Assembly (NCBI RefSeq): GCF_900141755.1
Contig: NZ_LT670844.1
Span: 2,914,001-2,978,000, forward strand
Direction: 5' to 3'
Length of the DNA stretch: 64,000 bases
Origin: Bradyrhizobium lablabi
GTDB lineage: Bacteria; Pseudomonadota; Alphaproteobacteria; Rhizobiales; Xanthobacteraceae
Position numbers and translations under genes: made by a program. The notes below the pieces were generated by a model that had not been told where the DNA came from, ran no database searches, and worked only from the letters and a program-made list of their open reading frames with translations. Positions 1 through 64,000 of the stretch are shown one piece after another; within the stretch, counting starts at the first letter, position 1, and each line of letters starts with the position of its first letter.

Positions 1-857
1 TCGAAAACGTCGAGGAAACCGGCGCCACAGCTCACGTAAACGCGCGCCCGCTTCGCATCGACAAACAGGTCATCAGCATCACCGCAGGTCTCGGCGGTCG
101 CAATGAGCTTGCCACCAGTCATGGAAAAAACGCCGAGCTCCGCAGGAGCCCGAAAGATTACAAGAACCTGGCGGCGGCCTTGATCGAGCGCCATTGGAAA
201 ATTCGCGCCCCGACCATGGGTTGGCCATTTCGCGATCTGCTTTTGCGAGACGCGGTCAACGACTGCGATACCGTGGCCATCCGGCACGTTGACGAAGATC
301 TGGCTGGTATCCGGGTCGATCTGGAAAGCTTCGGGGTGCGCCTTCACCGGAACGTCGCCAACCTTGCCATGGGTCGAAGGATCGATGACGGCAAGCGCCC
401 CGTTGCCGTATCCGATGAAGACCCGACTGGTCGCGGCGTCGATGCGAATATTGTCCGCGTCGTCGCCAAGCTCGATCTGTCCGGCGGACTTGTAGTCGTT
501 TCCTTCAAACAATCGTACCGAGCCATCTCCGGCATTAGCGATATAAAGCATGTCGGTCGACGGCTCGTAGCCGACGCCCTGGGGCTCCTTCAGTCCTGAA
601 ATCCTGCGGATCAACTTGCGATTTTGGAGATCGACAATTCCAACGCTGCCATTTCCTAATTCGGCAACGAATAGACGTTGCCGCTTCAAATCAACAGCCA
701 TGTGGTCGATCCGGCCGCGCACGTCGCCCAAGGGAATCTTTGCCTCAAGCTGGAGCGGCGCCGTCTCCGCGGGCTGGGCAAACACTGCGGTGTTAGCCAG
801 CACCACGATGCCGGCTAACATGGTCACGATCGTCGAGAGCGGATGTGACATCGCCAT
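1..857 (-). CDS. YncE-type beta-propeller protein, exported (3' end cut by window edge)
   Basis: The minus strand is open from an ATG at 857 to the left edge, giving at least 285 residues. An alternative in-frame ATG is at 851; AAGGA sits just upstream. The N-terminus (MAMSHPLSTIVTMLAGIVVL then AVFAQPA) is a clear Sec signal peptide. The rest shows repeated short beta-strand blades such as RIDHMAVDLKRQRLFVAEL, GVGYEPSTDMLYIAN and DNIRIDAATSRVFIGYG, the pattern of YVTN/YncE beta-propellers. These are periplasmic proteins, often of unknown ligand. The C-terminus lies outside the window. The next gene on the same strand is the Tat-exported superoxide dismutase, 255 bp upstream; co-transcription is uncertain. 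No enzymatic motif was seen. Confidence 0.85.
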   Translation of the reverse strand, partial: MAMSHPLSTIVTMLAGIVVLANTAVFAQPAETAPLQLEAKIPLGDVRGRIDHMAVDLKRQRLFVAELGNGSVGIVDLQNRKLIRRISGLKEPQGVGYEPSTDMLYIANAGDGSVRLFEGNDYKSAGQIELGDDADNIRIDAATSRVFIGYGNGALAVIDPSTHGKVGDVPVKAHPEAFQIDPDTSQIFVNVPDGHGIAVVDRVSQKQIAKWPTHGRGANFPMALDQGRRQVLVIFRAPAELGVFSMTGGKLIATAETCGDADDLFVDAKRARVYVSCGAGFLDVF

Positions 858-1012
858 AACATCCTTGAGGAATGAGTTGTTTCAGTTCCCAAATCCAAGG
901 CTGTTGGACAATCTTGAACGGTTTGCCAGCCTCAGCTAGTGGACCATTACCCAAGTCGGTTGAAGCAGCGGGCGAAGCGCAATCCAGGACCGGCGGATCC
1001 AATTGCAGCATT

Positions 1013-1050
1013 GCCCCGGATTTCGCTTCGCTTTATCCAGGCTACAACAG
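1013..1050. repeat. Bradyrhizobium-type short intergenic palindromic repeat
   Basis: Arms CCCGGAT and ATCCAGG-type sequence flank a TTCGCTTCGC core. This resembles a short palindromic element scattered between genes in Bradyrhizobium. It is slightly degenerate here. The rest of the 858-1112 gap shows no gene. Confidence 0.5.
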
Positions 1051-1112
1051 CTAATTTGCGGGGCCGCCTCCCGCCTTCGGACGCAAGCGAGGGACGTCGC
1101 GCAGTATAGCTG

Positions 1113-1835
1113 CTAGCTTTCGCGGCTGTACTGATCGTACAGCCTCAAAGCGTTGTCCCAGCGGATTGCCTCCATGTAGATGTCGACATAGCGCGCGGCT
1201 GCGGCGCCGTAGTCCATGTGATAGGCGTGCTCGTACATGTCGAGCACCAGCACCGGCCGGCCGCCGGCCAATGTCGTGGTGTGGTCCGCCGCCCATTGAT
1301 TGACGAGGCGCTTGTCGCGCGGCGAATAGGACAGGATCACCCAGCCCGAGCCGCCGCCTTCCGCCTTGCCCATCGCGGCGAATTCCGTGCGCCAACGCTC
1401 GAGGCTGCCGAAATCCCGCGCGATGGCGCCTGCCAGCGCGCCGCTCGCACTGGCACCGCCACCGAGCCCGTCGAAATAGATCTCGTGCAGGATCATCGAG
1501 TTCGCGGCGATCAATTCCTCGCGCTTCAAGCCGTTGATCACAAAATTCGGCGCCTTGGCGAAATCGAGTTCGGCGAGCTGCGTGCCGATCGCGTTGAGGC
1601 GTTTTACGGCGCCGACGTAGTTATTTTCGTAATGGCTTACGAGCACTTTTTCAGAAATGCCCTTGATCGACTTCGGATCGAGTGACAAAGGTTTTGCTTG
1701 ATACGGCATCGTTTTGGCTCCGCTTCCTTGGTTGCCTTGGGCGAATGCGGGGCTTGCCACTAGGGTCGCTGATGCGGCGGCGGCAGCGAGTCCCGCTCCC
1801 TGAATGAAGCTTCGGCGTTCGGTCGTGATGGTCAT
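1113..1835 (-). CDS. Fe/Mn superoxide dismutase with Tat signal
   Basis: 240 residues, starting at the ATG at 1835, which is preceded by AAGGAGT; a longer reading frame upstream lacks signal-peptide logic. Residues 7-33 form a twin-arginine signal (ERRSFIQG, an Ala-rich core, then AFAQ), so export in folded, metal-loaded form is inferred. The mature part is a complete Fe/Mn SOD. Likely metal ligands are His68 (VSHYENNY), His117 (MILHEIYF), Asp199 and His203 (LDMYEHAYHMDYG). It converts superoxide to peroxide and oxygen. The gap to the upstream LamG-like gene is 64 bp, so an operon with that gene and the rhodanese-ChrB gene is plausible. Iron versus manganese cannot be decided from sequence by eye. 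Confidence 0.93.
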   Translation of the reverse strand: MTITTERRSFIQGAGLAAAAASATLVASPAFAQGNQGSGAKTMPYQAKPLSLDPKSIKGISEKVLVSHYENNYVGAVKRLNAIGTQLAELDFAKAPNFVINGLKREELIAANSMILHEIYFDGLGGGASASGALAGAIARDFGSLERWRTEFAAMGKAEGGGSGWVILSYSPRDKRLVNQWAADHTTTLAGGRPVLVLDMYEHAYHMDYGAAAARYVDIYMEAIRWDNALRLYDQYSRES

Positions 1836-1899
1836 GGAAGACTCCTTGTGTTGACAGCCCCGAAAGGTGAACGTGGCAGACGACTGGTTGATTGCGGAC

Positions 1900-2595
1900 T
1901 CATGGCAACGGTGCGATCTCGATCTGGTCGAAGCGAGTGACGCTGTCGCCTTTGGTCCAGAGTGCGATCTTTCCCGCACCGGATAGAGTTCTATCGAACC
2001 CGGTGAACACCCAAATGCCGTCGAGCGAGACGACGAATTCGTCGTCCCTGGCTCGAACCGTCAGGGTATGCCAACTGTGCGATGCAACGTCCGCGTCAAC
2101 GCTTACGATCTCCTCCGACGCGCCGTCGCTCACGCGTGAGAAAAGAACTTCATCCCTCAGCGCATCCATTTGAACGAGATAATAATCTTGCGGGCTGCGG
2201 AGTCGCACGGCGACCCCACCGCCCTGATCTGACTTTCCCCCATCCGCTTTAAGGCGAAGGCTGATTTCCGCATTCTTGATCGATGCAGTTTTGTAGATCG
2301 CGAGTGGGAATCCGTCCTCGGCCGTCTGTACGCCGGACTGTTCGATGGCAAGGCCGGCGTTGGCGGTCGGGTCACCCACTATCGTCCACTGTCCTTGCGA
2401 TAGATCGAATTCGGCCGGGGCAGCTCCGATCTCACGTTTTCGGATGTCGATGGAGGTTGCTGCCCCGAGAGCGGTTGAGCCCAATTCCACGCAAGTAACG
2501 CACGCGAGAGCCAGGAGCACATGAAGCGTGAGAGCTCGACGACGAATGAATTTGCTGTTCAACACCTTCAGGCCCCAATTGCTTGCGCGGACCAA
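1900..2595 (-). CDS. secreted LamG/DUF1080-like jelly-roll protein
   Basis: 231 residues with an N-terminal hydrophobic signal (RRRALTLHVLLALACVTCVELGSTALGA, quoted as residues about 18-45 in pieces). The mature region has the strand pattern of concanavalin/LamG-like or DUF1080 domains: VAVRLRSPQDYYLVQMDALR, WHTLTVRARDDEFVVSLDG and a final GKIALWTKGDSVTRFDQIEI. No catalytic residues can be assigned. The ATG at 2595 overlaps the upstream rhodanese-ChrB gene by 28 bp. A GTG at 2565 that removes the overlap is an alternative start. The overlap and shared strand suggest translation coupled to that gene, followed by the SOD gene. Confidence 0.75.
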   Translation of the reverse strand: MVRASNWGLKVLNSKFIRRRALTLHVLLALACVTCVELGSTALGAATSIDIRKREIGAAPAEFDLSQGQWTIVGDPTANAGLAIEQSGVQTAEDGFPLAIYKTASIKNAEISLRLKADGGKSDQGGGVAVRLRSPQDYYLVQMDALRDEVLFSRVSDGASEEIVSVDADVASHSWHTLTVRARDDEFVVSLDGIWVFTGFDRTLSGAGKIALWTKGDSVTRFDQIEIAPLP

Positions 2596-3374
2596 TTATG
2601 TGTCTCGGCTTGCAGAGAGCGGCACCAAGTGTAGAGCGCGTCATAGATGACCATGCCATGCTTCAGCATTTCATGGTCGTCCGGAAAATTCGCCGAGAGA
2701 CCGAGCGAGATCGCGAACAGGCCGCCGCATTGAGGGCTTAGATCATGCCGCGATGTATCGGCGCCCCGGACAATCGTCGCGAGGTGATCGAGCGCCGGGT
2801 CCTTGATGTCGTATACGCGCAGGATGGTATCGAACGAGCAGCGCTCGCCCTCATGCGTGAATTCTACACCATCGATGTCGTACGCGATCCCACCCATCTG
2901 TTGGGCAACTGCAACGACCTGATCCTTCGGGACGTAGATGAACTCTGCATTGGGATCGATGAAGCGCCGGATCAGCCAGGGACACGCGATCCGATCGATC
3001 TTCGGGTGTTCTCGGGTCACCCATTTGCCAGGAGACCCCCCGATATTACGGCGCGTCGGCAATCCCTGCTCAGTCCAATTCGCGATGCCGCCTTCCAGGA
3101 AGTTGGCTTCCAATCCCATGAGACGCAACGCAGTGGCTACGCCTTGGCTAACTGCCTGTCCGTGAATGCAGTAGGTGACGACTTGCCGGCCGCACGGCAA
3201 CTCGGTTCGCCATTGTTCCACGTCATCGGGAGAGCAGTGAAACGCATCAGCCACGAGTGTGTCGGCGCCGGCAAAGTCAGCATCGCGCCGAACATCGACG
3301 ACGATCGGCGCCGCCTCGGAGCCTAGCCGTGCATAGAGGGCATCTGGGGAAATTGAATGTTTACGGTCGTCCAT
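2568..3374 (-). CDS. rhodanese-like domain fused to ChrB C-terminal (chromate resistance) domain
   Basis: 268 residues, starting at the ATG at 3374 with GAGGAG 8 nt upstream; a TTG at 3380 is possible but less likely. Residues about 8-110 are a rhodanese domain with the active-site loop CIHGQAVS (Cys69). Residues about 117-268 match the ChrB C-terminal family, with the hallmark WVTREHPKIDRIACPWLIRR followed by FIDPNAEFIYVP. ChrB-type proteins are linked to chromate resistance, and rhodaneses move sulfane sulfur. The fusion suggests sulfur-based redox or oxyanion detoxification, but the substrate is inferred. No chrA transporter is visible; a TauE/SafE exporter lies about 0.8 kb away on the same strand. 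Confidence 0.85.
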   Translation of the reverse strand: MDDRKHSISPDALYARLGSEAAPIVVDVRRDADFAGADTLVADAFHCSPDDVEQWRTELPCGRQVVTYCIHGQAVSQGVATALRLMGLEANFLEGGIANWTEQGLPTRRNIGGSPGKWVTREHPKIDRIACPWLIRRFIDPNAEFIYVPKDQVVAVAQQMGGIAYDIDGVEFTHEGERCSFDTILRVYDIKDPALDHLATIVRGADTSRHDLSPQCGGLFAISLGLSANFPDDHEMLKHGMVIYDALYTWCRSLQAETHNWSAQAIGA

Positions 3375-3789
3375 GCGCAAATCTCCTCGACAAGTCGAGT
3401 GTTGCGCAGTGCTTGGACCGTGGTCTCAAGGGGAGACTGCATTTTCCCCTTCGGATTTATTAATCAGGGCCCGTCCCAAACGCAAGACGGACAATCACCG
3501 AGCACGGACAAATCTTGGCCTGCTCGGGTCGCTTGCGCCTGTGTTGAGCAATAAACCTGTGCCCTCAAAGAGGTTCGCGTGCGGCATCACAAATTCGTGC
3601 GGATTTGTGCGCGGCACCGCAACGAAGTGTGTTGCTTCGGAACTTTTGCAGGACGATTTTTCGGGCTGGTCTCATTTAGAAAAAGCGCGAGCGTCGCGAT
3701 TGCGTCCCAAGGCGGAACCGCGGTGTCGAATAAGCGTTGCAGGCACGGACGATGTTTTCGGGATTCGCACAAGCCAGGGAGCACGGATC
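3375..3789. other. gene-free stretch with a small inverted repeat
   Basis: This stretch separates the divergent rhodanese-ChrB and PepSY genes and presumably holds both promoters. A 7-bp inverted repeat, CACAAAT (3588-3594) and ATTTGTG (3603-3609), is separated by 8 nt and could be an operator. Long reading frames through it have no protein-like composition. Confidence 0.4.
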
Positions 3790-4026
3790 ATGTCGGCGCG
3801 AGCAGTCTCTCAAGCGGTTCTTTACTCTATGCTGATGGTTGGCGTCTTCTCGCCTGCCCATGCCCTGACCCAGCAGGAGCTTATAGCCAAGCTTGAATCC
3901 GCGGGTTATTCGCAAATCCGAGAAATCAAATCCACCGCGGAAGGTACGTCCGTCAAGGCGATGAAAGACGGCAAGGAAGTGTCCCTCGTCGTCGATAGCA
4001 GCGGCCAAATCCAAGAACGGCGCTAG
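3790..4026 (+). CDS. small secreted PepSY-domain protein
   Basis: 78 residues from the ATG at 3790. The N-terminus (SQAVLYSMLMVGVFSPAHAL) is a signal peptide ending in AHA. The remainder (LTQQELIAKLESAGYSQIRE, TSVKAMKDGKEVSLVVDSSG) is a single PepSY-type fold as found in short periplasmic PepSY proteins. The reading frame extends far upstream, but only this start gives an export signal. Function is unknown; PepSY domains are thought to act as inhibitors or ligand-binding modules. The neighbour to the right is a convergent TauE/SafE gene. Confidence 0.75.
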   Translation: MSARAVSQAVLYSMLMVGVFSPAHALTQQELIAKLESAGYSQIREIKSTAEGTSVKAMKDGKEVSLVVDSSGQIQERR

Positions 4027-4195
4027 AAACTCGTCTGTCGTCGCGCCAATCCGTTGCCGCCAGAGGTCCGTCGCTTCGAGTTTGTGGCGCAACGCGGACG
4101 AGTTCACCCCGCCTCGCGGTGCCGCCGCATGCCCAAACTCGGAAATCGAATACTTCTTCATTCAGAAAAATAATCGGCCTGCTCTTGGTGTGCCC

Positions 4196-4939
4196 TCAGT
4201 AAATCAGCGCCGCGCCCGACACCAGCAGAAGGATCAGCACCACTCTCCGGAAAGTAGCCTCGTCGAGACGTCCGTAAAGTTTCATGCCAAGCCATGTCCC
4301 GGCGAGCAGTACCGGCAATCCGAACAGAAACATTCGGATCGTGTCCGCCGATACCACGCCCTTGACGCCAAGCCACACAGCACTCATGGCGAAGGTCGCC
4401 ACAGCAACCGGCTGAAAGATGGTGCGCTGCCGATCCTTCGGCCAACCGCGCAGGCCGCACCAGATCGTCACCACGATGCCCGCGAGTCCCGTTATTCCCC
4501 CGAGCACGCCATTCAGAAATCCGATGCCGGCGTCAACGGTTGCGCCTCCACCCACCGATGCGATTTTCGGACGAAGGAGTGCGTAAAGGCTGTAGAGCAC
4601 GAGAAATACGCCGATGCCGGTCTTGACGTGCGCAGGGTCCGCCCAGCCGAGAATCGAAATGCCGACCGGCACACCGATGACGGCGCCGGCCAGGAACGGC
4701 CAGAGCTTGCTCCAGTCGAGCGCGTGCCGCAGCTTCCAGACCGAGTAACCCTGCACGATCAAGCCGAACGCAACGATCAGCGTCGCGGTTTGCAACGGCG
4801 TGAGGATGTAGAGCCAGATCGACGCCGCGACCAATCCAAAGGCAAAGCCCGACAGGCCGGCGACCAGCGCCCCGGCAAACGTCGCAATGAGAAAGGTGGT
4901 GAGATCGAGGGAAAACACGTCCATGGAAAACACATTCAT
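4196..4939 (-). CDS. TauE/SafE family sulfite/anion exporter
   Basis: 247 residues from the ATG at 4939 (GGAG 8 nt upstream). Eight or so hydrophobic segments include TTFLIATFAGALVAGLSGFA at the N-terminus and the repeat-like GFLNGVLGGITGLAGIVVTI in the second half. This duplicated small-residue-rich pattern is diagnostic of the TauE/SafE (DUF81) family of inner-membrane exporters of sulfite or organosulfonates. Proximity to a rhodanese-ChrB protein suggests a sulfur-related role, but the substrate is not shown by sequence. Convergent with the PepSY gene. Confidence 0.9.
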   Translation of the reverse strand: MNVFSMDVFSLDLTTFLIATFAGALVAGLSGFAFGLVAASIWLYILTPLQTATLIVAFGLIVQGYSVWKLRHALDWSKLWPFLAGAVIGVPVGISILGWADPAHVKTGIGVFLVLYSLYALLRPKIASVGGGATVDAGIGFLNGVLGGITGLAGIVVTIWCGLRGWPKDRQRTIFQPVAVATFAMSAVWLGVKGVVSADTIRMFLFGLPVLLAGTWLGMKLYGRLDEATFRRVVLILLLVSGAALIY

Positions 4940-5063
4940 GCGCTCGCTCCAAGCCAAAGCGAGCAGCGCTTGAATGGGTGTCCCATTTGACGGGGAGGCT
5001 GCGATGCCCCCGCTCCCTCAGCCTACCTCAAATCGCGATCGGAACCAATCGACAATAACTGAA

Positions 5064-5312
5064 TCATCCCGCGGATGGCTCCTTCACCCCGAGCATCGCC
5101 GCCGCAGTCAATGCGGCGTACGCGCAAAACCCGATCGCGCCGAGATCGAGCCAGAAGATGGCGACCAGCGCGCACGCTATGTTCGCAAGGAGACGGACGG
5201 CGTTAGCCGTCACGGTCAATATGACGCTGCCGAACCCTTGCGTTACGAAGTAAAGCGGCATCCCCAGGCCGTACAATCCGTAGAGGCCGTCAACTGGGCC
5301 GAAATTCAATTG
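5064..5312 (-). pseudogene. C-terminal remnant of a MATE-family efflux transporter
   Basis: The minus strand encodes about 80 residues that read as the last two transmembrane helices of a MATE transporter (GLGMPLYFVTQGFGSVILTV, VRLLANIACALVAIFWLDLG, FCAYAALTAAAML). A full MATE protein is about 450 residues. Nothing upstream continues it; the preceding DNA is the end of an SDR gene. I read this as a deletion remnant. A short membrane protein of its own is possible but unlikely. Confidence 0.6.
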
Positions 5313-5326
5313 AATTAGGCCGTGTA

Positions 5327-6073
5327 CTAGAGCTTCGAACCGCCATCCACGTGGATGGTATCGCCGGTGATCCACCTTGCATTGTCCGATGCCAGGAAGG
5401 CGATCACGCCACCGATGTCGTCGGGCTGCGCGAGGCGCTTCAGCGCCTGCATGCCCAGCGCGTCGTCGCGGCCGGCGTCCGTCCTGGTGAAGTTCAACAT
5501 GTCCGTCTCGACGACACCGGGCGCGACGGCATTGACGCGGATACCACGTGCGCCAAGTGCCGAGGCGAAATGCTTCACCAGGGTGTCGATGGCGCCCTTG
5601 GTTGCTGCATACGCTGGTTCCGTACCAACCACGGCGCGCGCCGCGAGCGACGAGAGGAAAACGATGCTGCTTCCCTTCGACATGATCGGAAGCAGCTGCT
5701 GCACAAGAAAGAACGGTGCGCGGACATTCACTGCGAAGAGCTTATCGAAATCCTCGACCGTCGTTTCCTCGATGGTCGCCGCTTTCAAGACCCCTGCATT
5801 GGCGACCAGGATGTCCAGGCGATCTCCGACAATGCTGCGGGCCTGCCTGGCAAGCTTGCTGGCGCCGTCCGCGGCGGCGAGGTCGGTCGCTATGGCATCC
5901 GCTCGGCCGCCGGCTTCGCTTATCTCTGCGACAACCTCGTCGGCTTCCTTCGCTCCACGGCCGTAATGCACGAGAACCTGGGCGCCGGCGGCAGCGAGCG
6001 CGAGTGCGCTGGCGCGTCCTATGCCGCGCGAAGCGCCGGTAACGAGAGCGGTTTTGCCGGTGAGACTAGGCAT
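5327..6073 (-). CDS. SDR-family NAD(P)-dependent oxidoreductase
   Basis: 248 residues from the ATG at 6073; an in-frame ATG at 6079 adds two residues. It is a classical short-chain dehydrogenase: cofactor motif TGASRGIG near residue 13, the NAG motif (ILVANAGVL), catalytic Ser in FLSSLAAR, YAATK (Tyr and Lys) and a C-terminal TGDTIHVDGG. The substrate is unknown. It is the third gene of a same-strand set (SDR 7105-7851, hydrolase 6121-6987, this SDR), 47 bp downstream of the hydrolase. A divergent LysR regulator likely controls the set. Confidence 0.92.
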   Translation of the reverse strand: MPSLTGKTALVTGASRGIGRASALALAAAGAQVLVHYGRGAKEADEVVAEISEAGGRADAIATDLAAADGASKLARQARSIVGDRLDILVANAGVLKAATIEETTVEDFDKLFAVNVRAPFFLVQQLLPIMSKGSSIVFLSSLAARAVVGTEPAYAATKGAIDTLVKHFASALGARGIRVNAVAPGVVETDMLNFTRTDAGRDDALGMQALKRLAQPDDIGGVIAFLASDNARWITGDTIHVDGGSKL

Positions 6074-6120
6074 GATCATCGTCCGGGTTGTTGCTGTGGC
6101 GGATAACGTGACTTCGATCC

Positions 6121-6987
6121 TCACCCGTCTCGGCGCTCGTCCGCCGACAGGAACATCGAGACATGACGGACGAAGAGTTCGGGATACTGGTACTGCGAGC
6201 CGTGATTTGCGTCGGGATAGAGGATGAGTTGGGCGTTCGGCAGTTGCTGCTGCAGGATGAACGAGTTCACGGAGTAGATGATCACGTCCTTGCCGCCGTT
6301 CACGACCAGGGTCGGCTGGCGGATCGACTTCAGATATTCGAACGGTTTCTCCTGCGGCGCGCCCCATTTGCCGATCGCCTCGAGCTGGGCAGGCGCGACT
6401 GTCCCGTTCACCTCGGGATCGCGGTTCTCGCTGCGCAGCCGGAAGCGCTCGAGGAATTCACGTCCCTTAGCCTGGCTCTGCTCGGACGGCGTGAAGTGCA
6501 CGCGAAGCCAGAGATGATCGGGCTCGTCATAGGTGGCGCCGAAGATTTCCTGCGCCTCTGGCGTGAGGGTGGCCATGCCCTCGCCGCTGCGCGGACCGGT
6601 GCCGACCAACACCAGGCGCCTGACGAGATCGGGAGCCTGAAGGGTGATTTCCTGCGCGACAAAGCCGCCGATCGAGAAGCCGAGCACATCGACTTTCGTC
6701 AGTCCCAGCGCCTTGATGAAGGCCACGGCGTTGGCGCCCATTTTCTCGAACGTCGTGGGCACCTCTCCAGAAGAACTGGATATGCCGGCGTTGTTGAACA
6801 GGATCACTTCGCGGTCCTTGGCGAAACCGTCGGTCACCGCCGGATCCCAATGGTCCATGGTGCCCGTAAAGTGCTGGTTGAAGACGAGCGGCACGCCGGC
6901 TGCATTGCCAAAGCGGCGATAGGCAAAGCGGATGCCGTTAGCTTCGACGAACTGCGTCGGGGCGGTCTGGTGACTGTGCTGGGTCAT
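6121..6987 (-). CDS. alpha/beta-fold hydrolase
   Basis: 288 residues, with AGAGGGAA upstream of the ATG at 6987. The oxyanion/HG-like region is NQHFTGTMDHWDP. The nucleophile elbow is GFSIGGF, the acid is in VVNGGKDVII, and the catalytic His is in DANHGSQYQ. The family includes esterases, haloperoxidase-like and lactone hydrolases; the substrate cannot be named. It sits between two SDR genes on the same strand, which suggests a small catabolic or detoxification pathway in which oxidoreductases and a hydrolase act on a common compound. Confidence 0.9.
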   Translation of the reverse strand: MTQHSHQTAPTQFVEANGIRFAYRRFGNAAGVPLVFNQHFTGTMDHWDPAVTDGFAKDREVILFNNAGISSSSGEVPTTFEKMGANAVAFIKALGLTKVDVLGFSIGGFVAQEITLQAPDLVRRLVLVGTGPRSGEGMATLTPEAQEIFGATYDEPDHLWLRVHFTPSEQSQAKGREFLERFRLRSENRDPEVNGTVAPAQLEAIGKWGAPQEKPFEYLKSIRQPTLVVNGGKDVIIYSVNSFILQQQLPNAQLILYPDANHGSQYQYPELFVRHVSMFLSADERRDG

Positions 6988-7041
6988 TGAGGTTCCCTCT
7001 GGCGGTGGCGCTTAGGCCGATATGCGAAGTGGTTCGAAGGC

Positions 7042-7064
7042 GGGCGGCCTCGGGAAGACCGCCC
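7042..7064. terminator. GC-rich hairpin between SDR and hydrolase genes
   Basis: GGGCGG (7042-7047) pairs with CCGCCC (7059-7064) across an 11-nt loop. No U-tract follows on the minus strand, so it may be an attenuator, an mRNA-stability element or nothing. Confidence 0.3.
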
Positions 7065-7104
7065 CTCAATCGGGCGCGGAGCGAACCTCCGCGCGCGGAC
7101 AGGA

Positions 7105-7851
7105 TCAGTTCGCGGTCATACCGCCGTCGACGTTAAGGACCTCGCCCGTGATCCACTTGGCTCCGTCCGACGCGATGAAGACGATACCGTCGGCGATTTC
7201 CTCGGCGAGACCGAGACGATCCAGCGGAACCTGCCTCACCAGGCCGGCCTTGTTCGCGGACGTGCCGGTGAAGCGGGTCAGCATGCCCGTGTCCGTGGGG
7301 CCAGGGGCTACGGCATTCACGCGAATGCCCGACTTGGCGATTTCGAGCGCCACCGACTTGGTGATGCCTTCGACAGCGTGCTTTGCGCCGACGTAGATCG
7401 AGGCGTAAGCCGCGCCCCTGTGTCCGTAGGTCGACGAAATATTGATGATGCTGCCGCTCCCCTGCGCCTGCATCGCGCGCACTTCGTGCTTCATGCTCAG
7501 GACGACGCCGAGAACGTTGGTCTCGAAGGTCTGATTGAAGGTCTCCGCGGTCTGGTCGGTGATCGGGCCGACCGCACCTTCGGTGGCGGCGTTGTTCACC
7601 GCGACATCGAGACGGCCAAACCGTGCGACGGTCTTGTCGACCATGGCGCGGACGTCGTCCTCCTTGCGGACGTCGGCGTTGATGAACTCGGCCTCGGAAC
7701 CCAAAGAACGGAGTTCCTTGACGAGCGCCTTGCCGGCCTCATCACGCCGACCGGCAACGACCACCCTCGCGCCCTTCTTGGCGAAGGCGACGGCGGCGGC
7801 GCGCCCGATGCCCGTTAATCCACCGGTGATCAATACGACTGGGTTGCTCAT
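7105..7851 (-). CDS. SDR-family oxidoreductase
   Basis: 248 residues. Motifs in order: TGGLTGIG cofactor loop near residue 9; NADVRKEDDV; VNNAATEGAVG; INISSTYGHRG with catalytic Ser; YVGAKHAV (Tyr, Lys); and TGEVLNVDGG near the end. All SDR catalytic residues are present, so it is probably active; the substrate is unknown. It is the promoter-proximal gene of the SDR-hydrolase-SDR set and faces the LysR gene across a 177-bp gap. Confidence 0.92.
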   Translation of the reverse strand: MSNPVVLITGGLTGIGRAAAVAFAKKGARVVVAGRRDEAGKALVKELRSLGSEAEFINADVRKEDDVRAMVDKTVARFGRLDVAVNNAATEGAVGPITDQTAETFNQTFETNVLGVVLSMKHEVRAMQAQGSGSIINISSTYGHRGAAYASIYVGAKHAVEGITKSVALEIAKSGIRVNAVAPGPTDTGMLTRFTGTSANKAGLVRQVPLDRLGLAEEIADGIVFIASDGAKWITGEVLNVDGGMTAN

Positions 7852-8028
7852 TTTGTAATTCTCGCAATTTGCTGCCCTACCGGCAGAGTATGGAAGGGAA
7901 ATGTCTGGCCCCGGCGCTTAGAGAGCCGAGAACAGTCACTAGTTCTTTCGTGAGCGGCTATGTAGGCTCCCCCGGCGCACGCGAAAAAGACTTTGTAAGC
8001 TTAGGGGCATGCCCTGGAGGTATGGAAG
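7852..8028. promoter_or_regulatory. divergent LysR/SDR control region
   Basis: This 177-bp gap between a LysR gene and an oppositely transcribed operon is the classic place for a LysR-type binding site and two overlapping promoters. I could not fix one T-N11-A box with confidence. GGAGG lies just before the LysR start at 8029. Confidence 0.5.
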
Positions 8029-8964
8029 ATGGAACTACGGCACCTTCGCTATTTCATCGCGGTCGCCGAGGAGGGCAGCCTGACGCTCGCGGCTGAGAAA
8101 AGGCTGCACACGGCACAGCCTTCCCTCAGCCGCCAAATCCGCGATCTCGAATACGAGGTTGGCGTCCAATTGATGAGCCGCAGCGTGCGCGGCATCGAAC
8201 TGACCGCCGCAGGCACGGCCTTTCTCGACCATGCACGGCTGGCGCTGGCGCAGGTCGATGCCGCGGTGGAAACGGCGCGCAGGGCCGCACAGCCCGCAAG
8301 AAAGACGTTCGCCATCGGCTTCCAAACCGGACACGAGATGAACTGGCTGCCGCGGGCCATGCATCTGCTGCGCGACGAGCTGAAGAACATCCAGGTCACG
8401 ATATCGAGCGACTATTCGCCTGATCTCGCCGAGGCGCTCGTCCGCGGCCGGCTCGACGTAGCCTTCCTGCGCGCCGAGCCGGCCTTTGACCTGTGCTACG
8501 AGGTGGTCGACCACGAGCCGCTCATCGTCCTGATGCCGAGCGACCATCGCCTCATCAGCCGCGAAGCTGTTCACCCGCGGGAATTCGTCGGCGAGATCTT
8601 CATCGGCGGTTCAAACAAGGCCACCGTGCTGCGCGCCGTGACCGAGGACTATCTGCGCCGCTCCGGGCTCGACATCAAATTGGATCATGGGGTGGACAAC
8701 ATGGCGATGGCCATGTCCCTGGTTGCGTCCACCCGCGGGTTGGCGCTTATGCCCGCCTATGCGAAGAATCTGCTGCCGTGGTCCGTGGTCAGCCGTCCGC
8801 TGGAGGGTGAAGCACCAACGATCGATCTCGCCGTGGGTTACAGCAAGGCGAACACCTCGCCGATTCTCAAGCTGTTCCTCTCCAGAATTAATGAGTTGAC
8901 CGCCCGAGCATCCAGCAAGGCTCGCCGAACGAGTGGACCGGGATCGGCCGCCGCGCCGCGATGA
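8029..8964 (+). CDS. LysR-family transcriptional regulator
   Basis: 311 residues. Residues 1-60 are the winged helix-turn-helix (MELRHLRYFIAVAEEGSL, LHTAQPSLSRQIRDLEYEVG, GIELTAAGTAFLDHA). Residues about 90-290 form the periplasmic-binding-like effector domain (FAIGFQTGHEMNWLP, LVRGRLDVAFLRAEP). The family binds T-N11-A sites and usually autoregulates while activating the divergent neighbour, here the SDR-hydrolase-SDR operon. The inducer is unknown but is probably a substrate or intermediate of that operon. Confidence 0.93.
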   Translation: MELRHLRYFIAVAEEGSLTLAAEKRLHTAQPSLSRQIRDLEYEVGVQLMSRSVRGIELTAAGTAFLDHARLALAQVDAAVETARRAAQPARKTFAIGFQTGHEMNWLPRAMHLLRDELKNIQVTISSDYSPDLAEALVRGRLDVAFLRAEPAFDLCYEVVDHEPLIVLMPSDHRLISREAVHPREFVGEIFIGGSNKATVLRAVTEDYLRRSGLDIKLDHGVDNMAMAMSLVASTRGLALMPAYAKNLLPWSVVSRPLEGEAPTIDLAVGYSKANTSPILKLFLSRINELTARASSKARRTSGPGSAAAPR

Positions 8965-9054
8965 CGCGAGTGCAGACTGTGGCAGCGGGGGCTGCTCCTC
9001 TGGCACGCTCCGCAAAGAGCGGGGCGTGGGAGATGCGACCGCCGCCCCGCGAAT

Positions 9055-9443
9055 CTACCCCACCCAAAACCCCGGCAGCGTCGGCTCGAGCCTGCCGCCC
9101 ACCCGCACCGGCGCGATCCGCAATGCAAGCCCCGTCGCGTCGTCGGTCTCGACCGCGACGCCGCTCAGCGTCGCGACACCGAGCGCCGGTTCGAACCGGC
9201 CCGAGGGAATGCCGGTCACAAAGCGGCGCAGCGGCTCTTCCTTTTGCATGCCGATGATGGAGTCGTAATCGCCGGTCATGCCGGCGTCGGTCATGTAGGC
9301 GGTGCCGCCCGAAAGAATCTGGTGGTCGGCGGTCGGCACATGCGTATGGGTGCCGACGACGAGGCTGGCGCGGCCGTCGCAGAAAAAGCCGATGGCTTGC
9401 TTTTCGCTGGTCGCCTCGCAATGGAAATCGACCACGATGGCAA
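9055..9443 (-). pseudogene. duplicated 3' end of the ymdB-like metallophosphoesterase gene
   Basis: About 390 bp align in the same orientation with 10425-10813, the 3' half of the intact gene, with about 20 mismatches by eye (about 95%), mostly silent. The encoded frame is intact from VDFHCEATSEK to the same final residues GFWVG and a TAG stop. The duplicate has no 5' half; homology stops abruptly in front of a toxin-antitoxin promoter. With the intact copy it forms direct repeats around about 1 kb of foreign-looking DNA. This is expected if an element inserted at the 3' end of the gene and brought a replacement end. Confidence 0.85.
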
Positions 9444-9464
9444 TGCCACCTTCGTTCGCGCGGC

Positions 9465-9493
9465 TTGACGAATTATGTGAAATATCACATAAT
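9465..9493 (+). promoter_or_regulatory. toxin-antitoxin promoter with overlapping palindromic operator
   Basis: TTGACG (9465-9470), a 17-nt spacer and CATAAT (9488-9493) make a good sigma-70 promoter. A perfect inverted repeat, ATTATGTGA (9472-9480) and TCACATAAT (9485-9493) with a 4-nt spacer, covers spacer and -10 box. The downstream HTH antitoxin is the likely repressor. The predicted transcription start falls at about 9500, on the ATG at 9499. Confidence 0.75.
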
Positions 9494-9498
9494 CCGTC

Positions 9499-9870
9499 AT
9501 GGTTCGAAGGGCTGACGAGCCGAGGCCGCTTATCTGGCGCGGAGCCTCGAAGACCGACTTTATGGCGTTTCCTCCGACCGTGCAGCGCGAGATGGGCTAT
9601 GTGCTGTTTTTGGCGCAAATGGGCGAACGTCATTCAAGCACGGCCAAGACGCTTGGCGGCTTCGGCGGGGCAACCGTGATCGAGGTGAGGGAAAGCTATG
9701 ATGGCAACGCCTACCGGGCAGTTTACACGGTGCGCTACGCCGACGCCGTCTACGTCCTTCACGCGTTCCAGAAGAAATCAAAGAAGGGCATCGCGACGCC
9801 CAAGGCAGAAATCGACTTGATCGAAAAACGCCTGAAAGACTTGATCAAGGAGAAGGAAGGACGACAATGA
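9499..9870 (+). CDS. HigB/Gp49-like toxin of type II toxin-antitoxin system
   Basis: 123 residues. The block RPLIWRGASKTDFMAFP (residues 9-25) and the C-terminal YVLHAFQKKSKKGIATPKAE are hallmarks of the phage-derived Gp49-like (HigB/RelE-fold) toxins, which inhibit translation by mRNA cleavage. The start at 9499 is supported because the conserved RPLIW motif begins only 8 residues later. The mRNA would be leaderless, or nearly so. It overlaps the antitoxin gene by 4 bp (ATGA), toxin first, as in HigBA. Confidence 0.88.
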   Translation: MVRRADEPRPLIWRGASKTDFMAFPPTVQREMGYVLFLAQMGERHSSTAKTLGGFGGATVIEVRESYDGNAYRAVYTVRYADAVYVLHAFQKKSKKGIATPKAEIDLIEKRLKDLIKEKEGRQ

Positions 9871-10208
9871 CAAAAACACCTGCGGCCAAGGACCCGACGC
9901 GAAACGTGTGGCTGCAGCTCGGATTTCCCGACGCCGAAGAGCATTTTCTGAAGGCTGAGCTCGTCCTTCGGCTAGACAAGGCAATCAATTCGCTCGGTTT
10001 GACCCAACGCGCCGCCGCGCGGAGGATTGGAGCCACTCAGCCCGAATTGTCGAAAATCCTGGGAGGAAAATTCAGCGAAGTTTCCCTCGAACGGCTGATG
10101 CGCTTTCTGACCGCTCTCGGCTGTCATATCGAGATCAAAATTGGGGCCGGACAGGAAAACAAGGCCGGGGACGTCACCATCAAAGATGTCCGACGCACGG
10201 CTGCGTGA
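9867..10208 (+). CDS. XRE-family HTH antitoxin (HigA-like)
   Basis: 113 residues, starting in the ATGA overlap with the toxin; a GGAGAAGGAAGGA tract precedes it. Residues about 30-90 form a helix-turn-helix (LRLDKAINSLGLTQRAAARR, IGATQPELSKILGGKFSEVS, LERLMRFLTALG). This domain binds the operator and the toxin is neutralised by complex formation. It presumably represses the promoter at 9465-9493. The pair sits between direct repeats of the ymdB 3' end, so it looks acquired. Confidence 0.88.
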   Translation: MTKTPAAKDPTRNVWLQLGFPDAEEHFLKAELVLRLDKAINSLGLTQRAAARRIGATQPELSKILGGKFSEVSLERLMRFLTALGCHIEIKIGAGQENKAGDVTIKDVRRTAA

Positions 10209-10272
10209 GTAGAGCCACAGCTCCCACGCGAAGTGGCGGCATCCGGTGGTTGTGGAATAACCCAGCCCGTAG

Positions 10273-10301
10273 GGCGGATTGAGCCGAAGGCGCAATCCGC
10301 C
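10273..10301. repeat. intergenic hairpin repeat (GGCGGATTG type)
   Basis: GGCGGATTG (10273-10281) and CAATCCGCC (10293-10301) form a perfect 9-bp stem around AGCCGAAGGCG. It is typical of a repeated intergenic element in Bradyrhizobium. It may also act as a terminator for the upstream toxin-antitoxin pair, although no U-tract follows. Confidence 0.6.
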
Positions 10302-10322
10302 AACTCGATACCTCTACCGAAG

Positions 10323-10372
10323 TGGCGCACCGGAGGAGATTCGAACTCTTGACCGCCAGATTCGAAGTCCGG
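10323..10372 (-). pseudogene. 3' half of a tRNA-Arg-like gene (anticodon arm to CCA)
   Basis: On the minus strand the 50 nt read as an anticodon arm (CCGGA, loop CTTCGAA, TCTGG; apparent anticodon TCG), a 5-nt variable region, a T-arm with TTCGAAT loop (stem AAGAG/CTCCT with one mismatch), acceptor strand CCGGTGC, then GCCA. No 5' half (acceptor strand or D-arm) precedes it. It is therefore not a functional tRNA. Such 3' fragments are typical of attachment-site remnants left by tRNA-targeting integrative elements. It lies 50 bp from the ymdB stop. Confidence 0.65.
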
Positions 10373-10421
10373 CCGCAGGCGTCGATATCTCAAAAGATTT
10401 ACACGCCAGTAAGTCCACTAG

Positions 10422-11246
10422 CTACCCCACCCAAAACCCCGGCAGCGTCGGCTCGAGCCTTCCCCCCACCCGCACCGGCGCGATCCGCAATGCGAGCCCC
10501 GTCGCGTCGTCGGTCTCGACCGCGACGCCACTGAGTGTCGCAACACCGAGCGCCGGTTCGAACCGCCCCGATGGAATGCCCGTCACAAAGCGCCGCAGCG
10601 GCTCTTCCTTTTGCATGCCGATGATCGAGTCGTAATCGCCGGTCATGCCGGCGTCGGTCATGTAGGCGGTGCCGCCCGAAAGGATCTGGTGGTCGGCGGT
10701 CGGCACGTGGGTGTGGGTGCCGACCACGAGGCTGGCGCGGCCGTCGCAGAAAAAGCCGATGCCTTGTTTCTCGCTGGTCGCCTCGCAATGGAAATCGACC
10801 ACGATCGCATCCGCCGCCGCGCCCAGGGGGCAGGCTTCGAGCTCGCGGTTAAGAACCGCGAACGGGTCGTCAAACGGGGTCATGAAGACCCGCCCGATGG
10901 CGTTGATGATGAGCGCGCGCTTGCCGTTTTTGGTGTCGATCAGCGCGGTGCCGCGGCCGGGTGTGCCTCTGGGAAAATTCGCGGGCCGCACCAAGCGCGG
11001 CGCGCGCTCGATGAACACCAAGGCCTCGCGCTGATCCCAGGCATGGTTGCCGAGGGTTATGGCATCGGCGCCGGCGTCGATGATTTCCTGGTAGATCACT
11101 TCGGTGATGCCGAAGCCGCCGGCGGCATTTTCGCCGTTGACGACGACGAGGTCGAGCGCCCAGTCGCGGATCATGCCGGGCAGGTGTTCCGAGATGGCCG
11201 TGCGACCGGCCCGGCCGACCACGTCCCCGACAAACAGAATGCGCAA
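10422..11246 (-). CDS. ymdB: YmdB-type metallophosphoesterase (TIGR00282 family)
   Basis: 274 residues. Metal-binding motifs are GDVVGRAGR (residue 7 on), VVNGENAAGG, LGNHAWD, VDFHCEATSEK and GTHTHVPTAD, in the order found in TIGR00282 proteins. The B. subtilis member is a metal-dependent phosphodiesterase acting on cyclic nucleotides or RNA turnover; the role here is inferred. It ends 2 bp before the cyclo-ligase gene is entered on the same strand, consistent with co-transcription from the zapA/cyclo-ligase side. Its 3' 390 bp exist a second time at 9055-9443. Confidence 0.93.
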   Translation of the reverse strand: MRILFVGDVVGRAGRTAISEHLPGMIRDWALDLVVVNGENAAGGFGITEVIYQEIIDAGADAITLGNHAWDQREALVFIERAPRLVRPANFPRGTPGRGTALIDTKNGKRALIINAIGRVFMTPFDDPFAVLNRELEACPLGAAADAIVVDFHCEATSEKQGIGFFCDGRASLVVGTHTHVPTADHQILSGGTAYMTDAGMTGDYDSIIGMQKEEPLRRFVTGIPSGRFEPALGVATLSGVAVETDDATGLALRIAPVRVGGRLEPTLPGFWVG

Positions 11247-11248
11247 GT

Positions 11249-11836
11249 CTATGAGCTCCGGAAATCGAGAATCTTGCTTTCCGTTAGCACATAATCCAGC
11301 GCCACGTCGTGCTGCAACGCCGGCACGACCGCGACTTCCTGGCTTGCGAAGGCAAGCCCGATCGCGGTCACCGACCGCGATTTGCGCAATTGCGCAAGCG
11401 TTCGGTCGTAATGCCCGGCGCCGTAACCGATGCGGTGGCCGGCGCGGTCGAAGGCCGCGAGCGGCACCAGCAGGATGTCGGGGATGATTTCGGCGGCCGC
11501 GGGCGAGGGCTCAAGAATGCCGAGCGGGCCGGACAGCAATCGGTCGCCGGGATGCCAGAGGCGAAATTTGAGCGACTGCCCGCGCGCGTTGATCGCCGGC
11601 AGCGCCAGCCGCGCGCCCAGGCTTTCGAGTTTTCGTAACAGCGGCCCCGGATCGATCTCGCTGCGGATCGGCGAATAGCCGGCGACGACGGCGCCTTGCG
11701 GCAGCGCTAGCGGCAATCCGCGCGAGGCGATGGCGTCGGCGGCAGCGGCGCGGTTTTCGCCGCTCAATGCATCGCGCGTCGCCAGCGCCGCGGCGCGGAG
11801 ATCGGCTTTGGAGAGGCTTGCTGTGGCATGGGACAT
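11249..11836 (-). CDS. ygfA: 5-formyltetrahydrofolate cyclo-ligase
   Basis: 195 residues from MSHATASLSKADLRAAAL (ATG 11836). Upstream in-frame ATGs at 11881-11884 lie inside an intergenic repeat and are less likely. Key motifs: SKADLRAAALATRDAL at the N-terminus, VAGYSPIRSEIDP, and the signature DILLVPLAAFDRAGHRIGYG followed by GHYDRTL. The enzyme converts 5-formyl-THF to methenyl-THF using ATP. The arrangement zapA - 6S RNA - this gene is conserved in many proteobacteria, and long 6S transcripts can run into it. Confidence 0.95.
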   Translation of the reverse strand: MSHATASLSKADLRAAALATRDALSGENRAAAADAIASRGLPLALPQGAVVAGYSPIRSEIDPGPLLRKLESLGARLALPAINARGQSLKFRLWHPGDRLLSGPLGILEPSPAAAEIIPDILLVPLAAFDRAGHRIGYGAGHYDRTLAQLRKSRSVTAIGLAFASQEVAVVPALQHDVALDYVLTESKILDFRSS

Positions 11837-11876
11837 GGGGCGGTTTTGTGCTTTCGCTGCCACCACCAATTTCGTT

Positions 11877-12032
11877 GTCATCATCCGCCACCCGGTCCGG
11901 CCTTCGGTCGGCCGGATGACAGGCTCCAACGGATGATCCAGCATTCCGAGGCGTCAATGATAGAACCGAGAAGCCGCGGCGTACTGGATACCCCGCCTTC
12001 GCGGGGTATGACGACTGGTGGCGGGGTATGAC
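11877..12032. repeat. composite palindromic intergenic repeat
   Basis: The block begins with GTCATCATCCGCCACCCGG and ends in GGGGTATGACGG. It contains internal hairpins (GGCCTTCGGTCGGCC; ACCCCGCCTTCGCGGGGT). Related blocks occur at 22396-22499 and 26733-26873. Confidence 0.7.
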
Positions 12033-12071
12033 GGCATCAATGAACTGAGCAACAAAGCAACAGAAAACAAA

Positions 12072-12238
12072 AAGCGCGAGGCCGCAATCGCCGTTGGAGC
12101 ACTCGATCCCGGAGTTCCCTACGAAAGTAGGTGGGCACCATATGACCGGATCCACGGACCCGGCCAGGGACAGTTCCCTAAAGGATCGATAAGGCCCCGG
12201 GGATATATGGCTCCTGACGCGCGACACAGCCTCGCCTG
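12072..12238 (-). ncRNA. ssrS: 6S RNA (SsrS), regulator of RNA polymerase
   Basis: It lies between zapA and the cyclo-ligase gene on their strand, the conserved 6S locus. The closing stem is visible: GCGAGGC (12235-12229) pairs with GCCTCGC (12082-12076). That gives about 160 nt, the usual alphaproteobacterial size. Internal strands GTGCCCACCTAC and GGGAACTCCGGGATC resemble known 6S helices around the open-promoter-like bubble. A T-rich run (CTTTTTGTTTT) follows the 3' arm at 12075-12064, and TACATT about 8 nt before the 5' end could be its -10 box. 6S RNA binds sigma-70 holoenzyme in stationary phase. Ends are approximate. Confidence 0.8.
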
Positions 12239-12272
12239 GGCAATGTAACCACGACGGGGGGAAACCGCCAGC

Positions 12273-12490
12273 CTCTTCACCCTCCCCTGGAGGGGCAGGG
12301 TAAGAAAGCGCGTCGCCGAACCGCCACCCCGCAGGACGGCGAGGCTCAAGCCCCGCTCTCACCCCGTCATTGCGAGCCAACGGGTCGCGCGCAAGCGCGC
12401 CCGATGACAGGCTCCGCGAAGCAATCCAGCTTTTCCGGTCGGGGAAAGAAAGCTGGATTGCTTCGTCGCAAGCGCTCCTCGCAATGACGG
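12273..12490. repeat. two adjoining intergenic repeat elements
   Basis: 12273-12345 resembles the CCCTCCCCTGGAGGGG repeat family of Bradyrhizobium. 12363-12490 starts with GTCATTGCGAGCCAACGGG and ends with CTCGCAATGACGG, its inverted counterpart, with an internal hairpin pair around AAGCTGGATTGCTTC. No gene is seen. The 6S promoter should lie at the left edge of this region. Confidence 0.7.
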
Positions 12491-12495
12491 ATGAA

Positions 12496-12879
12496 CTACC
12501 CGATCGCGACCCCGCCGCCGATGGTGCGGTTCAAGACCTGCGTCGTTTTCTCGATCCGGTCGGCGGCGGCGTTCAGCGCATTGGCGACGGCTGTCTGCGT
12601 CGCCCGGGCGCGATCGGCGGCGGCGACACGGACGTCGCGCAGCGACTCGATCTCCTCTTCCAGGGTGCGGATGCGGTTGCCGGAATCGAGCAGTTCGTCG
12701 CACACCGTCAGCGCCGCCATCACGGTGAGCCGCGCGTCGCCGATCTCGCCGAACTTGCCGCGCAGGCTTTGGATGCGCGATTCGAGAGACTCGGCGAGCT
12801 TTAACAGCCGCACCTCCTGCCCCTCCTCGCAGGCCATCCGGTATTGCCGGCCGTTGATGGTGACGTTGATATGGCTCAT
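12496..12879 (-). CDS. zapA: cell division protein ZapA
   Basis: 127 residues. The N-terminal block [20 protein letters not shown] followed by [17 protein letters not shown] and [17 protein letters not shown] is the ZapA fold; residues about 65-110 form the dimerising coiled coil ([20 protein letters not shown]). ZapA bundles FtsZ filaments at the Z-ring. Its ATG overlaps the DUF4164 stop as ATGA, so the two are translationally coupled. 6S RNA and the cyclo-ligase gene follow on the same strand. Confidence 0.95.
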
Positions 12880-13196
12880 GAGGTCTCTCCGGCATCGAGC
12901 ACGGCGCGGATGGTGCCGATCGCCGCATCCAGCCGTTCGGCAATCTCGCGGTTGGTGCGCTCGAGCCTTCGCGATTTGACCAGCGAGCCATCGAGCTCGT
13001 CGGCGAGCCGCGAGCGGTCGACGCCCAGCGCCTGGATCCGGATCGCCAGCTCATTCTCGTCGCGATCGGCTTCGCGCCGCCGTTCCACCGCGCTTTCCAG
13101 CGCGTCGAGCGCCGCCATCAGCCGCCGCGTCGCGGCGTCGATGTCGACGGATAGGGGCTCGGCATTGCCGGCACCGTTGGCGGGACGATCGCTCAT
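12876..13196 (-). CDS. DUF4164 coiled-coil protein
   Basis: 106 residues from the ATG at 13196. It is almost entirely alpha-helical, with heptad-like stretches ([60 protein letters not shown]). DUF4164 proteins are found immediately upstream of zapA in Rhizobiales. A role with ZapA in division is suggested by the ATGA overlap but not known. The reading frame extends further upstream without protein-like sequence. Confidence 0.88.
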
Positions 13197-13485
13197 CAGA
13201 TGGCGCGGACCCTGGCTCAAGCCCGCCGGGCCTGCGAAAAAATCCGCGGTTCGGCAAGCGGTTACGAGGCGAAATTTACGTGGCAAGCAAGGCCAGCGCA
13301 ACGCCGGTTCAAAGCTATGCACCGCAAAGCAACTTTTCGGCACCGCGGCGCGTTGCACTGCCTTGGAGTTCGGGGATACAGATGCTATCCAGCGCTCGTT
13401 TCCCCTTGCCAACAGGGGTGTTCCAAGGCCATTCGCAAGACCAGCGGATCGCCACCAAGCACCTCATTTCAGGCGGATTTTCATC

Positions 13486-15477
13486 ATGACCCGCGTCGAT
13501 CATTCCCGTATGGCCAATGCGATCCGCGCGCTGGCGATGGATGCCGTCGAAAAGGCCAAATCCGGCCATCCCGGCCTGCCGATGGGCGCCGCCGATGTCG
13601 CAACCGTCTTGTTCACGCAGTTTTTAAAGTTCGACGCCGCCGATCCGCGCTGGCCCGACCGCGACCGTTTTATTCTCTCCGCCGGCCACGGCTCGATGCT
13701 GTTGTATGCGCTGCTCTATCTCACCGGCTATCCGGAAATGACGCTGGATGAGATCAAGAATTTCCGGCAGCTCGGCTCCAAGACCCCCGGTCACCCCGAA
13801 AATTTCATGACGCCCGGCGTCGAGGCGACGACCGGGCCACTCGGCCAGGGTATCTCGTTCTCGGTCGGCTCGGCGCTCGCCGAGCGACTGCTGGCGGCGG
13901 AATTCGGCGAGGATATCGTCGATCACTACACCTATGTGCTGTGCTCCGACGGCGATTTGATGGAGGGCGTCAGCCATGAAGCGGCAGCGCTTGCCGGGCA
14001 CCTGAAACTAAACAAGCTGATTTTCCTGTATGACGACAACGGCATCACCATCGACGGCCCAATCACGCTGACCGACTCTGTCGACCAGGTGACGCGCTTC
14101 AAGGCCCATGGCTGGAACGCGGTCCGGATCGACGGCCACGACCAAAAGGCGATCGCGGCTGCGATCACGCAGGCGCAGTCGTCCGACCGACCAACGTTGA
14201 TCGCCTGCAAGACCACGATCGGTTTCGGCGCGCCGACCAAAGCCGGCACCTCGAAAGCGCATGGCGAGGCGCTCGGCGCCGACGAACTGTTGGCGGCGAA
14301 GAAGGCGCTGGGCTGGGATTACGGCCCGTTCGAAATTCCCGATGACGTGCTGGCCGCCTGGCGCAATGTCGGCAAGCAGGGCGCCAGCGCCCATGCTGAT
14401 TGGCGCAGCCGTTTTGACGCCATGGGCGATGCGCAACGCGAAGAATTCACAAGGCGCGTGATCGAGCGACGGCGCCCGCCGGCACTTGCCGACACCATCC
14501 GCAAATTGAAGGAAAAACTCGTCGCCGAGCCGCCGACGATTGCGACCCGCAAGGCGAGCGAGATGGCGCTCGAGGCGCTGGTCCCTGCGATGCCGGAATT
14601 GCTGCTCGGCTCGGCCGATCTCACGCCTTCCAACAACACCCGCACCAAGGGCCTGAAGGAAGTAACTCCGGCCGATTTTTCCGGCCGCTATATCCATTAC
14701 GGCATCCGCGAAATGGGCATGGCGTCGGCCATGAACGGCCTATCGACCCATGGCGGCTTCGCGCCGGCCGGAGGCACCTTCCTGTGCTTTACGGACTATG
14801 CGCGGCCCTCGATGCGGATCGCGGCGCTGTCGCATACGCCGGTGGTCTACATCATGACCCACGATTCGATCGGGCTCGGCGAAGACGGGCCGACGCATCA
14901 GCCGGTCGAGCATCTGGCGGCGCTGCGCGCGATGCCGAACATGCGCGTGTTCCGCCCGGCGGATGCGGTGGAAACCGCCGAGTGCTGGCAGCTCGCGCTC
15001 GAACACACCACGGGACCTACGGTGCTGGCGCTGTCGCGGCAGAACCTGACGCCTGTGCGCGTATCGGCCAGTTCGGAAAATCTATCGGGCCATGGCGGCT
15101 ACCAACTGGTGGCCGCGCAAGGTGAGGCGAAAGTGGCGCTGTTTGCCTCAGGCTCGGAGGTCGAAATCGCCGTCGCCGCGCAGAAGGAACTCGCCGCGCG
15201 CGGCATCGCGGCGCGAGTGGTCTCGGTGCCCTCGCTCGACTTGCTGCTGGCGCAGCCTGCGGAACATCGCAAGGCGATCATCGGCAACGCCCCGGTCAAG
15301 ATCGCGATCGAAGCCGCGGTGCGGTTCGGCTGGGACGCAGTGATCGGCCTGGACGGGATTTTCATCGGCATGAGCTCGTTCGGCGCCAGCGCACCGGCAA
15401 AGGCGCTGTACAAGCATTTCGGAATCACGGCCGAAGCGGCCGTCGAGGCTGCGGCAAAGCGCCTGCAAAACCTCTGA
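13486..15477 (+). CDS. tkt: transketolase
   Basis: 663 residues from the ATG at 13486 ([20 protein letters not shown]); the frame extends upstream without homology. The thiamine-diphosphate region is seen as [23 protein letters not shown] and [15 protein letters not shown]. The pyrimidine-binding domain contains [15 protein letters not shown] and [18 protein letters not shown], and the C-terminal domain follows to residue 663. The enzyme exchanges two-carbon units in the pentose phosphate and Calvin cycles. It is the first gene of tkt-gap-pgk-fba. The 289-bp gap shared with DUF4164 should hold both divergent promoters. Confidence 0.97.
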
Positions 15478-15613
15478 ATGTGAAGTAGCGCTATCGGAAT
15501 GTTCGGGTTTATGATGCATTGCAACGGCCGTGGGTTCAGGGCATGAAACTGCCTAGAAAACGGTCAAACCCGCCGCAAACAATGCGATTTTCGAACCTTT
15601 GAGGAGAAGTTGA

Positions 15614-16621
15614 ATGGCAATCCGGGTCGCGATCAACGGATTTGGCCGCATCGGCCGCAATGTGCTGCGGGCGATCGCCGAGTCCGGCCGCAAGGATATC
15701 GAGGTGGTCGGCATCAACGATCTCGGCCCGGTCGAGACCAACGCCCATTTGCTGCGCTTCGATTCGGTACATGGCCGCTTTCCGGGCACGGTGACGGTCG
15801 ATGGCGATTCGATCAGCGTCGGCAACGGCAAGATCAAGGTTTCGGCCGAGCGTGATCCCACAAAACTGCCGTGGAAGGAACTCGGCGTCGACATCGCGCT
15901 GGAATGCACCGGCATCTTCACGGCGAAGGACAAGGCCTCCGCGCATCTGACCGCCGGCGCCAAGCGCGTGCTGGTGTCCGCACCGGCCGACGGAGCCGAT
16001 GCGACCATCGTCTACGGCGTCAACCACGACAAACTGACAAAAGATCAGCTCGTCGTCTCCAACGGCTCCTGCACCACCAATTGCCTGGCGCCGGTGGCGA
16101 AAGTCTTGAACGACAGCGTCGGCATCGAGACCGGCTTCATGACCACGATCCACGCCTATACCGGCGACCAGCCGACCCTCGATACCCTGCACAAGGACCT
16201 CTATCGCGGCCGGGCGGCGGCGATGTCGATGATCCCGACCTCGACGGGAGCTGCGAAAGCGATCGGCCTGGTGCTGCCGGAACTGAAGGGCAAGCTCGAC
16301 GGCGTCTCGATCCGGGTGCCTGTGCCGAACGTCTCGGTGATTGATCTCAAGATCGTCGCCAACCGCAAGACCACAAAGGAAGAGATCAACGAGGCGATGA
16401 AGCGCGCCTCAGAGCAGCAGCTCAAGGGCATCCTCGGCTACACCACACAGCCCAACGTCTCGATCGACTTCAACCACGATCCGCATTCCGCCACCTTCCA
16501 CATGGACCAGACCAAGGTGCAGAACGGCACGCTGGTGCGGGTGATGGCGTGGTACGACAATGAATGGGGCTTTTCCAACCGCATGGCGGACACCGCCGTG
16601 GCGATGGGGAAATTGCTCTGA
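15614..16621 (+). CDS. gap: glyceraldehyde-3-phosphate dehydrogenase
   Basis: 335 residues with GAGGAGAAG before the ATG. The Rossmann motif is [14 protein letters not shown]. The catalytic Cys is in [13 protein letters not shown] and the partner His in [11 protein letters not shown]. The C-terminal NAD loop [15 protein letters not shown] is intact. It catalyses oxidative phosphorylation of glyceraldehyde-3-phosphate, or the reverse in carbon fixation. It follows tkt by 136 bp and precedes pgk by 122 bp, the latter gap filled by an intergenic repeat. Confidence 0.98.
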
Positions 16622-16630
16622 TTTTTGGCT

Positions 16631-16728
16631 TCATGGTTCGAGACGCGCGCGAAGAGCGCGCTCCTCACCATGAGGGAGAAACCTCATCCTGAGGAGCCGA
16701 GCGCAGCGAGGCGTCTCGAAGGATGGGC
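16631..16728. repeat. intergenic repeat, TTCGAGACGC family, copy 1
   Basis: It starts with TCATGGTTCGAGACGCGCG, has a CTCCTCACCATGAGG hairpin arm and CTCATCCTGAGGAG, and ends with GCGTCTCGAAGGATGG. The outer arms are inverted (TTCGAGACGC / GCGTCTCGAA). A second copy is at 24955-25050. It lies between gap and pgk. Confidence 0.8.
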
Positions 16729-16743
16729 CGCGAGAGACAGTCT

Positions 16744-17940
16744 ATGTCCAAAACTTTCCGCACCCTCGATGATGTCGACGCGAAGGGCAAGCGCGTGCTG
16801 CTGCGCGTCGATCTCAACGTGCCCATGGAAAATGGCCGCGTCACCGACGCGACAAGGCTCGAACGGGTCGCGCCGACCATCACCGAGATATCCGCCAAGG
16901 GCGGCAAGGTGATCCTACTCGCGCATTTCGGCCGGCCCAAGGGACGCGATCCCAAGGAATCGCTCAAGCCCGTTGCCACGGCGTTAGCGGAAGTGATCAA
17001 GAAGGAGGTCGCCTTCGCGGACGATTGCATCGGCGAGGCGGCGCAAAAAGCCGTCGCTGCGATGAAGGACGGCGACATCCTTTGCCTGGAAAACACGCGT
17101 TTTCATAAGGAAGAAGAAAAGAACGATCCGGCCTTCGTGGCTGAACTGGCAAAACTCGGCGACATCTGGGTCAATGACGCGTTCTCGGCGGCGCACCGGG
17201 CGCATGCCACGACCGAGGGCCTCGGCCATGTGCTGCCGGCCTATGCCGGCCGCACCATGCAGGCCGAGCTCGAGGCGCTCGGCAAGGCATTGGAGCACCC
17301 GACCAAGCCGGTGATTGCGATCATCGGCGGCGCCAAGGTTTCCACCAAGATCGATCTGTTGGAAAACCTCGTCAAGAAAGTCGACGCCATGGTGATCGGC
17401 GGCGGCATGGCCAACACCTTCCTGCACGCGCAGGGCATAGGCATCGGCAAGTCGCTGGCGGAGAAGGATCTGGCGGCGACTGCGCTGCGGATCATGGAAA
17501 AGGCGTATGAAGCCAATTGCGCGATCATCCTGCCCGTCGACGCCATTGTCGCATTTCACTTCGCCGCTAACGCGCCGTCGCATGCCTACGGCCTCGACGC
17601 GATCCCGCCCGAGGGCATGATCCTCGACGTCGGCCCGCAGTCGATCGAGCGGATCATTGCCGCGATCGACGACGCCGCGACCTTGGTCTGGAACGGCCCG
17701 CTCGGCGCCTTCGAGCTGCCGCCGTTCGACCGCGGCACGGTGGCGGCGGCCCGCCACGCCGCCGCGCGGACCAAGGCAAAGAAGCTGATTTCGGTCGCCG
17801 GCGGCGGCGACACGGTGGCGGCGCTCAACCAGGCCGGCGTCGCCCAGGATTTCACCTATGTTTCGACCGCGGGCGGCGCGTTTCTTGAATGGATGGAAGG
17901 CAAACCCCTGCCCGGGGTCGAGGTGCTAAGGGCACAGTGA
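16744..17940 (+). CDS. pgk: phosphoglycerate kinase
   Basis: 398 residues from [20 protein letters not shown] (ATG 16744). Substrate residues are in [15 protein letters not shown] and [21 protein letters not shown] and the hinge and nucleotide-binding region [15 protein letters not shown], then [14 protein letters not shown], are all present. The usual bacterial length is about 395. It makes ATP and 3-phosphoglycerate from the gap product, or the reverse in the Calvin cycle. The intervening repeat may contain the ribosome-binding region, since no strong SD is seen. A mazEF module follows within 70 bp. Confidence 0.97.
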
Positions 17941-17946
17941 CGCAAC

Positions 17947-17985
17947 TTGAACCAGTATCCGCCACGATTTATGTTACATGTAACA
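17947..17985 (+). promoter_or_regulatory. mazEF promoter and palindromic operator
   Basis: TTGAAC (17947-17952), a 17-nt spacer and TATGTT (17970-17975) fit a sigma-70 promoter starting within 10 bp of the pgk stop. A perfect 14-bp palindrome TGTTACATGTAACA (17972-17985) covers the -10 box and likely start point. It is a natural operator for the MazE/MazEF complex. Confidence 0.7.
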
Positions 17986-18008
17986 CTTCGGTTCGAAGGG
18001 AACGTGTC

Positions 18009-18209
18009 ATGGCCGATAACGCAAAGCGGGTCCAAAAGCACCGAGACAAGATGAAGGCGGCCGGACTCAAGCCGGTGACGATCTGGGTTCCGGATGTAAA
18101 TGCGCCGGGATATGCCGAGCAGCTCGCGCGCGAAATCGAAATCATTAACAATAGCCCAGACGAGAAGCTTCTGCTCGAACAGCTGTCCAACATCGAGATC
18201 GAAGGCTGA
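18009..18209 (+). CDS. MazE-like antitoxin (DUF3018 family)
   Basis: 66 residues from the ATG at 18009 (AAGGGA upstream). The sequence VQKHRDKMKAAGLKPVTIWV then PDVNAPGYAEQLARE is diagnostic of the DUF3018 MazE-type antitoxins: a short DNA-binding N-terminus and an acidic C-terminal tail that wraps the toxin. The toxin gene starts 2 bp after its stop. A longer in-frame reading from inside pgk has no support. Confidence 0.88.
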   Translation: MADNAKRVQKHRDKMKAAGLKPVTIWVPDVNAPGYAEQLAREIEIINNSPDEKLLLEQLSNIEIEG

Positions 18210-18211
18210 AA

Positions 18212-18535
18212 ATGAACCGAGGGGATATCGTGGCGGTCGCTTTGCCCGGCGCATATGGCAAGCCCCGTCCCGCGGTTATCGTGCAAGCTGACCGGTTCAA
18301 TCATCTTGGTTCAATAACGTTTCTGCCTTTCACCTCCGACGTTCTCCCCGCCGAAATTTTCCGCATCTTGATCAACCCAAGTTCCGAGAATGGGCTGCAG
18401 TCGCCATCTCAGGTGATGGCCGACAAGTGCAGCACGTTGCCACTGACCAAAGTGGGTAACGTGTTCGGACGTCTTGGCGCTGCCGATCTCGGAAGGGTCG
18501 AGCGAGCGCTTGCAGCCTTCTTGGGTTTTGTCTGA
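18212..18535 (+). CDS. PemK/MazF-type mRNA interferase toxin
   Basis: 107 residues. The N-terminus MNRGDIVAVALPGAYGKPRP then AVIVQAD, and the core LQSPSQVMADKCSTLPLTKV, are the conserved MazF/PemK blocks (RP.VIVQ and the S-x-x-M.DK motif). The fold cleaves specific mRNA sites. It is tightly linked to the antitoxin and sits between pgk and fba on the same strand, so the module can be read by its own promoter and by read-through from gap-pgk. Confidence 0.9.
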   Translation: MNRGDIVAVALPGAYGKPRPAVIVQADRFNHLGSITFLPFTSDVLPAEIFRILINPSSENGLQSPSQVMADKCSTLPLTKVGNVFGRLGAADLGRVERALAAFLGFV

Positions 18536-18603
18536 GAACCGGATACTTTGGAATTTGAAACAGTGACAGCCTGCTGTCACCCCAAACGCGGAGAACAAAA
18601 GAG

Positions 18604-19671
18604 ATGGCTCGCATCACGTTGCGTCAATTACTCGACCACGCGGCGGAACACGAATACGGCGTGCCGGCCTTTAATATCAACAACATGGAGCAGGCGCTCG
18701 CGATCATGGACGCCGCCTCCACGGTCGACGCGCCGGTCATCATCCAGGCCTCGCGCGGCGCGCGGTCCTACGCCAACGACATCATGCTCAAGCACATGAT
18801 GGACGCGGTCACCGAGATCTATCCGCAGATCCCGGTCTGCGTGCATCTCGACCACGGCAACGAGCCCGCCACCTGCATGACCGCGATCCAGGCCGGTTTT
18901 ACCTCGGTCATGATGGACGGCTCGCTGAAGGCCGACGGCAAGACCGCGGCCGACTGGGACTATAATGTCGGCGTCACCAGGACGGTCACCGACATGGCCC
19001 ATCTCGGCGGCATCTCGGTCGAGGGCGAACTGGGCGTGCTGGGCTCGCTCGAGACCGGCATGGGCGACAAGGAAGACGGCCACGGCGCCGAGGGAAAACT
19101 CTCCCACGACCAGTTGCTCACCAATCCGGATGAGGCGGTCAAATTCGTCAAGGAGACAAAAGTCGACGCGCTGGCGATCGCGATGGGCACCTCGCACGGC
19201 GCCTACAAGTTCACCCGCAAGCCGGACGGCGACATCCTCGCCATGAACGTGATCGAGGAAATCCACCGCAAATTGCCGAACATGCATCTGGTGATGCACG
19301 GTTCGTCCTCGGTGCCGCAGGATCTGCAGGAGATCATCAACGCCAACGGCGGCAAGATGAAGCCGACCTGGGGCGTGCCGGTGTCCGAAATCCAGCGCGG
19401 CATCAAGAACGGCGTGCGCAAGATCAACATCGACACGGATAACCGCATGGCGATGACCGGCCAGATCCGAAAGGTCCTGACCAGCAATCCGGAAGAGTTC
19501 GATCCGCGCAAATATCTCAAGCCGGCGATGGAGGCGATGAGCAAGCTCTGCAAGCAGCGGCTGGAGGAATTCAACACCGCCGGTCAGGCCAGCAAGATCA
19601 AGAAAGTCCTCACCACCGCCGAGATGGCCAAGCGCTACGTCAAGGGCGAGCTCGATCCCAAAGTCGCGTGA
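18604..19671 (+). CDS. fba: class II fructose-bisphosphate aldolase (Calvin-cycle type)
   Basis: 355 residues. Zinc and substrate motifs are [45 protein letters not shown] and [14 protein letters not shown]. The length and the insert [20 protein letters not shown] are typical of the CbbA/Calvin-type class IIA enzymes. It interconverts fructose-1,6-bisphosphate and triose phosphates, and also makes sedoheptulose bisphosphate in CO2 fixation. A Rho-independent terminator follows immediately, closing the tkt-gap-pgk-(mazEF)-fba block. Confidence 0.97.
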
Positions 19672-19680
19672 CGTCAGGGC

Positions 19681-19706
19681 GGCGGGCTTTAACCCGCCCC
19701 TTTTTT
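19681..19706 (+). terminator. Rho-independent terminator after fba
   Basis: GGCGGG and CCCGCC form a 6-bp GC stem with a CTTTAA loop, followed by CC and six T residues. It is placed 10 bp after the fba stop. Confidence 0.85.
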
Positions 19707-19737
19707 GGCCGTAGTCCGGGGGCATCAAGCCGACATC

Positions 19738-20418
19738 ATGGCCACCAAACCCGTTCCGCCGCGCCCGGTGCCGCGTCTCTATCTCGCGACACCGGAAGTG
19801 GACGATCCCGCATCTCTGGTAGCTAACCTCCCGGGTCTCTTGGCCGGAGCCGACGTCGCGGCGGTGCTGCTGCGGCTGAAGCCAACCGACCCGCGCGGCA
19901 TGATTTCGCGAATCAAAGCCTTGGCGCCCGCGGTCCAGGACCGAGGTGCTGCGCTTCTGCTCGACGGCCATCCCGAACTGGTCGCGCGGGCGGGCGCCGA
20001 TGGCGCCCACCTGACCGGGATAGAAGCCCTCAATGAGGCGCTGCCTTCGCTAAAGCCCGACCGCATCGCCGGGATCGGCGGGCTTGCGACGCGGCATGAT
20101 TCGATGACCGCGGGCGAGCTGGGTGCCGATTACGTGCTGTTCGGTGAGCCCGACGCGCGGGGTAAGCGGCCGTCGGTCGAGGCGATCGCCGAGCGCCTGC
20201 AATGGTGGGCCGAATTGTTCGAACCGCCCTGCGTCGGCTTTGCGGCTTCCCGCGAAGAGGCTTATGAGTTCGCGTTGGCGGGCGCGGATTTCGTCCTCGC
20301 CGGCGATTTCGTCTGGGCCGATCCCCGCGGCGCAGCAGTGGCGCTGACGGAGGTGGAGCAGGCCATCAGGCAGGCTTACGCCGAAACGTCCGGAAAAGCC
20401 AAAGCCGAACAGGGTTAG
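19738..20418 (+). CDS. thiamine-phosphate-synthase-like (ThiE/TenI superfamily) protein
   Basis: 226 residues from the ATG at 19738. TIM-barrel features of the ThiE/TenI family are visible: RLYLATPEV strand 1, LLLRLKPTD, ALLLDGHPELVARAGADGAH (the pyrophosphate-side loop), GIGGLATRHDSMTAGELGAD and DYVLFGEPD. Several canonical ThiE residues seem replaced, so it may be a TenI-like or regulatory paralogue rather than a true thiamine-phosphate synthase. The next gene (Sel1) starts 7 bp later, so they are probably co-transcribed. Confidence 0.7.
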   Translation: MATKPVPPRPVPRLYLATPEVDDPASLVANLPGLLAGADVAAVLLRLKPTDPRGMISRIKALAPAVQDRGAALLLDGHPELVARAGADGAHLTGIEALNEALPSLKPDRIAGIGGLATRHDSMTAGELGADYVLFGEPDARGKRPSVEAIAERLQWWAELFEPPCVGFAASREEAYEFALAGADFVLAGDFVWADPRGAAVALTEVEQAIRQAYAETSGKAKAEQG

Positions 20419-20425
20419 CGGGCGA

Positions 20426-21493
20426 ATGAAGCTCCTGCGTCCGATATCGATCGTGGCCTGCGCCCTGATGCTGACCGCAAGCGCGGCGGCGCAAGTCTCG
20501 CTATCGCCTCCCGGCGCAGCGACGCCGCCCGCGCAACCGCCCGCCAAGCCGAAGGCAAAAGCCCATATCATCGCCAAGAAGCCGGCGGCGACCCCAAAGC
20601 CCGCGGCAACGCCGGCGCCGACCGCGACCGTCACGCCGACGCCCGAGCCCGACGACCCCAATGTCGACCTGGTGTACGGCGCCTATCAGCGCGGCATGTA
20701 CAAGACCGCGTTCGATCTTGCGATCAAGCGCGCGCAGGACAAGGGCGATCCCAAGGCGATGACGATGCTGGGCGAACTCTACGGCAATGCGATGGGGGTC
20801 AAGCGCGACTATGCCAAGGCCGCCGAATGGTACAAGCGCGCCGCCGATGCCGGCGACCGCGAGGCCATGTTCGCGCTCGCCATGATGCGCCTCGCCGGCC
20901 GCGGCGGCCCCACCAACCGCGAGGAAGTCGTCAAACTGCTGGCGTCCTCGGCGAAGCTCGGCGAGCCAAAGGCGGCGTATAATCTGGCGCTGCTCTATCT
21001 CGACGGACAGACGCTGCCGCAGGACCTCAAACGCGCGGCGGAGTTGCTTCGGCTTGCCGCCGACGCCGGCAATGCGGAAGCGCAATACGCGCTCGCGACT
21101 TTCTACAAGGAAGGCACCGGGGTCGAGAAGAACATGGAAAAGGCGGTGCGGCTGTTGCAGGCGGCTTCGCTCGCCGACAACGTGGACGCCGAAGTCGAAT
21201 ATGCCATCGCGCTCTTTAACGGTACCGGCACGCCGCAGAACCAGGCCGCCGCGGTGGCGCTCTTGCGCAAGGCCGCCAAGCAAAACAGCCCGATCGCCCA
21301 AAACCGCCTGGCGCGCGTGCTGGTGGGCGGACAGGGCGCGCCGATGGACAAGATCGAGGGCCTTAAATGGCACATTGTCGCGAAAACCGCCGGCAAGGGC
21401 GACCCCCTGCTGGACGAGGCGCTCGCCGAATTAAGCCCCGAGGACCGCGCCAAGGCGGAAGCCGCCGCCCGCAAATGGCTCGGCACCAAATGA
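20426..21493 (+). CDS. secreted Sel1-repeat (SLR) protein
   Basis: 355 residues. Residues 1-22 are a signal peptide ending in SAAAQ. Residues about 25-75 are Pro/Ala/Lys-rich linker. From about residue 80 there are five to six Sel1-like repeats of 36 residues (KAMTMLGELYGNAMGVKRDY, EAQYALATFYKEGTGVEKNM, PIAQNRLARVLVGGQGAPMD). SLR proteins are periplasmic scaffolds for protein contacts, in rhizobia sometimes linked to polysaccharide or signalling; no partner is evident here. Confidence 0.88.
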   Translation: MKLLRPISIVACALMLTASAAAQVSLSPPGAATPPAQPPAKPKAKAHIIAKKPAATPKPAATPAPTATVTPTPEPDDPNVDLVYGAYQRGMYKTAFDLAIKRAQDKGDPKAMTMLGELYGNAMGVKRDYAKAAEWYKRAADAGDREAMFALAMMRLAGRGGPTNREEVVKLLASSAKLGEPKAAYNLALLYLDGQTLPQDLKRAAELLRLAADAGNAEAQYALATFYKEGTGVEKNMEKAVRLLQAASLADNVDAEVEYAIALFNGTGTPQNQAAAVALLRKAAKQNSPIAQNRLARVLVGGQGAPMDKIEGLKWHIVAKTAGKGDPLLDEALAELSPEDRAKAEAAARKWLGTK

Positions 21494-21592
21494 TCCGCCT
21501 TGACGCCATCGCAACCGCAGGGCAACCCACAGCCACCAATCCGCCCATCCCTGTCCTGACCTGACGCTTCGGGTCGCTTTGAAGCCGAAATC

Positions 21593-22387
21593 ATGCTGCA
21601 TTCAGCCCTCATCAACGTCATGGTCAAAGCCGCGCGCCACGCCGGCCGCAGTCTCAAGCGCGATCTCGGCGAGATCGAGAACCTCCAGGTGTCGCTGAAG
21701 GGGCCGGCCAATTTTGTCTCTCTCGCCGACAAGCGCGCCGAGGAGATGCTGCACGACGACCTGACCAAGGCGCGGCCGGGCTACGGTTTTATCGGCGAGG
21801 AGGGCGGGTCGCGTATTGGCGACGACAAAGCCCACACCTGGATCGTCGATCCGCTCGACGGCACCACCAATTTCCTGCATGGCATCCCGCACTTTGCGAT
21901 CTCGATCGGCCTGCAGCGCGAGGGCACGCTGATTGCCGGCGTCATCTACAATCCCGCCAATGACGAGCTCTATACCGCCGAGCGCGGCAAGGGCGCCTTC
22001 CTCAACGATCAGCGCTTGCGCGTCGCCGGCCGCCGCAAGCTTTCCGACACAGTGATCGCCTGCGGGCTGCCGCATATCGGCCGCGGCGATTTCGAATTGT
22101 CGCGCGCAGAGCTTGCCGAAATCCAGCCGCGCGTGGCGGGCCTGCGCCGGTTCGGCGCGGCCTCGCTCGACATGGCCTTCGTCGCCGCCGGCCGCCTCGA
22201 CGGCTATTGGGAACGCAATCTGCAAGCGTGGGACATGGCGGCGGGGCAAATCATCCTGCGCGAATCCGGCGGCATCGTCTCAGGCATCGAAGGCGACGAC
22301 GACCCGCTGAAAACCGGCAACGTGATCTGCGGCAATGAATTCATTCATGCCGAGCTGGTGAAGATTTTGAAGCCGCTGGGGAAGTGA
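21593..22387 (+). CDS. suhB: inositol monophosphatase family protein (SuhB-like)
   Basis: 264 residues. Metal-site motifs in order: FIGEEGG, WIVDPLDGTTNFLHGIPHFA (the Li-sensitive phosphatase signature DPLDGTTN) and AWDMAAGQIILRESGG (WDxAAG). The enzyme dephosphorylates inositol-1-phosphate or related sugar phosphates; SuhB also binds RNA polymerase in enterics. It is the last gene of the same-strand series from tkt onward, after a 100-bp gap. Confidence 0.93.
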   Translation: MLHSALINVMVKAARHAGRSLKRDLGEIENLQVSLKGPANFVSLADKRAEEMLHDDLTKARPGYGFIGEEGGSRIGDDKAHTWIVDPLDGTTNFLHGIPHFAISIGLQREGTLIAGVIYNPANDELYTAERGKGAFLNDQRLRVAGRRKLSDTVIACGLPHIGRGDFELSRAELAEIQPRVAGLRRFGAASLDMAFVAAGRLDGYWERNLQAWDMAAGQIILRESGGIVSGIEGDDDPLKTGNVICGNEFIHAELVKILKPLGK

Positions 22388-22395
22388 CGGCGCCT

Positions 22396-22499
22396 TGCCG
22401 TCATCATCCGCGAAAGCGGATGATCCAGTACGCCGTGGCGCCGGTGTTGAACTCAGGCGTCACGGCGTACTGGATGCCGCCTTCGCGGGCATGACGGCG
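22396..22499. repeat. composite palindromic intergenic repeat
   Basis: Begins GCCGTCATCATCCGCGAAAG and ends CGCGGGCATGACGGC. The central halves are inverted (CCAGTACGCCGTGGCG / CACGGCGTACTGG). It lies between the convergent suhB and cfa genes and may serve as bidirectional terminator. Confidence 0.75.
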
Positions 22500-22500
22500 G

Positions 22501-23529
22501 TTACGACACCTTCCGCATCCGATAATGACTGACCCCCCATTCGCTGCCATCGGCGTAGCCGAACAGCCCTGATGTGGCGAGGAAGAACCAGCGCCAGCGG
22601 CGCATCCACAAGCCGGTGTCGTTGCCGTAGACGCAGCGAAGAATCCCTTCGATCTCCTCGCGCCGAGAATCAAGATTGCCGAGCCAGTCGAGCGCGGTGC
22701 GCTGATAATGCGTTCCGCTCCAGCGCCATTCCTTTTCGACATCGAACAAGTCAGAGTATTGCCGGATCAAATGATGGCTCGGCATGACGCCGCCGGTGAA
22801 GAAATGCTGCGCGATCCAGTCTTCGCGGTCAGCGCGATCAAACAGATAGGTGCCCGAGCGATGGGTGAAGATGTGCAGGAGGAAACAGCCGTCGGGGGCG
22901 AGCCATGATCTGACCCGCCTCAGCAATTCGCGCCAGTTCATCATGTGCTCGAACATCTCGACCGACACGATGCGGTCGAACTGGCGCTCGGGGTCGAACA
23001 CGTTCATGTCTGACGTGATGACCCGGAGATTTTTCAGCCCGCGCGAATTGGCCTCGCGCTCGATATAGTCGCGCTGGGGGCGCGAATTCGATACCGCGAT
23101 GATTTGCGAATTCGGGAATTGCCGCGCCATCCACAGCGACAGCGAGCCCCAGCCGCAGCCGAGTTCGAGGACCGATTGCCCGTCGGCGAGATCGGCATGC
23201 GCAACCGTCTGACGCAGCGCCTCTTCCTCGGCCTCCTGCAAGGTGGATTTTGCTTCCCGGTAGAAGCACGATGAGTATTTGCGGTTCGGGCCGAGCACGC
23301 AGGCAAAGAATTCCGCCGGCACTTCGTCATGCCCGACATTGGCCTCGTCGGTGAATTCGGCGATCGCGCGCGCCGCCATGGCGTCGGCAAAGGCCGCGTC
23401 GCTTGCCGCGCTGCCGGAGGCGAACTGCGTCGCGGTGCGCGAGCATAGCCGCTGGATCGCGGCGCGGATGATGAGGTCGGGCAGCGGCACCCGCTCGGCG
23501 GTGCCGATGATCTTTGACGCGAAGCTCAT
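22501..23529 (-). CDS. cfa: cyclopropane-fatty-acyl-phospholipid synthase
   Basis: 342 residues from the ATG at 23529 (GGGAGC upstream); the frame runs further upstream, but that part is out-of-frame sequence of another gene. SAM-binding motif VLELGCGWGSLSLWMA, then DMNVFDPERQFDRIVSVEMFEHM, FLLHIFTHRS and the C-terminal HYQRTALDWLGNLD are typical of the CfaA-like methyltransferases. They methylate unsaturated acyl chains in the membrane. At 342 residues it is the shorter rhizobial type. Its ATG overlaps the stop of a truncated DUF1295 gene. Confidence 0.92.
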   Translation of the reverse strand: MSFASKIIGTAERVPLPDLIIRAAIQRLCSRTATQFASGSAASDAAFADAMAARAIAEFTDEANVGHDEVPAEFFACVLGPNRKYSSCFYREAKSTLQEAEEEALRQTVAHADLADGQSVLELGCGWGSLSLWMARQFPNSQIIAVSNSRPQRDYIEREANSRGLKNLRVITSDMNVFDPERQFDRIVSVEMFEHMMNWRELLRRVRSWLAPDGCFLLHIFTHRSGTYLFDRADREDWIAQHFFTGGVMPSHHLIRQYSDLFDVEKEWRWSGTHYQRTALDWLGNLDSRREEIEGILRCVYGNDTGLWMRRWRWFFLATSGLFGYADGSEWGVSHYRMRKVS

Positions 23530-23738
23530 GGAACAGCTCCCTTTTGCGGCGAGTTCGGCGCGGCGCCGGCGATCGGCCACAGCGCGCTCCCGGCTCCGGT
23601 CAGCCCGACCGCAAACGTCCAGATGGTATCGACCCCGCCGGAATTGCCGGTGCGCTGCTGCACCGGCCAGGCGATCGCCATCAGGATCGAGAGCGACAAT
23701 GCAATCCCGGCCAGCGCCCAAAGATGCGAAAGGTTCAT
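23526..23738 (-). pseudogene. N-terminal fragment of a DUF1295 membrane protein
   Basis: 70 residues with a transmembrane segment (LWALAGIALSLSILMAIAWP) and the block GGVDTIWTFAVGLTGAGSAL, recognisable as the start of DUF1295 (steroid-reductase-like) proteins, which are normally about 260-290 residues. The match ends at AGAAPNSPQKGA and a stop that overlaps the cfa start (ATGA). The remaining three quarters are missing. I infer an internal deletion that fused its 5' end to cfa; a functional small membrane protein is possible. Confidence 0.6.
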
Positions 23739-23908
23739 GCAAAAAGCCCGTTAACCGCCTTGGAGGCGCGAAGCATTTGTGAAATACGCTTTGCTTCAAG
23801 CCCGGTTTCACGCCGAAGTTCCCTGTTCCCGCCGCAAACGGACGGCAACCGGCTTTTTTCTCGGGCACGCTGTGCCATATTGGTGCCCGAAATCGGCTCC
23901 CCCAACGG

Positions 23909-24919
23909 ATGACATCGGTAATGCCCGCAGGCCCCTCCTCCCGCTCCGCGATGGAAATCGAACTCACCAAGCTGTCCTCGCCGCGGATTTTCCTGGTCCG
24001 GATGCTGGTGTTTCTGGTGCTGTGCGCGCTCGTGATGGTCGTGCTCTACAAGCAGATCATCACCGCGTTCTTCGCCAATCCCGGCCTCAATGCCTTCATA
24101 GGCCTCGTGCTCGCGGTCGGCATCATCCTGTCGTTCCGTCAGGTGATCCGGCTCTATCCGGAGGTCGCCTGGGTCAACAATTTCCGCATCGCCGATCCCG
24201 GCCTTGCGATCGCACGCCACCCGACCCTTTTGGCGCCGATGGCGGCGATCCTCGGCGGCGAGCGATCCGGGCGCATGACGATCACGCAGCAGACCATGCG
24301 GCACCTCTTGGATTCGATCGCCACCCGGCTCGATGAGGCGCGCGACATTTCCCGCTACATGACGGGCCTATTGGTGTTCCTCGGGCTGCTCGGCACGTTC
24401 TGGGGCCTGATCGAAACCGTCGGTTCCGTCGGCAAGGTGATCGACGGCCTAAAGGTCGGCGGCGACGCCGGCGCGCTGTTCGACACGCTGAAAGAAGGTC
24501 TCGCCGCGCCGCTCGGCGGCATGGGCATTTCGTTTTCGTCCTCGCTGTTCGGCCTCGCCGGATCGCTGATCCTCGGCTTCCTCGACCTGCAATCGAGCCA
24601 GGCGCAGAACCGCTTCTACACCGACCTCGAAGACTGGCTCGCGACCACGGTAAGGGAATATTCCAAGGAGACCGGAACCGGCGGCAGCGGCGAACTTCAG
24701 GCCGCGGTCGACCGGCTGCGGCTGACCTTGGAAGAAGGCGGCGCCAGTCGCGGCACGACCGCGGCGATGGCCAATCTCGCCGAAGCGATTCAGGGCCTGG
24801 TCGCGCATATGCGCACCGAGCAGCAGATGATCCGCGAATGGGCCGACGGCCAGGGCGAGCAGAACCGCGAGATCAAGAAATTGCTCGAGCGCCTCGCGCG
24901 CCAGCCTGAGAAGAGTTAG
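23909..24919 (+). CDS. MotA/TolQ/ExbB-type proton channel protein
   Basis: 336 residues; ATGs at 23909, 23924 and 23951 are possible starts. Transmembrane segments are seen at about residues 30-50, 60-78, 150-175 and 190-215. The family core is LLVFLGLLGTFWGLIETVGS and GMGISFSSSLFGLAGSLILG. After the channel comes a cytoplasmic tail of about 100 residues that is helix-forming (ELQAAVDRLRLTLEEGG, EQQMIREWADGQGEQNREIK). It pairs with the OmpA-domain gene 172 bp downstream, in the arrangement of a non-flagellar stator-like unit. Confidence 0.9.
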   Translation: MTSVMPAGPSSRSAMEIELTKLSSPRIFLVRMLVFLVLCALVMVVLYKQIITAFFANPGLNAFIGLVLAVGIILSFRQVIRLYPEVAWVNNFRIADPGLAIARHPTLLAPMAAILGGERSGRMTITQQTMRHLLDSIATRLDEARDISRYMTGLLVFLGLLGTFWGLIETVGSVGKVIDGLKVGGDAGALFDTLKEGLAAPLGGMGISFSSSLFGLAGSLILGFLDLQSSQAQNRFYTDLEDWLATTVREYSKETGTGGSGELQAAVDRLRLTLEEGGASRGTTAAMANLAEAIQGLVAHMRTEQQMIREWADGQGEQNREIKKLLERLARQPEKS

Positions 24920-24954
24920 GGATCGTGCCCCGGACGCAGCACGTTTCCCCGGCC

Positions 24955-25050
24955 ACATGGTTCGAGACGCGCGGCGTTGCCGCGCTCCTCACCATGAGGG
25001 TCTAAGACCTCATCCTGAGGAGCCGCGTCTTCGCGGCGTCTCGAAGGATG
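24955..25050. repeat. intergenic repeat, TTCGAGACGC family, copy 2
   Basis: It has the same architecture as 16631-16728: CATGGTTCGAGACGCG, CTCACCATGAGGGT, CTCATCCTGAGGAGC and GCGTCTCGAAGGATG. Here it separates two genes of a functional pair. Confidence 0.8.
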
Positions 25051-25091
25051 AAGCCACTGAACTGGAAGAATGCGTTAACGGAGAATTTGAA

Positions 25092-26123
25092 ATGGCCCTC
25101 GCCCGTTCACGCCGCAACGAGTCCGGATTCAACTACTGGCCGGGCTTTGTCGATGCGCTGTCGACGCTGGTGCTGTCGATCGTGTTCCTGCTGTCGGTGT
25201 TTTTGGTGGTGCAGTTCTTCCTGTCACAGGAGGTCACCGGCAAGGACAAGGCGCTGGAAGAGCTCAACGCCAAGATCGCGCAGCTCAACGATTTGTTGTC
25301 GCTGGAAAAACTCGGCGAGCTCAATCTCAACGACCAGCTCTCGCAGCTCCGCGCCGGCCTCGCCTCCGCCGAGGCCGAGCGCGATCGCGTCAAGGGGCTC
25401 TATGAGGGCCTTGCCAGCGCCGGCAACGATGCCGCCGGCCGCGCCAACGAACTCAACAAGGCGCTGGATTCCGAAAAGCAGGTGACCGCGCGGGCGCTGG
25501 CCCAGATCGAGGTATTGAACCAGCAGATCTCAGCCTTGCGCCGCCAGCTTGCCGCGCTGGAAGACGCGCTCAATGCCTCGGAGCAGCGCGACAAGGAATC
25601 GCAGGGCAAGATTGCCGATCTCGGCCAGCGCCTCAACGTCGCCCTGGCGCAGCGGGTGCAGGAATTGTCGCGCTACCGCTCGGAATTCTTTGGGCGCTTG
25701 CGCGCCATTCTCGGCAACCGGCCCGACATCCGGATCGTCGGCGACCGCTTTGTCTTTCAGTCAGAAGTATTTTTTGACACCGGACAGGCGCAATTGCTGC
25801 CCGAAGGCCGCGCCGAACTTGACACGGTGGCGACTGCGCTGATTGATCTGGACAAGCAGATCCCGAGCGAAATCGCCTGGGTGCTGCGGGTCGACGGCCA
25901 TACCGACGTGCGGCCGATCGTCAACAGCCCGCAGTTCAAATCGAACTGGGAATTGTCGTCGGCGCGCGCGATTTCGGTGGTGCAGTACCTGATCTCGCTC
26001 GGCGTGCCGGCGCAGCGGCTGGTCGCGGCCGGCTTTGCGGAATTCCAGCCGCTCGATACAGCTCCGACCGAAGAGGCCTATCAGCGCAACCGGCGTATCG
26101 AATTGAAGCTGACGGAACGGTAG
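25092..26123 (+). CDS. OmpA/MotB-like peptidoglycan-binding protein with long coiled coil
   Basis: 343 residues from the ATG at 25092 (GGAG upstream). Residues about 14-40 carry a MotB-type N-terminus and one transmembrane segment (YWPGFVDALSTLVLSIVFLL). Residues about 43-205 form a long coiled coil (ALEELNAKIAQLNDLLSLEK, VLNQQISALRRQLAALEDAL). Residues about 215-343 are an OmpA domain with DTGQAQLLPEGRAELD and VDGHTDVRPI and the closing YQRNRRIELKL. With the upstream MotA/TolQ-like protein it should form an ion-driven envelope complex anchored to peptidoglycan. What it drives is unknown. Confidence 0.9.
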   Translation: MALARSRRNESGFNYWPGFVDALSTLVLSIVFLLSVFLVVQFFLSQEVTGKDKALEELNAKIAQLNDLLSLEKLGELNLNDQLSQLRAGLASAEAERDRVKGLYEGLASAGNDAAGRANELNKALDSEKQVTARALAQIEVLNQQISALRRQLAALEDALNASEQRDKESQGKIADLGQRLNVALAQRVQELSRYRSEFFGRLRAILGNRPDIRIVGDRFVFQSEVFFDTGQAQLLPEGRAELDTVATALIDLDKQIPSEIAWVLRVDGHTDVRPIVNSPQFKSNWELSSARAISVVQYLISLGVPAQRLVAAGFAEFQPLDTAPTEEAYQRNRRIELKLTER

Positions 26124-26151
26124 GCGTGATTTCGGCGCTTATCCTTCCTCG

Positions 26152-26243
26152 TCGTCATGGCCGGGCTTGTCCCGGCCATCCACGTCCTTTGGCGCCACCG
26201 AAAAGAAAGACGTGGATGCCCGGGACAAGCCCGGGCATGACGG
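26152..26243. repeat. palindromic intergenic repeat (GCCGGGCTTGTCCCGGC family)
   Basis: Two inverted halves, GTCATGGCCGGGCTTGTCCC and GGGACAAGCCCGGGCATGAC, flank a CCACGTCCTT...AAGACGTGG inner stem. The whole can fold as one long hairpin. Confidence 0.8.
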
Positions 26244-26253
26244 CGTTAGCTTG

Positions 26254-26703
26254 ATGAGCGCCCCCTTTCATCTCCGTCCCTATCGCGCCGAGGACGAAGA
26301 CGCGGCCATCGCGCTGTGGCTTGAGACCTGGCAGCAGACCTATCCATCGATCGATTTCGCCGCGCGGGTAAATTGGTGGCGCGAGCGCTGGCGCAATGAG
26401 TTGGCGCCGAAGGCTGAGATCATTGTCGCTGAGCAAGAAGGCGTCCTGACCGGTTTTGTTACGATCGACGCATCGGGCTATCTCGACCAGCTCGTCGTTG
26501 CCCCCGATCACTGGGGCTCGGAGCTTGCGACCGCGCTGGTCGACGAGGCAAAGCGCCGCTCGCCTGATCGCATCACGCTGTTGGTCAACACCGACAATGC
26601 GCGTGCGATCCGCTTCTACGAGCGCAACGGGTTTGTGCATGCAGGCGAGGATGTGAATCCGACGTCGGGGAGGCCGGTGCTGCGGATGGAGTGGAAACCG
26701 TAA
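26254..26703 (+). CDS. GNAT-family N-acetyltransferase
   Basis: 149 residues from MSAPFHLRPYRAEDEDAAIA (ATG 26254); the longer frame starts within a repeat. The GNAT order is present: N-terminal RPYRAEDEDAAIALW, central IIVAEQEGVLTGFVTID, YLDQLVVAPDHWGSELATAL (acetyl-CoA binding, although the usual R/Q-x-x-G-x-G/A is changed to HWGSELA) and LLVNTDNARAIRFYERNGF. The substrate is unknown. Confidence 0.88.
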   Translation: MSAPFHLRPYRAEDEDAAIALWLETWQQTYPSIDFAARVNWWRERWRNELAPKAEIIVAEQEGVLTGFVTIDASGYLDQLVVAPDHWGSELATALVDEAKRRSPDRITLLVNTDNARAIRFYERNGFVHAGEDVNPTSGRPVLRMEWKP

Positions 26704-26732
26704 GTGTTGTTCACGGCGCCTCTCCATATTCG

Positions 26733-26873
26733 GTCGTCATACTCCGCGAAAGCGGAGTATCCAGTACGCCGCGGCTTCACGGTTCGATCGCTGGCGTCCT
26801 GGAATACTGGATCACCCGATGGAGCCTGTCATCCGGCCGGCCGAAGGCCGGACCGGGTGGCGGGTGATGACGG
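26733..26873. repeat. composite palindromic intergenic repeat
   Basis: Contains CGTCATACTCCGCGAAAGCG, a GGCCGGCCGAAGGCCGG hairpin and terminal GTGATGACGG. It is related to 11877-12032 in inverted order. It sits between convergent GNAT and ABC genes. Confidence 0.7.
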
Positions 26874-26892
26874 CCGTGCGTGGCGCCCGGCC

Positions 26893-28752
26893 TCACACCC
26901 CCTCGAACTGCAACCTTGCCAGCCTCGCATAAAGCCCGTTGGCGGCGACCAGCGAGGCGTGGGTGCCCTGCTCGACGATGCGCCCCTGCTCCATCACCAG
27001 GATGCGGTCGCAGGATAGAACCGTGGCGAGGCGATGGGCGATCACCAGCGTGGTGCGGTGGCGCATCAGTTCTTCCAGCGCGGTCTGCACCAGCGTTTCA
27101 CTCTCCGCATCCAGCGACGAGGTGGCTTCATCTAGCAGCAACAGCGGCGCGTCGCGCAGGATGGCGCGCGCGATCGCGATGCGCTGGCGCTGGCCGCCGG
27201 ACAGCGTCACGCCGCGCTCGCCAAGCTGGGCCTCGAAGCCGCCGGGCAGCCGGCGGATGAATTCGGTGGCATGCGCCAGATCGGCCGCGCGCTCGACCTC
27301 GGCATCGGTGGCGTCGGGCCGGCCGAAGCGGATGTTTTCCCGTGCACTCGCGGCGAACACGACCGATTCCTGCGGCACCAGCGCGATGCGCGCGCGCAGC
27401 TCGCGCGGATCGGCCGCCCTGATCGGAACGCCGTCAAAGGCGATCACGCCGCGCGCGGGATCGTAGAACCGCAGCAGCAAATGAAACAGCGTGCTCTTTC
27501 CGGCGCCCGAGGGACCGACGATCGCGACCTTCTCGCCGGCCCGCACCCCCAAGGAAACGCCGTCGACCGCCGGCGCATCCGGCCGCGTCGGATAGGCAAA
27601 GCTGACGCCCTCGAAGGCGACATCGCCGCGCGCCGGCGCCGGCAAGGCCCGCGGCGAGGCCGGAGCCGCGATCGCCGACTTGACGCGCAGGATTTCGAAC
27701 AATCGTTCCGCTGCGCCAGAGGCAGCGGAAACCTCGCCCCAGACTTCCGAGAGCTGGCCGAGGCCGGCCGCGGCGAACGCCGTGTACAGCACGAACTGGC
27801 CGAGCCGGCCGGGGGTGATCGCGCCGGTCAGCACATCATGCGAGCCGATCCAGAGGATCGCGACCACGCTGGTGAATACGATGAAGATGATGATCGCGGT
27901 CAGCACCGCCCGTGCCCGCGTCGAACTGCGCGCCGCCTCATAGGCCTGCTCGACCTCGGCGCCGAAGCGCGCATTCGCAAGCTGTTCGCTGGTATAGGCC
28001 TGCACGGTTCGGATGGCACCGACCAGTTCGGAGGCATAGGCGGTCGCCTCCGCCAGCGTATCCTGGGCGCCTCGCGACAATCGCCGCACCCAGCGCCCGA
28101 ACGCCACCAGCGGAATCACGATCAGAGGAATGGCCAAAAGGACCAAGCCCGACAATCGAGGACTCGTGATCACCATCATGATGGTGGCGCCGACGAACAG
28201 CAAGAAGTTGCGCAGCGCAATCGACACCGACGCGCCGACCGCCGATTTTATCTGTGTGGTGTCGGCCGTGAGCCGCGAGATCAGTTCACCTGAGCGCGCC
28301 GAGTCGAAGAACGCCGGCGACAGCGACATCAAATGAGAAAACACGTCGCGCCGCAGATCCGCGACGATGCGTTCGCCGATGGTCATCACCAGGTAGAATC
28401 GCGACGCGCTGGCGAAGGCCAATATTGCGACCACCGCGATCATCACGCTGAAATAGCTGTTGATCAATGCGATGCCTTCGGGCGTGAACCCGAAATCGAT
28501 CATCCGCCGCACCGCGACGGGAACCACGAGCGTGGTGATTGCGGCAATCGTCAGCGAGATCAGCGCCAGCACCGCGCGTCCACGGTAACGCGCGATATAA
28601 GGGGCCAGCGCCAATAACGGACGTAACCGCGCGCTGCTCTTCGCCGCCGATTGCGTCAGTTCCGCTTCGATCGAGGATAGCTCGGCCGCATCCAAATCGC
28701 GCCGCGGTGGCACCTCGCCATGCCGGTCTTCAAGCCGTTCCACTACGCTCAT
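26893..28752 (-). CDS. ABC exporter, fused permease and ATPase
   Basis: 619 residues from [20 protein letters not shown] (ATG 28752). Residues about 50-345 are a six-helix ABC transmembrane domain ([20 protein letters not shown] onward). Residues about 380-615 are the ATPase: Walker [11 protein letters not shown]-loop LVPQESVVF, signature LSGGQRQR, Walker [13 protein letters not shown] and switch His in VIAHRLATV. It belongs to the MsbA/ABCB-type homodimeric exporters. The substrate is unknown; lipids, polysaccharide or drugs are all possible. Confidence 0.93.
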
Positions 28753-28980
28753 GAGGTCTCGACCAATCGCTTCTGTCAGCTCCAGATAGGCACCGCGGCC
28801 AGCGCAGGCAAACCCGAAATGAACCAATCCGGGAACATACTTGGCAGATGCTTTCGCGATGCTTGTCCGATACTTCTCAGATCCTTGGCTTGTTTTGGCG
28901 GGCTTTAGGCGTTATAGAGCGGCCCAAATCCGTCCCCTTTTGCATCTCTAGGACAGGCGCGGCGCGCCGAAGGAATTGCC

Positions 28981-29208
28981 ATGAAAGCCGAAATTCACCC
29001 GGATTATCATATGATTACGGTCGTCATGACCGACGGCACCGAGTACCAGACGCGCTCGACCTGGGGCAAGCCGGGCGACAAATTGAACCTCGATATCGAC
29101 TCCAAGTCGCACCCAGCCTGGATCGGCGGCGCCCAGCAGATCCTCGACCGCGGCGGCCGCGTGTCGCGGTTCCAGAAGAAGTTTTCGGGCTTCCTCAAGA
29201 AGGATTGA
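28981..29208 (+). CDS. rpmE: 50S ribosomal protein L31
   Basis: 75 residues. [20 protein letters not shown] then [18 protein letters not shown] and [11 protein letters not shown] match alphaproteobacterial L31. It lacks the CxxC zinc cysteines, so it is the C-minus type. A monocistronic unit with its own 228-bp upstream region and a strong terminator directly after it. Confidence 0.97.
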
Positions 29209-29241
29209 GGCCGGTTAGGCCTTCGTTCGAGGCGAGATGCC

Positions 29242-29273
29242 AAAACGCCCTTGCTCGGTCAGGGGCGTTTTTG
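29242..29273 (+). terminator. Rho-independent terminator after rpmE
   Basis: AAAACGCCC (29242-29250) pairs with GGGCGTTTT (29263-29271) around a 12-nt loop, followed by TTGTTTT. It begins 33 bp after the rpmE stop. Confidence 0.9.
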
Positions 29274-29284
29274 TTTTGGGAGCC

Positions 29285-29389
29285 GTCATTCCGGGATGGT
29301 GCGTTAGCACCAGACCTCAGATGCGCAATTGCGCATCGGGGAATCTCGAGATTCCGGGTTCGATGCTTCGCATCGCCCCGGAATGACGG
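29285..29389. repeat. palindromic intergenic repeat (GTCATTCCGGG family)
   Basis: GTCATTCCGGGATGGTGCG at one end and CGCCCCGGAATGAC at the other, with internal ATGCGCAATTGCGCAT and AATCTCGAGATT palindromes. It lies between convergent rpmE and rcdA. Confidence 0.8.
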
Positions 29390-29409
29390 TGATCGGATTG
29401 CAGAGAGCC

Positions 29410-29922
29410 TTACCGCTCGAACGCGGCCTTCAGGCGGTTGAGCTGCGGCACCAGCGGATTGCCGATCGCGGCGCGCTCAGTGGCCGGCGCGTGGATCGTG
29501 GTATCGAGACGGCGGACTTTTGACTGCAGCGCCATCGAGCGGGCGATCAGGTCCTGCAATTGCTGTGGCAGTTTTTCGATCATCTCGTCCGGACCGGGAT
29601 CGGCGGCCGAGAGTTTGACCTTGGTCTTTTCGCGATTGGCCTGGGTCAGCGTCATCTCGCCTTCCTTGACCGCGCGGTGCAGCAACAACCATGACGCCAA
29701 CTGCATCAGGCGCGTGGTCAGCCGCATGCTTTCGGTCGCGTAAGTCAGGCTGACGGAGCGGTCGAGCGCCTTGGCTTCAGCGCGGCCGGCGCCATCGAGA
29801 TAGGCGGCGGTCTCCTCGACCAGGTCCATGCCCTGCCGGAACAGGCTGCCGAAGGCGGCGGAATTGGTGAGCCGTTCGTTGAATTGGACGAGAGCGGTTT
29901 CGCCTTGCGAACGATCCGACAT
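29410..29922 (-). CDS. rcdA: DUF1465 protein, RcdA-like regulator of CtrA degradation
   Basis: 170 residues. The helical core FQ-type sequence (LTNSAAFGSLFRQGMDLVEE, AYLDGAGRAEAKALDR, YATESMRLTTRLMQLASWLL) is that of Pfam DUF1465. The Caulobacter member, RcdA, is an adaptor that with CpdR and PopA delivers CtrA to ClpXP during the cell cycle. In this organism the same role is inferred. The gene is convergent to rpmE and followed upstream by a 547-bp region without genes. Confidence 0.85.
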   Translation of the reverse strand: MSDRSQGETALVQFNERLTNSAAFGSLFRQGMDLVEETAAYLDGAGRAEAKALDRSVSLTYATESMRLTTRLMQLASWLLLHRAVKEGEMTLTQANREKTKVKLSAADPGPDEMIEKLPQQLQDLIARSMALQSKVRRLDTTIHAPATERAAIGNPLVPQLNRLKAAFER

Positions 29923-30114
29923 GGTTAACGCCTCACACGACTGTTTACGTTACCGGGGTTAACACCGCACGGCTTATGATGAACAAATCATTGCTCGGCT
30001 TAAGGGGAGAGTCCAGCCGCAAGCGTTTTTATGGTTTCCGCGATGTGCGGTCATTCATCAAACCGCAATAAAAGGGTGCGGATTTGAGACAAGCGGCCGA
30101 AAATGCCGCGACGC

Positions 30115-30143
30115 CAAAAAAAGAGCCGCCGTTTCCGGCGGCT
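30115..30143 (-). terminator. minus-strand Rho-independent terminator
   Basis: AGCCGCC (30124-30130) and GGCGGCT (30137-30143) pair across a 6-nt loop. On the minus strand the stem is followed by CTTTTTTT. No annotated gene ends just before it; DUF1192 stops 327 bp upstream. Confidence 0.75.
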
Positions 30144-30314
30144 TTGAAGTTGATAACAGGGAGGCGTCAAACAGAGTGGACAGGAGCCACTCGGTGTCCA
30201 AACGAGGACACTGCAAGTCATAGGTGAGAAAGCTTAATCGATCGTAAACGCGCGATTTTATTTAAGCTTCGTTTGCCATGTCGGCCATTGGCCGAGTGGC
30301 TGCATCGAGCGCGG

Positions 30315-30450
30315 TGCGCCCCCTCTCCCGCGATTGCGGGGGAGGGCTGGGGGTGGGGGCTCTCTCCGCATTGGGATTCGCGGAGAGAGCCCCCACCCGC
30401 CTCGCTTGGCTCGGCACCCTCCCCCGCGAAGCGCGGGACAGGGAAGAAAG
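30315..30450. repeat. large palindromic intergenic repeat
   Basis: The outer arms have CCCTCTCCCGCG and CGCGGGACAGGG, and the inner arms GTGGGGGCTCTCTCCGC and GCGGAGAGAGCCCCCAC, with only GATTGGG-type sequence between. It could form a very stable hairpin on either strand. Confidence 0.8.
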
Positions 30451-30469
30451 AGATCGCGCTTTAATCAGA

Positions 30470-30661
30470 TCACGATTTGAAAAAACTGTTCGCCGCGTCC
30501 TTCGAGGCGCGTTTTTTCGTCATCGCAGCGTGCAGCCGCTCGATTTCAGACGTCATCAGCGCGATGCGCTCGGTGAGCTCCTCGACCGACAAGAGCGACA
30601 GGTCCTGCCCGATCTCATGGGTGACTTTTTTCCTTGGTCTGTCGTCGTCTTCGGTGGCCAT
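30470..30661 (-). CDS. DUF1192 small coiled-coil protein
   Basis: 63 residues: an acidic/basic N-terminus, then SVEELTERIALMTSEIERLH, an amphipathic helix matching DUF1192, a family of about 60-residue proteins confined to Alphaproteobacteria. It is usually found beside a quinone oxidoreductase gene, as here (divergent, 105 bp away). Function is unknown. GGAGGACAAC precedes the ATG. Confidence 0.85.
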   Translation of the reverse strand: MATEDDDRPRKKVTHEIGQDLSLLSVEELTERIALMTSEIERLHAAMTKKRASKDAANSFFKS

Positions 30662-30766
30662 GCGTTGTCCTCCGGATGCGAGGTTCCCTGAAGCGGTTGC
30701 AAGCCGCGGCGCGGCTGGCTAAGCAGGTGCCTCTTCAAATTATTAGGCTTTGGCCAAGGACACATC

Positions 30767-31765
30767 ATGGAAAATCTGCCCGCGCAAATGACCGTGATCG
30801 GCATCAGCAAGCCGGGCGGCCCCGAGGTGCTGTTGCCCGAAACCCGCCCGGTGCCAAAACCCGGTCCGGGCGAAATCCTGATCAAGGTCGCGGCCGCCGG
30901 CGTCAACCGTCCCGACGTCGCGCAGCGCTCCGGCGTCTATCCGCCGCCGCCCGGCGCCAGCGACTTGCCTGGCCTTGAAGTCGCGGGCGAAGTCGTAGCC
31001 GTCGGTCCCGGCGCGGCCAAACACAAGGTCGGCGACAAGGTGATGTCGCTGGTCGCCGGCGGCGGCTACGCGCAATATGCCATCGCGCAGGATACCCAGG
31101 CGATGACGGTGCCGCCGTCGCTGTCGATGCTCGAGGCCGGCGCGATCCCCGAAACGCTGATGACGGTCTGGCACAATGTGTTCGAGCGTGGCGGACTGAA
31201 AGCAGGCGAGACCATCCTGATCCATGGCGGTTCCTCGGGCATCGGCACCATGGCGATCCAGCTCGCCAAGGCGTTCGGCGCAAAAGTGATCGTCACTGTC
31301 GGATCGAACGAAAAGGCCAGCGCTTGCCTCAAACTCGGCGCCGACCGCGCCATCAATTACAAGACCGAAGACTTTGTCACGGAGGTAAAGGCCGCGACCG
31401 ACGGTGCCGGCGCCAATCTCATCCTCGACATGGTCGGTGGCGACTACATCGAGCGCAATTACCACGCGGCCACGGTCGAGGGCCGCATCGTCCAGATCGC
31501 GACGCTCGGCGGCGCCAAGGCGACGGTCAATTTTGCCCTGCTGATGGTGAAACGGCTGCACCACACCGGCTCGACGCTGCGCCCCCGTAGCAATACGGAC
31601 AAGGCGGCGATGGTCGCGGCCATCGAGGCCAAGGTGATGCCACTGCTGCGCGAGGGGCGCATAAAACCCCTGATGGACAGCACATTCCCGCTGGAAAAGG
31701 CCGCCGACGCCCACCGGCGCATCGACACCAGCGAACATATTGGCAAAATTGTGTTGGCCGTTTAA
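30767..31765 (+). CDS. NAD(P)H-quinone oxidoreductase (zeta-crystallin type)
   Basis: 332 residues. The N-terminal GroES-like domain shows AAAGVNRPDVAQRSGVYPPP and LPGLEVAGEVVAVG. The Rossmann part has IHGGSSGIGTMAIQLAKAFG and YKTEDFVTEVKAATDGAGAN. No structural zinc cysteines are seen, which places it in the QOR group of the medium-chain dehydrogenases. It probably reduces quinones with NADPH. Its divergent neighbour is DUF1192. Confidence 0.93.
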   Translation: MENLPAQMTVIGISKPGGPEVLLPETRPVPKPGPGEILIKVAAAGVNRPDVAQRSGVYPPPPGASDLPGLEVAGEVVAVGPGAAKHKVGDKVMSLVAGGGYAQYAIAQDTQAMTVPPSLSMLEAGAIPETLMTVWHNVFERGGLKAGETILIHGGSSGIGTMAIQLAKAFGAKVIVTVGSNEKASACLKLGADRAINYKTEDFVTEVKAATDGAGANLILDMVGGDYIERNYHAATVEGRIVQIATLGGAKATVNFALLMVKRLHHTGSTLRPRSNTDKAAMVAAIEAKVMPLLREGRIKPLMDSTFPLEKAADAHRRIDTSEHIGKIVLAV

Positions 31766-31887
31766 CGCTCGCGAGCGACGCGTGACCGGAAACCCTTTGA
31801 TTTTCCTCGCATTCATGTCATTTATCCGAGAATGCCGGGCGGGCCGCTTTCCGCGCGGAAGCATCATGTGATCGCGGAGAACTGACA

Positions 31888-34764
31888 TTGCGTCTGATCA
31901 GGTGCCTTGCGCCCCTCGCGCTGGGCCTCATGATTTTTGCCGCGGCACCGCCGGCGCGCGCCATCGACGCCGTCAGCGTCCGCGGTGACGCGCCCGCGAT
32001 CGACCTCACCGCGGTGCTCGACCATCAGCACAGCGACACCGACCGCATCCAGGTCTCGACAGCTCCCGGCACCGACGGCATCGTCCGCCGCATCGAGGTG
32101 CGCGCCCGCGAGGGCGGCCAGAACTGGGTGGTGTTCGCGCTTGCGAACAATACCGACGACCAGCTCGACCGCCTGATCGTGGCGCCGCATTACCGCATCG
32201 TCTCCTCGGGATTGTTGTGGCCCGATCTCGGACTGTCGCGCATCGCCACCATTACGCCGTCAACCGGCGACCGTCCCGAACGCCAGGAAAGCCCGACCGC
32301 GGACATCTTCCGCATCACGCTCGACCCCGGCTCGGTCATCACCTTCGTTGCGGAATTGCGCACCGATAAATTGCCGCAGCTCTATCTCTGGGAGCCCGAC
32401 GCCTACAAGGACAAGGTCAACTCGTTCACGCTCTACCAGGGCATCGTGATCGGCATTTCCGGCCTGCTGGCGCTGGTGTTAACCATCCTGTTCGTGGTCA
32501 AGGGCAGCATCATGTTCCCGGCCGCAGCAGCCCTTGCCTGGGCGGTGCTGGTCTATATCGGCGTTGATTTCGGCTTCTGGGGCAAAGTGCTCGACATGTC
32601 GAATAATGCCGAGCGGGTCTGGCGCGCCGCCGGCGAAGCGATTCTGGCCGCGACGCTTTTGGTGTTTCTGTTCGCCTATCTCAATCTCAGCCGCTGGCAT
32701 GTGCGCTATTCCCATATCACCGTCGGCTGGCTCTTCTTTCTCGGCTCGCTGGTGGCGCTGGCGCTGTTCGATCCGGCGGTCGCCTCCGGCATCGCGCGAA
32801 TGTCGCTGGTGTTGATCGCGTTCGCGGGCTTTGCGCTGATCGTTTATCTGTCGACCCACGGTTTCGATCGCGCCGTGCTCTTGATCCCGACCTGGTTCCT
32901 GCTGGTGGTCTGGGTGATCGCCGCCGGCATGACGGTCGCGGGCAGCGTCACCAACGACATCGTCGGCCCGGCGCTGCTCGGCGGCCTGGTGCTGATCGTG
33001 ATGCTGATCGGGTTCACGGTGATGCAGCACGCGTTCGCCGGCGGCGGCGCCACCACCGGCGTCGTCTCCGACGTCGAGCGGCGGGCGCTGGCGCTGACCG
33101 GCTCGGGCGACCTGATCTGGGACTGGGACGTCTCGGCCGACAAGGTCTTCACCAGCCCCGAAACCGAGGCTCTGCTCGGCTTGAAGCGCGGCACGCTGGA
33201 AGGTCCGGCGGCAAAATGGCTCGAGGTGCTGCATCCGCTCGACCAGGATCGTTTCCGCGCCGCGCTCGACAGCGTGCTCGACCAGCGCCGCGGACGCCTG
33301 GTGCAGGATTTTCGGCTGCGCACGCCCGACGGTCACTTCATGTGGTTCGCGCTCAAAGCCCGTCCGGTGGTCGGCTCCGACGGCGAAGTTTCGCGCGTGG
33401 TCGGCACGCTGACGGATGTCACCGAAGCGAAAAATGCCGAGGAGCGCATGCTGCACGACAGCGTGCACGACAATCTCACCGGCCTGCCGAACCGCAAATT
33501 GTTCATCGACCGCTTAGGGGCGGTCGCCAATTTCGCCAAAACCATGCCGAACCTGCGGCCGACGCTGATGGTGATCGATCTCGACCGTTTCAAGCAGGTC
33601 AATGATTCCGTCGGCATCGCTGTCGGCGATTCCATCCTGCTGACATTGGCGCGGCGATTGACCCGCATCCTCAAACCACAGGACACTTTGGCACGGCTCG
33701 CCGGCGACCAGTTCGGCCTGATCCTGATGTCGGAACAGGAACCGTCGCGCATCACGGCGTTTGCCGAAACCATCCGCAAAACCATCCGCGCCCCGATCGC
33801 CTTCAACGACCGCGAGATTTTTCTCACGGCCTCGATTGGGCTCGCGCTGTCCGATCCGCAGACGCAGCTCTCCGACGAGATCATCAAGGATGCGGAGCTT
33901 GCGATGTATCACTCCAAGCGCATCGGCGGCGACCGTATCGACGTCTACAAGCCGGCGATGCGCGCGCGCAAAACCGACCGGCTGACCCTGGAAAGTGAAC
34001 TGCGCCGCGCCATCGAGCGCGAGGAAATCACCATTTTGTACCAGCCGATCGTGCGACTGGAAGACCGCTCCATCGCCGGCTTCGAGGCGCTGGCGCGCTG
34101 GGATCACCCAAAACTCGGGCGCATGTCGCCGGTGGAATTCATCTCGATCGCCGAGGAGATCGGCCTGATCGTCGACCTCGGCATGTTCGTGCTGGACCAG
34201 ACCGCAAGGCAGCTCGCGGTCTGGCAGCGCGCGATGCGTTCGCGCGAGCCGATCTTTGCCAGCGTCAACGTCTCCTCGCGGCAATTGCTGCGGCACGATT
34301 TGATCCACGACATCCGCACCGTGCTGTCGCGCTCCTCGGTGGCGCGCGGCACGCTGAAACTGGAACTGACGGAATCGCTGGTCATGGAGAACCCCGAGCA
34401 CGCCGCGCAGATGCTGACCCGCATCCGCGAGCTCGGCACGGGTTTATCGCTGGACGATTTCGGCACCGGCCATTCCTCGCTCGCCTATCTGCAGCGCTTC
34501 CCGTTCGACACCATCAAGATCGACCAATCCTTTGTCCGCACCACCAGCCGCGGCACCCGCCCGGTGATCCTGAAATCGATCATCGCGCTCGCCCACGACC
34601 TCGGCATGGACGTGGTTGCCGAAGGCGCCGAGACCGATTCGGATGCGGTCGAGCTCTATCAGCTTGGCTGCGAATACGCGCAAGGGTTTGCGTTCGGCGA
34701 GCCGATGGATGCCGATGCCGCGATGCGGCTGTTGACCGAAGTGCGGCTGGAAGCGGCGAGCTAG
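31888..34764 (+). CDS. 7TM-PAS-GGDEF(degenerate)-EAL signalling protein
   Basis: 958 residues, starting with TTG at 31888 (GGAGA upstream). A signal peptide (residues 1-28) and a beta-rich external domain (about 30-165) are followed by seven or eight transmembrane helices (about 185-385). Next come a PAS domain (about 391-515, ending in RVVGTLTDVTEAKNAEERM), a GGDEF domain (from DNLTGLPNRK, residue 528) with the altered signature AGDQF (about 605), and a C-terminal EAL domain (E733 in GFEALARWDHP, later ELTESLVMENP and DDFGTGHSSLAYLQRFP). It is likely a c-di-GMP phosphodiesterase with the GGDEF part as a regulatory site. Confidence 0.92.
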   Translation: MRLIRCLAPLALGLMIFAAAPPARAIDAVSVRGDAPAIDLTAVLDHQHSDTDRIQVSTAPGTDGIVRRIEVRAREGGQNWVVFALANNTDDQLDRLIVAPHYRIVSSGLLWPDLGLSRIATITPSTGDRPERQESPTADIFRITLDPGSVITFVAELRTDKLPQLYLWEPDAYKDKVNSFTLYQGIVIGISGLLALVLTILFVVKGSIMFPAAAALAWAVLVYIGVDFGFWGKVLDMSNNAERVWRAAGEAILAATLLVFLFAYLNLSRWHVRYSHITVGWLFFLGSLVALALFDPAVASGIARMSLVLIAFAGFALIVYLSTHGFDRAVLLIPTWFLLVVWVIAAGMTVAGSVTNDIVGPALLGGLVLIVMLIGFTVMQHAFAGGGATTGVVSDVERRALALTGSGDLIWDWDVSADKVFTSPETEALLGLKRGTLEGPAAKWLEVLHPLDQDRFRAALDSVLDQRRGRLVQDFRLRTPDGHFMWFALKARPVVGSDGEVSRVVGTLTDVTEAKNAEERMLHDSVHDNLTGLPNRKLFIDRLGAVANFAKTMPNLRPTLMVIDLDRFKQVNDSVGIAVGDSILLTLARRLTRILKPQDTLARLAGDQFGLILMSEQEPSRITAFAETIRKTIRAPIAFNDREIFLTASIGLALSDPQTQLSDEIIKDAELAMYHSKRIGGDRIDVYKPAMRARKTDRLTLESELRRAIEREEITILYQPIVRLEDRSIAGFEALARWDHPKLGRMSPVEFISIAEEIGLIVDLGMFVLDQTARQLAVWQRAMRSREPIFASVNVSSRQLLRHDLIHDIRTVLSRSSVARGTLKLELTESLVMENPEHAAQMLTRIRELGTGLSLDDFGTGHSSLAYLQRFPFDTIKIDQSFVRTTSRGTRPVILKSIIALAHDLGMDVVAEGAETDSDAVELYQLGCEYAQGFAFGEPMDADAAMRLLTEVRLEAAS

Positions 34765-34766
34765 CC

Positions 34767-34860
34767 CTCCCCCGTCGTCCCGGCGAAGGCCGGGGCCGGA
34801 TCACCAACGATGCATATTGATGCTCTCGCAGGTCAATCCCGGCCTTTCAAGCGATCCAGC
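34767..34860. repeat. partial intergenic repeat (GTCGTCCCGGCGAAGGCC family)
   Basis: CGTCGTCCCGGCGAAGGCC then GGGGCCGGATCACCAACGA is a familiar half-element in Bradyrhizobium intergenic DNA. Only one arm is obvious here. It overlaps the 3' end of the HAD gene by about 28 bp. Confidence 0.45.
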
Positions 34861-35486
34861 AAAGTCCGCAAATCCTGCGGCGTCGCGCAGAGATGTTGCG
34901 CACCGGCACCGCGCAGTTCGGCTTCCGATCCATAGCCATAGAGAACGCCGACGGATGTCATCTGGTTGTGGCGCGCGCCGATCATGTCGAAACTCCGGTC
35001 ACCGACCATCACAGCGCGGCGTCCGTCCAGCCCGCTTTGCTCGAGTGCGTATTTAAGGAGCTCGGTTTTTTCGGCGTAGGCGCCATCGAGCCCGCTGCCG
35101 AAGACCCGTTCGAAATATGACGTCATGCCAAAATGGGCGATGATGCGTTCGGCGAATATGGCGGGCTTGCTGGTGGCCACGAACAGCCGCGGACCGCCAA
35201 CGAGCGCGGCGAGCAAATCCGGGATGCCGTAATAGACGCTGTTCTCGTAAATCCCGATCTCGGAAAACCGCTCGCGATAGAGCGCAACCGCCCGCTCCGC
35301 CAAAGCCTCCCTGCCGAGCATGGTCCTGAAACTTTTGAGCAAGGGCGGCCCAATGCACCACAGCAAATCCTGCTCCTCTGGGACGGGATGATCGAGCGCA
35401 GCCAGCGCATACTGGATCGACCGCGTGATTCCGATCCTGGGATCGGTCAGTGTGCCGTCAAGGTCGAAAAAGATCGCGTCCATCAT
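34833..35486 (-). CDS. HAD-family hydrolase, phosphoglycolate-phosphatase-like
   Basis: 217 residues; ATGs at 35486 and 35483. Motif I is FFDLDGTLTDP, motif II Ser/Thr is in FVATSKPAIF, motif III Lys in AEKTELLKYAL and motif IV VMVGDRSFDMIGA. The cap domain is helical (IGITRSIQYALAAL onward), as in Gph-type enzymes. It should remove phosphate from a small metabolite, phosphoglycolate being one candidate given the Calvin-type genes elsewhere. Its 5' third has a diverged direct copy at 36995-37168. Confidence 0.92.
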   Translation of the reverse strand: MMDAIFFDLDGTLTDPRIGITRSIQYALAALDHPVPEEQDLLWCIGPPLLKSFRTMLGREALAERAVALYRERFSEIGIYENSVYYGIPDLLAALVGGPRLFVATSKPAIFAERIIAHFGMTSYFERVFGSGLDGAYAEKTELLKYALEQSGLDGRRAVMVGDRSFDMIGARHNQMTSVGVLYGYGSEAELRGAGAQHLCATPQDLRTLLDRLKGRD

Positions 35487-35669
35487 CCACTCAAACCAGG
35501 GCGTGCTGACACAAGGACGCGTTCGATCTTTTCAAGAGCCTGCCTGCCCGGGTTCGGTTCATGCCCCCGTCGCGCACTTGTAATACTAGGTCGCTAGCAC
35601 GATATCCCGGCGCGGTTCGCCAATGTGACCCGTGCAAATCGAATTGTCATCAGCTTTTGGGGGTCATCC

Positions 35670-36920
35670 ATGTTCGACTTCGCCAAATGGCCGCTCGCCA
35701 CGGCCATGCTCATAGGAACGCTCGCGGCTGCACCGTCGGCGATGGCGCGCGACGGTGATCACGGCGATCGAGACGGCCGGATCGGCCATGTCTTTGTCAT
35801 TGTACTCGAGAACGAAGGCTTTGACGTCACCTTTGGACCCAATTCGCCCGCGCCCTTCCTGTCGAAGACCCTGCCGAGCCAGGGCGTCATGCTCAACAAT
35901 TATTTCGGCACCGGGCATGTGAGCCTCGACAATTACATCGCGATGATCAGCGGCCAGGCGGCGACGCCGCAGACCCGCAACGACTGCGGCGTATATCAGG
36001 ATTTCGCGCTCACCGGGATCACTCTGGACGGTCAAGCGATCGGCACCGGTTGCGTCTACCCCGCCGTCATCAGGACGCTTCCCGATCAGCTCAAAGCAGC
36101 CGGCAAGACCTGGCGTGGTTACATGGAGGACATGGGCAACGATCCGGCTCGCGAGCAGGCAACCTGCGGCCAGCCCCTTGCCCTTGGCAAAGTAGCCCTC
36201 AACCAAGGCGATGATACGCAAGCGGCCGAGGCGGCGGATCAGTACGCCGCGCGCCACAATCCTTTCGTCTACTTCCACTCGCTCATCGATAGCGGCGCTT
36301 GCGCCAACAACGTGGTCAACTTCAATCGTTTGGCGCAGGACCTGGCCTACGAGTCGACGACGCCGAATTTCGCGTTCATCACGCCCAATCTCTGCCATGA
36401 CGGCCATGATGCGAAATGCAAGAACGGAGAGACCGGCGGCCTCGCCGGGGCCGATGCCTTCCTGCAGAAAACTGTCCCGATGATCTTGAACTCGCCCGCC
36501 TACAAGGAGGACGGGTTATTGATCATCAACTTCGACGAGGCTAGCCTCGACGCAGCGCCGGGTGGAAAGGGCAACTTCGTCATCAGTGCAGCGGGCGAGA
36601 CCTGCTGCGGTCAGCAACCCGGACCCAACATCGGGCCCTTCCCGCAGACCACAACTCCGTTCCCCAATGTGATATTCAGCTTCCAAAGCTTCGGTGGCGA
36701 TCGCACGGGCGCCGTGCTGCTATCGCCGTTCCTGAAGCCCGGAATCGTGTCCAACGTCCCCTACAACCACTATTCCATGCTGAAGACGGTAGAGGACATT
36801 TTCAGGCTCGATCATCTCGGCTACGCCGGCCAGCCCGGACTGCAAGGGTTCTTCGGCTGCGCCAACTCGGACATTCCCACCCGCGCGGACGATCAATTCG
36901 GCCGGTGTGAGCGAGACTGA
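35670..36920 (+). CDS. secreted phosphoesterase (PF04185, acid phosphatase/phospholipase C-like)
   Basis: 416 residues from the ATG at 35670. The signal peptide is FAKWPLATAMLIGTLAAAPS then AMA. Metal-binding blocks are VFVIVLENEGFDVTFG, NNYFGTGHVSLDNYIAMISG, FAFITPNLCHDGHDAKC and LLIINFDEASLD, in the order of PF04185 phosphoesterases. HYSMLKTVEDIFRLDHLGYA is the conserved C-terminal block. It probably acts on phosphate esters outside the cytoplasm. It is framed by an intact HAD gene and a HAD fragment. Confidence 0.88.
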   Translation: MFDFAKWPLATAMLIGTLAAAPSAMARDGDHGDRDGRIGHVFVIVLENEGFDVTFGPNSPAPFLSKTLPSQGVMLNNYFGTGHVSLDNYIAMISGQAATPQTRNDCGVYQDFALTGITLDGQAIGTGCVYPAVIRTLPDQLKAAGKTWRGYMEDMGNDPAREQATCGQPLALGKVALNQGDDTQAAEAADQYAARHNPFVYFHSLIDSGACANNVVNFNRLAQDLAYESTTPNFAFITPNLCHDGHDAKCKNGETGGLAGADAFLQKTVPMILNSPAYKEDGLLIINFDEASLDAAPGGKGNFVISAAGETCCGQQPGPNIGPFPQTTTPFPNVIFSFQSFGGDRTGAVLLSPFLKPGIVSNVPYNHYSMLKTVEDIFRLDHLGYAGQPGLQGFFGCANSDIPTRADDQFGRCERD

Positions 36921-36994
36921 TCTCTCTCTATCTGTGTCGATCTGTCGGCGGCCCTTGACGGCTTGTTCGTCGGGGGCCGCTTTCTTTTCGCACT

Positions 36995-37168
36995 TGGCCA
37001 AAGCTTCGCTACTGAGCATGGTCCTGAAACTTGCCTTCAAGGGCGGCCCGATGCACCACAGCAGATCCTGCTCCGCCGGGACGGGATGATCGAGCGCACC
37101 CAGCGCATATTGGATCGACCGGGTGATTCCGATTTTCGGATCGGTCAGCGTGTCGTCGAGGTCGAGAA
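36995..37168 (-). pseudogene. 5' fragment of a HAD phosphatase gene
   Basis: The minus strand reads LDLDDTLTDPKIGITRSIQY then ALGALDHPVPAEQDLLWCIG, in one frame, closely matching the N-terminus of the intact HAD protein at 34833-35486 (roughly 85-90% at DNA level by eye over about 170 bp). The start codon is lost, and similarity ends after MLSSEALAK. It is a direct repeat of 35309-35486 around the phosphoesterase gene. The remainder of 36921-37297 contains no other gene. Confidence 0.8.
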
Positions 37169-37297
37169 CCTTGCAAAGTCCCTTCTGTACATGCGCTTTC
37201 CAAAGGATCGCCCAAGCAGCCGTCGTGCATCACTTAGAGATTGATCCTGTCGCAAAAACAAAATCGGCAGCATGCGCCGTTGTTCCTCCGATCCAAC

Positions 37298-38275
37298 TCA
37301 TTCGATTACCTCGTCGGCACGGGTTAGGAGGAAAGGTGGAATCTTGAGGTCTATGGCCTTTGCTGTCTTCAGGTTGATAACGAACTCGAACCTCGTCGGT
37401 TGCTCGACGGGTAAATCAGCTGGCTTCTCGCCTTTCAAAATCCTATCGACCAAATCTGCGGCGCGGCGATATCGCTCAGGTAAGCGGTCGCCATAAGACA
37501 TTAGACCGCCTTCGGTGACCCATTCTTTGCCAACAAACATGCTTGGCAAACGGTTCTTCAATGTGAACGCAATGATCTCCTTGCGGTATTCCAACGTCAG
37601 GGCGTCTTGTAATACGAGCAGTACTTCTGGCGGGTCCTTAGTCATGGCGTCGAAAGCGCGCTCAAAATCCTTAGGCTCTCGCACTTCCTGGGAACTTAGG
37701 ATAACGCCTAGCGCGCGAGCAGCGTTTTCCGACTCCTTCCAAGCCAAAGAATTAGCCGGATTGGCTGAATTCCAGAGAAGCGCTGCTTTTGTTAGTGCCG
37801 GCACGACCTCCTTGAGAACCTCCAGCCGCTTGGCGCTCATTTCCGCGTTAAGGACGGACAGCCCTGTCAAGTTTCCGCCGGGATGAGCCAAGCTGGCGAC
37901 CAGACCCGTTCCTACGGGATCAATTGCGGCTGGGTGGACAATAGGGATGGTTGAGGTTGCCTTTTTGGCGGCCAGGCCAGCCGGCGTGGTAACGACCACG
38001 ATGAGGTCCACTTTCAGCCGGACCATTTCATTCGCAAATTCCTGAAATCGTTCGGCCTGTCCTTCCGCATACCGCCGCTCAACAATGAGGTTGCGACCTT
38101 CCTTGTATCCTAGCTCTTCAAGTCCCCGAAACAATGGATCGTAAAACGTCTCGTATCTGTGGGCGAGAAATCCAATCCGCCAAACCTTCGCGGATTGCTG
38201 TGCGACGACCATAGTTGGCCAAGCCGCCGCCGCCCCCAGGCCTCCTATCAACTTTGCGAATTCCCTCCTGTGCAT
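37298..38275 (-). CDS. ABC transporter substrate-binding protein (PF04392 type)
   Basis: 325 residues from MHRREFAKLIGGLGAAAAWP (ATG 38275). The N-terminus is a Tat-like signal with RREF and an Ala-rich core ending in VVAQ. The mature part follows the PF04392 (DUF534) pattern: RIGFLAHRYE, FRGLEELGYKEGRNLIVERR, DLIVVVTTPAGLAAKKATST, IPIVHPA and LAHPGGNLTGLSVLNAEMSA. Such proteins feed ABC importers with unknown ligands, often amino acids or aromatic compounds. No permease or ATPase gene lies nearby, so it is an orphan receptor. Confidence 0.9.
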   Translation of the reverse strand: MHRREFAKLIGGLGAAAAWPTMVVAQQSAKVWRIGFLAHRYETFYDPLFRGLEELGYKEGRNLIVERRYAEGQAERFQEFANEMVRLKVDLIVVVTTPAGLAAKKATSTIPIVHPAAIDPVGTGLVASLAHPGGNLTGLSVLNAEMSAKRLEVLKEVVPALTKAALLWNSANPANSLAWKESENAARALGVILSSQEVREPKDFERAFDAMTKDPPEVLLVLQDALTLEYRKEIIAFTLKNRLPSMFVGKEWVTEGGLMSYGDRLPERYRRAADLVDRILKGEKPADLPVEQPTRFEFVINLKTAKAIDLKIPPFLLTRADEVIE

Positions 38276-38466
38276 GCTCCCCTCCCAACGGACCACGCTG
38301 CGCGCGATAGCATATCACTTGGTGGCGGCGCGGATTTGCGCCTGTTTTCGCTGCGGCACGGCGTCCGCAGGAAGCGACCCTCCAGCAACGGCCAAAGCCG
38401 CCGACCTGCCATCCCAAATCATGGGTTGTGCAGCGCAGCAAAGGCGATAAAACTCCTTCAAATTCA

Positions 38467-39756
38467 ATGGTAAATACGGAAGTTCAGCACGTGGTTGACG
38501 TCAACGCCGACGCCCCGATCGAGGTCACCGGCGAGGTACCTAAACACTACCCGATGGGGTTCGCCGAGTTTGTCGTGGTGATCGCCGCGATCATGGCGCT
38601 GAATCCCCTCGCAATGGACATGATGCTGCCGGCGCTGCCGAACATCGCCTCGAGCTTCCATATCGACGCGGCGAACCGGCTGCAGATGGTGTTGTCTTCA
38701 TTCATGATCGGCTTCGGCGTCGGCCAATTCCTGATCGGACCGCTGTCCGATAGTTTTGGGCGCCGTCCCGTCCTGCTCGGCGGCATGGTGCTCTACGCGA
38801 TCGCGAGCGTGCTTGCGATCGCGGCGCCATCGTTCGAGATGTTGTTGCTGGCGCGCGCGCTGGAGGGTCTTGGCACATCGGCCACCCGCGTCATCGCGAC
38901 CTCGATCGTCCGCGACTGCTACGCCGGCCGCCGCATGGCGAGCGTGGTGTCGCTGGCGATGATGGTCTTCATCGCCGTGCCCGTGGTGGCGCCGTCCTTC
39001 GGTCAGGCCGTGATGCTGATGGTGCATTGGCGCGGCATCTTCGCGGTGCTGATGGCGTACGGCATCGTGGCGCTGCTCTGGAGTCTGTTTCGGTTGCCCG
39101 AGACGCTGCCGGCGTCGGAACGGAAGGCCTTTGCGATCCCCCAGGTGCTGGACGCCTATCGACAAACCCTGACCAATCGCCAGACCCTGGGCTATGCGCT
39201 GGCGGCCGGTGGCGTCCAGGGCGCGCTGTTCGGGTTCGTTTTCTGTTCGCAGCAGGTGTTCACCGGCATCTACCAGCTCGGGCCCTATTTCCCGCTCGCC
39301 TTCGCCGCCATTGCGGTGGGGGTCGCCGTTGCCGGCTTTCTGAACGCGCGGCTTGTCGGCCGTATCGGCATGCGCGTGATGTCGCACAGCGCGCTGGTCG
39401 GCTTCGTCGTCGTCGCGGCGATCATGTACGTCGCGGCAAAACTCCAGATCCTGCCCTTGCCGCTGTTCATGGCGCTGGCGGCGTTGATGATGTTTTCGTT
39501 CGGGCTGATGATCGCGAATTTCACGGCGCTCGCGATGGAGCCGCAAGGCCATATCGCAGGCACCGCTTCGTCGCTGTACGGTTCGATCACCACTCTTCTG
39601 GGCATCGGGATCGGCGCGGTCATCGGTCAGGATTATAACGGCACGCTGGTGCCGTTTGCGACCGGCTTTCTGCTTTGTACGCTGGCTACCCTTGCGGTGG
39701 TCGCCATCACGGAAAAGGGCCGCCTGTTCCGGCCGCACCACCACCCGATCGCGTAA
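38467..39756 (+). CDS. Bcr/CflA-type MFS multidrug efflux transporter
   Basis: 429 residues from the ATG at 38467. Twelve transmembrane helices are apparent after a 30-residue cytoplasmic start. Motif A is in GPLSDSFGRRPVLLGGMVLY; LARALEGLGTSATRVIATSI resembles the Bcr family helix 4; AVPVVAPSFGQAVM is the motif C region of drug/H+ antiporters. It probably exports drugs or sulfonamide-like compounds. It is divergent from the substrate-binding gene and convergent with the RND pump. Confidence 0.9.
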   Translation: MVNTEVQHVVDVNADAPIEVTGEVPKHYPMGFAEFVVVIAAIMALNPLAMDMMLPALPNIASSFHIDAANRLQMVLSSFMIGFGVGQFLIGPLSDSFGRRPVLLGGMVLYAIASVLAIAAPSFEMLLLARALEGLGTSATRVIATSIVRDCYAGRRMASVVSLAMMVFIAVPVVAPSFGQAVMLMVHWRGIFAVLMAYGIVALLWSLFRLPETLPASERKAFAIPQVLDAYRQTLTNRQTLGYALAAGGVQGALFGFVFCSQQVFTGIYQLGPYFPLAFAAIAVGVAVAGFLNARLVGRIGMRVMSHSALVGFVVVAAIMYVAAKLQILPLPLFMALAALMMFSFGLMIANFTALAMEPQGHIAGTASSLYGSITTLLGIGIGAVIGQDYNGTLVPFATGFLLCTLATLAVVAITEKGRLFRPHHHPIA

Positions 39757-39822
39757 TCGCGTTCGCCCGCCAACTCAGGAGACAGGTCGTCGCAATTGCA
39801 CGGAGGTTGCGGCTCGGTGCCG

Positions 39823-42800
39823 TCACACGCCCGTCGGCAGGCTGTCCGGCGGGTGCGGCTCTTTGCTGGAGCGACCAAAACGCTTCGATGCGTGTTCACG
39901 CAACTTCTGGAATGTCACGTACAGCATCGGCACCATAAAGATCCCGATCGAGCTCGCGGCAAGCATCCCGCCAAACACCGCGGTACCGACGGCCCGGCGG
40001 CTGAGCTCGGCGGCGCCGGTGGCAATGACCAGCGGCAGCAGGCCGAGAATGAAGGCGATCGAGGTCATCATCACGGCGCGAAACCGCATCCGCGCACCCA
40101 AAATCGCGGCATCCTCGATCGCAGCGCCGCTCTCGCGCTGCTCCTTGGCGAATTCGACGATCAGGATGCCGTTCTTGGCGGCCAAAGCGATCAGCACCAC
40201 GAGCCCGATCTGGCCATAGAGATCGAGATTAAGGCCCGCAAGCTTGATGCCCAGATACGATCCGAGCACGCCGACCACGACCGACAGCAGCACGGGAACA
40301 GGGATCATCCAGCTTTCATACAGCCCAACCAGGAACAGATAGGCGAACAGCACCGCCAAAGCGAGGATGATGCCGGTCTGGCCGGAGGCCTGCTGCTCCT
40401 GATAGGCGGTGCCGGTCCATTCGAAACTGTAGCCCGCCGGCAGTGTTGCACTGGAAATCTGTGTCATCGCAGCGAGCGCCGTCCCCGACGAGACGCCCGG
40501 CGCCGGGCTGCCGTTCACGGTGACCGAGCGGTAATTGTTGTAGCGGGTGATGACCTGAGGCCCGGTCACGATCCTGGCGCTTGCGATGGAGCGGATCGGC
40601 ACCATCTGGGCGGCGCTGTTGCGCACATAGATTCGCCAGATGTCCGAGATGTCGCTGCGGTCGGACGCCTCGCCCTGGACGTTGACCTGCCAGGTGCGGC
40701 CGTAGAGATTGAAGTTGTTGACGTAGACGCCGCCGAGCGTCGCCTGCAGCGCGGTGAATATGTCGCTGATGTTCAGCCCAAGCGCCTGAGCCTTGGCGCG
40801 ATCGATGTCGAGATAGACCGACGGATTGGTCGCCGTGAAGGTCGTGAACACGCGCGCCAGCCGCGGGTCGCGGTTGGCGGCACCGATCAGTCCGCTGGCG
40901 ACACTGCCCATCGTTACCGGATCCTGCCCCTCCAGCGCTTCGAGCTGGTACTCAAAACCGCCGCTGGTCGAAAGTCCGATGATCGGCGGCAGGTTGAACG
41001 GCAGCACGTTGGCCTGGCGGATCTGCGAGCCCAAGGCGAAGGTACGGCCGATCAGCGCCTGCGCCGAATCCGCCGCCGACTTGCGCTCGGCGAACGGCTT
41101 CAACCGCGCCACCATGAAGGCGTTGTTCGGCTCGGACGCGCCATCGAGCAGCGAAAAGCCGATGATCGAAAGCGTATGCTCGACAGCAGGCATCTGCTGG
41201 AGCAGGGCTTCAACCTGTTTGGTCACTTCGCTGGTGCGCGCCACCGACGCGCCGTCGGGCAATTGCACCGAGATGAAGAAGGCGCCCTGATCTTCTTCCG
41301 GCAAAAACCCGGTCGGGGTCAAAAGCGAGATACCGAACGTGCCGCCCGCGAACACCAGGACAAGCATGAGCGACAGCGTCGCGATACGAACCAGCCGGCG
41401 AACCAGGCTGGCATAGCGGTCGCGGACCCAATCGATGCCGCCGAGCACCCTGCCCATGATGCCGCGCCGCGGCCCGGTGTGGCGCAGGAACACCGCGCAC
41501 AGTGCAGGCGACAAGGTCAACGCGTTCAAGGCCGAGATCACCATCGCCGCGCTGATCGTCACGGCGAACTGGCGGAACAGCGTTCCGGAGATTCCAGGGA
41601 TAAAGGCAACCGGCACGAACACCGATAACAGCACCAGCGTGATCGCGATGATCGGCGCGGTGATCTGGGTCATGGCCTTCTTGGTGGCATCGGCCGGCGA
41701 AAGCTCCGGCTCCTCCTCCATCACGCGCTCGACGTTTTCGACCACCACAATGGCGTCATCGACCACGATTCCGATGGCGAGCACCATCGCCAGCAGCGAC
41801 ACGGTGTTGGCCGAATAGCCGAGCACCAGCAGCACCGCGAAGGCGCCGATCAGACTGACCGGAGCAGCGATCGCCGGGACCACGGTGGCGCGCAGATTGC
41901 CGAGGAACAGAAACACCACGATCACCACGAGGACGAAGGCCTCGCCGATCGTCTTCAGCACTTCCTTGATGGTGTCGTTCACGAAAGTCGTGGAATCATA
42001 TTGCACTAGATAGCTCAGGCCCGCCGGGAACCGCCCCGACAATTTTTGCAGCGTCGCCTGCACCGCCGTCGCCGTCCGCACGGCATTGGCGCCGGGCGCG
42101 AGATAAATGCCGATCGGCACCCCGGGGCGGCCGTCGATGCGCGACTCGCTGTCGAGATTCTGTGCGCCGATCTCGACCCGGGCGACATCGCGGACCCGCA
42201 ACATCGAACCATCGGGATTTGCCCGCAACACGATATTCCCGAACTGCTCCGCGGTGGCCAGTCTGCCTTGCGTCTGCACGTTGAACTGGAACTGTTGTTC
42301 GTCGGAGATCGGCCGGGCGCCGATGCGGCCAACCGGCGCCTGCACGCTCTGGGCGCGGATCGCGGCGATGACATCGGAGGGCGCCAGATTGAGGCTGGTG
42401 AGCCGCTGCGAATCGAACCAGATCCGCATCGAATAGTTCATTTTCGCGAACAGGCTGGCCTGCCCGACCCCCGGCGTGCGGGAAATCGCGTCGAGCACGT
42501 TGATGATGGCATAGTTGGTGATGAACACCGGATCCTGCTCGCCATTCGCACTGTAAAGCACGATGAATTGCAGCACGGCCGAAGACTTTTTCTGCACCAC
42601 CAGGCCCTGCTGCTGGACTTCGACGGGCAGCTGCGACAGCGCGCTCTGAACGCGGTTGTTGACGTTGACGGTATTGATGTCGGGATCGGTGCCAAGCGCG
42701 AACGAAACCGTGAGCGTGTAGCTGCCGTCATTGCCGCTGGTCGATTTCATGTATAGCGAGCGGTCGACGCCGACCACCTGGGCCTCGAGCGGTTGCGCGA

Positions 42801-42984
42801 CGCTGCTCTCGACCACTTCCGCGGAGGCTCCCGGAAATACGCCGGTCACCGTAACCTGCGGCGGCACGATGTCAGGAAATTGCGCCACCGGAATCTGCAG
42901 CAACGCGAGCGCGCCGGCGATGGTGATGACGAACGCAATCACGATCGCGAGACGCGGACGGTCGACGAAAACCGCGGAAATCAT
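39823..42984 (-). CDS. RND multidrug efflux permease (AcrB/HAE1 type)
   Basis: 1053 residues. The N-terminus has [20 protein letters not shown] and [20 protein letters not shown]. The transmembrane proton relay is seen as [18 protein letters not shown] (two adjacent Asp in helix 4) and the middle Lys helix [20 protein letters not shown]. Two large periplasmic loops are present, giving the full HAE1 length. It forms a trimer that pumps drugs with an adaptor and an outer-membrane channel. The adaptor gene overlaps it by 4 bp (ATGA). No outer-membrane factor gene is adjacent, so a distant TolC-like protein would be shared. Confidence 0.96.
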
Positions 42985-44219
42985 TTGCTGTCACCCGCCG
43001 GTTTGGCCGCGGCGCCGCTATCGGCTTGCGCGGGATCGCCGCTCGCGACGACCTTCATGATGGCCTGGATCTGCGGGCTCGCCGGCCCGGGTGAGACGGG
43101 TTGGCCGGGACGTACCCGTTGCAGGCCCTCGACGATCACCTTGTCGCCCGGCGAGAGTCCGCTGATCACCGCAGCCATGGTCGGGGTCGACTGCCCAAGC
43201 TGGATCCGGCGCTGCTCGGCCTTGTTGTCCGGCCCGACGACGAAGACATAATCGCCTTGCTGATCGGACAGCACGGCGGCGCGCGGGACAGCCAGCACCT
43301 CGACCGGCTGCACACCCTCCAGCAAGACCGTGACGAATTCGCCGTCGGTAAGCTCGCGTACCGGGCCGCCGATCGGGGAAGCATTAGGCAGTGTCGTATT
43401 GGGGATCGCGCCGCGTACCGTGACAGTATCGGTGCTCTGGGCGACGGTGTTGTCGACGAAGTTCAATTTTCCGGTCTGATCATAAAGGCGGCCGTCCGGC
43501 AGGCGCAGCTTGATCACCACCGCGTTAAGTCCGCCGCGCGGCCCATAGCGGTCGCGCAGCTCCAGCCCCTGGCGCACCGAAACCGGGAAGGTGACGTACA
43601 TCGGGTCCTGGCTGACGATGGTCGTCAGCACGCCCGACGCCGGGCTGACCACATTCCCCTCGGTCACCGCGGTGCGCCCGATCTTGCCATCGATCGGCGA
43701 GCGGATGTCGGTGTAGTCGAGGTTGATCTGGGAAGCTTGCACCTGGGCCTGGGCGCCCTGTACCTGGGCCTCCAGGCTGCGCTGGTTGGCGAGCGCGGCG
43801 TCATAGGTCGATTGTTGTCCGGCGGGCCCGCTGAGCAGGATACGCGCCCGTTCGGTGGTCAATTTTGCGTTTTCCAGCGTCGCCAGCAACTGCGCGACCT
43901 GCGCCTTCTTCGAGTCGAGATCGGCCTGGAACGGACCGCGCTCGAGCTGATAGAGTTCATCTCCCGTCTTGACCTCGGCGCCTTCGGTGAACAGCCGTTT
44001 TTCCAGAAACGCGGTGACGCGCGCGACCACGCTGACCCGACTGACCGCCTCTATCCTTCCAAGAAATTCGCTGGTTTCGGTGATCGGTCGCCTGGTCGCT
44101 TCAACGACGCCGACCGCCGGGGGTGCGCTTGCGGCAGGCTGCGCCCTGCTCGCCGCGGCTGCTGCCATTGCGAGGGCGCCTGCGGTCACCAGGCCGATAG
44201 CTACTCTAGCAAGGTGCAT
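42981..44219 (-). CDS. RND efflux periplasmic adaptor (membrane fusion protein)
   Basis: 412 residues from [20 protein letters not shown] (ATG 44219); a longer start at 44237 is possible. The signal region is followed by the lipoyl/barrel segments ([40 protein letters not shown]), a coiled-coil hairpin (about 95-165), [20 protein letters not shown] and the beta-barrel VMFPVSV-type region ([14 protein letters not shown]). It bridges the permease to an outer-membrane channel. It is translationally coupled to the permease gene. No adjacent TetR-type regulator is present. Confidence 0.95.
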
Positions 44220-44455
44220 CTCGCGCGCCCTCACCACACCGGGTGCACGTTAGCACAATTCCATTGAACCGGTCATGCCATGGGTCAACTTCTGCATTGC
44301 GCACGCCGTTCCACTATCCAGCGATCAGGCGCAGGAACTGCGCTGAAACTGGCCGACGTCAATGGAGCAGCCGACCCTCATTGCTAAACAAGGCATCGCA
44401 ACGGGCCCGCGGGGCCGGTGATTCGAGCGTAGCAACGACCCGAGATGCGCACGAC

Positions 44456-45007
44456 ATGAGCATGACCGAGTGGGCCCCCGCTTTGGCGGTGCCTGTATCA
44501 GCCAAGCGAGACCATATCAGGGGACCGCAAAACGCGGCGGTGACGCTCGTCGAATACGGCGACTACCAATGCCCGTTTTGCCGCGCGGCGCACGCGATCG
44601 TATCCGAGGCACAGCGACGGATGAGCGATGAGCTTCGATTCTGTTTCGGCATTTTCCGTTGACCACGCTTCACCCGATGGCCGAGCCGGCGGCGGAGGCC
44701 GCCGGCGCCCAGGGACATTTCTGGGCCATGCACGACATGCTCTATGAGAACCAGGACCAGCCCGCTCCCGCGGCGCTTTTGGCCTTTGCCGCAGCGATCG
44801 GGCTCGACCTCGAACGCGTCGCCGACGAGCTGGTGCGGCGCGTTCACCTCGGCAAGGTGCGGGACGACTTCTTAAGCGGCGTTCGCAGCGGCGTTAAGGG
44901 GACGCCGACGTTCTTCATCAACGGCCGCCGCCACGACGGCTCCTGGGATCTCCCGACCCCTGCTCGGAAGCCTCCAGGCCGCGGCTGTCGCTCGCAGTGC
45001 CGCATGA
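44456..45007 (+). pseudogene. DsbA-like thioredoxin-fold gene with two frameshifts
   Basis: The first frame (ATG 44456) reads VTLVEYGDYQCPFCRAAHAI with the redox pair CPFC, then breaks near 44646: RFCFGIFR-stop instead of a RHFPLTTLHPMAEP continuation, consistent with one missing base. The second frame runs through GHFWAMHDMLYENQ and SGVKGTPTFFINGRRHDGSW, then shifts again near 44960, where one extra C separates it from LLGSLQAAAVARSAA-stop at 45007. Repairing both gives a normal DsbA-family protein of about 183 residues. Either a decayed gene or two sequencing errors. Confidence 0.82.
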
Positions 45008-45186
45008 GGGGCTAGGAGCTGTGGATAGCTGCCCAGCCGTTTGCGGTGCAAATCGCTTAGGCTTACGAGTTGGACCCGCCCTGCGACCGCTTTGCGCGCC
45101 TGACGCTCTCGCGTCCACCGCATCCCGTCCCGCGTTCGTGACAACGCGCGACCCGTTATAGATCAATCATAAGATTAATATCGACT

Positions 45187-45209
45187 CATGTATCATCTCA
45201 TGATACATG
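45187..45209 (+). promoter_or_regulatory. higBA operator palindrome
   Basis: A perfect inverted repeat with arms CATGTATCAT and ATGATACATG separated by CTC ends 7 bp before the toxin start codon. It is the expected binding site of the HigA dimer. An AT-rich stretch (TTATAG, TTAATAT) upstream supplies promoter-like boxes that I could not assign uniquely. Confidence 0.75.
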
Positions 45210-45216
45210 AACGTGT

Positions 45217-45498
45217 GTGATTAGGGGCTTCAAGGATGATCGGACTCGCGCGGCGTTCGACGGCGTGGCTTCGAAAGGTTTTCCTGCTGATTTGCTCGCC
45301 GTCACGCGGCGTAAGCTCGGCTACCTGAATGCAGCGGCCATGCTTAGCGACCTGAGAGCTCCGCCCCGAAACCGGTTGGAGGCCCTCAAGGGCAATCGGC
45401 AGGGACAGCACTCGATCCGGGTGAACGATCAGTGGCGGATTTGCTTTGTATGGACGGCGGAGGGACCGAAGGACGTGGAGTTCGTCGATTACCATTAA
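45217..45498 (+). CDS. higB: HigB-type toxin (RelE/ParE fold)
   Basis: 93 residues, starting with GTG at 45217. MIRGFKDDRTRAAFDG, LNAAAMLSDLRAPPRNRLEA and HSIRVNDQWRICFVWT then DVEFVDYH match the 'plasmid maintenance killer' HigB family, with the catalytic RINDQWRICF-like block intact. HigB cleaves mRNA at the ribosome. The toxin precedes the antitoxin by 30 bp, the reversed order typical of HigBA. This is not related in sequence to the toxin at 9499-9870. Confidence 0.93.
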   Translation: MIRGFKDDRTRAAFDGVASKGFPADLLAVTRRKLGYLNAAAMLSDLRAPPRNRLEALKGNRQGQHSIRVNDQWRICFVWTAEGPKDVEFVDYH

Positions 45499-45528
45499 CC
45501 GCCGATCAGATGACCAGAGGAGAATTGC

Positions 45529-45834
45529 ATGGCCAGGAAGCTTGCGCCGATGCATCCGGGCGAAGTCTTGCGGGAAGAGTTTCTTGTGCCGTTAGGCTTG
45601 TCGGCAGGCGCGCTCGCAAAGGCGTGTGCGGTTCCACGCACCCGCATCGAAAGAATTGTCAACGAAGAGACCGCCATTACGGCCGATACCGCGCTACGGC
45701 TTGGCAAGGCGCTCGGCACGTCGGCCCAGCTTTGGCTGAACTTGCAAAATGAGTTCGATATGCGGACGGCGAAGAGCCAGATCGGAAAAGAGCTCGAGAA
45801 GATCACGCCGGTCACGGGACGCGCCGCCGCCTGA
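45529..45834 (+). CDS. higA: HigA-type antitoxin (XRE HTH)
   Basis: 101 residues with AGAGGAGAA before the ATG. MHPGEVLREEFLVPLGLSAG then KACAVPRTRIERIVNEETAI and TADTALRLGKALGTSAQLWL form the standard HigA helix-turn-helix (residues about 8-75), followed by LNLQNEFDMRTAKSQ. It neutralises HigB and represses the operon through the operator at 45187-45209. Confidence 0.94.
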   Translation: MARKLAPMHPGEVLREEFLVPLGLSAGALAKACAVPRTRIERIVNEETAITADTALRLGKALGTSAQLWLNLQNEFDMRTAKSQIGKELEKITPVTGRAAA

Positions 45835-45913
45835 TGGCCGTCCGGCGCCGCCGTCAGGCGGCTTCTGTCTGGTTCTGGCGTGGAGCGAACATCGGCTAAA
45901 GCAGTGACGTCAG

Positions 45914-46933
45914 CTAAGTGCCCGACTCGGAACCGCCCTCGCACACCGGCGGCGCTGGCCTGCAGTGCGCCAATGGAGGCAAGGCGGGAAGGTAGATTAC
46001 CGACTGCTGCTTGCCAGCCGCCGCGAACGCGTCCGACGACCAGCTTGCGATCGTAACTTCGGTCCGATAGCGCGGGAGATGGCTCTCGAGCGAGTAGCAA
46101 ACGCAAAGCGCGAGGCTGGCCCAGACCGCCGCGCTGAAATAAAGCGACATCCACGCAATCTCGTCCTTCCACTCGGCAAGGTCGTGCGTCACGACCCAAC
46201 GCGTGCTCACGTCACGAAGACCCTCGAGAGGTCCGAGAAGCTTGCTGCCATCGGCAACCCCGGCCCGCCATCGGCTCAGATACATCGGGACGTCGACGGT
46301 CATGAGAAACGCCAGATAGCCTGCAATCCCGATGATCGCGATGATAAGGACCACGCGAACCGGACCGTCGAACTCCGGCAGTAACCGGCAAAGGCCAGCC
46401 CCGACTATGAAGAAGACAACGGCCCATATCGAATTTTCGATGGCGTTGCCCAGATAATTGGTGGTCACTACCGCATACCATGAGAAGCATTCCGCGATCA
46501 GGATCAACGGCACAATCACCGCCGCAGCGTTCAAGGTGGTGTCCGCCCCCGTCATCGTGCCCAGCTGGTGCAGGATGATCGCCCATTGTGCCGCGAAGCA
46601 GATCTCGGCCACGGTTGCTACCGACCGGCCGACGACAACGCTCGACAGCCAGGTGTCGAACAGGCAGATGCGCTGAACATCGGCGCGCGGAAGAAACGAG
46701 CGGAATGCGCAGCCGAAAACATAAGCCGCCGAGAGCAGGAGCATGAGCCCGATGCCGGACGGGCCGCCGAGGCTGCCCGTCAGCTGTTCGTGGAACTGGC
46801 GGTACAGCACGAACCAAACCGCGATATTTACGCCGCTGACCACGGTTAACACGCCCCACCACCAGGCCAGGGGATTTGACCAGGCCAAGGACCTTGATAC
46901 GGAAGTTGACCGCGCCCGCCATTCCAAACTCAT
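45914..46933 (-). CDS. multi-spanning membrane protein of unknown function
   Basis: 339 residues from MSLEWRARSTSVSRSLAWSN (ATG 46933; GGAG 8 nt upstream). About six to seven hydrophobic segments are seen (WWWGVLTVVSGVNIAVWFVL, IGLMLLLSAAYVFGCAF, TLNAAAVIVPLILIAECFSW, IWAVVFFIVGAGLCRLLP, VVLIIAIIGIAGYLAFLM, IAWMSLYFSAAVWASLALCV). It carries a long, Pro-rich C-terminus. I do not recognise the family. It is convergent with higBA and has a 570-bp upstream region. Confidence 0.75.
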   Translation of the reverse strand: MSLEWRARSTSVSRSLAWSNPLAWWWGVLTVVSGVNIAVWFVLYRQFHEQLTGSLGGPSGIGLMLLLSAAYVFGCAFRSFLPRADVQRICLFDTWLSSVVVGRSVATVAEICFAAQWAIILHQLGTMTGADTTLNAAAVIVPLILIAECFSWYAVVTTNYLGNAIENSIWAVVFFIVGAGLCRLLPEFDGPVRVVLIIAIIGIAGYLAFLMTVDVPMYLSRWRAGVADGSKLLGPLEGLRDVSTRWVVTHDLAEWKDEIAWMSLYFSAAVWASLALCVCYSLESHLPRYRTEVTIASWSSDAFAAAGKQQSVIYLPALPPLAHCRPAPPVCEGGSESGT

Positions 46934-47503
46934 GAACCGCTCCGCGTGTAACTGAACTGACACTTGACTGTAGCAATACTGTCATAAATTGCGGTCCAGT
47001 CACGACAAAAATACAAAAATATTTGTGCGGCGGGGGCTTTTTGCGGGGCAAGGGCGGGATGACAGGGAGCGCATCGCTGGGCCGGTGCCAACAGCGTGGA
47101 TCGGTCCGGGACAAGCCGGGCCGCGCAATCAGCACTCTCCCGAACCAAGTCGGCTTGAAGCCGGTTTCGCGCCGCGCGCCGCAAGCGGGCTTGGTGCAGG
47201 GTTTGGGTTTGAGTGAAACGCTATCCGACCAAGTCTGAGCTAAGCAGACTCATGATTTCTGAATTGCACACGCTCGTTGTCAGCGCTCGCACGTTTGAGC
47301 GCGCACTTGTCAGCGACGATGGCCGCTACCGCGCAAAGCAGAAGGGGTTAAAGCAGCGATGTCCGAAAAGTTCCAGCAACGCATCGCACCGAATTCCACA
47401 ACATTCCCGTCAGAAGTCATCGTCGTAAAACCTTCTTCAAAAGCGGCGAATGATATCGGAGAGCCGAGAGAACAGGCTCGATAAAAAAATAGGGAGGCGT
47501 GCA
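46934..47503. other. 570-bp gene-free region
   Basis: This separates two divergent genes. It contains a GC-rich left part and a right part with a repeated TTGTCAGCG (near 47277 and 47308). GGGAGG before the 47504 start is a good ribosome-binding site. No RNA gene or protein remnant is recognisable. Confidence 0.4.
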
Positions 47504-48811
47504 ATGAGTAGAAACCGAACGTTGTTGTGCACAATCGGCATCCTGGCGGCAGCGATGCTTGCGACTGGCGCATCCTCAAGAGAGGGCGAGCGAAACGAAG
47601 GGGCGGTCCGTTTGCTGAAGACGGTTCCGATTCCTGGAACGGCGGCGAACACAACTGCCGGAAAGATGTATGTGTTCGACATTAGCTTCGTCGATCAGTC
47701 GACGCAGACGTATTATCTTGCCGATCGCTCCAACGCCGTCGTCGATGTCGTCGATGCAAGAACCAACGAGTTGATCACCCAGCTCAGTGCCACGCCTGCG
47801 TTCAAGGGCTTTACCGGGAATAACGGCACCTCAGGGCCCAACGGCGTCGTTGCTGCGTTTCCGTGGCTGTTTGTGACCGACGCCAACAGCCGCGTCGTCA
47901 CGATCGATCTGCGCAACGGCAAGACGGTGGCCGACGTGTCTACCGGCGGCACACCGGGCCTTCGTGCGGACGAAATGGCATATGATCCCAGAGACGGGCT
48001 GCTGATGGCCGTCAATAACGCGGACACGCCACCCTTTGCGACGTTGATCAACGTCAACAAGGCGACCGGCGCCCTCATGGTCGCAAAGCGAATATCGTTT
48101 GATACGATGGATACCGGGGTGAACGCGACCAATGGAGCCGAACAGCCGGTATGGGATCCGGTTTCGGGCAAGTTCTACGTCTCGATCCCGCAGATCGGCC
48201 CAAACGCTAAGGATGGGGCCGTGGTTCGGATATCGACTGCCGGCACGGTGGAAGCACAATATCCGATCGAGTTCTGCTCTCCGGCAGGCCTTACACTGGG
48301 CCCCAACGTCGATCTGCTGGTGGGTTGCAACACGGTTTTCGACACCGCGGGCAATCTCTGGGATTCGACCAAGGACGTGACCGCGGCGCCGATCCAGGTG
48401 ATCATCGACGCCTGGACAGGTAAAATTGACGCGACGGTGCCGGGCGTCGGTGTTGGCGACGAGGTATGGTTCAATTCAGGTGACGGAAATTACTACACCG
48501 CCTCCTCGACCAGCCCGTTGCGTCCGACCGAGGTCGTCGCCGGCACGCCGCTGACGGCTCAGGGCGCTGCGATCCTCGGCGTCATCGACGCGCGCGATCA
48601 GGCCCTCAAGCAACTGGTGCCCACCTTCAACGTGCCTGCAACCACGGGCCCAACCGCTCATGCCGCAAGCACCGCCCATTCGGTGGCCGCCAATGCCGGC
48701 AACAACCATGTGTTCGTTCCGCTTGGTGCAAATAATGTGTTTCCCGACTGCGTGACCGGATGCATTGCCGTCTACGGAACGGGAGACCGAGAAGAAACAG
48801 CCGCAAGATAG
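47504..48811 (+). CDS. secreted beta-propeller protein (YncE-like)
   Basis: 435 residues from the ATG at 47504 (AGGGAGG upstream). The signal peptide is RTLLCTIGILAAAMLATGAS. The mature part has propeller blades such as TYYLADRSNAVVDVVDARTN, PWLFVTDANSRVVTIDLRNG, FATLINVNKATGALMVAKRI and GKFYVSIPQIGPNAKDG. Two Cys pairs near residues 256-275 and 415-421 (FPDCVTGCIAVYG) could form disulfides. Function is unknown; similar proteins occur as exported SMP-30/YncE-like folds. No partner gene is obvious. Confidence 0.82.
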   Translation: MSRNRTLLCTIGILAAAMLATGASSREGERNEGAVRLLKTVPIPGTAANTTAGKMYVFDISFVDQSTQTYYLADRSNAVVDVVDARTNELITQLSATPAFKGFTGNNGTSGPNGVVAAFPWLFVTDANSRVVTIDLRNGKTVADVSTGGTPGLRADEMAYDPRDGLLMAVNNADTPPFATLINVNKATGALMVAKRISFDTMDTGVNATNGAEQPVWDPVSGKFYVSIPQIGPNAKDGAVVRISTAGTVEAQYPIEFCSPAGLTLGPNVDLLVGCNTVFDTAGNLWDSTKDVTAAPIQVIIDAWTGKIDATVPGVGVGDEVWFNSGDGNYYTASSTSPLRPTEVVAGTPLTAQGAAILGVIDARDQALKQLVPTFNVPATTGPTAHAASTAHSVAANAGNNHVFVPLGANNVFPDCVTGCIAVYGTGDREETAAR

Positions 48812-48929
48812 GCAAAGAAAGCCCGTCGTGGGGTCGCGGTTTAACGGCCGCGACCTCATGCTGGTACAGGATAAGCTTATCCTTGATGGTTGGTCGGCGC
48901 GACGGGGCCGCGAGCAAGGCGGCAATCCC

Positions 48930-49033
48930 TAGAGCGTGATGACTTTTCTTCGAATCGTCATCCCGCTCTATCTTTTTGTTTGAGCATGATCTTTTCGGAA
49001 AACCGGTACCCACTTTTCCGGATCATGCCCTAG
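48930..49033. repeat. intergenic repeat (AGCATGATC/CGGAAAAGTGGG family)
   Basis: AGAGCGTGATGACTTTTCTT, CATCCCGCTCTATC, GAGCATGATCTTTTCGGAAA and ACCCACTTTTCCGGATCATG are all present. This is a widespread Rhizobiales intergenic repeat. Its end supplies the TAG stop codon of the MBL-fold gene. Confidence 0.88.
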
Positions 49034-49917
49034 ACCGCATCCAGCGTGTGAACCCAAGCCTCGGGATGAAGCGCGTAGGCGTCGCCGCGCCGTGCCAGCC
49101 GCGAGAATGCCGGGAAATGCAGATGCATCCCGGCGACCAGCATGCCGTCGGTCGAGACGCGATCGAACATGCGTTTGCGCGACGCCGCGGCCGCGGCGAG
49201 ATCGGTATCGAAGGCCATGCCGGCTTCGGGAAGCGCGGTCTGCACTTCCGGCACGTGCACGGTGTCGCCCCAGATCATCAACTGATCGTTGCCCGATGCG
49301 ACGAGATAGGCGGTGTGGCCCGGCGTATGCCCGAGGCTCGGTACCGCGGTGACGCCGGGAAACACCTCGCCCTGTCTGAATAATCGCGTCCGGTTCTTGT
49401 AGGGCGTGACCTGCTCGCGGCCGGCGAGGAAATAGAGCTTCCTCGACCGCTCATCGGCCTTCGCCATCGCGCCATCGTCGAACCAGTGCGCCGGCTCGTT
49501 TTCGTGCATGACCAGTTCGGCGTTCGGAAACAAGCGCTCGCCGTTCGACATGTCGGTCAGCCCTGCGGAATGATCCGGGTGCATGTGCGTGAGCAACACG
49601 GTATCGATCGACGCCGGATCGATACCGGCCGCCGCGAGGTTGCGTTGAACGAAGCCCGCGCTGGGCTGAAGATAATTGCCCGATCCGGTGTCGACGATCG
49701 CGATGCGGCCCTTTGAATGGATCAGGAAGGCGTTGACATTGGTTCGCCGCGCCGGCCGGAACGCATCCTTGAGGATCCGATGCGCCTGTTCGAGATCGAC
49801 ATTGCGCATCACGTCCATGCTGCCGTCCAGATAGCCGTCGCTGATCGCCGTGACGACGATATCTCCGATCTTGCGATGATAGACGCCGGGAATTTGTTGT
49901 GCGGGTTGCGCAGTCAT
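49030..49917 (-). CDS. MBL-fold metallo-hydrolase
   Basis: 295 residues; GAGGTC precedes the ATG at 49917. The zinc motif is LLTHMHPDHSAGL (HxHxDH), with further ligands in SLGHTPGHTAYLV, MIWGDTVHVPE and a late His (GMHLHFPAFSR). The N-terminus has DIVVTAISDGYLDGSMDVM and FLIHSKGRIAIVDTGSGNYL. It belongs to the lactonase-like/quorum-quenching-like branch of the superfamily, but substrate is not predictable. The stop codon lies in an intergenic repeat, so the C-terminus may have been reset by repeat insertion. An alpha/beta hydrolase gene lies 42 bp upstream on the same strand. Confidence 0.92.
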   Translation of the reverse strand: MTAQPAQQIPGVYHRKIGDIVVTAISDGYLDGSMDVMRNVDLEQAHRILKDAFRPARRTNVNAFLIHSKGRIAIVDTGSGNYLQPSAGFVQRNLAAAGIDPASIDTVLLTHMHPDHSAGLTDMSNGERLFPNAELVMHENEPAHWFDDGAMAKADERSRKLYFLAGREQVTPYKNRTRLFRQGEVFPGVTAVPSLGHTPGHTAYLVASGNDQLMIWGDTVHVPEVQTALPEAGMAFDTDLAAAAASRKRMFDRVSTDGMLVAGMHLHFPAFSRLARRGDAYALHPEAWVHTLDAV

Positions 49918-49959
49918 GCGGGAAGACCTCGGTGGGATCTGGGGGATAATGCGGCTCGA

Positions 49960-50751
49960 TCAGGCGCCGATCTCTTTAAGAAAGGCGTCGATGCACTCGA
50001 AGATCAAATCAGGCGTTTGCACCGCCATATAGTGGCCGGTGCGGAGTTCGACGTAGCGTGCGCCGGGGATCGCGCCGGCCACCGCTTCCGCGAGTGGCGG
50101 CGGGCGCACGCGATCAAGACTGCCGCCGATCACGAGCACCGGACAGCGCAGCGTCGCCAGTTCGCCCTGCATGTCGGCACCCGCCAGCATTCGCCAGACC
50201 GTCGCATAGCTTGCGGGATCATTGCCGAGCCAGCGCGCCCGGTAGCGCGCGAAGCGTTTGAGATCGCCGCGAAGCTCCGGAGCATAGCCGTTTTGCATCG
50301 CATCCTCGACCGCGAATGCCATGCCGGCGGCCTCGATCTTGGCGACGCGTTCCAGCGCCGCGGCGCGGCGCTCCGGCGCGATGCCGGTCGCCGGGCTGCC
50401 GACCGCGACGGCGCTTACGCGCTCAGGGTATCGGGCAGCGAAATGAAGCGCGATCGCACCGCCGACGGCGATACCGGCAAGCGCGACCTTGCCGGCGATC
50501 CCGGTGTGATCGAGGAGGCCTGCGATATCGTCGGCCATCGTATCGAGGCCAAGCTCGCCTCGCGCCTTCTGTGACAGTCCCGCGCCGCGGGTGTCGTAGC
50601 GCAATACGCGGCGAGATTCCGCGAACCGCGGCGCGACATCGTCGAAGCTTTCGAGCGAGCCGCCCATCTCATGCACCAGCACCAGCGTGCGGTCTCCCTT
50701 GCCGCTCAGCTCGTAGCGCAGGGCTGCGCCTCCCAATTCGATGAAATCCAT
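49960..50751 (-). CDS. alpha/beta hydrolase-fold protein lacking the nucleophile serine
   Basis: 263 residues. The fold is clear: LVLVHEMGGSLESFDDVAPR, VLRYDTRGAGLSQK, DDIAGLLDHTGIAGKVALAG and a final RCPVLVIGGSLDRVRPP then RTGHYMAVQ, as in 3-oxoadipate enol-lactonase-like proteins. At the nucleophile elbow, however, it reads GIAVGG, so Ala95 replaces the expected Ser. The acid and His regions remain. It may be non-hydrolytic, or use another mechanism. It is likely co-transcribed with the MBL-fold gene downstream (42-bp gap). Confidence 0.85.
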   Translation of the reverse strand: MDFIELGGAALRYELSGKGDRTLVLVHEMGGSLESFDDVAPRFAESRRVLRYDTRGAGLSQKARGELGLDTMADDIAGLLDHTGIAGKVALAGIAVGGAIALHFAARYPERVSAVAVGSPATGIAPERRAAALERVAKIEAAGMAFAVEDAMQNGYAPELRGDLKRFARYRARWLGNDPASYATVWRMLAGADMQGELATLRCPVLVIGGSLDRVRPPPLAEAVAGAIPGARYVELRTGHYMAVQTPDLIFECIDAFLKEIGA

Positions 50752-51697
50752 TCGGCGTTCCCAGCTTTTCTCGGTTTTATTTTATTGTTCAGGGACCCGT
50801 TCGCGGGCGACCGCCGATCAAGCTCGGGATCCGCAGCCTAACGATATTGGACATGACGCGAATTCCAAAATGAAATTCCCGGAAATCTGCGAAGGTGGGG
50901 TATTCCGCCGGTTGCCTGACCGAAACGAAAATCCCGGCAAAAGCAGACTTTCGCGCCTTTCGGTCACCAGTGTTGCCCCCGCGGTGCAGCATTAAAACCG
51001 TCGAACGACCAAAGGATGCACTCATCGAGAGTGCCGTCGATGATCAAGTAAGGGCGTGCGCCGAGGGAGGCGCTAACACGCTCACTGTTGATGGCCATTT
51101 TCTGAGAGTTGCGGGAGCATCGAAATTAATTTGAACCTCTTTATCGGACATCCTTACCGTCTAGCCTTCTTTTCCCAACAGCTTTTCGTTGGTCTGCCGC
51201 GCCGATCACGGTGGCGCGGGGCGCCGTTCGGAAATCGGTAAGCCGGTTCCGCCCGGCTGCACTGCTGTCGAAGCCGGCCGATTATCGCTGCCGCTACTAT
51301 CGTAGGATTTTTCGATGTGCCTGGGACGCCGCGCCGCCGAAGCCGACAGGTCAACATCATCGAATCCCGACAACCAACCAATCGTTAGACTTCAGCGACG
51401 GTTCCTTGCGCTTGGCTCAGTTCGATTTGAGCCAAAAGTCTCATAAGGTGCCGGTCCGGATAGGATTACACTGCTTTCCGCCTTCCGCTCTCGGACAGAC
51501 GGGAAGGAGGCAAGGGTGGCTCGCGGCACCGAAGGCCGTTGGAGCTCTCCTCGGGTGGTTTAAAGTTCCCCCGAGGCTAGGCGTTGCGGACGCAACTCGC
51601 GATACGCGCCTGTAACGTCACACGTGAAACGTGCTCCGCGAGCAAATTACGCGCTGAAAAAGCGCGAGGCAATGCCTTGAAATATGAGGAGGCGCAC
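50752..51697. other. 946-bp region without a recognisable gene
   Basis: It lies between divergent genes (alpha/beta hydrolase and MHS transporter). I found no protein family on either strand. A 7-bp inverted repeat CCTCGGG (51549-51555) / CCCGAGG (51570-51576) lies about 120 bp before the transporter start; GAGGAGG precedes that start. The size suggests a degenerated gene or a long regulatory leader. Confidence 0.4.
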
Positions 51698-53026
51698 ATG
51701 GCAATTCAAATCCCAAGGGATTTCCGCCGCGTGATTATCGCTGCGTCGGTGGGAAACGTCATCGAATGGTATGACTTTTATATCTTCGGCAGCTTGGCCG
51801 CAGTTCTGTCGGTCAAGTTCTTTGAACAATCCCACCCGGTCGCAGCTCTGCTGAGCACGATTGCACTGTTCACCGCAGGATTCCTGATCCGTCCACTGGG
51901 AGCTTTCCTTTTCGGATGGATGGGCGACCGAGTCGGCCGCAAATATACGTTCCTCATTACGCTCAGCGGAATGGGACTGGGCACGGGGGCGATCGGATTG
52001 ATCCCGACCTACCAGTCGATCGGCCTGACCGCCGCGTTCCTTCTCTTCGGCCTACGGATGATTCAAGGCTTGTGCCTGGGCGGCGAGTATGGCGGCGCCA
52101 TCACCTATGTTGCCGAGCATGTGCCGGACGACAGCCGCGGCTACTACACCGGCTGGCTGCAGACCTCTCCGACTCTCGGGATCGTGGTGTCGCTGGCCGT
52201 CATTATTGCGACGCGGACGTATTTCGGCAATCAAGTATTCGACGAATGGGCGTGGCGCGTTCCGTTCCTGGTTTCGTTCCTGCTGGTGGCCATCGCAATC
52301 TACATCCGGCTCCAGCTCCAGGAGACGCCGATCTTCCAGGACATCAAGGCGAGGGGGCAGATGACCAGGAATCCCTGGAAGGAGGCCTTCCTTAGCTCGA
52401 ACATCAAATACATACTGATCGCCATCGTCGTGCTGATCGGGCAGGGAGTGGTCTGGTACAGCGGTCAGTTCTGGGCGTTGTACTTTCTGCAGCAGGTTTC
52501 CAAGGTGGACGCGCTGACCTCAGCGTACATCGTGGGAGCCGCGTTGCTCATTGCAACGCCGAGCTTGATCTTTTTTGGCTGGCTGTCAGACCAGATCGGC
52601 CGCAAGCCGGTGATCCTGGGAGGTATGTTACTCGCCTCGATCACGTACTATCCGCTGTATTTGTGGCTGGGAACGGTCACGCAGCCCGGCAACATCAACT
52701 ATCCGATCTCGGTCTTCATCATTTTCATCCTCGTTTGCTACGTCGGGATGGTGTATGGGCCGGTCGGGGCGTTTCTGGCGGAATTCTTCCCCGGCAGGAT
52801 TCGGTACACGTCGGTGTCGGTGCCGTATCACATCGGCAACGGCTGGGGTGGCGGATTAGTGCCATTCATCACTTCGGCATCTTTCGCGGCCACCGGCAGC
52901 ATCGGCTATGCGCTGATCTACCCGATCGCGGTTCCCGCGGTGTGCTTCGTGCTCGCCCTCTTCCTAATGCCGGAGACTCGTAAAATCAGCATCTGGGAAC
53001 CGATAGCGCCTAGAACCGCATCGTAA
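51698..53026 (+). CDS. MFS metabolite:proton symporter (MHS family)
   Basis: 442 residues from the ATG at 51698 (GAGGAGG). The opening IIAASVGNVIEWYDFYIFGS is the MHS family signature. Motif A is GWMGDRVGRKYTFLITLSG, and GLCLGGEYGGAITYVAEHVP is the family helix 4-5 block; twelve helices are visible. MHS transporters bring in dicarboxylates, alpha-ketoglutarate, shikimate or osmolytes with protons. The substrate is not determinable here. A long hairpin follows the stop. Confidence 0.93.
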   Translation: MAIQIPRDFRRVIIAASVGNVIEWYDFYIFGSLAAVLSVKFFEQSHPVAALLSTIALFTAGFLIRPLGAFLFGWMGDRVGRKYTFLITLSGMGLGTGAIGLIPTYQSIGLTAAFLLFGLRMIQGLCLGGEYGGAITYVAEHVPDDSRGYYTGWLQTSPTLGIVVSLAVIIATRTYFGNQVFDEWAWRVPFLVSFLLVAIAIYIRLQLQETPIFQDIKARGQMTRNPWKEAFLSSNIKYILIAIVVLIGQGVVWYSGQFWALYFLQQVSKVDALTSAYIVGAALLIATPSLIFFGWLSDQIGRKPVILGGMLLASITYYPLYLWLGTVTQPGNINYPISVFIIFILVCYVGMVYGPVGAFLAEFFPGRIRYTSVSVPYHIGNGWGGGLVPFITSASFAATGSIGYALIYPIAVPAVCFVLALFLMPETRKISIWEPIAPRTAS

Positions 53027-53030
53027 CAAA

Positions 53031-53075
53031 GTCGCCCCTGTGCGGGGCCGCCAGGCCCTGCACTTAAGGGGCGAC
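53031..53075. terminator. long hairpin between convergent genes
   Basis: The outer arms GTCGCCCCT and AGGGGCGAC enclose a second stem, GTGCGGGGCC with GGCCCTGCAC (one G-U), around a GCCA loop and a 3-nt bulge. That makes about 19 paired positions. No U-tract, but its position between convergent stops suggests a bidirectional terminator. Confidence 0.7.
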
Positions 53076-53104
53076 CTATACCTCTCCTCCGACCGCGAGC
53101 CTTC

Positions 53105-53467
53105 TCAGCTGGCTGGGTGATGCCAGCGATCGTGCCACCAGGTGATGAAATCGCGATCGGTCGTTAGTTCCCAGGCTCCAAGCAAGATCACCAGTATGCC
53201 CGACACCATACTGCTTACCGTGGCGGATACCGGCTCGTAGCCGACCGTCCAAGGTGCCACCACCAGAGCGAGACCGATGAGAAGTTCTCCCCATTCCTCC
53301 AGATAGGACGGAATGACAAATCCCTCTATGGCAAACAGAATGACGCACAACCCAAGCACGATGGTTATCCAGAGAGCCGCCCCACCGAAGCCTAGGGCGA
53401 ACGGCGACAAGACCAGCCACGCGCCCAACAATAGACTGGCCACGTCTTGCCAATGTTGAATGCGCAT
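53105..53467 (-). CDS. SPW-repeat membrane protein
   Basis: 120 residues from MRIQHWQDVASLLLGAWLVL (ATG 53467), with a strong GGAAGGAGGTG site. Four hydrophobic segments form two halves, each with an SPW-like motif: WLVLSPFALGFGG in the first and LVVAPWTVGYEP in the second. SPW-repeat proteins are small membrane proteins of unknown role, common in soil bacteria. The C-terminus is Trp/His-rich (FITWWHDRWHHP). Confidence 0.87.
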   Translation of the reverse strand: MRIQHWQDVASLLLGAWLVLSPFALGFGGAALWITIVLGLCVILFAIEGFVIPSYLEEWGELLIGLALVVAPWTVGYEPVSATVSSMVSGILVILLGAWELTTDRDFITWWHDRWHHPAS

Positions 53468-53769
53468 GATGCCCACCTCCTTCCTCCGCTCTATATGATA
53501 GTGCACTGATGACGATGCATCCGGCGACGATGGTTGAAACCTGCGTCCAATTGTCTTGTCCCGTTTTTTGGTTGTGTGAATACGTGGAGCCGAAGCCCCC
53601 GGAAGCCCCGAAGTGGAGGCGGACTATCATTTTTAACGCGGCTTAGCCTGCACTTCCATGGCGCAGGTCACCGCATCGGCTTCGCTGCTGGAGGAGTTGG
53701 GAATAGGTGTAACTCTGCGATAGTCGCGTCGTGCGCATACCATTGCCGCGTTCGAGGGACGCTTCGGAT

Positions 53770-54639
53770 ATGCCTAGAACGATGATCGGGCTCGCTGTCA
53801 CGTTAGCTTTCTCGCTGGTTGCCTTCACAATGCCAACATCGGTTTGGGCAGCCGGTCCGACGTTGACGGTGTCAGCCGATGGCGGCGTCCATATCTTCGA
53901 TCGGGACGCGCTGCTTGCCCGCACGGATGTCGTCGAGATCACCACGTCGCGTGATGTCGCATACCGTACTCCTCGGACGTATCGAGCCGTGGCGCTCGCG
54001 AAGTTACTTGAAGGAGTTGCCATTCCGCCCGATGCCGTGGTGGAAGCGACAGGGCAAGATGGCTTCGTGACGCAACTCCCTCGCGATCTGGTCTACGCCA
54101 ACGACGGCTTCGTCGCGTATATGGCAATCGAAGTCGCCGACACGCCGTGGCCGCCAATTCCAGGTAAGGATAAGAGCGCAGGCCCCTTCTATATCGTATG
54201 GCTCGGCGATCAAGCGTCATCCGTCCCAATCATGAAGTGGCCCTACCAAGTTGTCAGTTTGTCGGTGCAAGACGCGCCAGCCAAGCGGTGGCCCTCGCTC
54301 GCGGTTGATCCCATGCTCCCTGCGCTCCATCCGGCGCGAGACGGGCAAACCATCTTCGTGAACAAATGCTTTACATGCCATACGATGAACCAGGCAGGAT
54401 CGGCGTCGGCTGGCCCCGATCTGAATTTGCCGATGAACCCGACGGAGTACTTCACCGAAAACGGTTTGCGCGCGCTGATCCGAGATCCGCGCTCGGTTCG
54501 GGTTTGGCCCGAGCAGCGGATGCCCAGCTTTGCCGAAGAGGACCTGAGCGATGAGGAACTCGGGCTGATCTTGGCGTATTTGAGTCACATGGCGGGTAGG
54601 AAGAGCCGAGCAACGGAGGGCGGAAGCAGCAAACGCTAA
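53770..54639 (+). CDS. exported sulfite-oxidase-like domain fused to c-type cytochrome
   Basis: 289 residues from the ATG at 53770; a GTG start at 53731 is possible. The signal peptide ends near VWAAGP (residue 30). Residues about 32-165 resemble the molybdopterin-oxidoreductase (sulfite-oxidase-like) fold seen in small exported proteins (IFDRDALLARTDVVEIT, YRAVALAKLLEGV, GFVTQLPRDLVY), without evident cofactor cysteine. Residues about 190-275 are a cytochrome c: heme motif CFTCH (Cys200, Cys203, His204) and distal Met in QRMPSF (Met251). It may act as an electron-transfer partner in the periplasm. Confidence 0.85.
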   Translation: MPRTMIGLAVTLAFSLVAFTMPTSVWAAGPTLTVSADGGVHIFDRDALLARTDVVEITTSRDVAYRTPRTYRAVALAKLLEGVAIPPDAVVEATGQDGFVTQLPRDLVYANDGFVAYMAIEVADTPWPPIPGKDKSAGPFYIVWLGDQASSVPIMKWPYQVVSLSVQDAPAKRWPSLAVDPMLPALHPARDGQTIFVNKCFTCHTMNQAGSASAGPDLNLPMNPTEYFTENGLRALIRDPRSVRVWPEQRMPSFAEEDLSDEELGLILAYLSHMAGRKSRATEGGSSKR

Positions 54640-55000
54640 GTCAATCGTAAAACTCGATTACGGTTAGCGGCGATGAGGGCGTAGTCGCCGCCGACATGCG
54701 TCGTCGGCTCTTGCAGGCCCGCCACAGGGCGGCTGAGCCCTGGCTGCTTCAGCCGGTTGCGCGGGAGCTCTTCAGAAATCGAATCCATGGCCGCTCAATG
54801 ACGGCGGTGCCGCGTTCGATCTTGTCGTTGCATCTTGCTTGGCGAATGTCTCCTGTTGGCGCAAAGCGGACGTTAGCCGCGAATCTGACGTCAGCCCCGC
54901 GAGGGTGGACCGACGCTGCATCGCCGTTGTACGTTGTCTCAAAGATCGACTGCCCGGCTTTCTTCGGACCGGGCAGCGGAGGAAATTCAAGGGGGCTTTC
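54640..55000. other. gene-free stretch with a repeat element
   Basis: 54838-54905 resembles a Bradyrhizobium repeat that is often mistranslated as a small protein (CGGACGTTAGCCGCGAATCT). The rest should contain the promoter of the TctC operon. No other gene is seen. Confidence 0.5.
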
Positions 55001-55972
55001 TTGCTTCTCAGAACGGCGGGCCTGCTGATGGCGCTGGTGATCGGCGCTGCATGGGTTGTTCCCGCGGGCGCCGAGGCGCCCTACCCCAACCGGCCGATCC
55101 GCATCGTTGTGCCGTTCGGGCCGGGCGGCTTCGCCGATATCACCGTCCGTCTCCTGGCGCAGAAGCTCGCCGAACGCGCCAACGCCCAGGTCGTGATCGA
55201 GAACCGCCCTGGTGCCGGCGGAATCACCGCCGGTAACGCCGTCACCTCGGCGGCACCTGACGGCTACACTCTGTTCGTATTCTCCAGCGGCATCGCGCTG
55301 TCGAAGTCGCTGCTGAAATCCATGCCGTTCGATCCCGCCACCGCGTTCGCGCCGATCTCGACCCTGGCGCAATTCGACCTGCTGTTGCTGGTGAAGGCGG
55401 ACTCGCCCATGCACACGCTAAGGGACGCGCTCGACGCCGCCCGCGTCGATCCGCAGAAATTCAACGTCGGCACCATCAATCCCGGCAGCACCCAGAACGT
55501 CACCGGCGAACTGCTGCGCTCGGCCAGCGGCATTCCGATGTCGGTGGTGCCGCACCGCACCTCGGCGGAGGTCCTGACCTCGCTGCTCCGGGGCGATACG
55601 CAGATCGGCGTCGAGACCTACGCCGCGCTCAAGTCGGCGATCGACGCCGGGCAGATCCGCGCCCTCGCCTCATCCGGCATCAAGCGTTCGCCGCTGCAGC
55701 CGGACGTGCCGACGCTGCGCGAGAGCGGCATCGACGCCGCGGTCGACGGCTGGAACTCGCTGATGGCGCCGGCTGGCACGCCACGCGATATCATCGCCCT
55801 CCTCAACGGCCATGTCCGTGCGATCATCGGCGATCCCGATTTCCGGAAGCGCATGATCGAACTCGGCGGCGAGCCGGTCGCGGGCTCGCCGGAAGAGCTC
55901 GAGGCGCGGCTCAAATCCGATATCGATATGTGGGCCGGCGTGGTCAAGAAGGCCGGTCTTGAACCGAACTGA
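55001..55972 (+). CDS. tripartite tricarboxylate transporter receptor (TctC/Bug family)
   Basis: 323 residues, starting with TTG at 55001, preceded by AAGGGGG. This start gives a proper signal peptide (LLRTAGLLMALVIGAAWVV then AGAEA). The frame is open far upstream, through a repeat. Family motifs: YPNRPIRIVVPFGPGGFADI, IENRPGAGGITAGNAVT, APDGYTLFVF, FNVGTINPGSTQNVTGELL and DGWNSLMAPAGTP. Bug receptors bind carboxylates or related small molecules in the periplasm. No tctA/tctB genes are nearby. An amidohydrolase gene follows within 20 bp. Confidence 0.92.
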   Translation: MLLRTAGLLMALVIGAAWVVPAGAEAPYPNRPIRIVVPFGPGGFADITVRLLAQKLAERANAQVVIENRPGAGGITAGNAVTSAAPDGYTLFVFSSGIALSKSLLKSMPFDPATAFAPISTLAQFDLLLLVKADSPMHTLRDALDAARVDPQKFNVGTINPGSTQNVTGELLRSASGIPMSVVPHRTSAEVLTSLLRGDTQIGVETYAALKSAIDAGQIRALASSGIKRSPLQPDVPTLRESGIDAAVDGWNSLMAPAGTPRDIIALLNGHVRAIIGDPDFRKRMIELGGEPVAGSPEELEARLKSDIDMWAGVVKKAGLEPN

Positions 55973-55990
55973 GCAGATTGCAGAGTGCCC

Positions 55991-56794
55991 ATGCCCGACA
56001 GTTTCAAGATCGACGCCCACGTCCATGTCTTCACGTCAGACATGCCGCTGATCGACAATCCGCGCCACGCGCCGAACTACAGCTTCACCCACGAGGAGCT
56101 GATCGCGACCCTCGAACACAACGGCGTCGACCGCGCGGTTATCGCGGCGGCCAGCCCGTGGGGTGACTACAACGACTACATCCTCGCTGCGCTCCGGGCC
56201 CACCGCGCGCGGTTGCGCGGCACCGCGATCTTCAATCCTCCGGTGGATCGATTTGCGCTGGAGGCCATGAACCGCGACGGTTTCGTCGGCATGCGCCTGC
56301 CCTTCATCGGGCTGCCAAAACTTCCCGACATCACCACCTTCGAATACCGCGCGCTGTTTCGCCGCCTCGCCGATCTCGGCTGGCACGTTCATCCCCATGT
56401 CGAGGGCGACGATCTGCCGAAAATCCTGCCGACGCTCGAGGCCTCCGGCGTCAAGATCGTGGTCGATCATCTCGGCCGCCCCAATCCGAAATCCGGCGTC
56501 AACAGCGACGGCTTCAAGGCGCTGCTGCGCTCGATCGAAACCGGTCGCACCTGGGTGAAGGTGTCCGGCGGCTACCGGCTCGGGCCACAGGCCAAGGAAG
56601 TCGCGCGCGAGCTTCTCCGCGTCGCCGGCCCCGATCGGCTGGTGTGGGCGAGCGACTGTCCGTTCGTCGGCCATGAGGGTCAGTTCCCGTATCAAGCCAC
56701 CATCGACTGGCTGGTCGAGGCGATCCCCGACGCCGCGGCGCGGGCGAAAATCTTCGGCGCGACGGCGCGCGAGCTCTACTTCAATGGCGAGTGA
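55991..56794 (+). CDS. amidohydrolase-family (TIM-barrel) metal-dependent hydrolase
   Basis: 267 residues from the ATG at 55991; a GTG at 55985 is possible. Metal motif at the N-terminus is KIDAHVHVFTSD (HxH). Later motifs are WHVHPHVEGDDL, IVVDHLGRPNP and RLVWASDCPFVGHEG (the late Asp). This is the LigI/PDC-hydrolase-like branch, which cleaves lactones or ring-opened aromatic acids. Its position 18 bp after a carboxylate receptor and before a hydrolase suggests a catabolic operon for an aromatic-derived or carboxylic compound. Confidence 0.9.
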   Translation: MPDSFKIDAHVHVFTSDMPLIDNPRHAPNYSFTHEELIATLEHNGVDRAVIAAASPWGDYNDYILAALRAHRARLRGTAIFNPPVDRFALEAMNRDGFVGMRLPFIGLPKLPDITTFEYRALFRRLADLGWHVHPHVEGDDLPKILPTLEASGVKIVVDHLGRPNPKSGVNSDGFKALLRSIETGRTWVKVSGGYRLGPQAKEVARELLRVAGPDRLVWASDCPFVGHEGQFPYQATIDWLVEAIPDAAARAKIFGATARELYFNGE

Positions 56795-56842
56795 CCAACG
56801 GGCACTGATCGCGTCGTACCGGCGAACGAGAGGTTATCATCG

Positions 56843-58795
56843 ATGTCAAAGCTTCGCCTGGTCTTCCTCTGCGCATCTTTGTTAGCTCCGCTGAGCGGTC
56901 AGGCGGAGGTGATCCGCTTCGAGGTGCTGCAAAGCGGTCCGGCGTTCGAGGGGCGGAGTTTTGGCAGCGTCGGTCCCTACGTGAAGATTACCGGGCGCGC
57001 CACCATTGCGGTCGACCCGACCGACCCGCGCAACGCGATCATTGCCGACATCGACAAGGCCCCGCGCGATGAAAAAGGCCTGGTGGAAGCAACCGCCGAT
57101 GTCGTGCTGCTGCGCCCGGCCGATCCGCTCCGCGCCAATGGCACGCTTCTGGTCGACATTCCCAATCGCGGGACAAAACTCGCGCCGGAATTGTTCGACG
57201 ATGCGCTAAAGCCTGGATCCAATGACGCTGAAAAGGCGGCAGATGCCGGAATAGGCTTCCTGCATGGCCAGGGCTACACGCTTGTCTGGATCGGCTGGCA
57301 GGCCGACATTCCCTCAAAGCCCGGCCAACTCGCGCTCGCAGCGCCCGTGCTGCGAGGCGTGACCGGCCCGGCGCGCGACGAGTTCGTGTTCGATCACCTG
57401 CGCAACCCGGCTACCGCCAATTTGTCGTGGCCGATCGCGGATGCCTCGTCGCTTAAGGTGAGCGTGCGGGCGAAGTGGGATGCGCCGCGCGAGCAGCCGG
57501 CAGGGCTTGCCGTTCGGGCGACCGGCGACCAGAGCATCGAGATCAGCCGGCCGGAAACCGGATTCGATGCGGGGGCTCTCTACGAGGTGAGCTATGTGGC
57601 ACGCGATCCCGCCGTGCTTGGGCTCGGATTTGCGGCCACGCGCGACGTCGTTTCATTTCTCAGGCGAAATACGACGTCAGCAAATCCGCTCGCCGCTGGC
57701 GGCAGCTTCGCGCAACGCGCGATCGGCTTTGGCGTCTCGCAATCCGGGCGATATTTGCGCGATTTCCTCTACCTCGGTTTCAACGAGGACCTCGCCGGAG
57801 GGATGGTGTTCGACGCCCTGATGCCGCACGTCGCAGGTGCGCGGCGCATGGCGACCAACTATCGCTTCGGCCTGCCGGGGCGCAACCCGCGACATCCCCA
57901 GGATCCGGCCTGGCAGGCGGATCTGTTCCCATTCACTTACCAGACCCTGACCGACCCCATGAGCGGCCGGCACGACGGATTGATGCAGCGGTGTCGGCTG
58001 AGCGCGACCTGCCCCCGCATCATTCAGACCGACAGCGAACACGAATGGTGGGCCTCACGCGCCTCGCTCCTGGTCACGGACCTCGCCGGCAACCATCTCG
58101 ACCTGCCGGGCGATGTGCGCGCCTACATGATCGCGGGCTCGCCGCACTTCGCCGAGGCCGGCGGGCTGATGCGGAAAGCGCCGACGATGGCGCTGCCGGT
58201 CAACCCGATGCACGCCGGCGCGCCGATGCGCGCGCTGCTGACGGCGATGCAAGGGTGGATCACGACCGGCGTCGAACCGCCGGCGAGCCGCGTACCGATG
58301 CGCGCCCATGGCACGCTCGTGGAAGCATCGGACGCCGTGCCGCGGAACATCCCGGGCCTGCCCTACACCGCCATCCACACCGGCGCGAGTTTTACCGACA
58401 CGTCAGTGTTTCCCCCAAAAGGGCTCGGAAGCTATCCGGTGTTCGTTCCGCGCGCGGACCGCGACGGCATGGCCATCGCAGGCATTCGGATGCTGCCGCT
58501 GGCGGTGCCGCGGGCGACCTACACGGGGTGGAATCCGCGTGCCGAAGGTTTTGGCGCAAATGCGCTGTTTCCGCTGCAGGGAGCGGTAGTGCCGTTTGCC
58601 GCCACGCGGGCGGAGCGCGAGGCCTCGGGCGATCCGCGTCCCTCGCTCGCCGAGCGTTACGCGGACAGCGCAGCCTACGTCGCCGCCGTGCGAGCCGCCG
58701 CGGCGCGGATGGTCGCCGAGCGATTGCTGCTGCCGCAGGACGCCGAGCGCGCCATCGAGCTCGCGACGCAGGACAGGCTGTCGCAATTGCATTGA
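56843..58795 (+). CDS. secreted alpha/beta-hydrolase domain protein (PF20091 type)
   Basis: 650 residues. The signal peptide is LRLVFLCASLLAPLSGQAEV. The hydrolase elbow is GFGVSQSGRYLRDFLYLGFN, with Ser as nucleophile, and the sequence follows the family later named alpha/beta hydrolase domain (PF20091), including FPFTYQTLTDP and IQTDSEHEWWASRASLLVTD. Length matches that family (600-700). These are exported hydrolases of unknown substrate. It is the last gene of the TctC-amidohydrolase operon (48-bp gap), so import of its product by the receptor is plausible. Confidence 0.85.
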   Translation: MSKLRLVFLCASLLAPLSGQAEVIRFEVLQSGPAFEGRSFGSVGPYVKITGRATIAVDPTDPRNAIIADIDKAPRDEKGLVEATADVVLLRPADPLRANGTLLVDIPNRGTKLAPELFDDALKPGSNDAEKAADAGIGFLHGQGYTLVWIGWQADIPSKPGQLALAAPVLRGVTGPARDEFVFDHLRNPATANLSWPIADASSLKVSVRAKWDAPREQPAGLAVRATGDQSIEISRPETGFDAGALYEVSYVARDPAVLGLGFAATRDVVSFLRRNTTSANPLAAGGSFAQRAIGFGVSQSGRYLRDFLYLGFNEDLAGGMVFDALMPHVAGARRMATNYRFGLPGRNPRHPQDPAWQADLFPFTYQTLTDPMSGRHDGLMQRCRLSATCPRIIQTDSEHEWWASRASLLVTDLAGNHLDLPGDVRAYMIAGSPHFAEAGGLMRKAPTMALPVNPMHAGAPMRALLTAMQGWITTGVEPPASRVPMRAHGTLVEASDAVPRNIPGLPYTAIHTGASFTDTSVFPPKGLGSYPVFVPRADRDGMAIAGIRMLPLAVPRATYTGWNPRAEGFGANALFPLQGAVVPFAATRAEREASGDPRPSLAERYADSAAYVAAVRAAAARMVAERLLLPQDAERAIELATQDRLSQLH

Positions 58796-58847
58796 TGGGA
58801 AGCGCGGCGCATTTTCCGCGCGCCGGTCGTGGCGTCGCGGCATCAAC

Positions 58848-59498
58848 TCAGCTTCCGTTCGACGCTGTGAGCAGCAGCAAGGTGCCGGTTCCGACGAGGG
58901 CGGCGACCCAGATCAAGTCGAGATTGAGCCAGGCACTGCGCAGTAGAGCAAGGCCGAACCACTCGTAGACGAGGGAGGCAATGAGGGCCGTCGTTGCAAG
59001 CATCGCCAGGCTATGGAGCCCAACGCCGGCAAGCGCCGCCGCTACCGGGCCGCCGAGACCGGCTCCGTTGGTTCCGGCCGGCGCGCACCACGGCATGAGC
59101 GCCGGCCACAACATGAGCCCGGCACCGTGCGCCGTGGTCATCAGGAACGCCCAGACACCAAGCCCCCAGAACCCGGTCTGCATGCCGAAGCGCACCCGGT
59201 GGCGGTGGCCAAACCGCCAGTAGTAGCCCGCCCAGCCCAGCAGCAACAAACCTGAACCGGCCCGCACGATATTGGGCGAAGCGATGTAACCGGTGACAAC
59301 CAGCAGGCCCGCGACAGCCGCGATCGACGCCATGTGGCCGGCGGCAATCGGGAGGAGTGACACCAACACCACCGTTCGGCTGCGGCGGTACAGGCCGAGC
59401 GCCACGGCAAACAGCCAGCCCATGGCCGGGTTCATGCCGTGGAACGCGCCAAGCCCGACGAAAACCAGTGGCTGCCACATGTCATTCATGCGCGTCAT
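58848..59498 (-). CDS. His-rich polytopic membrane protein next to methanethiol oxidase
   Basis: 216 residues; a start at 59489 is also possible. Five to six transmembrane helices carry conserved-looking intramembrane histidines: GAFHGMNPAMGWLF, LPIAAGHMASIAAV, LMTTAHGAGLMLWP and GVGLHSLAMLATT. This arrangement resembles NicO/HupE-like metal permeases, but I cannot place it in a named family. It ends a two-gene minus-strand unit, 65 bp after the SBP56 gene, which suggests a shared function such as metal supply. Confidence 0.75.
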   Translation of the reverse strand: MTRMNDMWQPLVFVGLGAFHGMNPAMGWLFAVALGLYRRSRTVVLVSLLPIAAGHMASIAAVAGLLVVTGYIASPNIVRAGSGLLLLGWAGYYWRFGHRHRVRFGMQTGFWGLGVWAFLMTTAHGAGLMLWPALMPWCAPAGTNGAGLGGPVAAALAGVGLHSLAMLATTALIASLVYEWFGLALLRSAWLNLDLIWVAALVGTGTLLLLTASNGS

Positions 59499-59563
59499 TC
59501 ATCTGCGTGTTCCGGGCAACCGGGCGGGACGGCCCGTGAGGCCCGACCCGCTGTTCGGCTCGG

Positions 59564-60955
59564 TCATGGATAGCAATAGGAGTCCGACGAGCAGTCGCCG
59601 CCTTCGAGCCGCACCTGATGCGGGCGGTGCGGGGCGGGCCACTCGACAAAGAACCTTGGATCGAAAGCGATGCCGCCGTTCTGGTTCGCATCGAGCTTCA
59701 CCATCCACCCCTTAAGCCCGTCAGGATAGAACTGTGGATCGATGGCACCATAGAGCGAGTTGGTGAAATACACGCGCTTGCCGTCGCGGCTGATCTCAAC
59801 CATCTGCGGACCGCCGCTCAGCGCTCCGTTCTTGGCGCCCGGATGCGTCGCCCTCGAGACGATGCCGCCGATACGTACCTTTCCCGTGAGCTTTGGATTG
59901 AATGGGTCGGACACGTCGTACTGCTGCAGGTCGCCGGTTCCCCAGCAGGCGACATAGAGGAACCTGTCGTCCATCGACAGATCGATGTCGGTGACGAGCG
60001 GTGGCACGGCCTTGAAGCCCTTCAGCAGCGGCGGCAGCTGGTCCTCGCTCGCGGGCTCGGCCGGGATCTCGATCACCTTTTTGACCGCCCATTTGTCGCC
60101 GTCCCGATACCAGGTCCAGATCGACGACGAGAGGTTCTCCAGGCTCACAACACAGTTGACGAAGCCGTAGGCCTTGGTTGGGTCGTGCGCCGGCCGAAGC
60201 TCGAATACGAGCTGGTACTTGTCGCCGAAGTCGATGGTCTGCAGGTGCTTGCGCTTGTGCAGGTCCCAGAAATGCAGCCGCCGGCCGTATTTGGCGCCGA
60301 GCAGGACCTCGGGGATGAGGCCGTTCTCGAAGGTGTCGGGCGTGCCCCACTCGCTGGTCACGAGGGTATCGTGGCCGAGGTGCCACCAGGCATCGTAGGC
60401 GAAGTACTGCGGACCCCGGTCCATCTCCCACTGGCCGCGCACGTCGAAGGTCTCATGGTCCATCAGGAACACGCCGCCCGGCCCTTTGCCCTCACGGTTG
60501 CCAAGGGCGGCCACATAGATGCCCTCCGGGCCGCAGTGGACGGTATGCGGCCGCGTATAGCCCGCCTTGTCGGCGACCTCGTCGGGCTCAATCACCTTGA
60601 CGATCTTCGGATTCTTTGGATCGGACTTGGTGTCGAGAATATGGATACGGGAGGATCGCAGCCCCGGCACAACGAGGTAGCGGCGTTCGGCGTGCGGGTG
60701 CGGCGCGTTCGGGCACAGGCAAGACGAACAGGCATTCCAGCCGAAGTGATGCAGCTCGTCGCCGGCATTGGGCATGGAGGTCGTGCCGACAATGGTCGCG
60801 TACGATTTGGACTTGGGGTCCACATCGACAACCGCGATCGCATCCGGCCTCTTTCGGTCCGGATCGAAAGCCGCGACGTAGGCTAGCGTCTCGGCTCCCG
60901 CCTTCATTGCCATGCGCGGGGAGGGGTAGAAACTCGGGTCAGGTGTCCAAGTCAT
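59564..60955 (-). CDS. mtoX: selenium-binding protein SBP56 family, probable methanethiol oxidase
   Basis: 463 residues, with AGGAGGACG before the ATG. The SBP56 signatures are complete: GDELHHFGWNACSSC (the redox Cys region), RSSRIHILDTK, GYTRPHTVHCGPEGIYVAAL, DAWWHLGHDTLVTSEWGTPD and VTDIDLSMDDRFLYVACWGT. Bacterial members (MtoX) are copper-dependent methanethiol oxidases that give formaldehyde, sulfide and peroxide. No signal peptide is evident, unlike some periplasmic MtoX. The downstream His-rich membrane gene is the likely partner. Confidence 0.9.
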   Translation of the reverse strand: MTWTPDPSFYPSPRMAMKAGAETLAYVAAFDPDRKRPDAIAVVDVDPKSKSYATIVGTTSMPNAGDELHHFGWNACSSCLCPNAPHPHAERRYLVVPGLRSSRIHILDTKSDPKNPKIVKVIEPDEVADKAGYTRPHTVHCGPEGIYVAALGNREGKGPGGVFLMDHETFDVRGQWEMDRGPQYFAYDAWWHLGHDTLVTSEWGTPDTFENGLIPEVLLGAKYGRRLHFWDLHKRKHLQTIDFGDKYQLVFELRPAHDPTKAYGFVNCVVSLENLSSSIWTWYRDGDKWAVKKVIEIPAEPASEDQLPPLLKGFKAVPPLVTDIDLSMDDRFLYVACWGTGDLQQYDVSDPFNPKLTGKVRIGGIVSRATHPGAKNGALSGGPQMVEISRDGKRVYFTNSLYGAIDPQFYPDGLKGWMVKLDANQNGGIAFDPRFFVEWPAPHRPHQVRLEGGDCSSDSYCYP

Positions 60956-61337
60956 GACGCGTCCTCCTCTTGAGATTCAGGCTGGGCAGTCTTCACCCAG
61001 ACCAGGTTGGGTATTCCATCCAGCTTACTCCCTTATTCGAGAGTGAGACGTGGATATGGCTGGCGGTGTGCAGCTCGCGGGACAGGTCACAACCTGCCGA
61101 ACCGCAGCGGTAAGACGCATCACCCGATCGGTGGATGCGGAAGCCGGCGCGCCCCGCACCGCTTGCGCACGACGCGTCAATAGTTCTGCAATATTCGTTG
61201 GGCTTCCGGCGAGAGGAACATGTATTTACACCGACGAATATCCAACTTCGACTACTCGAACCGGTTCCAAACCGGCTACGGTTGCAGCCGTATTGGTTGA
61301 GGAATACCGTGGAGCGACGGTGCGCAATCTCGGGTCC
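60956..61337. other. 382-bp region upstream of the SBP56 gene
   Basis: It should hold the SBP56 promoter (reading left). An AACCGGTT / AACCGG pair near 61258-61277 is the only symmetrical feature. No gene is recognised on either strand; DUF7662 ends at its right edge. Confidence 0.4.
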
Positions 61338-61586
61338 TCACTTCATCCGCTTGAACCGCACGCTCTTGCCATCGGCCTGCCGTGTCGCGATGTAGCCGCC
61401 GGCGAGGCAGGCTTCACGTTGCGGCATCTTCTCCTGCGGGCTGCGCAGCGTCTCCCACCACGACGCGCGATGCGCGGCGCGCGGCAGCGCGGCGTCGATG
61501 ATCTCCTCGATCTGCTCGAAGCTCAGCACGAATTCCGGCAGCTTCTGCTTCTTCAAATAATCGCGCAGCGCGTCGTAGTCGTTCAC
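61338..61586 (-). CDS. DUF7662-like small protein
   Basis: 82 residues. MNDYDALRDYLKKQKLPEFV then LSFEQIEEIIDAALPRAAHR and ASWWETLRSPQEKMPQREAC match a short family (DUF7662) common in soil bacteria. It is predicted soluble and mostly helical, with a conserved WWE. Function is unknown. It is divergent from the diguanylate cyclase gene. Confidence 0.72.
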   Translation of the reverse strand: MNDYDALRDYLKKQKLPEFVLSFEQIEEIIDAALPRAAHRASWWETLRSPQEKMPQREACLAGGYIATRQADGKSVRFKRMK

Positions 61587-61745
61587 TTGTATCCCCGGTT
61601 GCGCGGTTGCTCGAAGCCGCCCCCGCCCGCAGCGGCCTTATCGCCGGAATCCGGCAACCAAAAGTTAACTCATTAGCAAAACCTTGTCGCCACTTAAGGC
61701 CGCGGCAACCACTCCCGTTGCATCCAGAAGGATCGGGAGCGAACG

Positions 61746-63242
61746 ATGCGATTTGGACGGCGCAAAAATAATGCCAGCCGGCCCTGGCTGCTATCGGCGA
61801 AGCTCTTGATCGCCTCATCGGTGGTGACGGTGATCGGCTTCTCCGCGATTTGCGCCAGCGTCATGCTCGACATGCGCCGTGGCGAGGAAGAACTGGCGCG
61901 CCAAACGCTTGAAAATCTTGCTTCCGGCATCGAGGCCGACATTAGCCGCAACATCGAGCTTTACGACCTGTCGCTGCGCGCGGTTGCGAGCAACGTGGTG
62001 ATGCCGGAAATCAGGGACGTCAGCAGGGAGGTCCGGCATCTGATCCTGTTCGATCATGCCGCGACCGCGAAATATTTCGGCGCGATCCAGGTGTTCGACG
62101 CCGAGGGACGGTTGACCAACGACGCCTCAACACTCGATCCGGTGCGGGAGGATCGCAGCGACGAAGAGTATTTTCGGGTTCATCGCGATGGACCCGACGT
62201 CGGCCTTTATATCAGCCGCCCGATGCTGCATCGCGGCGCCTATTCCATCGTGCTGAGCCGCCGCATCAGCGGCGCCGACAGAAGCTTTCTCGGCGTGGTC
62301 GCCGGCTCGATCCGCTTTTCCTATTTTCACGACCTGTTCGGCCGGCTGAAACTCGGCCCGGGCGATACCATCACCGTCCTGCGCACCGACCGCACCATCA
62401 TCATGCGGACGCCGTTCGACCTCGACGTCATCGGCAAGAATCTGGCGGAGCGGCCGAACTGGAACCCGGCGAATTTGCAGAATACCGGATCATATTCGGG
62501 CGCGGGCCCGGTCGATCCCATCCCGCGCATGTACGTCCGGCGCAGCGGCTCTAGTCCGCTGTTCGTTGTGGTCGGAAAGCCGCTGGACAGCATCTTTGGC
62601 CTGTGGCGCACCGAAGCAACCCGGATCGCCGGCATCATGCTGGCGCTGACTGTCTTCGTGATCGCGGTGACGCTGTTCCTGGCGCGTGAGATTACCCGCC
62701 GCGCGCTGGCCGAGGACAAGCTTGAGGAGCTTGCAACCACCGACGCGCTGACCGGGTTGAAGAACCGGCGCAAATTCGACGCCGAGATCGATTCCGAGTG
62801 GCGCCGCGCCACCCGCCAGAAAATGCCGCTGGCGCTGTTGATGATCGATGCCGACCACTTCAAGTCCTACAACGACAGCTTTGGGCATCAGGCCGGCGAC
62901 GAGGTGCTGATCGGCATCGCCATCTGCATTTCGGATTCGGTGCGGCGCGCCGGCGACTGCGCCGCGCGTTATGGCGGCGAGGAGTTTGCCGTGCTGTTGC
63001 CGGGGGTCTCACCCGCGGACGCGCTGCGGATCGCCGAAACCATCCGGCTGAAAGTTCAGCAATGGTCCGGTGGACCGACGCCGACGACCGTCAGCATCGG
63101 CATTGCCAGCCTGACGCCGTCGGCGGCATTGGATCGGACGATTTTGGTGGAAGCCGCCGACAAGGCGCTCTACGCCGCCAAGGCCAATGGCCGCAACCAG
63201 TCGGCGCTGGCGAGTTTTCCGCAGCTCTCGCTGGTGGCGTGA
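61746..63242 (+). CDS. membrane-bound diguanylate cyclase with extracytoplasmic Cache-like domain
   Basis: 498 residues (GGGAGC before the ATG). One transmembrane helix at about 19-42 (LLIASSVVTVIGFSAICASV), a periplasmic Cache-type sensor (about 45-290, with IQVFDAEGRLTNDAST and LGVVAGSIRFSYFHDLFG) and a second helix (about 295-318). The GGDEF domain follows, with active signature GGEEF (410-414) and an inhibitory site RxxD (RAGD, 401-404) five residues before it. It should make c-di-GMP with product inhibition. The ligand is unknown. Confidence 0.94.
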   Translation: MRFGRRKNNASRPWLLSAKLLIASSVVTVIGFSAICASVMLDMRRGEEELARQTLENLASGIEADISRNIELYDLSLRAVASNVVMPEIRDVSREVRHLILFDHAATAKYFGAIQVFDAEGRLTNDASTLDPVREDRSDEEYFRVHRDGPDVGLYISRPMLHRGAYSIVLSRRISGADRSFLGVVAGSIRFSYFHDLFGRLKLGPGDTITVLRTDRTIIMRTPFDLDVIGKNLAERPNWNPANLQNTGSYSGAGPVDPIPRMYVRRSGSSPLFVVVGKPLDSIFGLWRTEATRIAGIMLALTVFVIAVTLFLAREITRRALAEDKLEELATTDALTGLKNRRKFDAEIDSEWRRATRQKMPLALLMIDADHFKSYNDSFGHQAGDEVLIGIAICISDSVRRAGDCAARYGGEEFAVLLPGVSPADALRIAETIRLKVQQWSGGPTPTTVSIGIASLTPSAALDRTILVEAADKALYAAKANGRNQSALASFPQLSLVA

Positions 63243-63372
63243 GGGCGGCGAAGACAATGGCGCGTAGACGTCATCCCGAGGTGGGCGCTCTTTGGCAGCC
63301 GTGGCGCGCATCGTCCAGCTTGGCATGTACTCCGGCTCTGGACCATCCGTCTACGAACGGACGCAACCGTCC

Positions 63373-64000
63373 TCACTTGATCGCATGGTGACCGGCCGCC
63401 TGTCCTCCGTCGACGTGGAGAATTTCTCCAGTTACGAATCCCGCCGAGTCCAGGTACATCACCGCGTCAACGATGTCCGACACTTCTCCCATTCGGCCCA
63501 TGGGATGTAGCGAGGCCAAGACCTGATAGGCCTCGAGCGGATGCATCGAGGTCTTGATGATTCCCGCCGAAACTGCATTCACACGCACGCCATTTTTTGC
63601 GTACTCTATCGCGAGCGATTTCGTCGCGGCGTTCAAGGCACCCTTGGTGAGAGATGCGAGTACGGCCGGCACGCTGGTCATCGGCTGGTCAACCAGGCTG
63701 GTCGTGACAGTCACGACATGACCACTTCCTTCGCTATTCATGACCTCTATCGCACGTTGGGTCATGTGAAAGAAGCCCGTGACATTGGTGGCCATATAGG
63801 CAGCGTAGTCATCGTTCGAATAGGCGGTAAACGGCTTGGCCATGAACATACCGGCGTTGTTGACCAGCGTGTCGACACGGTCGAAGCGATCCATCGCTTC
63901 CTTGAACACCAGATTAGCTGTCTTCGGGTCGGCCACATCTCCTTGCACCGTCGCGATATCAGGATCGTCGCTTGGTTTGATAGATCGCGAAGTCGCAACG
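63373..64000 (-). CDS. SDR-family oxidoreductase, N-terminus beyond window
   Basis: The minus strand is open from the right edge (about 209 residues seen). Visible blocks are VQGDVADPKTANLV, TLVNNAGMFMAKPF, ATNVTGFFHMTQRAIEVMNS, YAKNGVRVNAVSAGIIKTSM and TGEILHVDGG. The usual YxxxK is not intact: the segment reads AVLASLTKGAL, so the Lys is kept but the Tyr position is Ala. The Gly-rich cofactor loop lies outside the window. Some natural SDR families show this change, so activity is uncertain. Confidence 0.88.
   Translation of the reverse strand, partial: VATSRSIKPSDDPDIATVQGDVADPKTANLVFKEAMDRFDRVDTLVNNAGMFMAKPFTAYSNDDYAAYMATNVTGFFHMTQRAIEVMNSEGSGHVVTVTTSLVDQPMTSVPAVLASLTKGALNAATKSLAIEYAKNGVRVNAVSAGIIKTSMHPLEAYQVLASLHPMGRMGEVSDIVDAVMYLDSAGFVTGEILHVDGGQAAGHHAIK

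Follow-up and report, generated by a model that had tools for sequence, protein, structure and literature searches.

Two copies of the ymdB 3' end around a HigBA-like pair in Bradyrhizobium lablabi: a probable scar of one-sided DNA capture

Phage 21 and e14 integrate at icd and carry a replacement gene end with them. In the minimal mobile elements of Neisseria, different cargos are swapped between the same conserved neighbours by recombination. The type VI effector arrays of Vibrio cholerae hold displaced 3' ends, for which homology-facilitated illegitimate recombination has been proposed but not proven, and orphan 3' regions at Rhs loci are cited there as the same kind of leftover (PMC5361080, in the passages used here). 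In Helicobacter pylori, restriction-modification genes are described as having inserted with long target duplication (Nobusato et al. 2000, as related in part of PMC1643837).

The locus described here lies in a stretch of 64,000 nucleotides of the Bradyrhizobium lablabi genome (contig NZ_LT670844.1, positions 2,914,001 to 2,978,000), called the window below. Positions count from its first letter, and the genome under study carries the handle G000. The features of the locus are as follows.

1..9054, no strand: right-hand portion of an accessory segment of 21 kb (genome about 2901.7-2923.05 kb), which parts the leftover ymdB end from the backbone
9055..9443, minus strand: partial ymdB copy, read here as the leftover end; last 389 nt, from about codon 145 to the stop
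9444..10421, no strand: insert between the two ymdB ends; 978 nt, 57% GC against 67% in ymdB
9466..9499, no strand: palindrome before higB (TTATGTGA..TCACATAA), its core conserved in the three nearest related HigBA loci
9499..9870, plus strand: HigB-like toxin gene; 123 aa, PF05973 (Gp49), E 4e-22
9867..10208, plus strand: HigA-like antitoxin gene; 113 aa, PF13744 (HTH_37), E 6e-22, with a 4-nt overlap with the toxin gene
10263..10303, no strand: dispersed palindromic repeat (GGCGGATTG..CAATCCGCC) with 12 more matches in the genome at E <= 0.1
10315..10372, minus strand: 3' part of a tRNA-Arg gene, from the anticodon arm to CCA plus a few flanking bases, recognised by its sequence match to tRNA-Arg genes
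10422..11246, minus strand: intact ymdB, a TIGR00282 metallophosphoesterase (PF13277) of 274 aa with a TTG start; its 3' end adjoins the insert

The two ymdB ends lie in direct orientation and differ at 22 of 389 sites (BLAST: 94.6% identity over 388 nt, E 4e-173). They form the longest and strongest repeat in a self-comparison of the window plus 24 kb to its left, among matches of at least 80 nt. Their homology is bounded by the stop codon on one side and by about codon 145 on the other. Across the 384 in-frame nucleotides there are 21 differences, distributed 0/1/20 over the three codon positions; 20 of the 21 differing codons are silent and one is a replacement. The initial annotation, made by eye, had described about 390 bp of the ymdB 3' end occurring twice with about 20 mostly silent mismatches, and had placed a HigBA-like pair, a palindromic repeat and a tRNA 3' fragment in about 1 kb between them. 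Both descriptions hold, and all three elements are located in 9444-10421.

These observations, together with the recurrence of the layout with other cargos in other genomes, lead us to read the locus as probably the scar of a one-sided DNA capture at ymdB by homology-facilitated illegitimate recombination. The route of entry and the illegitimate joint are what we infer. Incoming DNA from a close relative would have carried a ymdB 3' end, followed by the tRNA-Arg remnant, the repeat and the HigBA pair. The ymdB end of this DNA would have recombined by homology with the resident ymdB, and its far end would have become joined to the interior of the same resident gene near codon 145, with no long homology at the joint. 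The product would be a working ymdB with an incoming 3' end, then the cargo, then the truncated resident 3' end still on its old downstream DNA.

Compared with phage 21 and e14 at icd, the locus shares a replacement 3' end with silent differences and homology up to the stop codon, but no integrase was identified in the inserts examined and there is no fixed core. It shares with the Neisseria minimal mobile elements varied cargos that recombination brings between the same conserved neighbours; there, however, the swaps run between two flanking genes, whereas here a truncated gene end is left. The V. cholerae arrays, as far as the passages used describe them, have the same upstream homologous anchor, new 3' end with cargo, and old 3' part kept downstream, but there the anchor is a variable toxin gene, whereas here it is the conserved ymdB, which almost every genome of the set carries, and the protein encoded with the new 3' end is almost unchanged (PMC5361080). 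The H. pylori case, in the part of the source used, has the same small cargo and long direct target repeats, and its cargo is likewise of the addiction type (restriction-modification there, toxin-antitoxin here); the repeats here, however, differ at 5.5% of sites, almost all of them silent, and so are not copies that arose upon insertion and then drifted (PMC1643837).

The pattern of differences between the two ends was compared with simulated drift of a non-coding copy. In G000 the simulation gave a mean of 12.3 changed codons against the single one observed, and none of 2000 runs gave one or fewer. The two ends of a second genome with the same layout, G083, differ by 24 silent and 3 non-silent codons, with a simulated expectation of 16.0 changed and again none of 2000 runs as low, which rules out local duplication followed by drift in both genomes. 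In a third genome, G212, 11 codons differ silently and 3 non-silently (counts alone, without simulation). Since the differences are almost all silent, both ends diverged inside working ymdB genes, and one was thus brought in from a close relative. The data thus support an origin of one of the two G000 ends in a related lineage, as the initial annotation had proposed in preference to a recent local duplication.

The same annotation had named clustering of the two copies as sisters within this strain as evidence against its idea, and they do cluster so. A tree built from 65 ymdB 3' ends pairs the two copies as sisters in each of G000 (support 100/93), G083 (98/91), G030 (99/99) and G212 (100/100). 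Taken alone this would fit local duplication too. A local copy that simply drifted is, however, excluded by the silent pattern, and the sister test therefore does not separate the ideas. The genus set has one genome per species, so comparisons are between species; outside G000, the closest ymdB 3' ends of the genus reach 87-89% identity to the G000 partial copy. Distances were also considered as a guide to the direction of transfer in G000 and were dropped, with 36 of 60 relatives closer to the partial copy and 20 closer to the intact end (mean 85.0 vs 84.7%); which end is incoming and which native we infer. Identity between the two G083 copies is 98% close to the joint and 82-92% farther along, a mosaic that would be expected if the crossover fell within the duplicated part. 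Lower identity at the 3' than at the 5' end of ymdB was tried as a sign of replacement and discarded; G083 ranks high by this measure, but so do genomes without a known duplicate.

The layout of intact ymdB, cargo and truncated ymdB 3' end in direct orientation was found in six further genomes (G083, G212, G104, G126, G077 and G030). A DNA search with the partial copy over 265 genomes, scoring two candidates per genome, gave a match in 263, and the 65 genomes with at least two matches were searched again. The second hits that were set aside, the majority, were either short stretches not beside ymdB or distantly related ymdB paralogues (G112, G150, G204 and G259). Those beside ymdB were kept, namely in G083, G212 and G104 (a 50-nt match), plus one at a contig end in G030. 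This search did not reveal the remnants of G126 and G077, and genomes with one match may hold remnants as well. A profile built from the final 300 nt of ymdB was then run over 1.13 Mb downstream of ymdB at 129 loci of 128 genomes (6 loci shorter than 7 kb). It found six same-strand remnants at E <= 0.001 (G000, G083, G212, G104, G126 and G077) and none on the opposite strand at that threshold. G000, G083, G212, G104 and G030 had been chosen for their known second match; among 100 loci taken without such prior knowledge, two carry a remnant (G126 and G077). The cargos of the inserts are listed below.

G000: HigBA pair (PF05973 and PF13744)
G083: DUF347 gene
G212: TetR gene and mandelate-racemase-like gene
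G030: acetyltransferase-like frame, recognised by eye
G104, G126 and G077: secreted-looking protein gene

The second ymdB end is 285 nt long and 1.25 kb from ymdB in G083, and 149 nt long and 1.84 kb away in G212. In G030 it is at least 207 nt long (202 of 207 identical) and lies on another contig, at the contig end beside the native backbone, so that this case is possibly an assembly artefact. In G000, G083 and G030 the homology extends precisely up to the stop codon and no further. At the opposite side the starting point of the partial copies varies, at about codons 145, 181 and 222, and at the three junctions compared, the sequence ahead of the joint does not resemble that of the intact gene. 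The joint thus falls at a variable point without long homology, and this supports the capture model, since random joints would vary in this way. The cargo of G083 is not a usual ymdB neighbour among the matches listed, and a homologue in G143 has another context, so both G083 joints look new, which speaks against the capture model. Close relatives with the duplicate and without the toxin-antitoxin genes, which the initial annotation had said would speak against it, were looked for; no cargo-free duplicate was found, and the six other layouts all carry other cargo.

In G104, G126 and G077, ymdB is followed by the secreted-looking protein gene and then by a ymdB-end remnant of 67-91 nt. A multiple alignment had placed all three remnants closer to foreign ends than to their own intact ends; pairwise comparison confirms this in G077 and to some extent in G126, but not in G104. 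The intact end of G077 is 71.6% identical to its remnant, and 83 of 127 other ends, including 13 of the 20 nearest, are closer, the best at 85.1%. For G126 the own intact end is at 79.1%, with 36 of 127 other ends and 7 of the 20 nearest closer, and for G104 it is also at 79.1%, with 5 of 127 other ends closer. Judged by eye, the intact ymdB of G126 and G077 ends in codons unlike those of the other aligned rows, and the remnant keeps the usual ending. The cargo of the G104 type appears to be a usual ymdB neighbour, because 14 other loci in which no remnant was detected have a homologue, 54-64% identical, directly after ymdB. G121 has an 88% identical copy of the gene, with no remnant detected, a point against the capture model. 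The intergenic bases after the remnants resemble, by eye, those directly after ymdB in other genomes, and may be dispersed repeats. In G077, then, an incoming ymdB end would have arrived with a usual kind of neighbour and the native end would have been left behind, and the same may be said less firmly of G126; this is the layout predicted by homology-facilitated illegitimate recombination. G077 supports replacement of the resident end by a foreign one within the intact gene, G126 does so weakly, and G104 does not. The three remnants may go back to one inherited event or may have been spread by recombination.

In the cargo of G000, a toxin gene of the Gp49/RelE superfamily is followed by an overlapping HTH antitoxin gene. 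The toxin gene first, the overlap and the palindrome before the toxin gene are all as in HigBA-type modules (PF05973 with PF13744), and the palindrome at 9466-9499 is probably a HigA operator. The proteins differ from those of such modules in that neither matches an NCBIfam model and the toxin matches no solved structure by sequence; the HigA-like protein matches 2o38 (E 1e-12) and, remotely, the antitoxin HigA3 (6lty, E 0.0015). The HigBA cargo is not shared within the genus set: toxin matches occur in 73 of 265 genus genomes (own genome counted, where three weaker matches lie elsewhere), and the best-scoring one outside the own genome is 58% identical. Among the matches listed from a one-genome-per-species collection, the nearest toxins are 74% and 78% identical and stem from metagenome-assembled genomes that bear the labels Hyphomicrobiales bacterium and Rhizobium sp. 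Q54; the antitoxin is 80% identical in both. The module looks intact and maintained, since the palindrome core is kept and codon differences from two relatives fall mostly at third positions. HigB is presumed toxic from its family membership alone, and the pair may act as an addiction module that helps the cargo persist.

The tRNA piece is 88% identical over 58 nt to tRNA-Arg(ACG) of the same genome and 85% over 60 nt to tRNA-Arg(TCG), and suggests an island end as a former part of the incoming DNA. Rfam gave weak matches over the insert, all below threshold. As for the donor, no other locus was found with ymdB followed by the tRNA piece and HigBA; the shared repeat alone occurs in one other locus. 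This counts against the capture model.

In relatives, the backbone downstream of ymdB consists of chemotaxis-receptor genes and ruvC-ruvA-ruvB. Chemotaxis-receptor genes follow ymdB at a variable distance in 14 of the 17 relatives' loci, and ruvC and its neighbours lie beyond them in at least 8 of the 17 (genes recognised by eye in both counts). In G000 some 21 kb separate this backbone, on the left, from the leftover ymdB end. Nothing near ymdB in the 17 loci corresponds to the part of the intervening 21-kb segment that falls in the window. For the 4.5 kb of the segment closest to the leftover end, the matches listed in six single-chromosome genomes (G091, G025, G031, G131, G226 and G259) lie at least 0.4 Mb from ymdB. 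The stretch between leftover end and backbone is therefore accessory.

Three other explanations were weighed against one-sided capture. The initial annotation had favoured the remnant of a site-specific integrative element (a phage, island or mobilisable unit) that used the ymdB 3' end as its target, carried a replacement end, and has lost its integrase or was served in trans, with the addiction module left behind. A carried replacement end under selection would also give silent differences, the homology halts at the ymdB stop codon, a tRNA-Arg 3' piece is typical of island ends, and insertion is recurrent at one gene end. However, no integrase or recombinase was found among the identified genes of the G000, G083 and G212 inserts (some short frames fall outside that search), and the differing start codons of the partial copies leave no common core, although different elements could use different cores. 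Carriers were likewise lacking: IMG/VR viral contigs, in a search that reaches close relatives, hold no closely related ymdB end, and among plasmid records (36 matches) and phage records (10) the 30 plasmid matches listed and the phage matches are distant, at 70.6% protein identity or less. The G104-type cargo, moreover, has homologues that are ordinary ymdB neighbours. A search of the open-licence literature, which leaves most subscription journals outside, returned no paper joining ymdB, Bradyrhizobium and an integrase. Integration at the ymdB end by an element with its own recombinase is thus not supported, and an integrase-less element is possible; we consider this family of explanations unlikely.

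Insertion of the cargo into the strain's own ymdB region, with about 390 nt of target copied locally, would account for the layout and the repeat length. Addiction-type cargo suits it as well, the copies are sisters in four cases, and the own end of G104 is among the closest to its remnant. Yet local copies start out identical and the truncated one then drifts, which the one changed codon against 12.3 contradicts, and the G077 remnant is closer to most other ymdB ends than to its own intact end. The repeats therefore do not behave as copies of one local target, and this explanation is strongly disfavoured for G000 given the silent pattern; overall we regard it as very improbable. Slightly better placed, though still improbable, is a capture in the reverse sense, with the intact ymdB, the tRNA piece and HigBA native and the partial copy incoming together with the 21-kb segment, anchored in the chemotaxis-receptor region. 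The structure alone cannot give the direction, and the accessory nature of the segment, with its distant matches in six genomes, agrees with such an entry; against it, in G030 and G212 the partial copy is found beside the native backbone or close to it, and the G077 remnant looks like a native end.

If the reading as one-sided capture is extended to the genus, the ymdB 3' end might be a standing capture site, where unrelated cargos are repeatedly joined by one-sided recombination with relatives and without a recombinase of their own, ymdB being restored each time and the old end left as a dated fossil. Addiction cargos such as HigBA would then guard the insert against loss through recombination between the two ends, and a weaker parallel at a HAD-hydrolase 5' end, given below, suggests that the route of gene gain could be general. 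We offer this wider view tentatively and hold it to be rather doubtful as yet. Many small islands have no integrase or obvious entry route, and leftover gene ends are fossils that may record the direction, donor divergence and age of captures at one conserved gene in several species. If the view is right, truncated and silently diverged gene ends would allow recombinase-free gene gains to be counted genome by genome, and a toxin-antitoxin module would join the cargos gained in this way.

The window contains a second structure with the same layout. After an intact HAD-hydrolase gene (34833-35486) come a phosphoesterase gene (35625-36920) and then a copy, 172 nt long, of the 5' portion of the HAD gene (36997-37168). 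The copy has 23 differences, distributed 5/6/12 over the codon positions, with 9 codons silent and 9 not; drift would lead one to expect 13.3 changed (P 0.04). This structure looks older and partly decayed.

Two other Bradyrhizobium genomes (G083 and G212) carry cargo between an intact ymdB and a truncated ymdB 3' end, and a second structure built on a duplicated gene end lies within the window itself.

Duplicate-gene-end structures
G083, locus L094, 8059-9875: DUF347 gene flanked by intact ymdB and a 285-nt ymdB 3' copy
G212, locus L095, 2373-4510: TetR and mandelate-racemase-like genes flanked by intact ymdB and a 149-nt ymdB 3' copy
Window, 34833-37168: intact HAD-hydrolase gene, phosphoesterase gene and partial HAD copy

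In G083, the 285-nt copy is 98% alike close to the joint and 82-92% alike farther away, and the DUF347 gene is preceded by a truncated piece related to it. In G114, a genus member whose genome is 99% complete, the ymdB 3' end had no match in the DNA search of the genus genomes; a longer query gave a weak match only.

The partial HAD copy in the window comprises 172 nt of the HAD 5' part, is 86.6% identical, and lies beyond the phosphoesterase gene. Relatives of the phosphoesterase stretch were found in three genomes (G252, G173 and G090), and in G252 the relative is 0.84 Mb from the HAD match.

A 105-nt repeat occurs at window 48929-49033 and at genome C1:2902032-2902136, the copies being 98% identical; one of the two lies where the 21-kb accessory segment borders the backbone, and G031 has a 94% copy within its ymdB-downstream region. 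Elsewhere in the present genome, another tRNA-Arg 3' piece (L081, C1:658003-658051), at a place with no detected tRNA gene, is possibly an old island end.

The window also holds a 6S RNA match (12075-12235, minus strand), upstream of the gene adjoining ymdB, and two matches to the chrB-b RNA motif (3406-3450 and 4963-5012), both above the gathering score.
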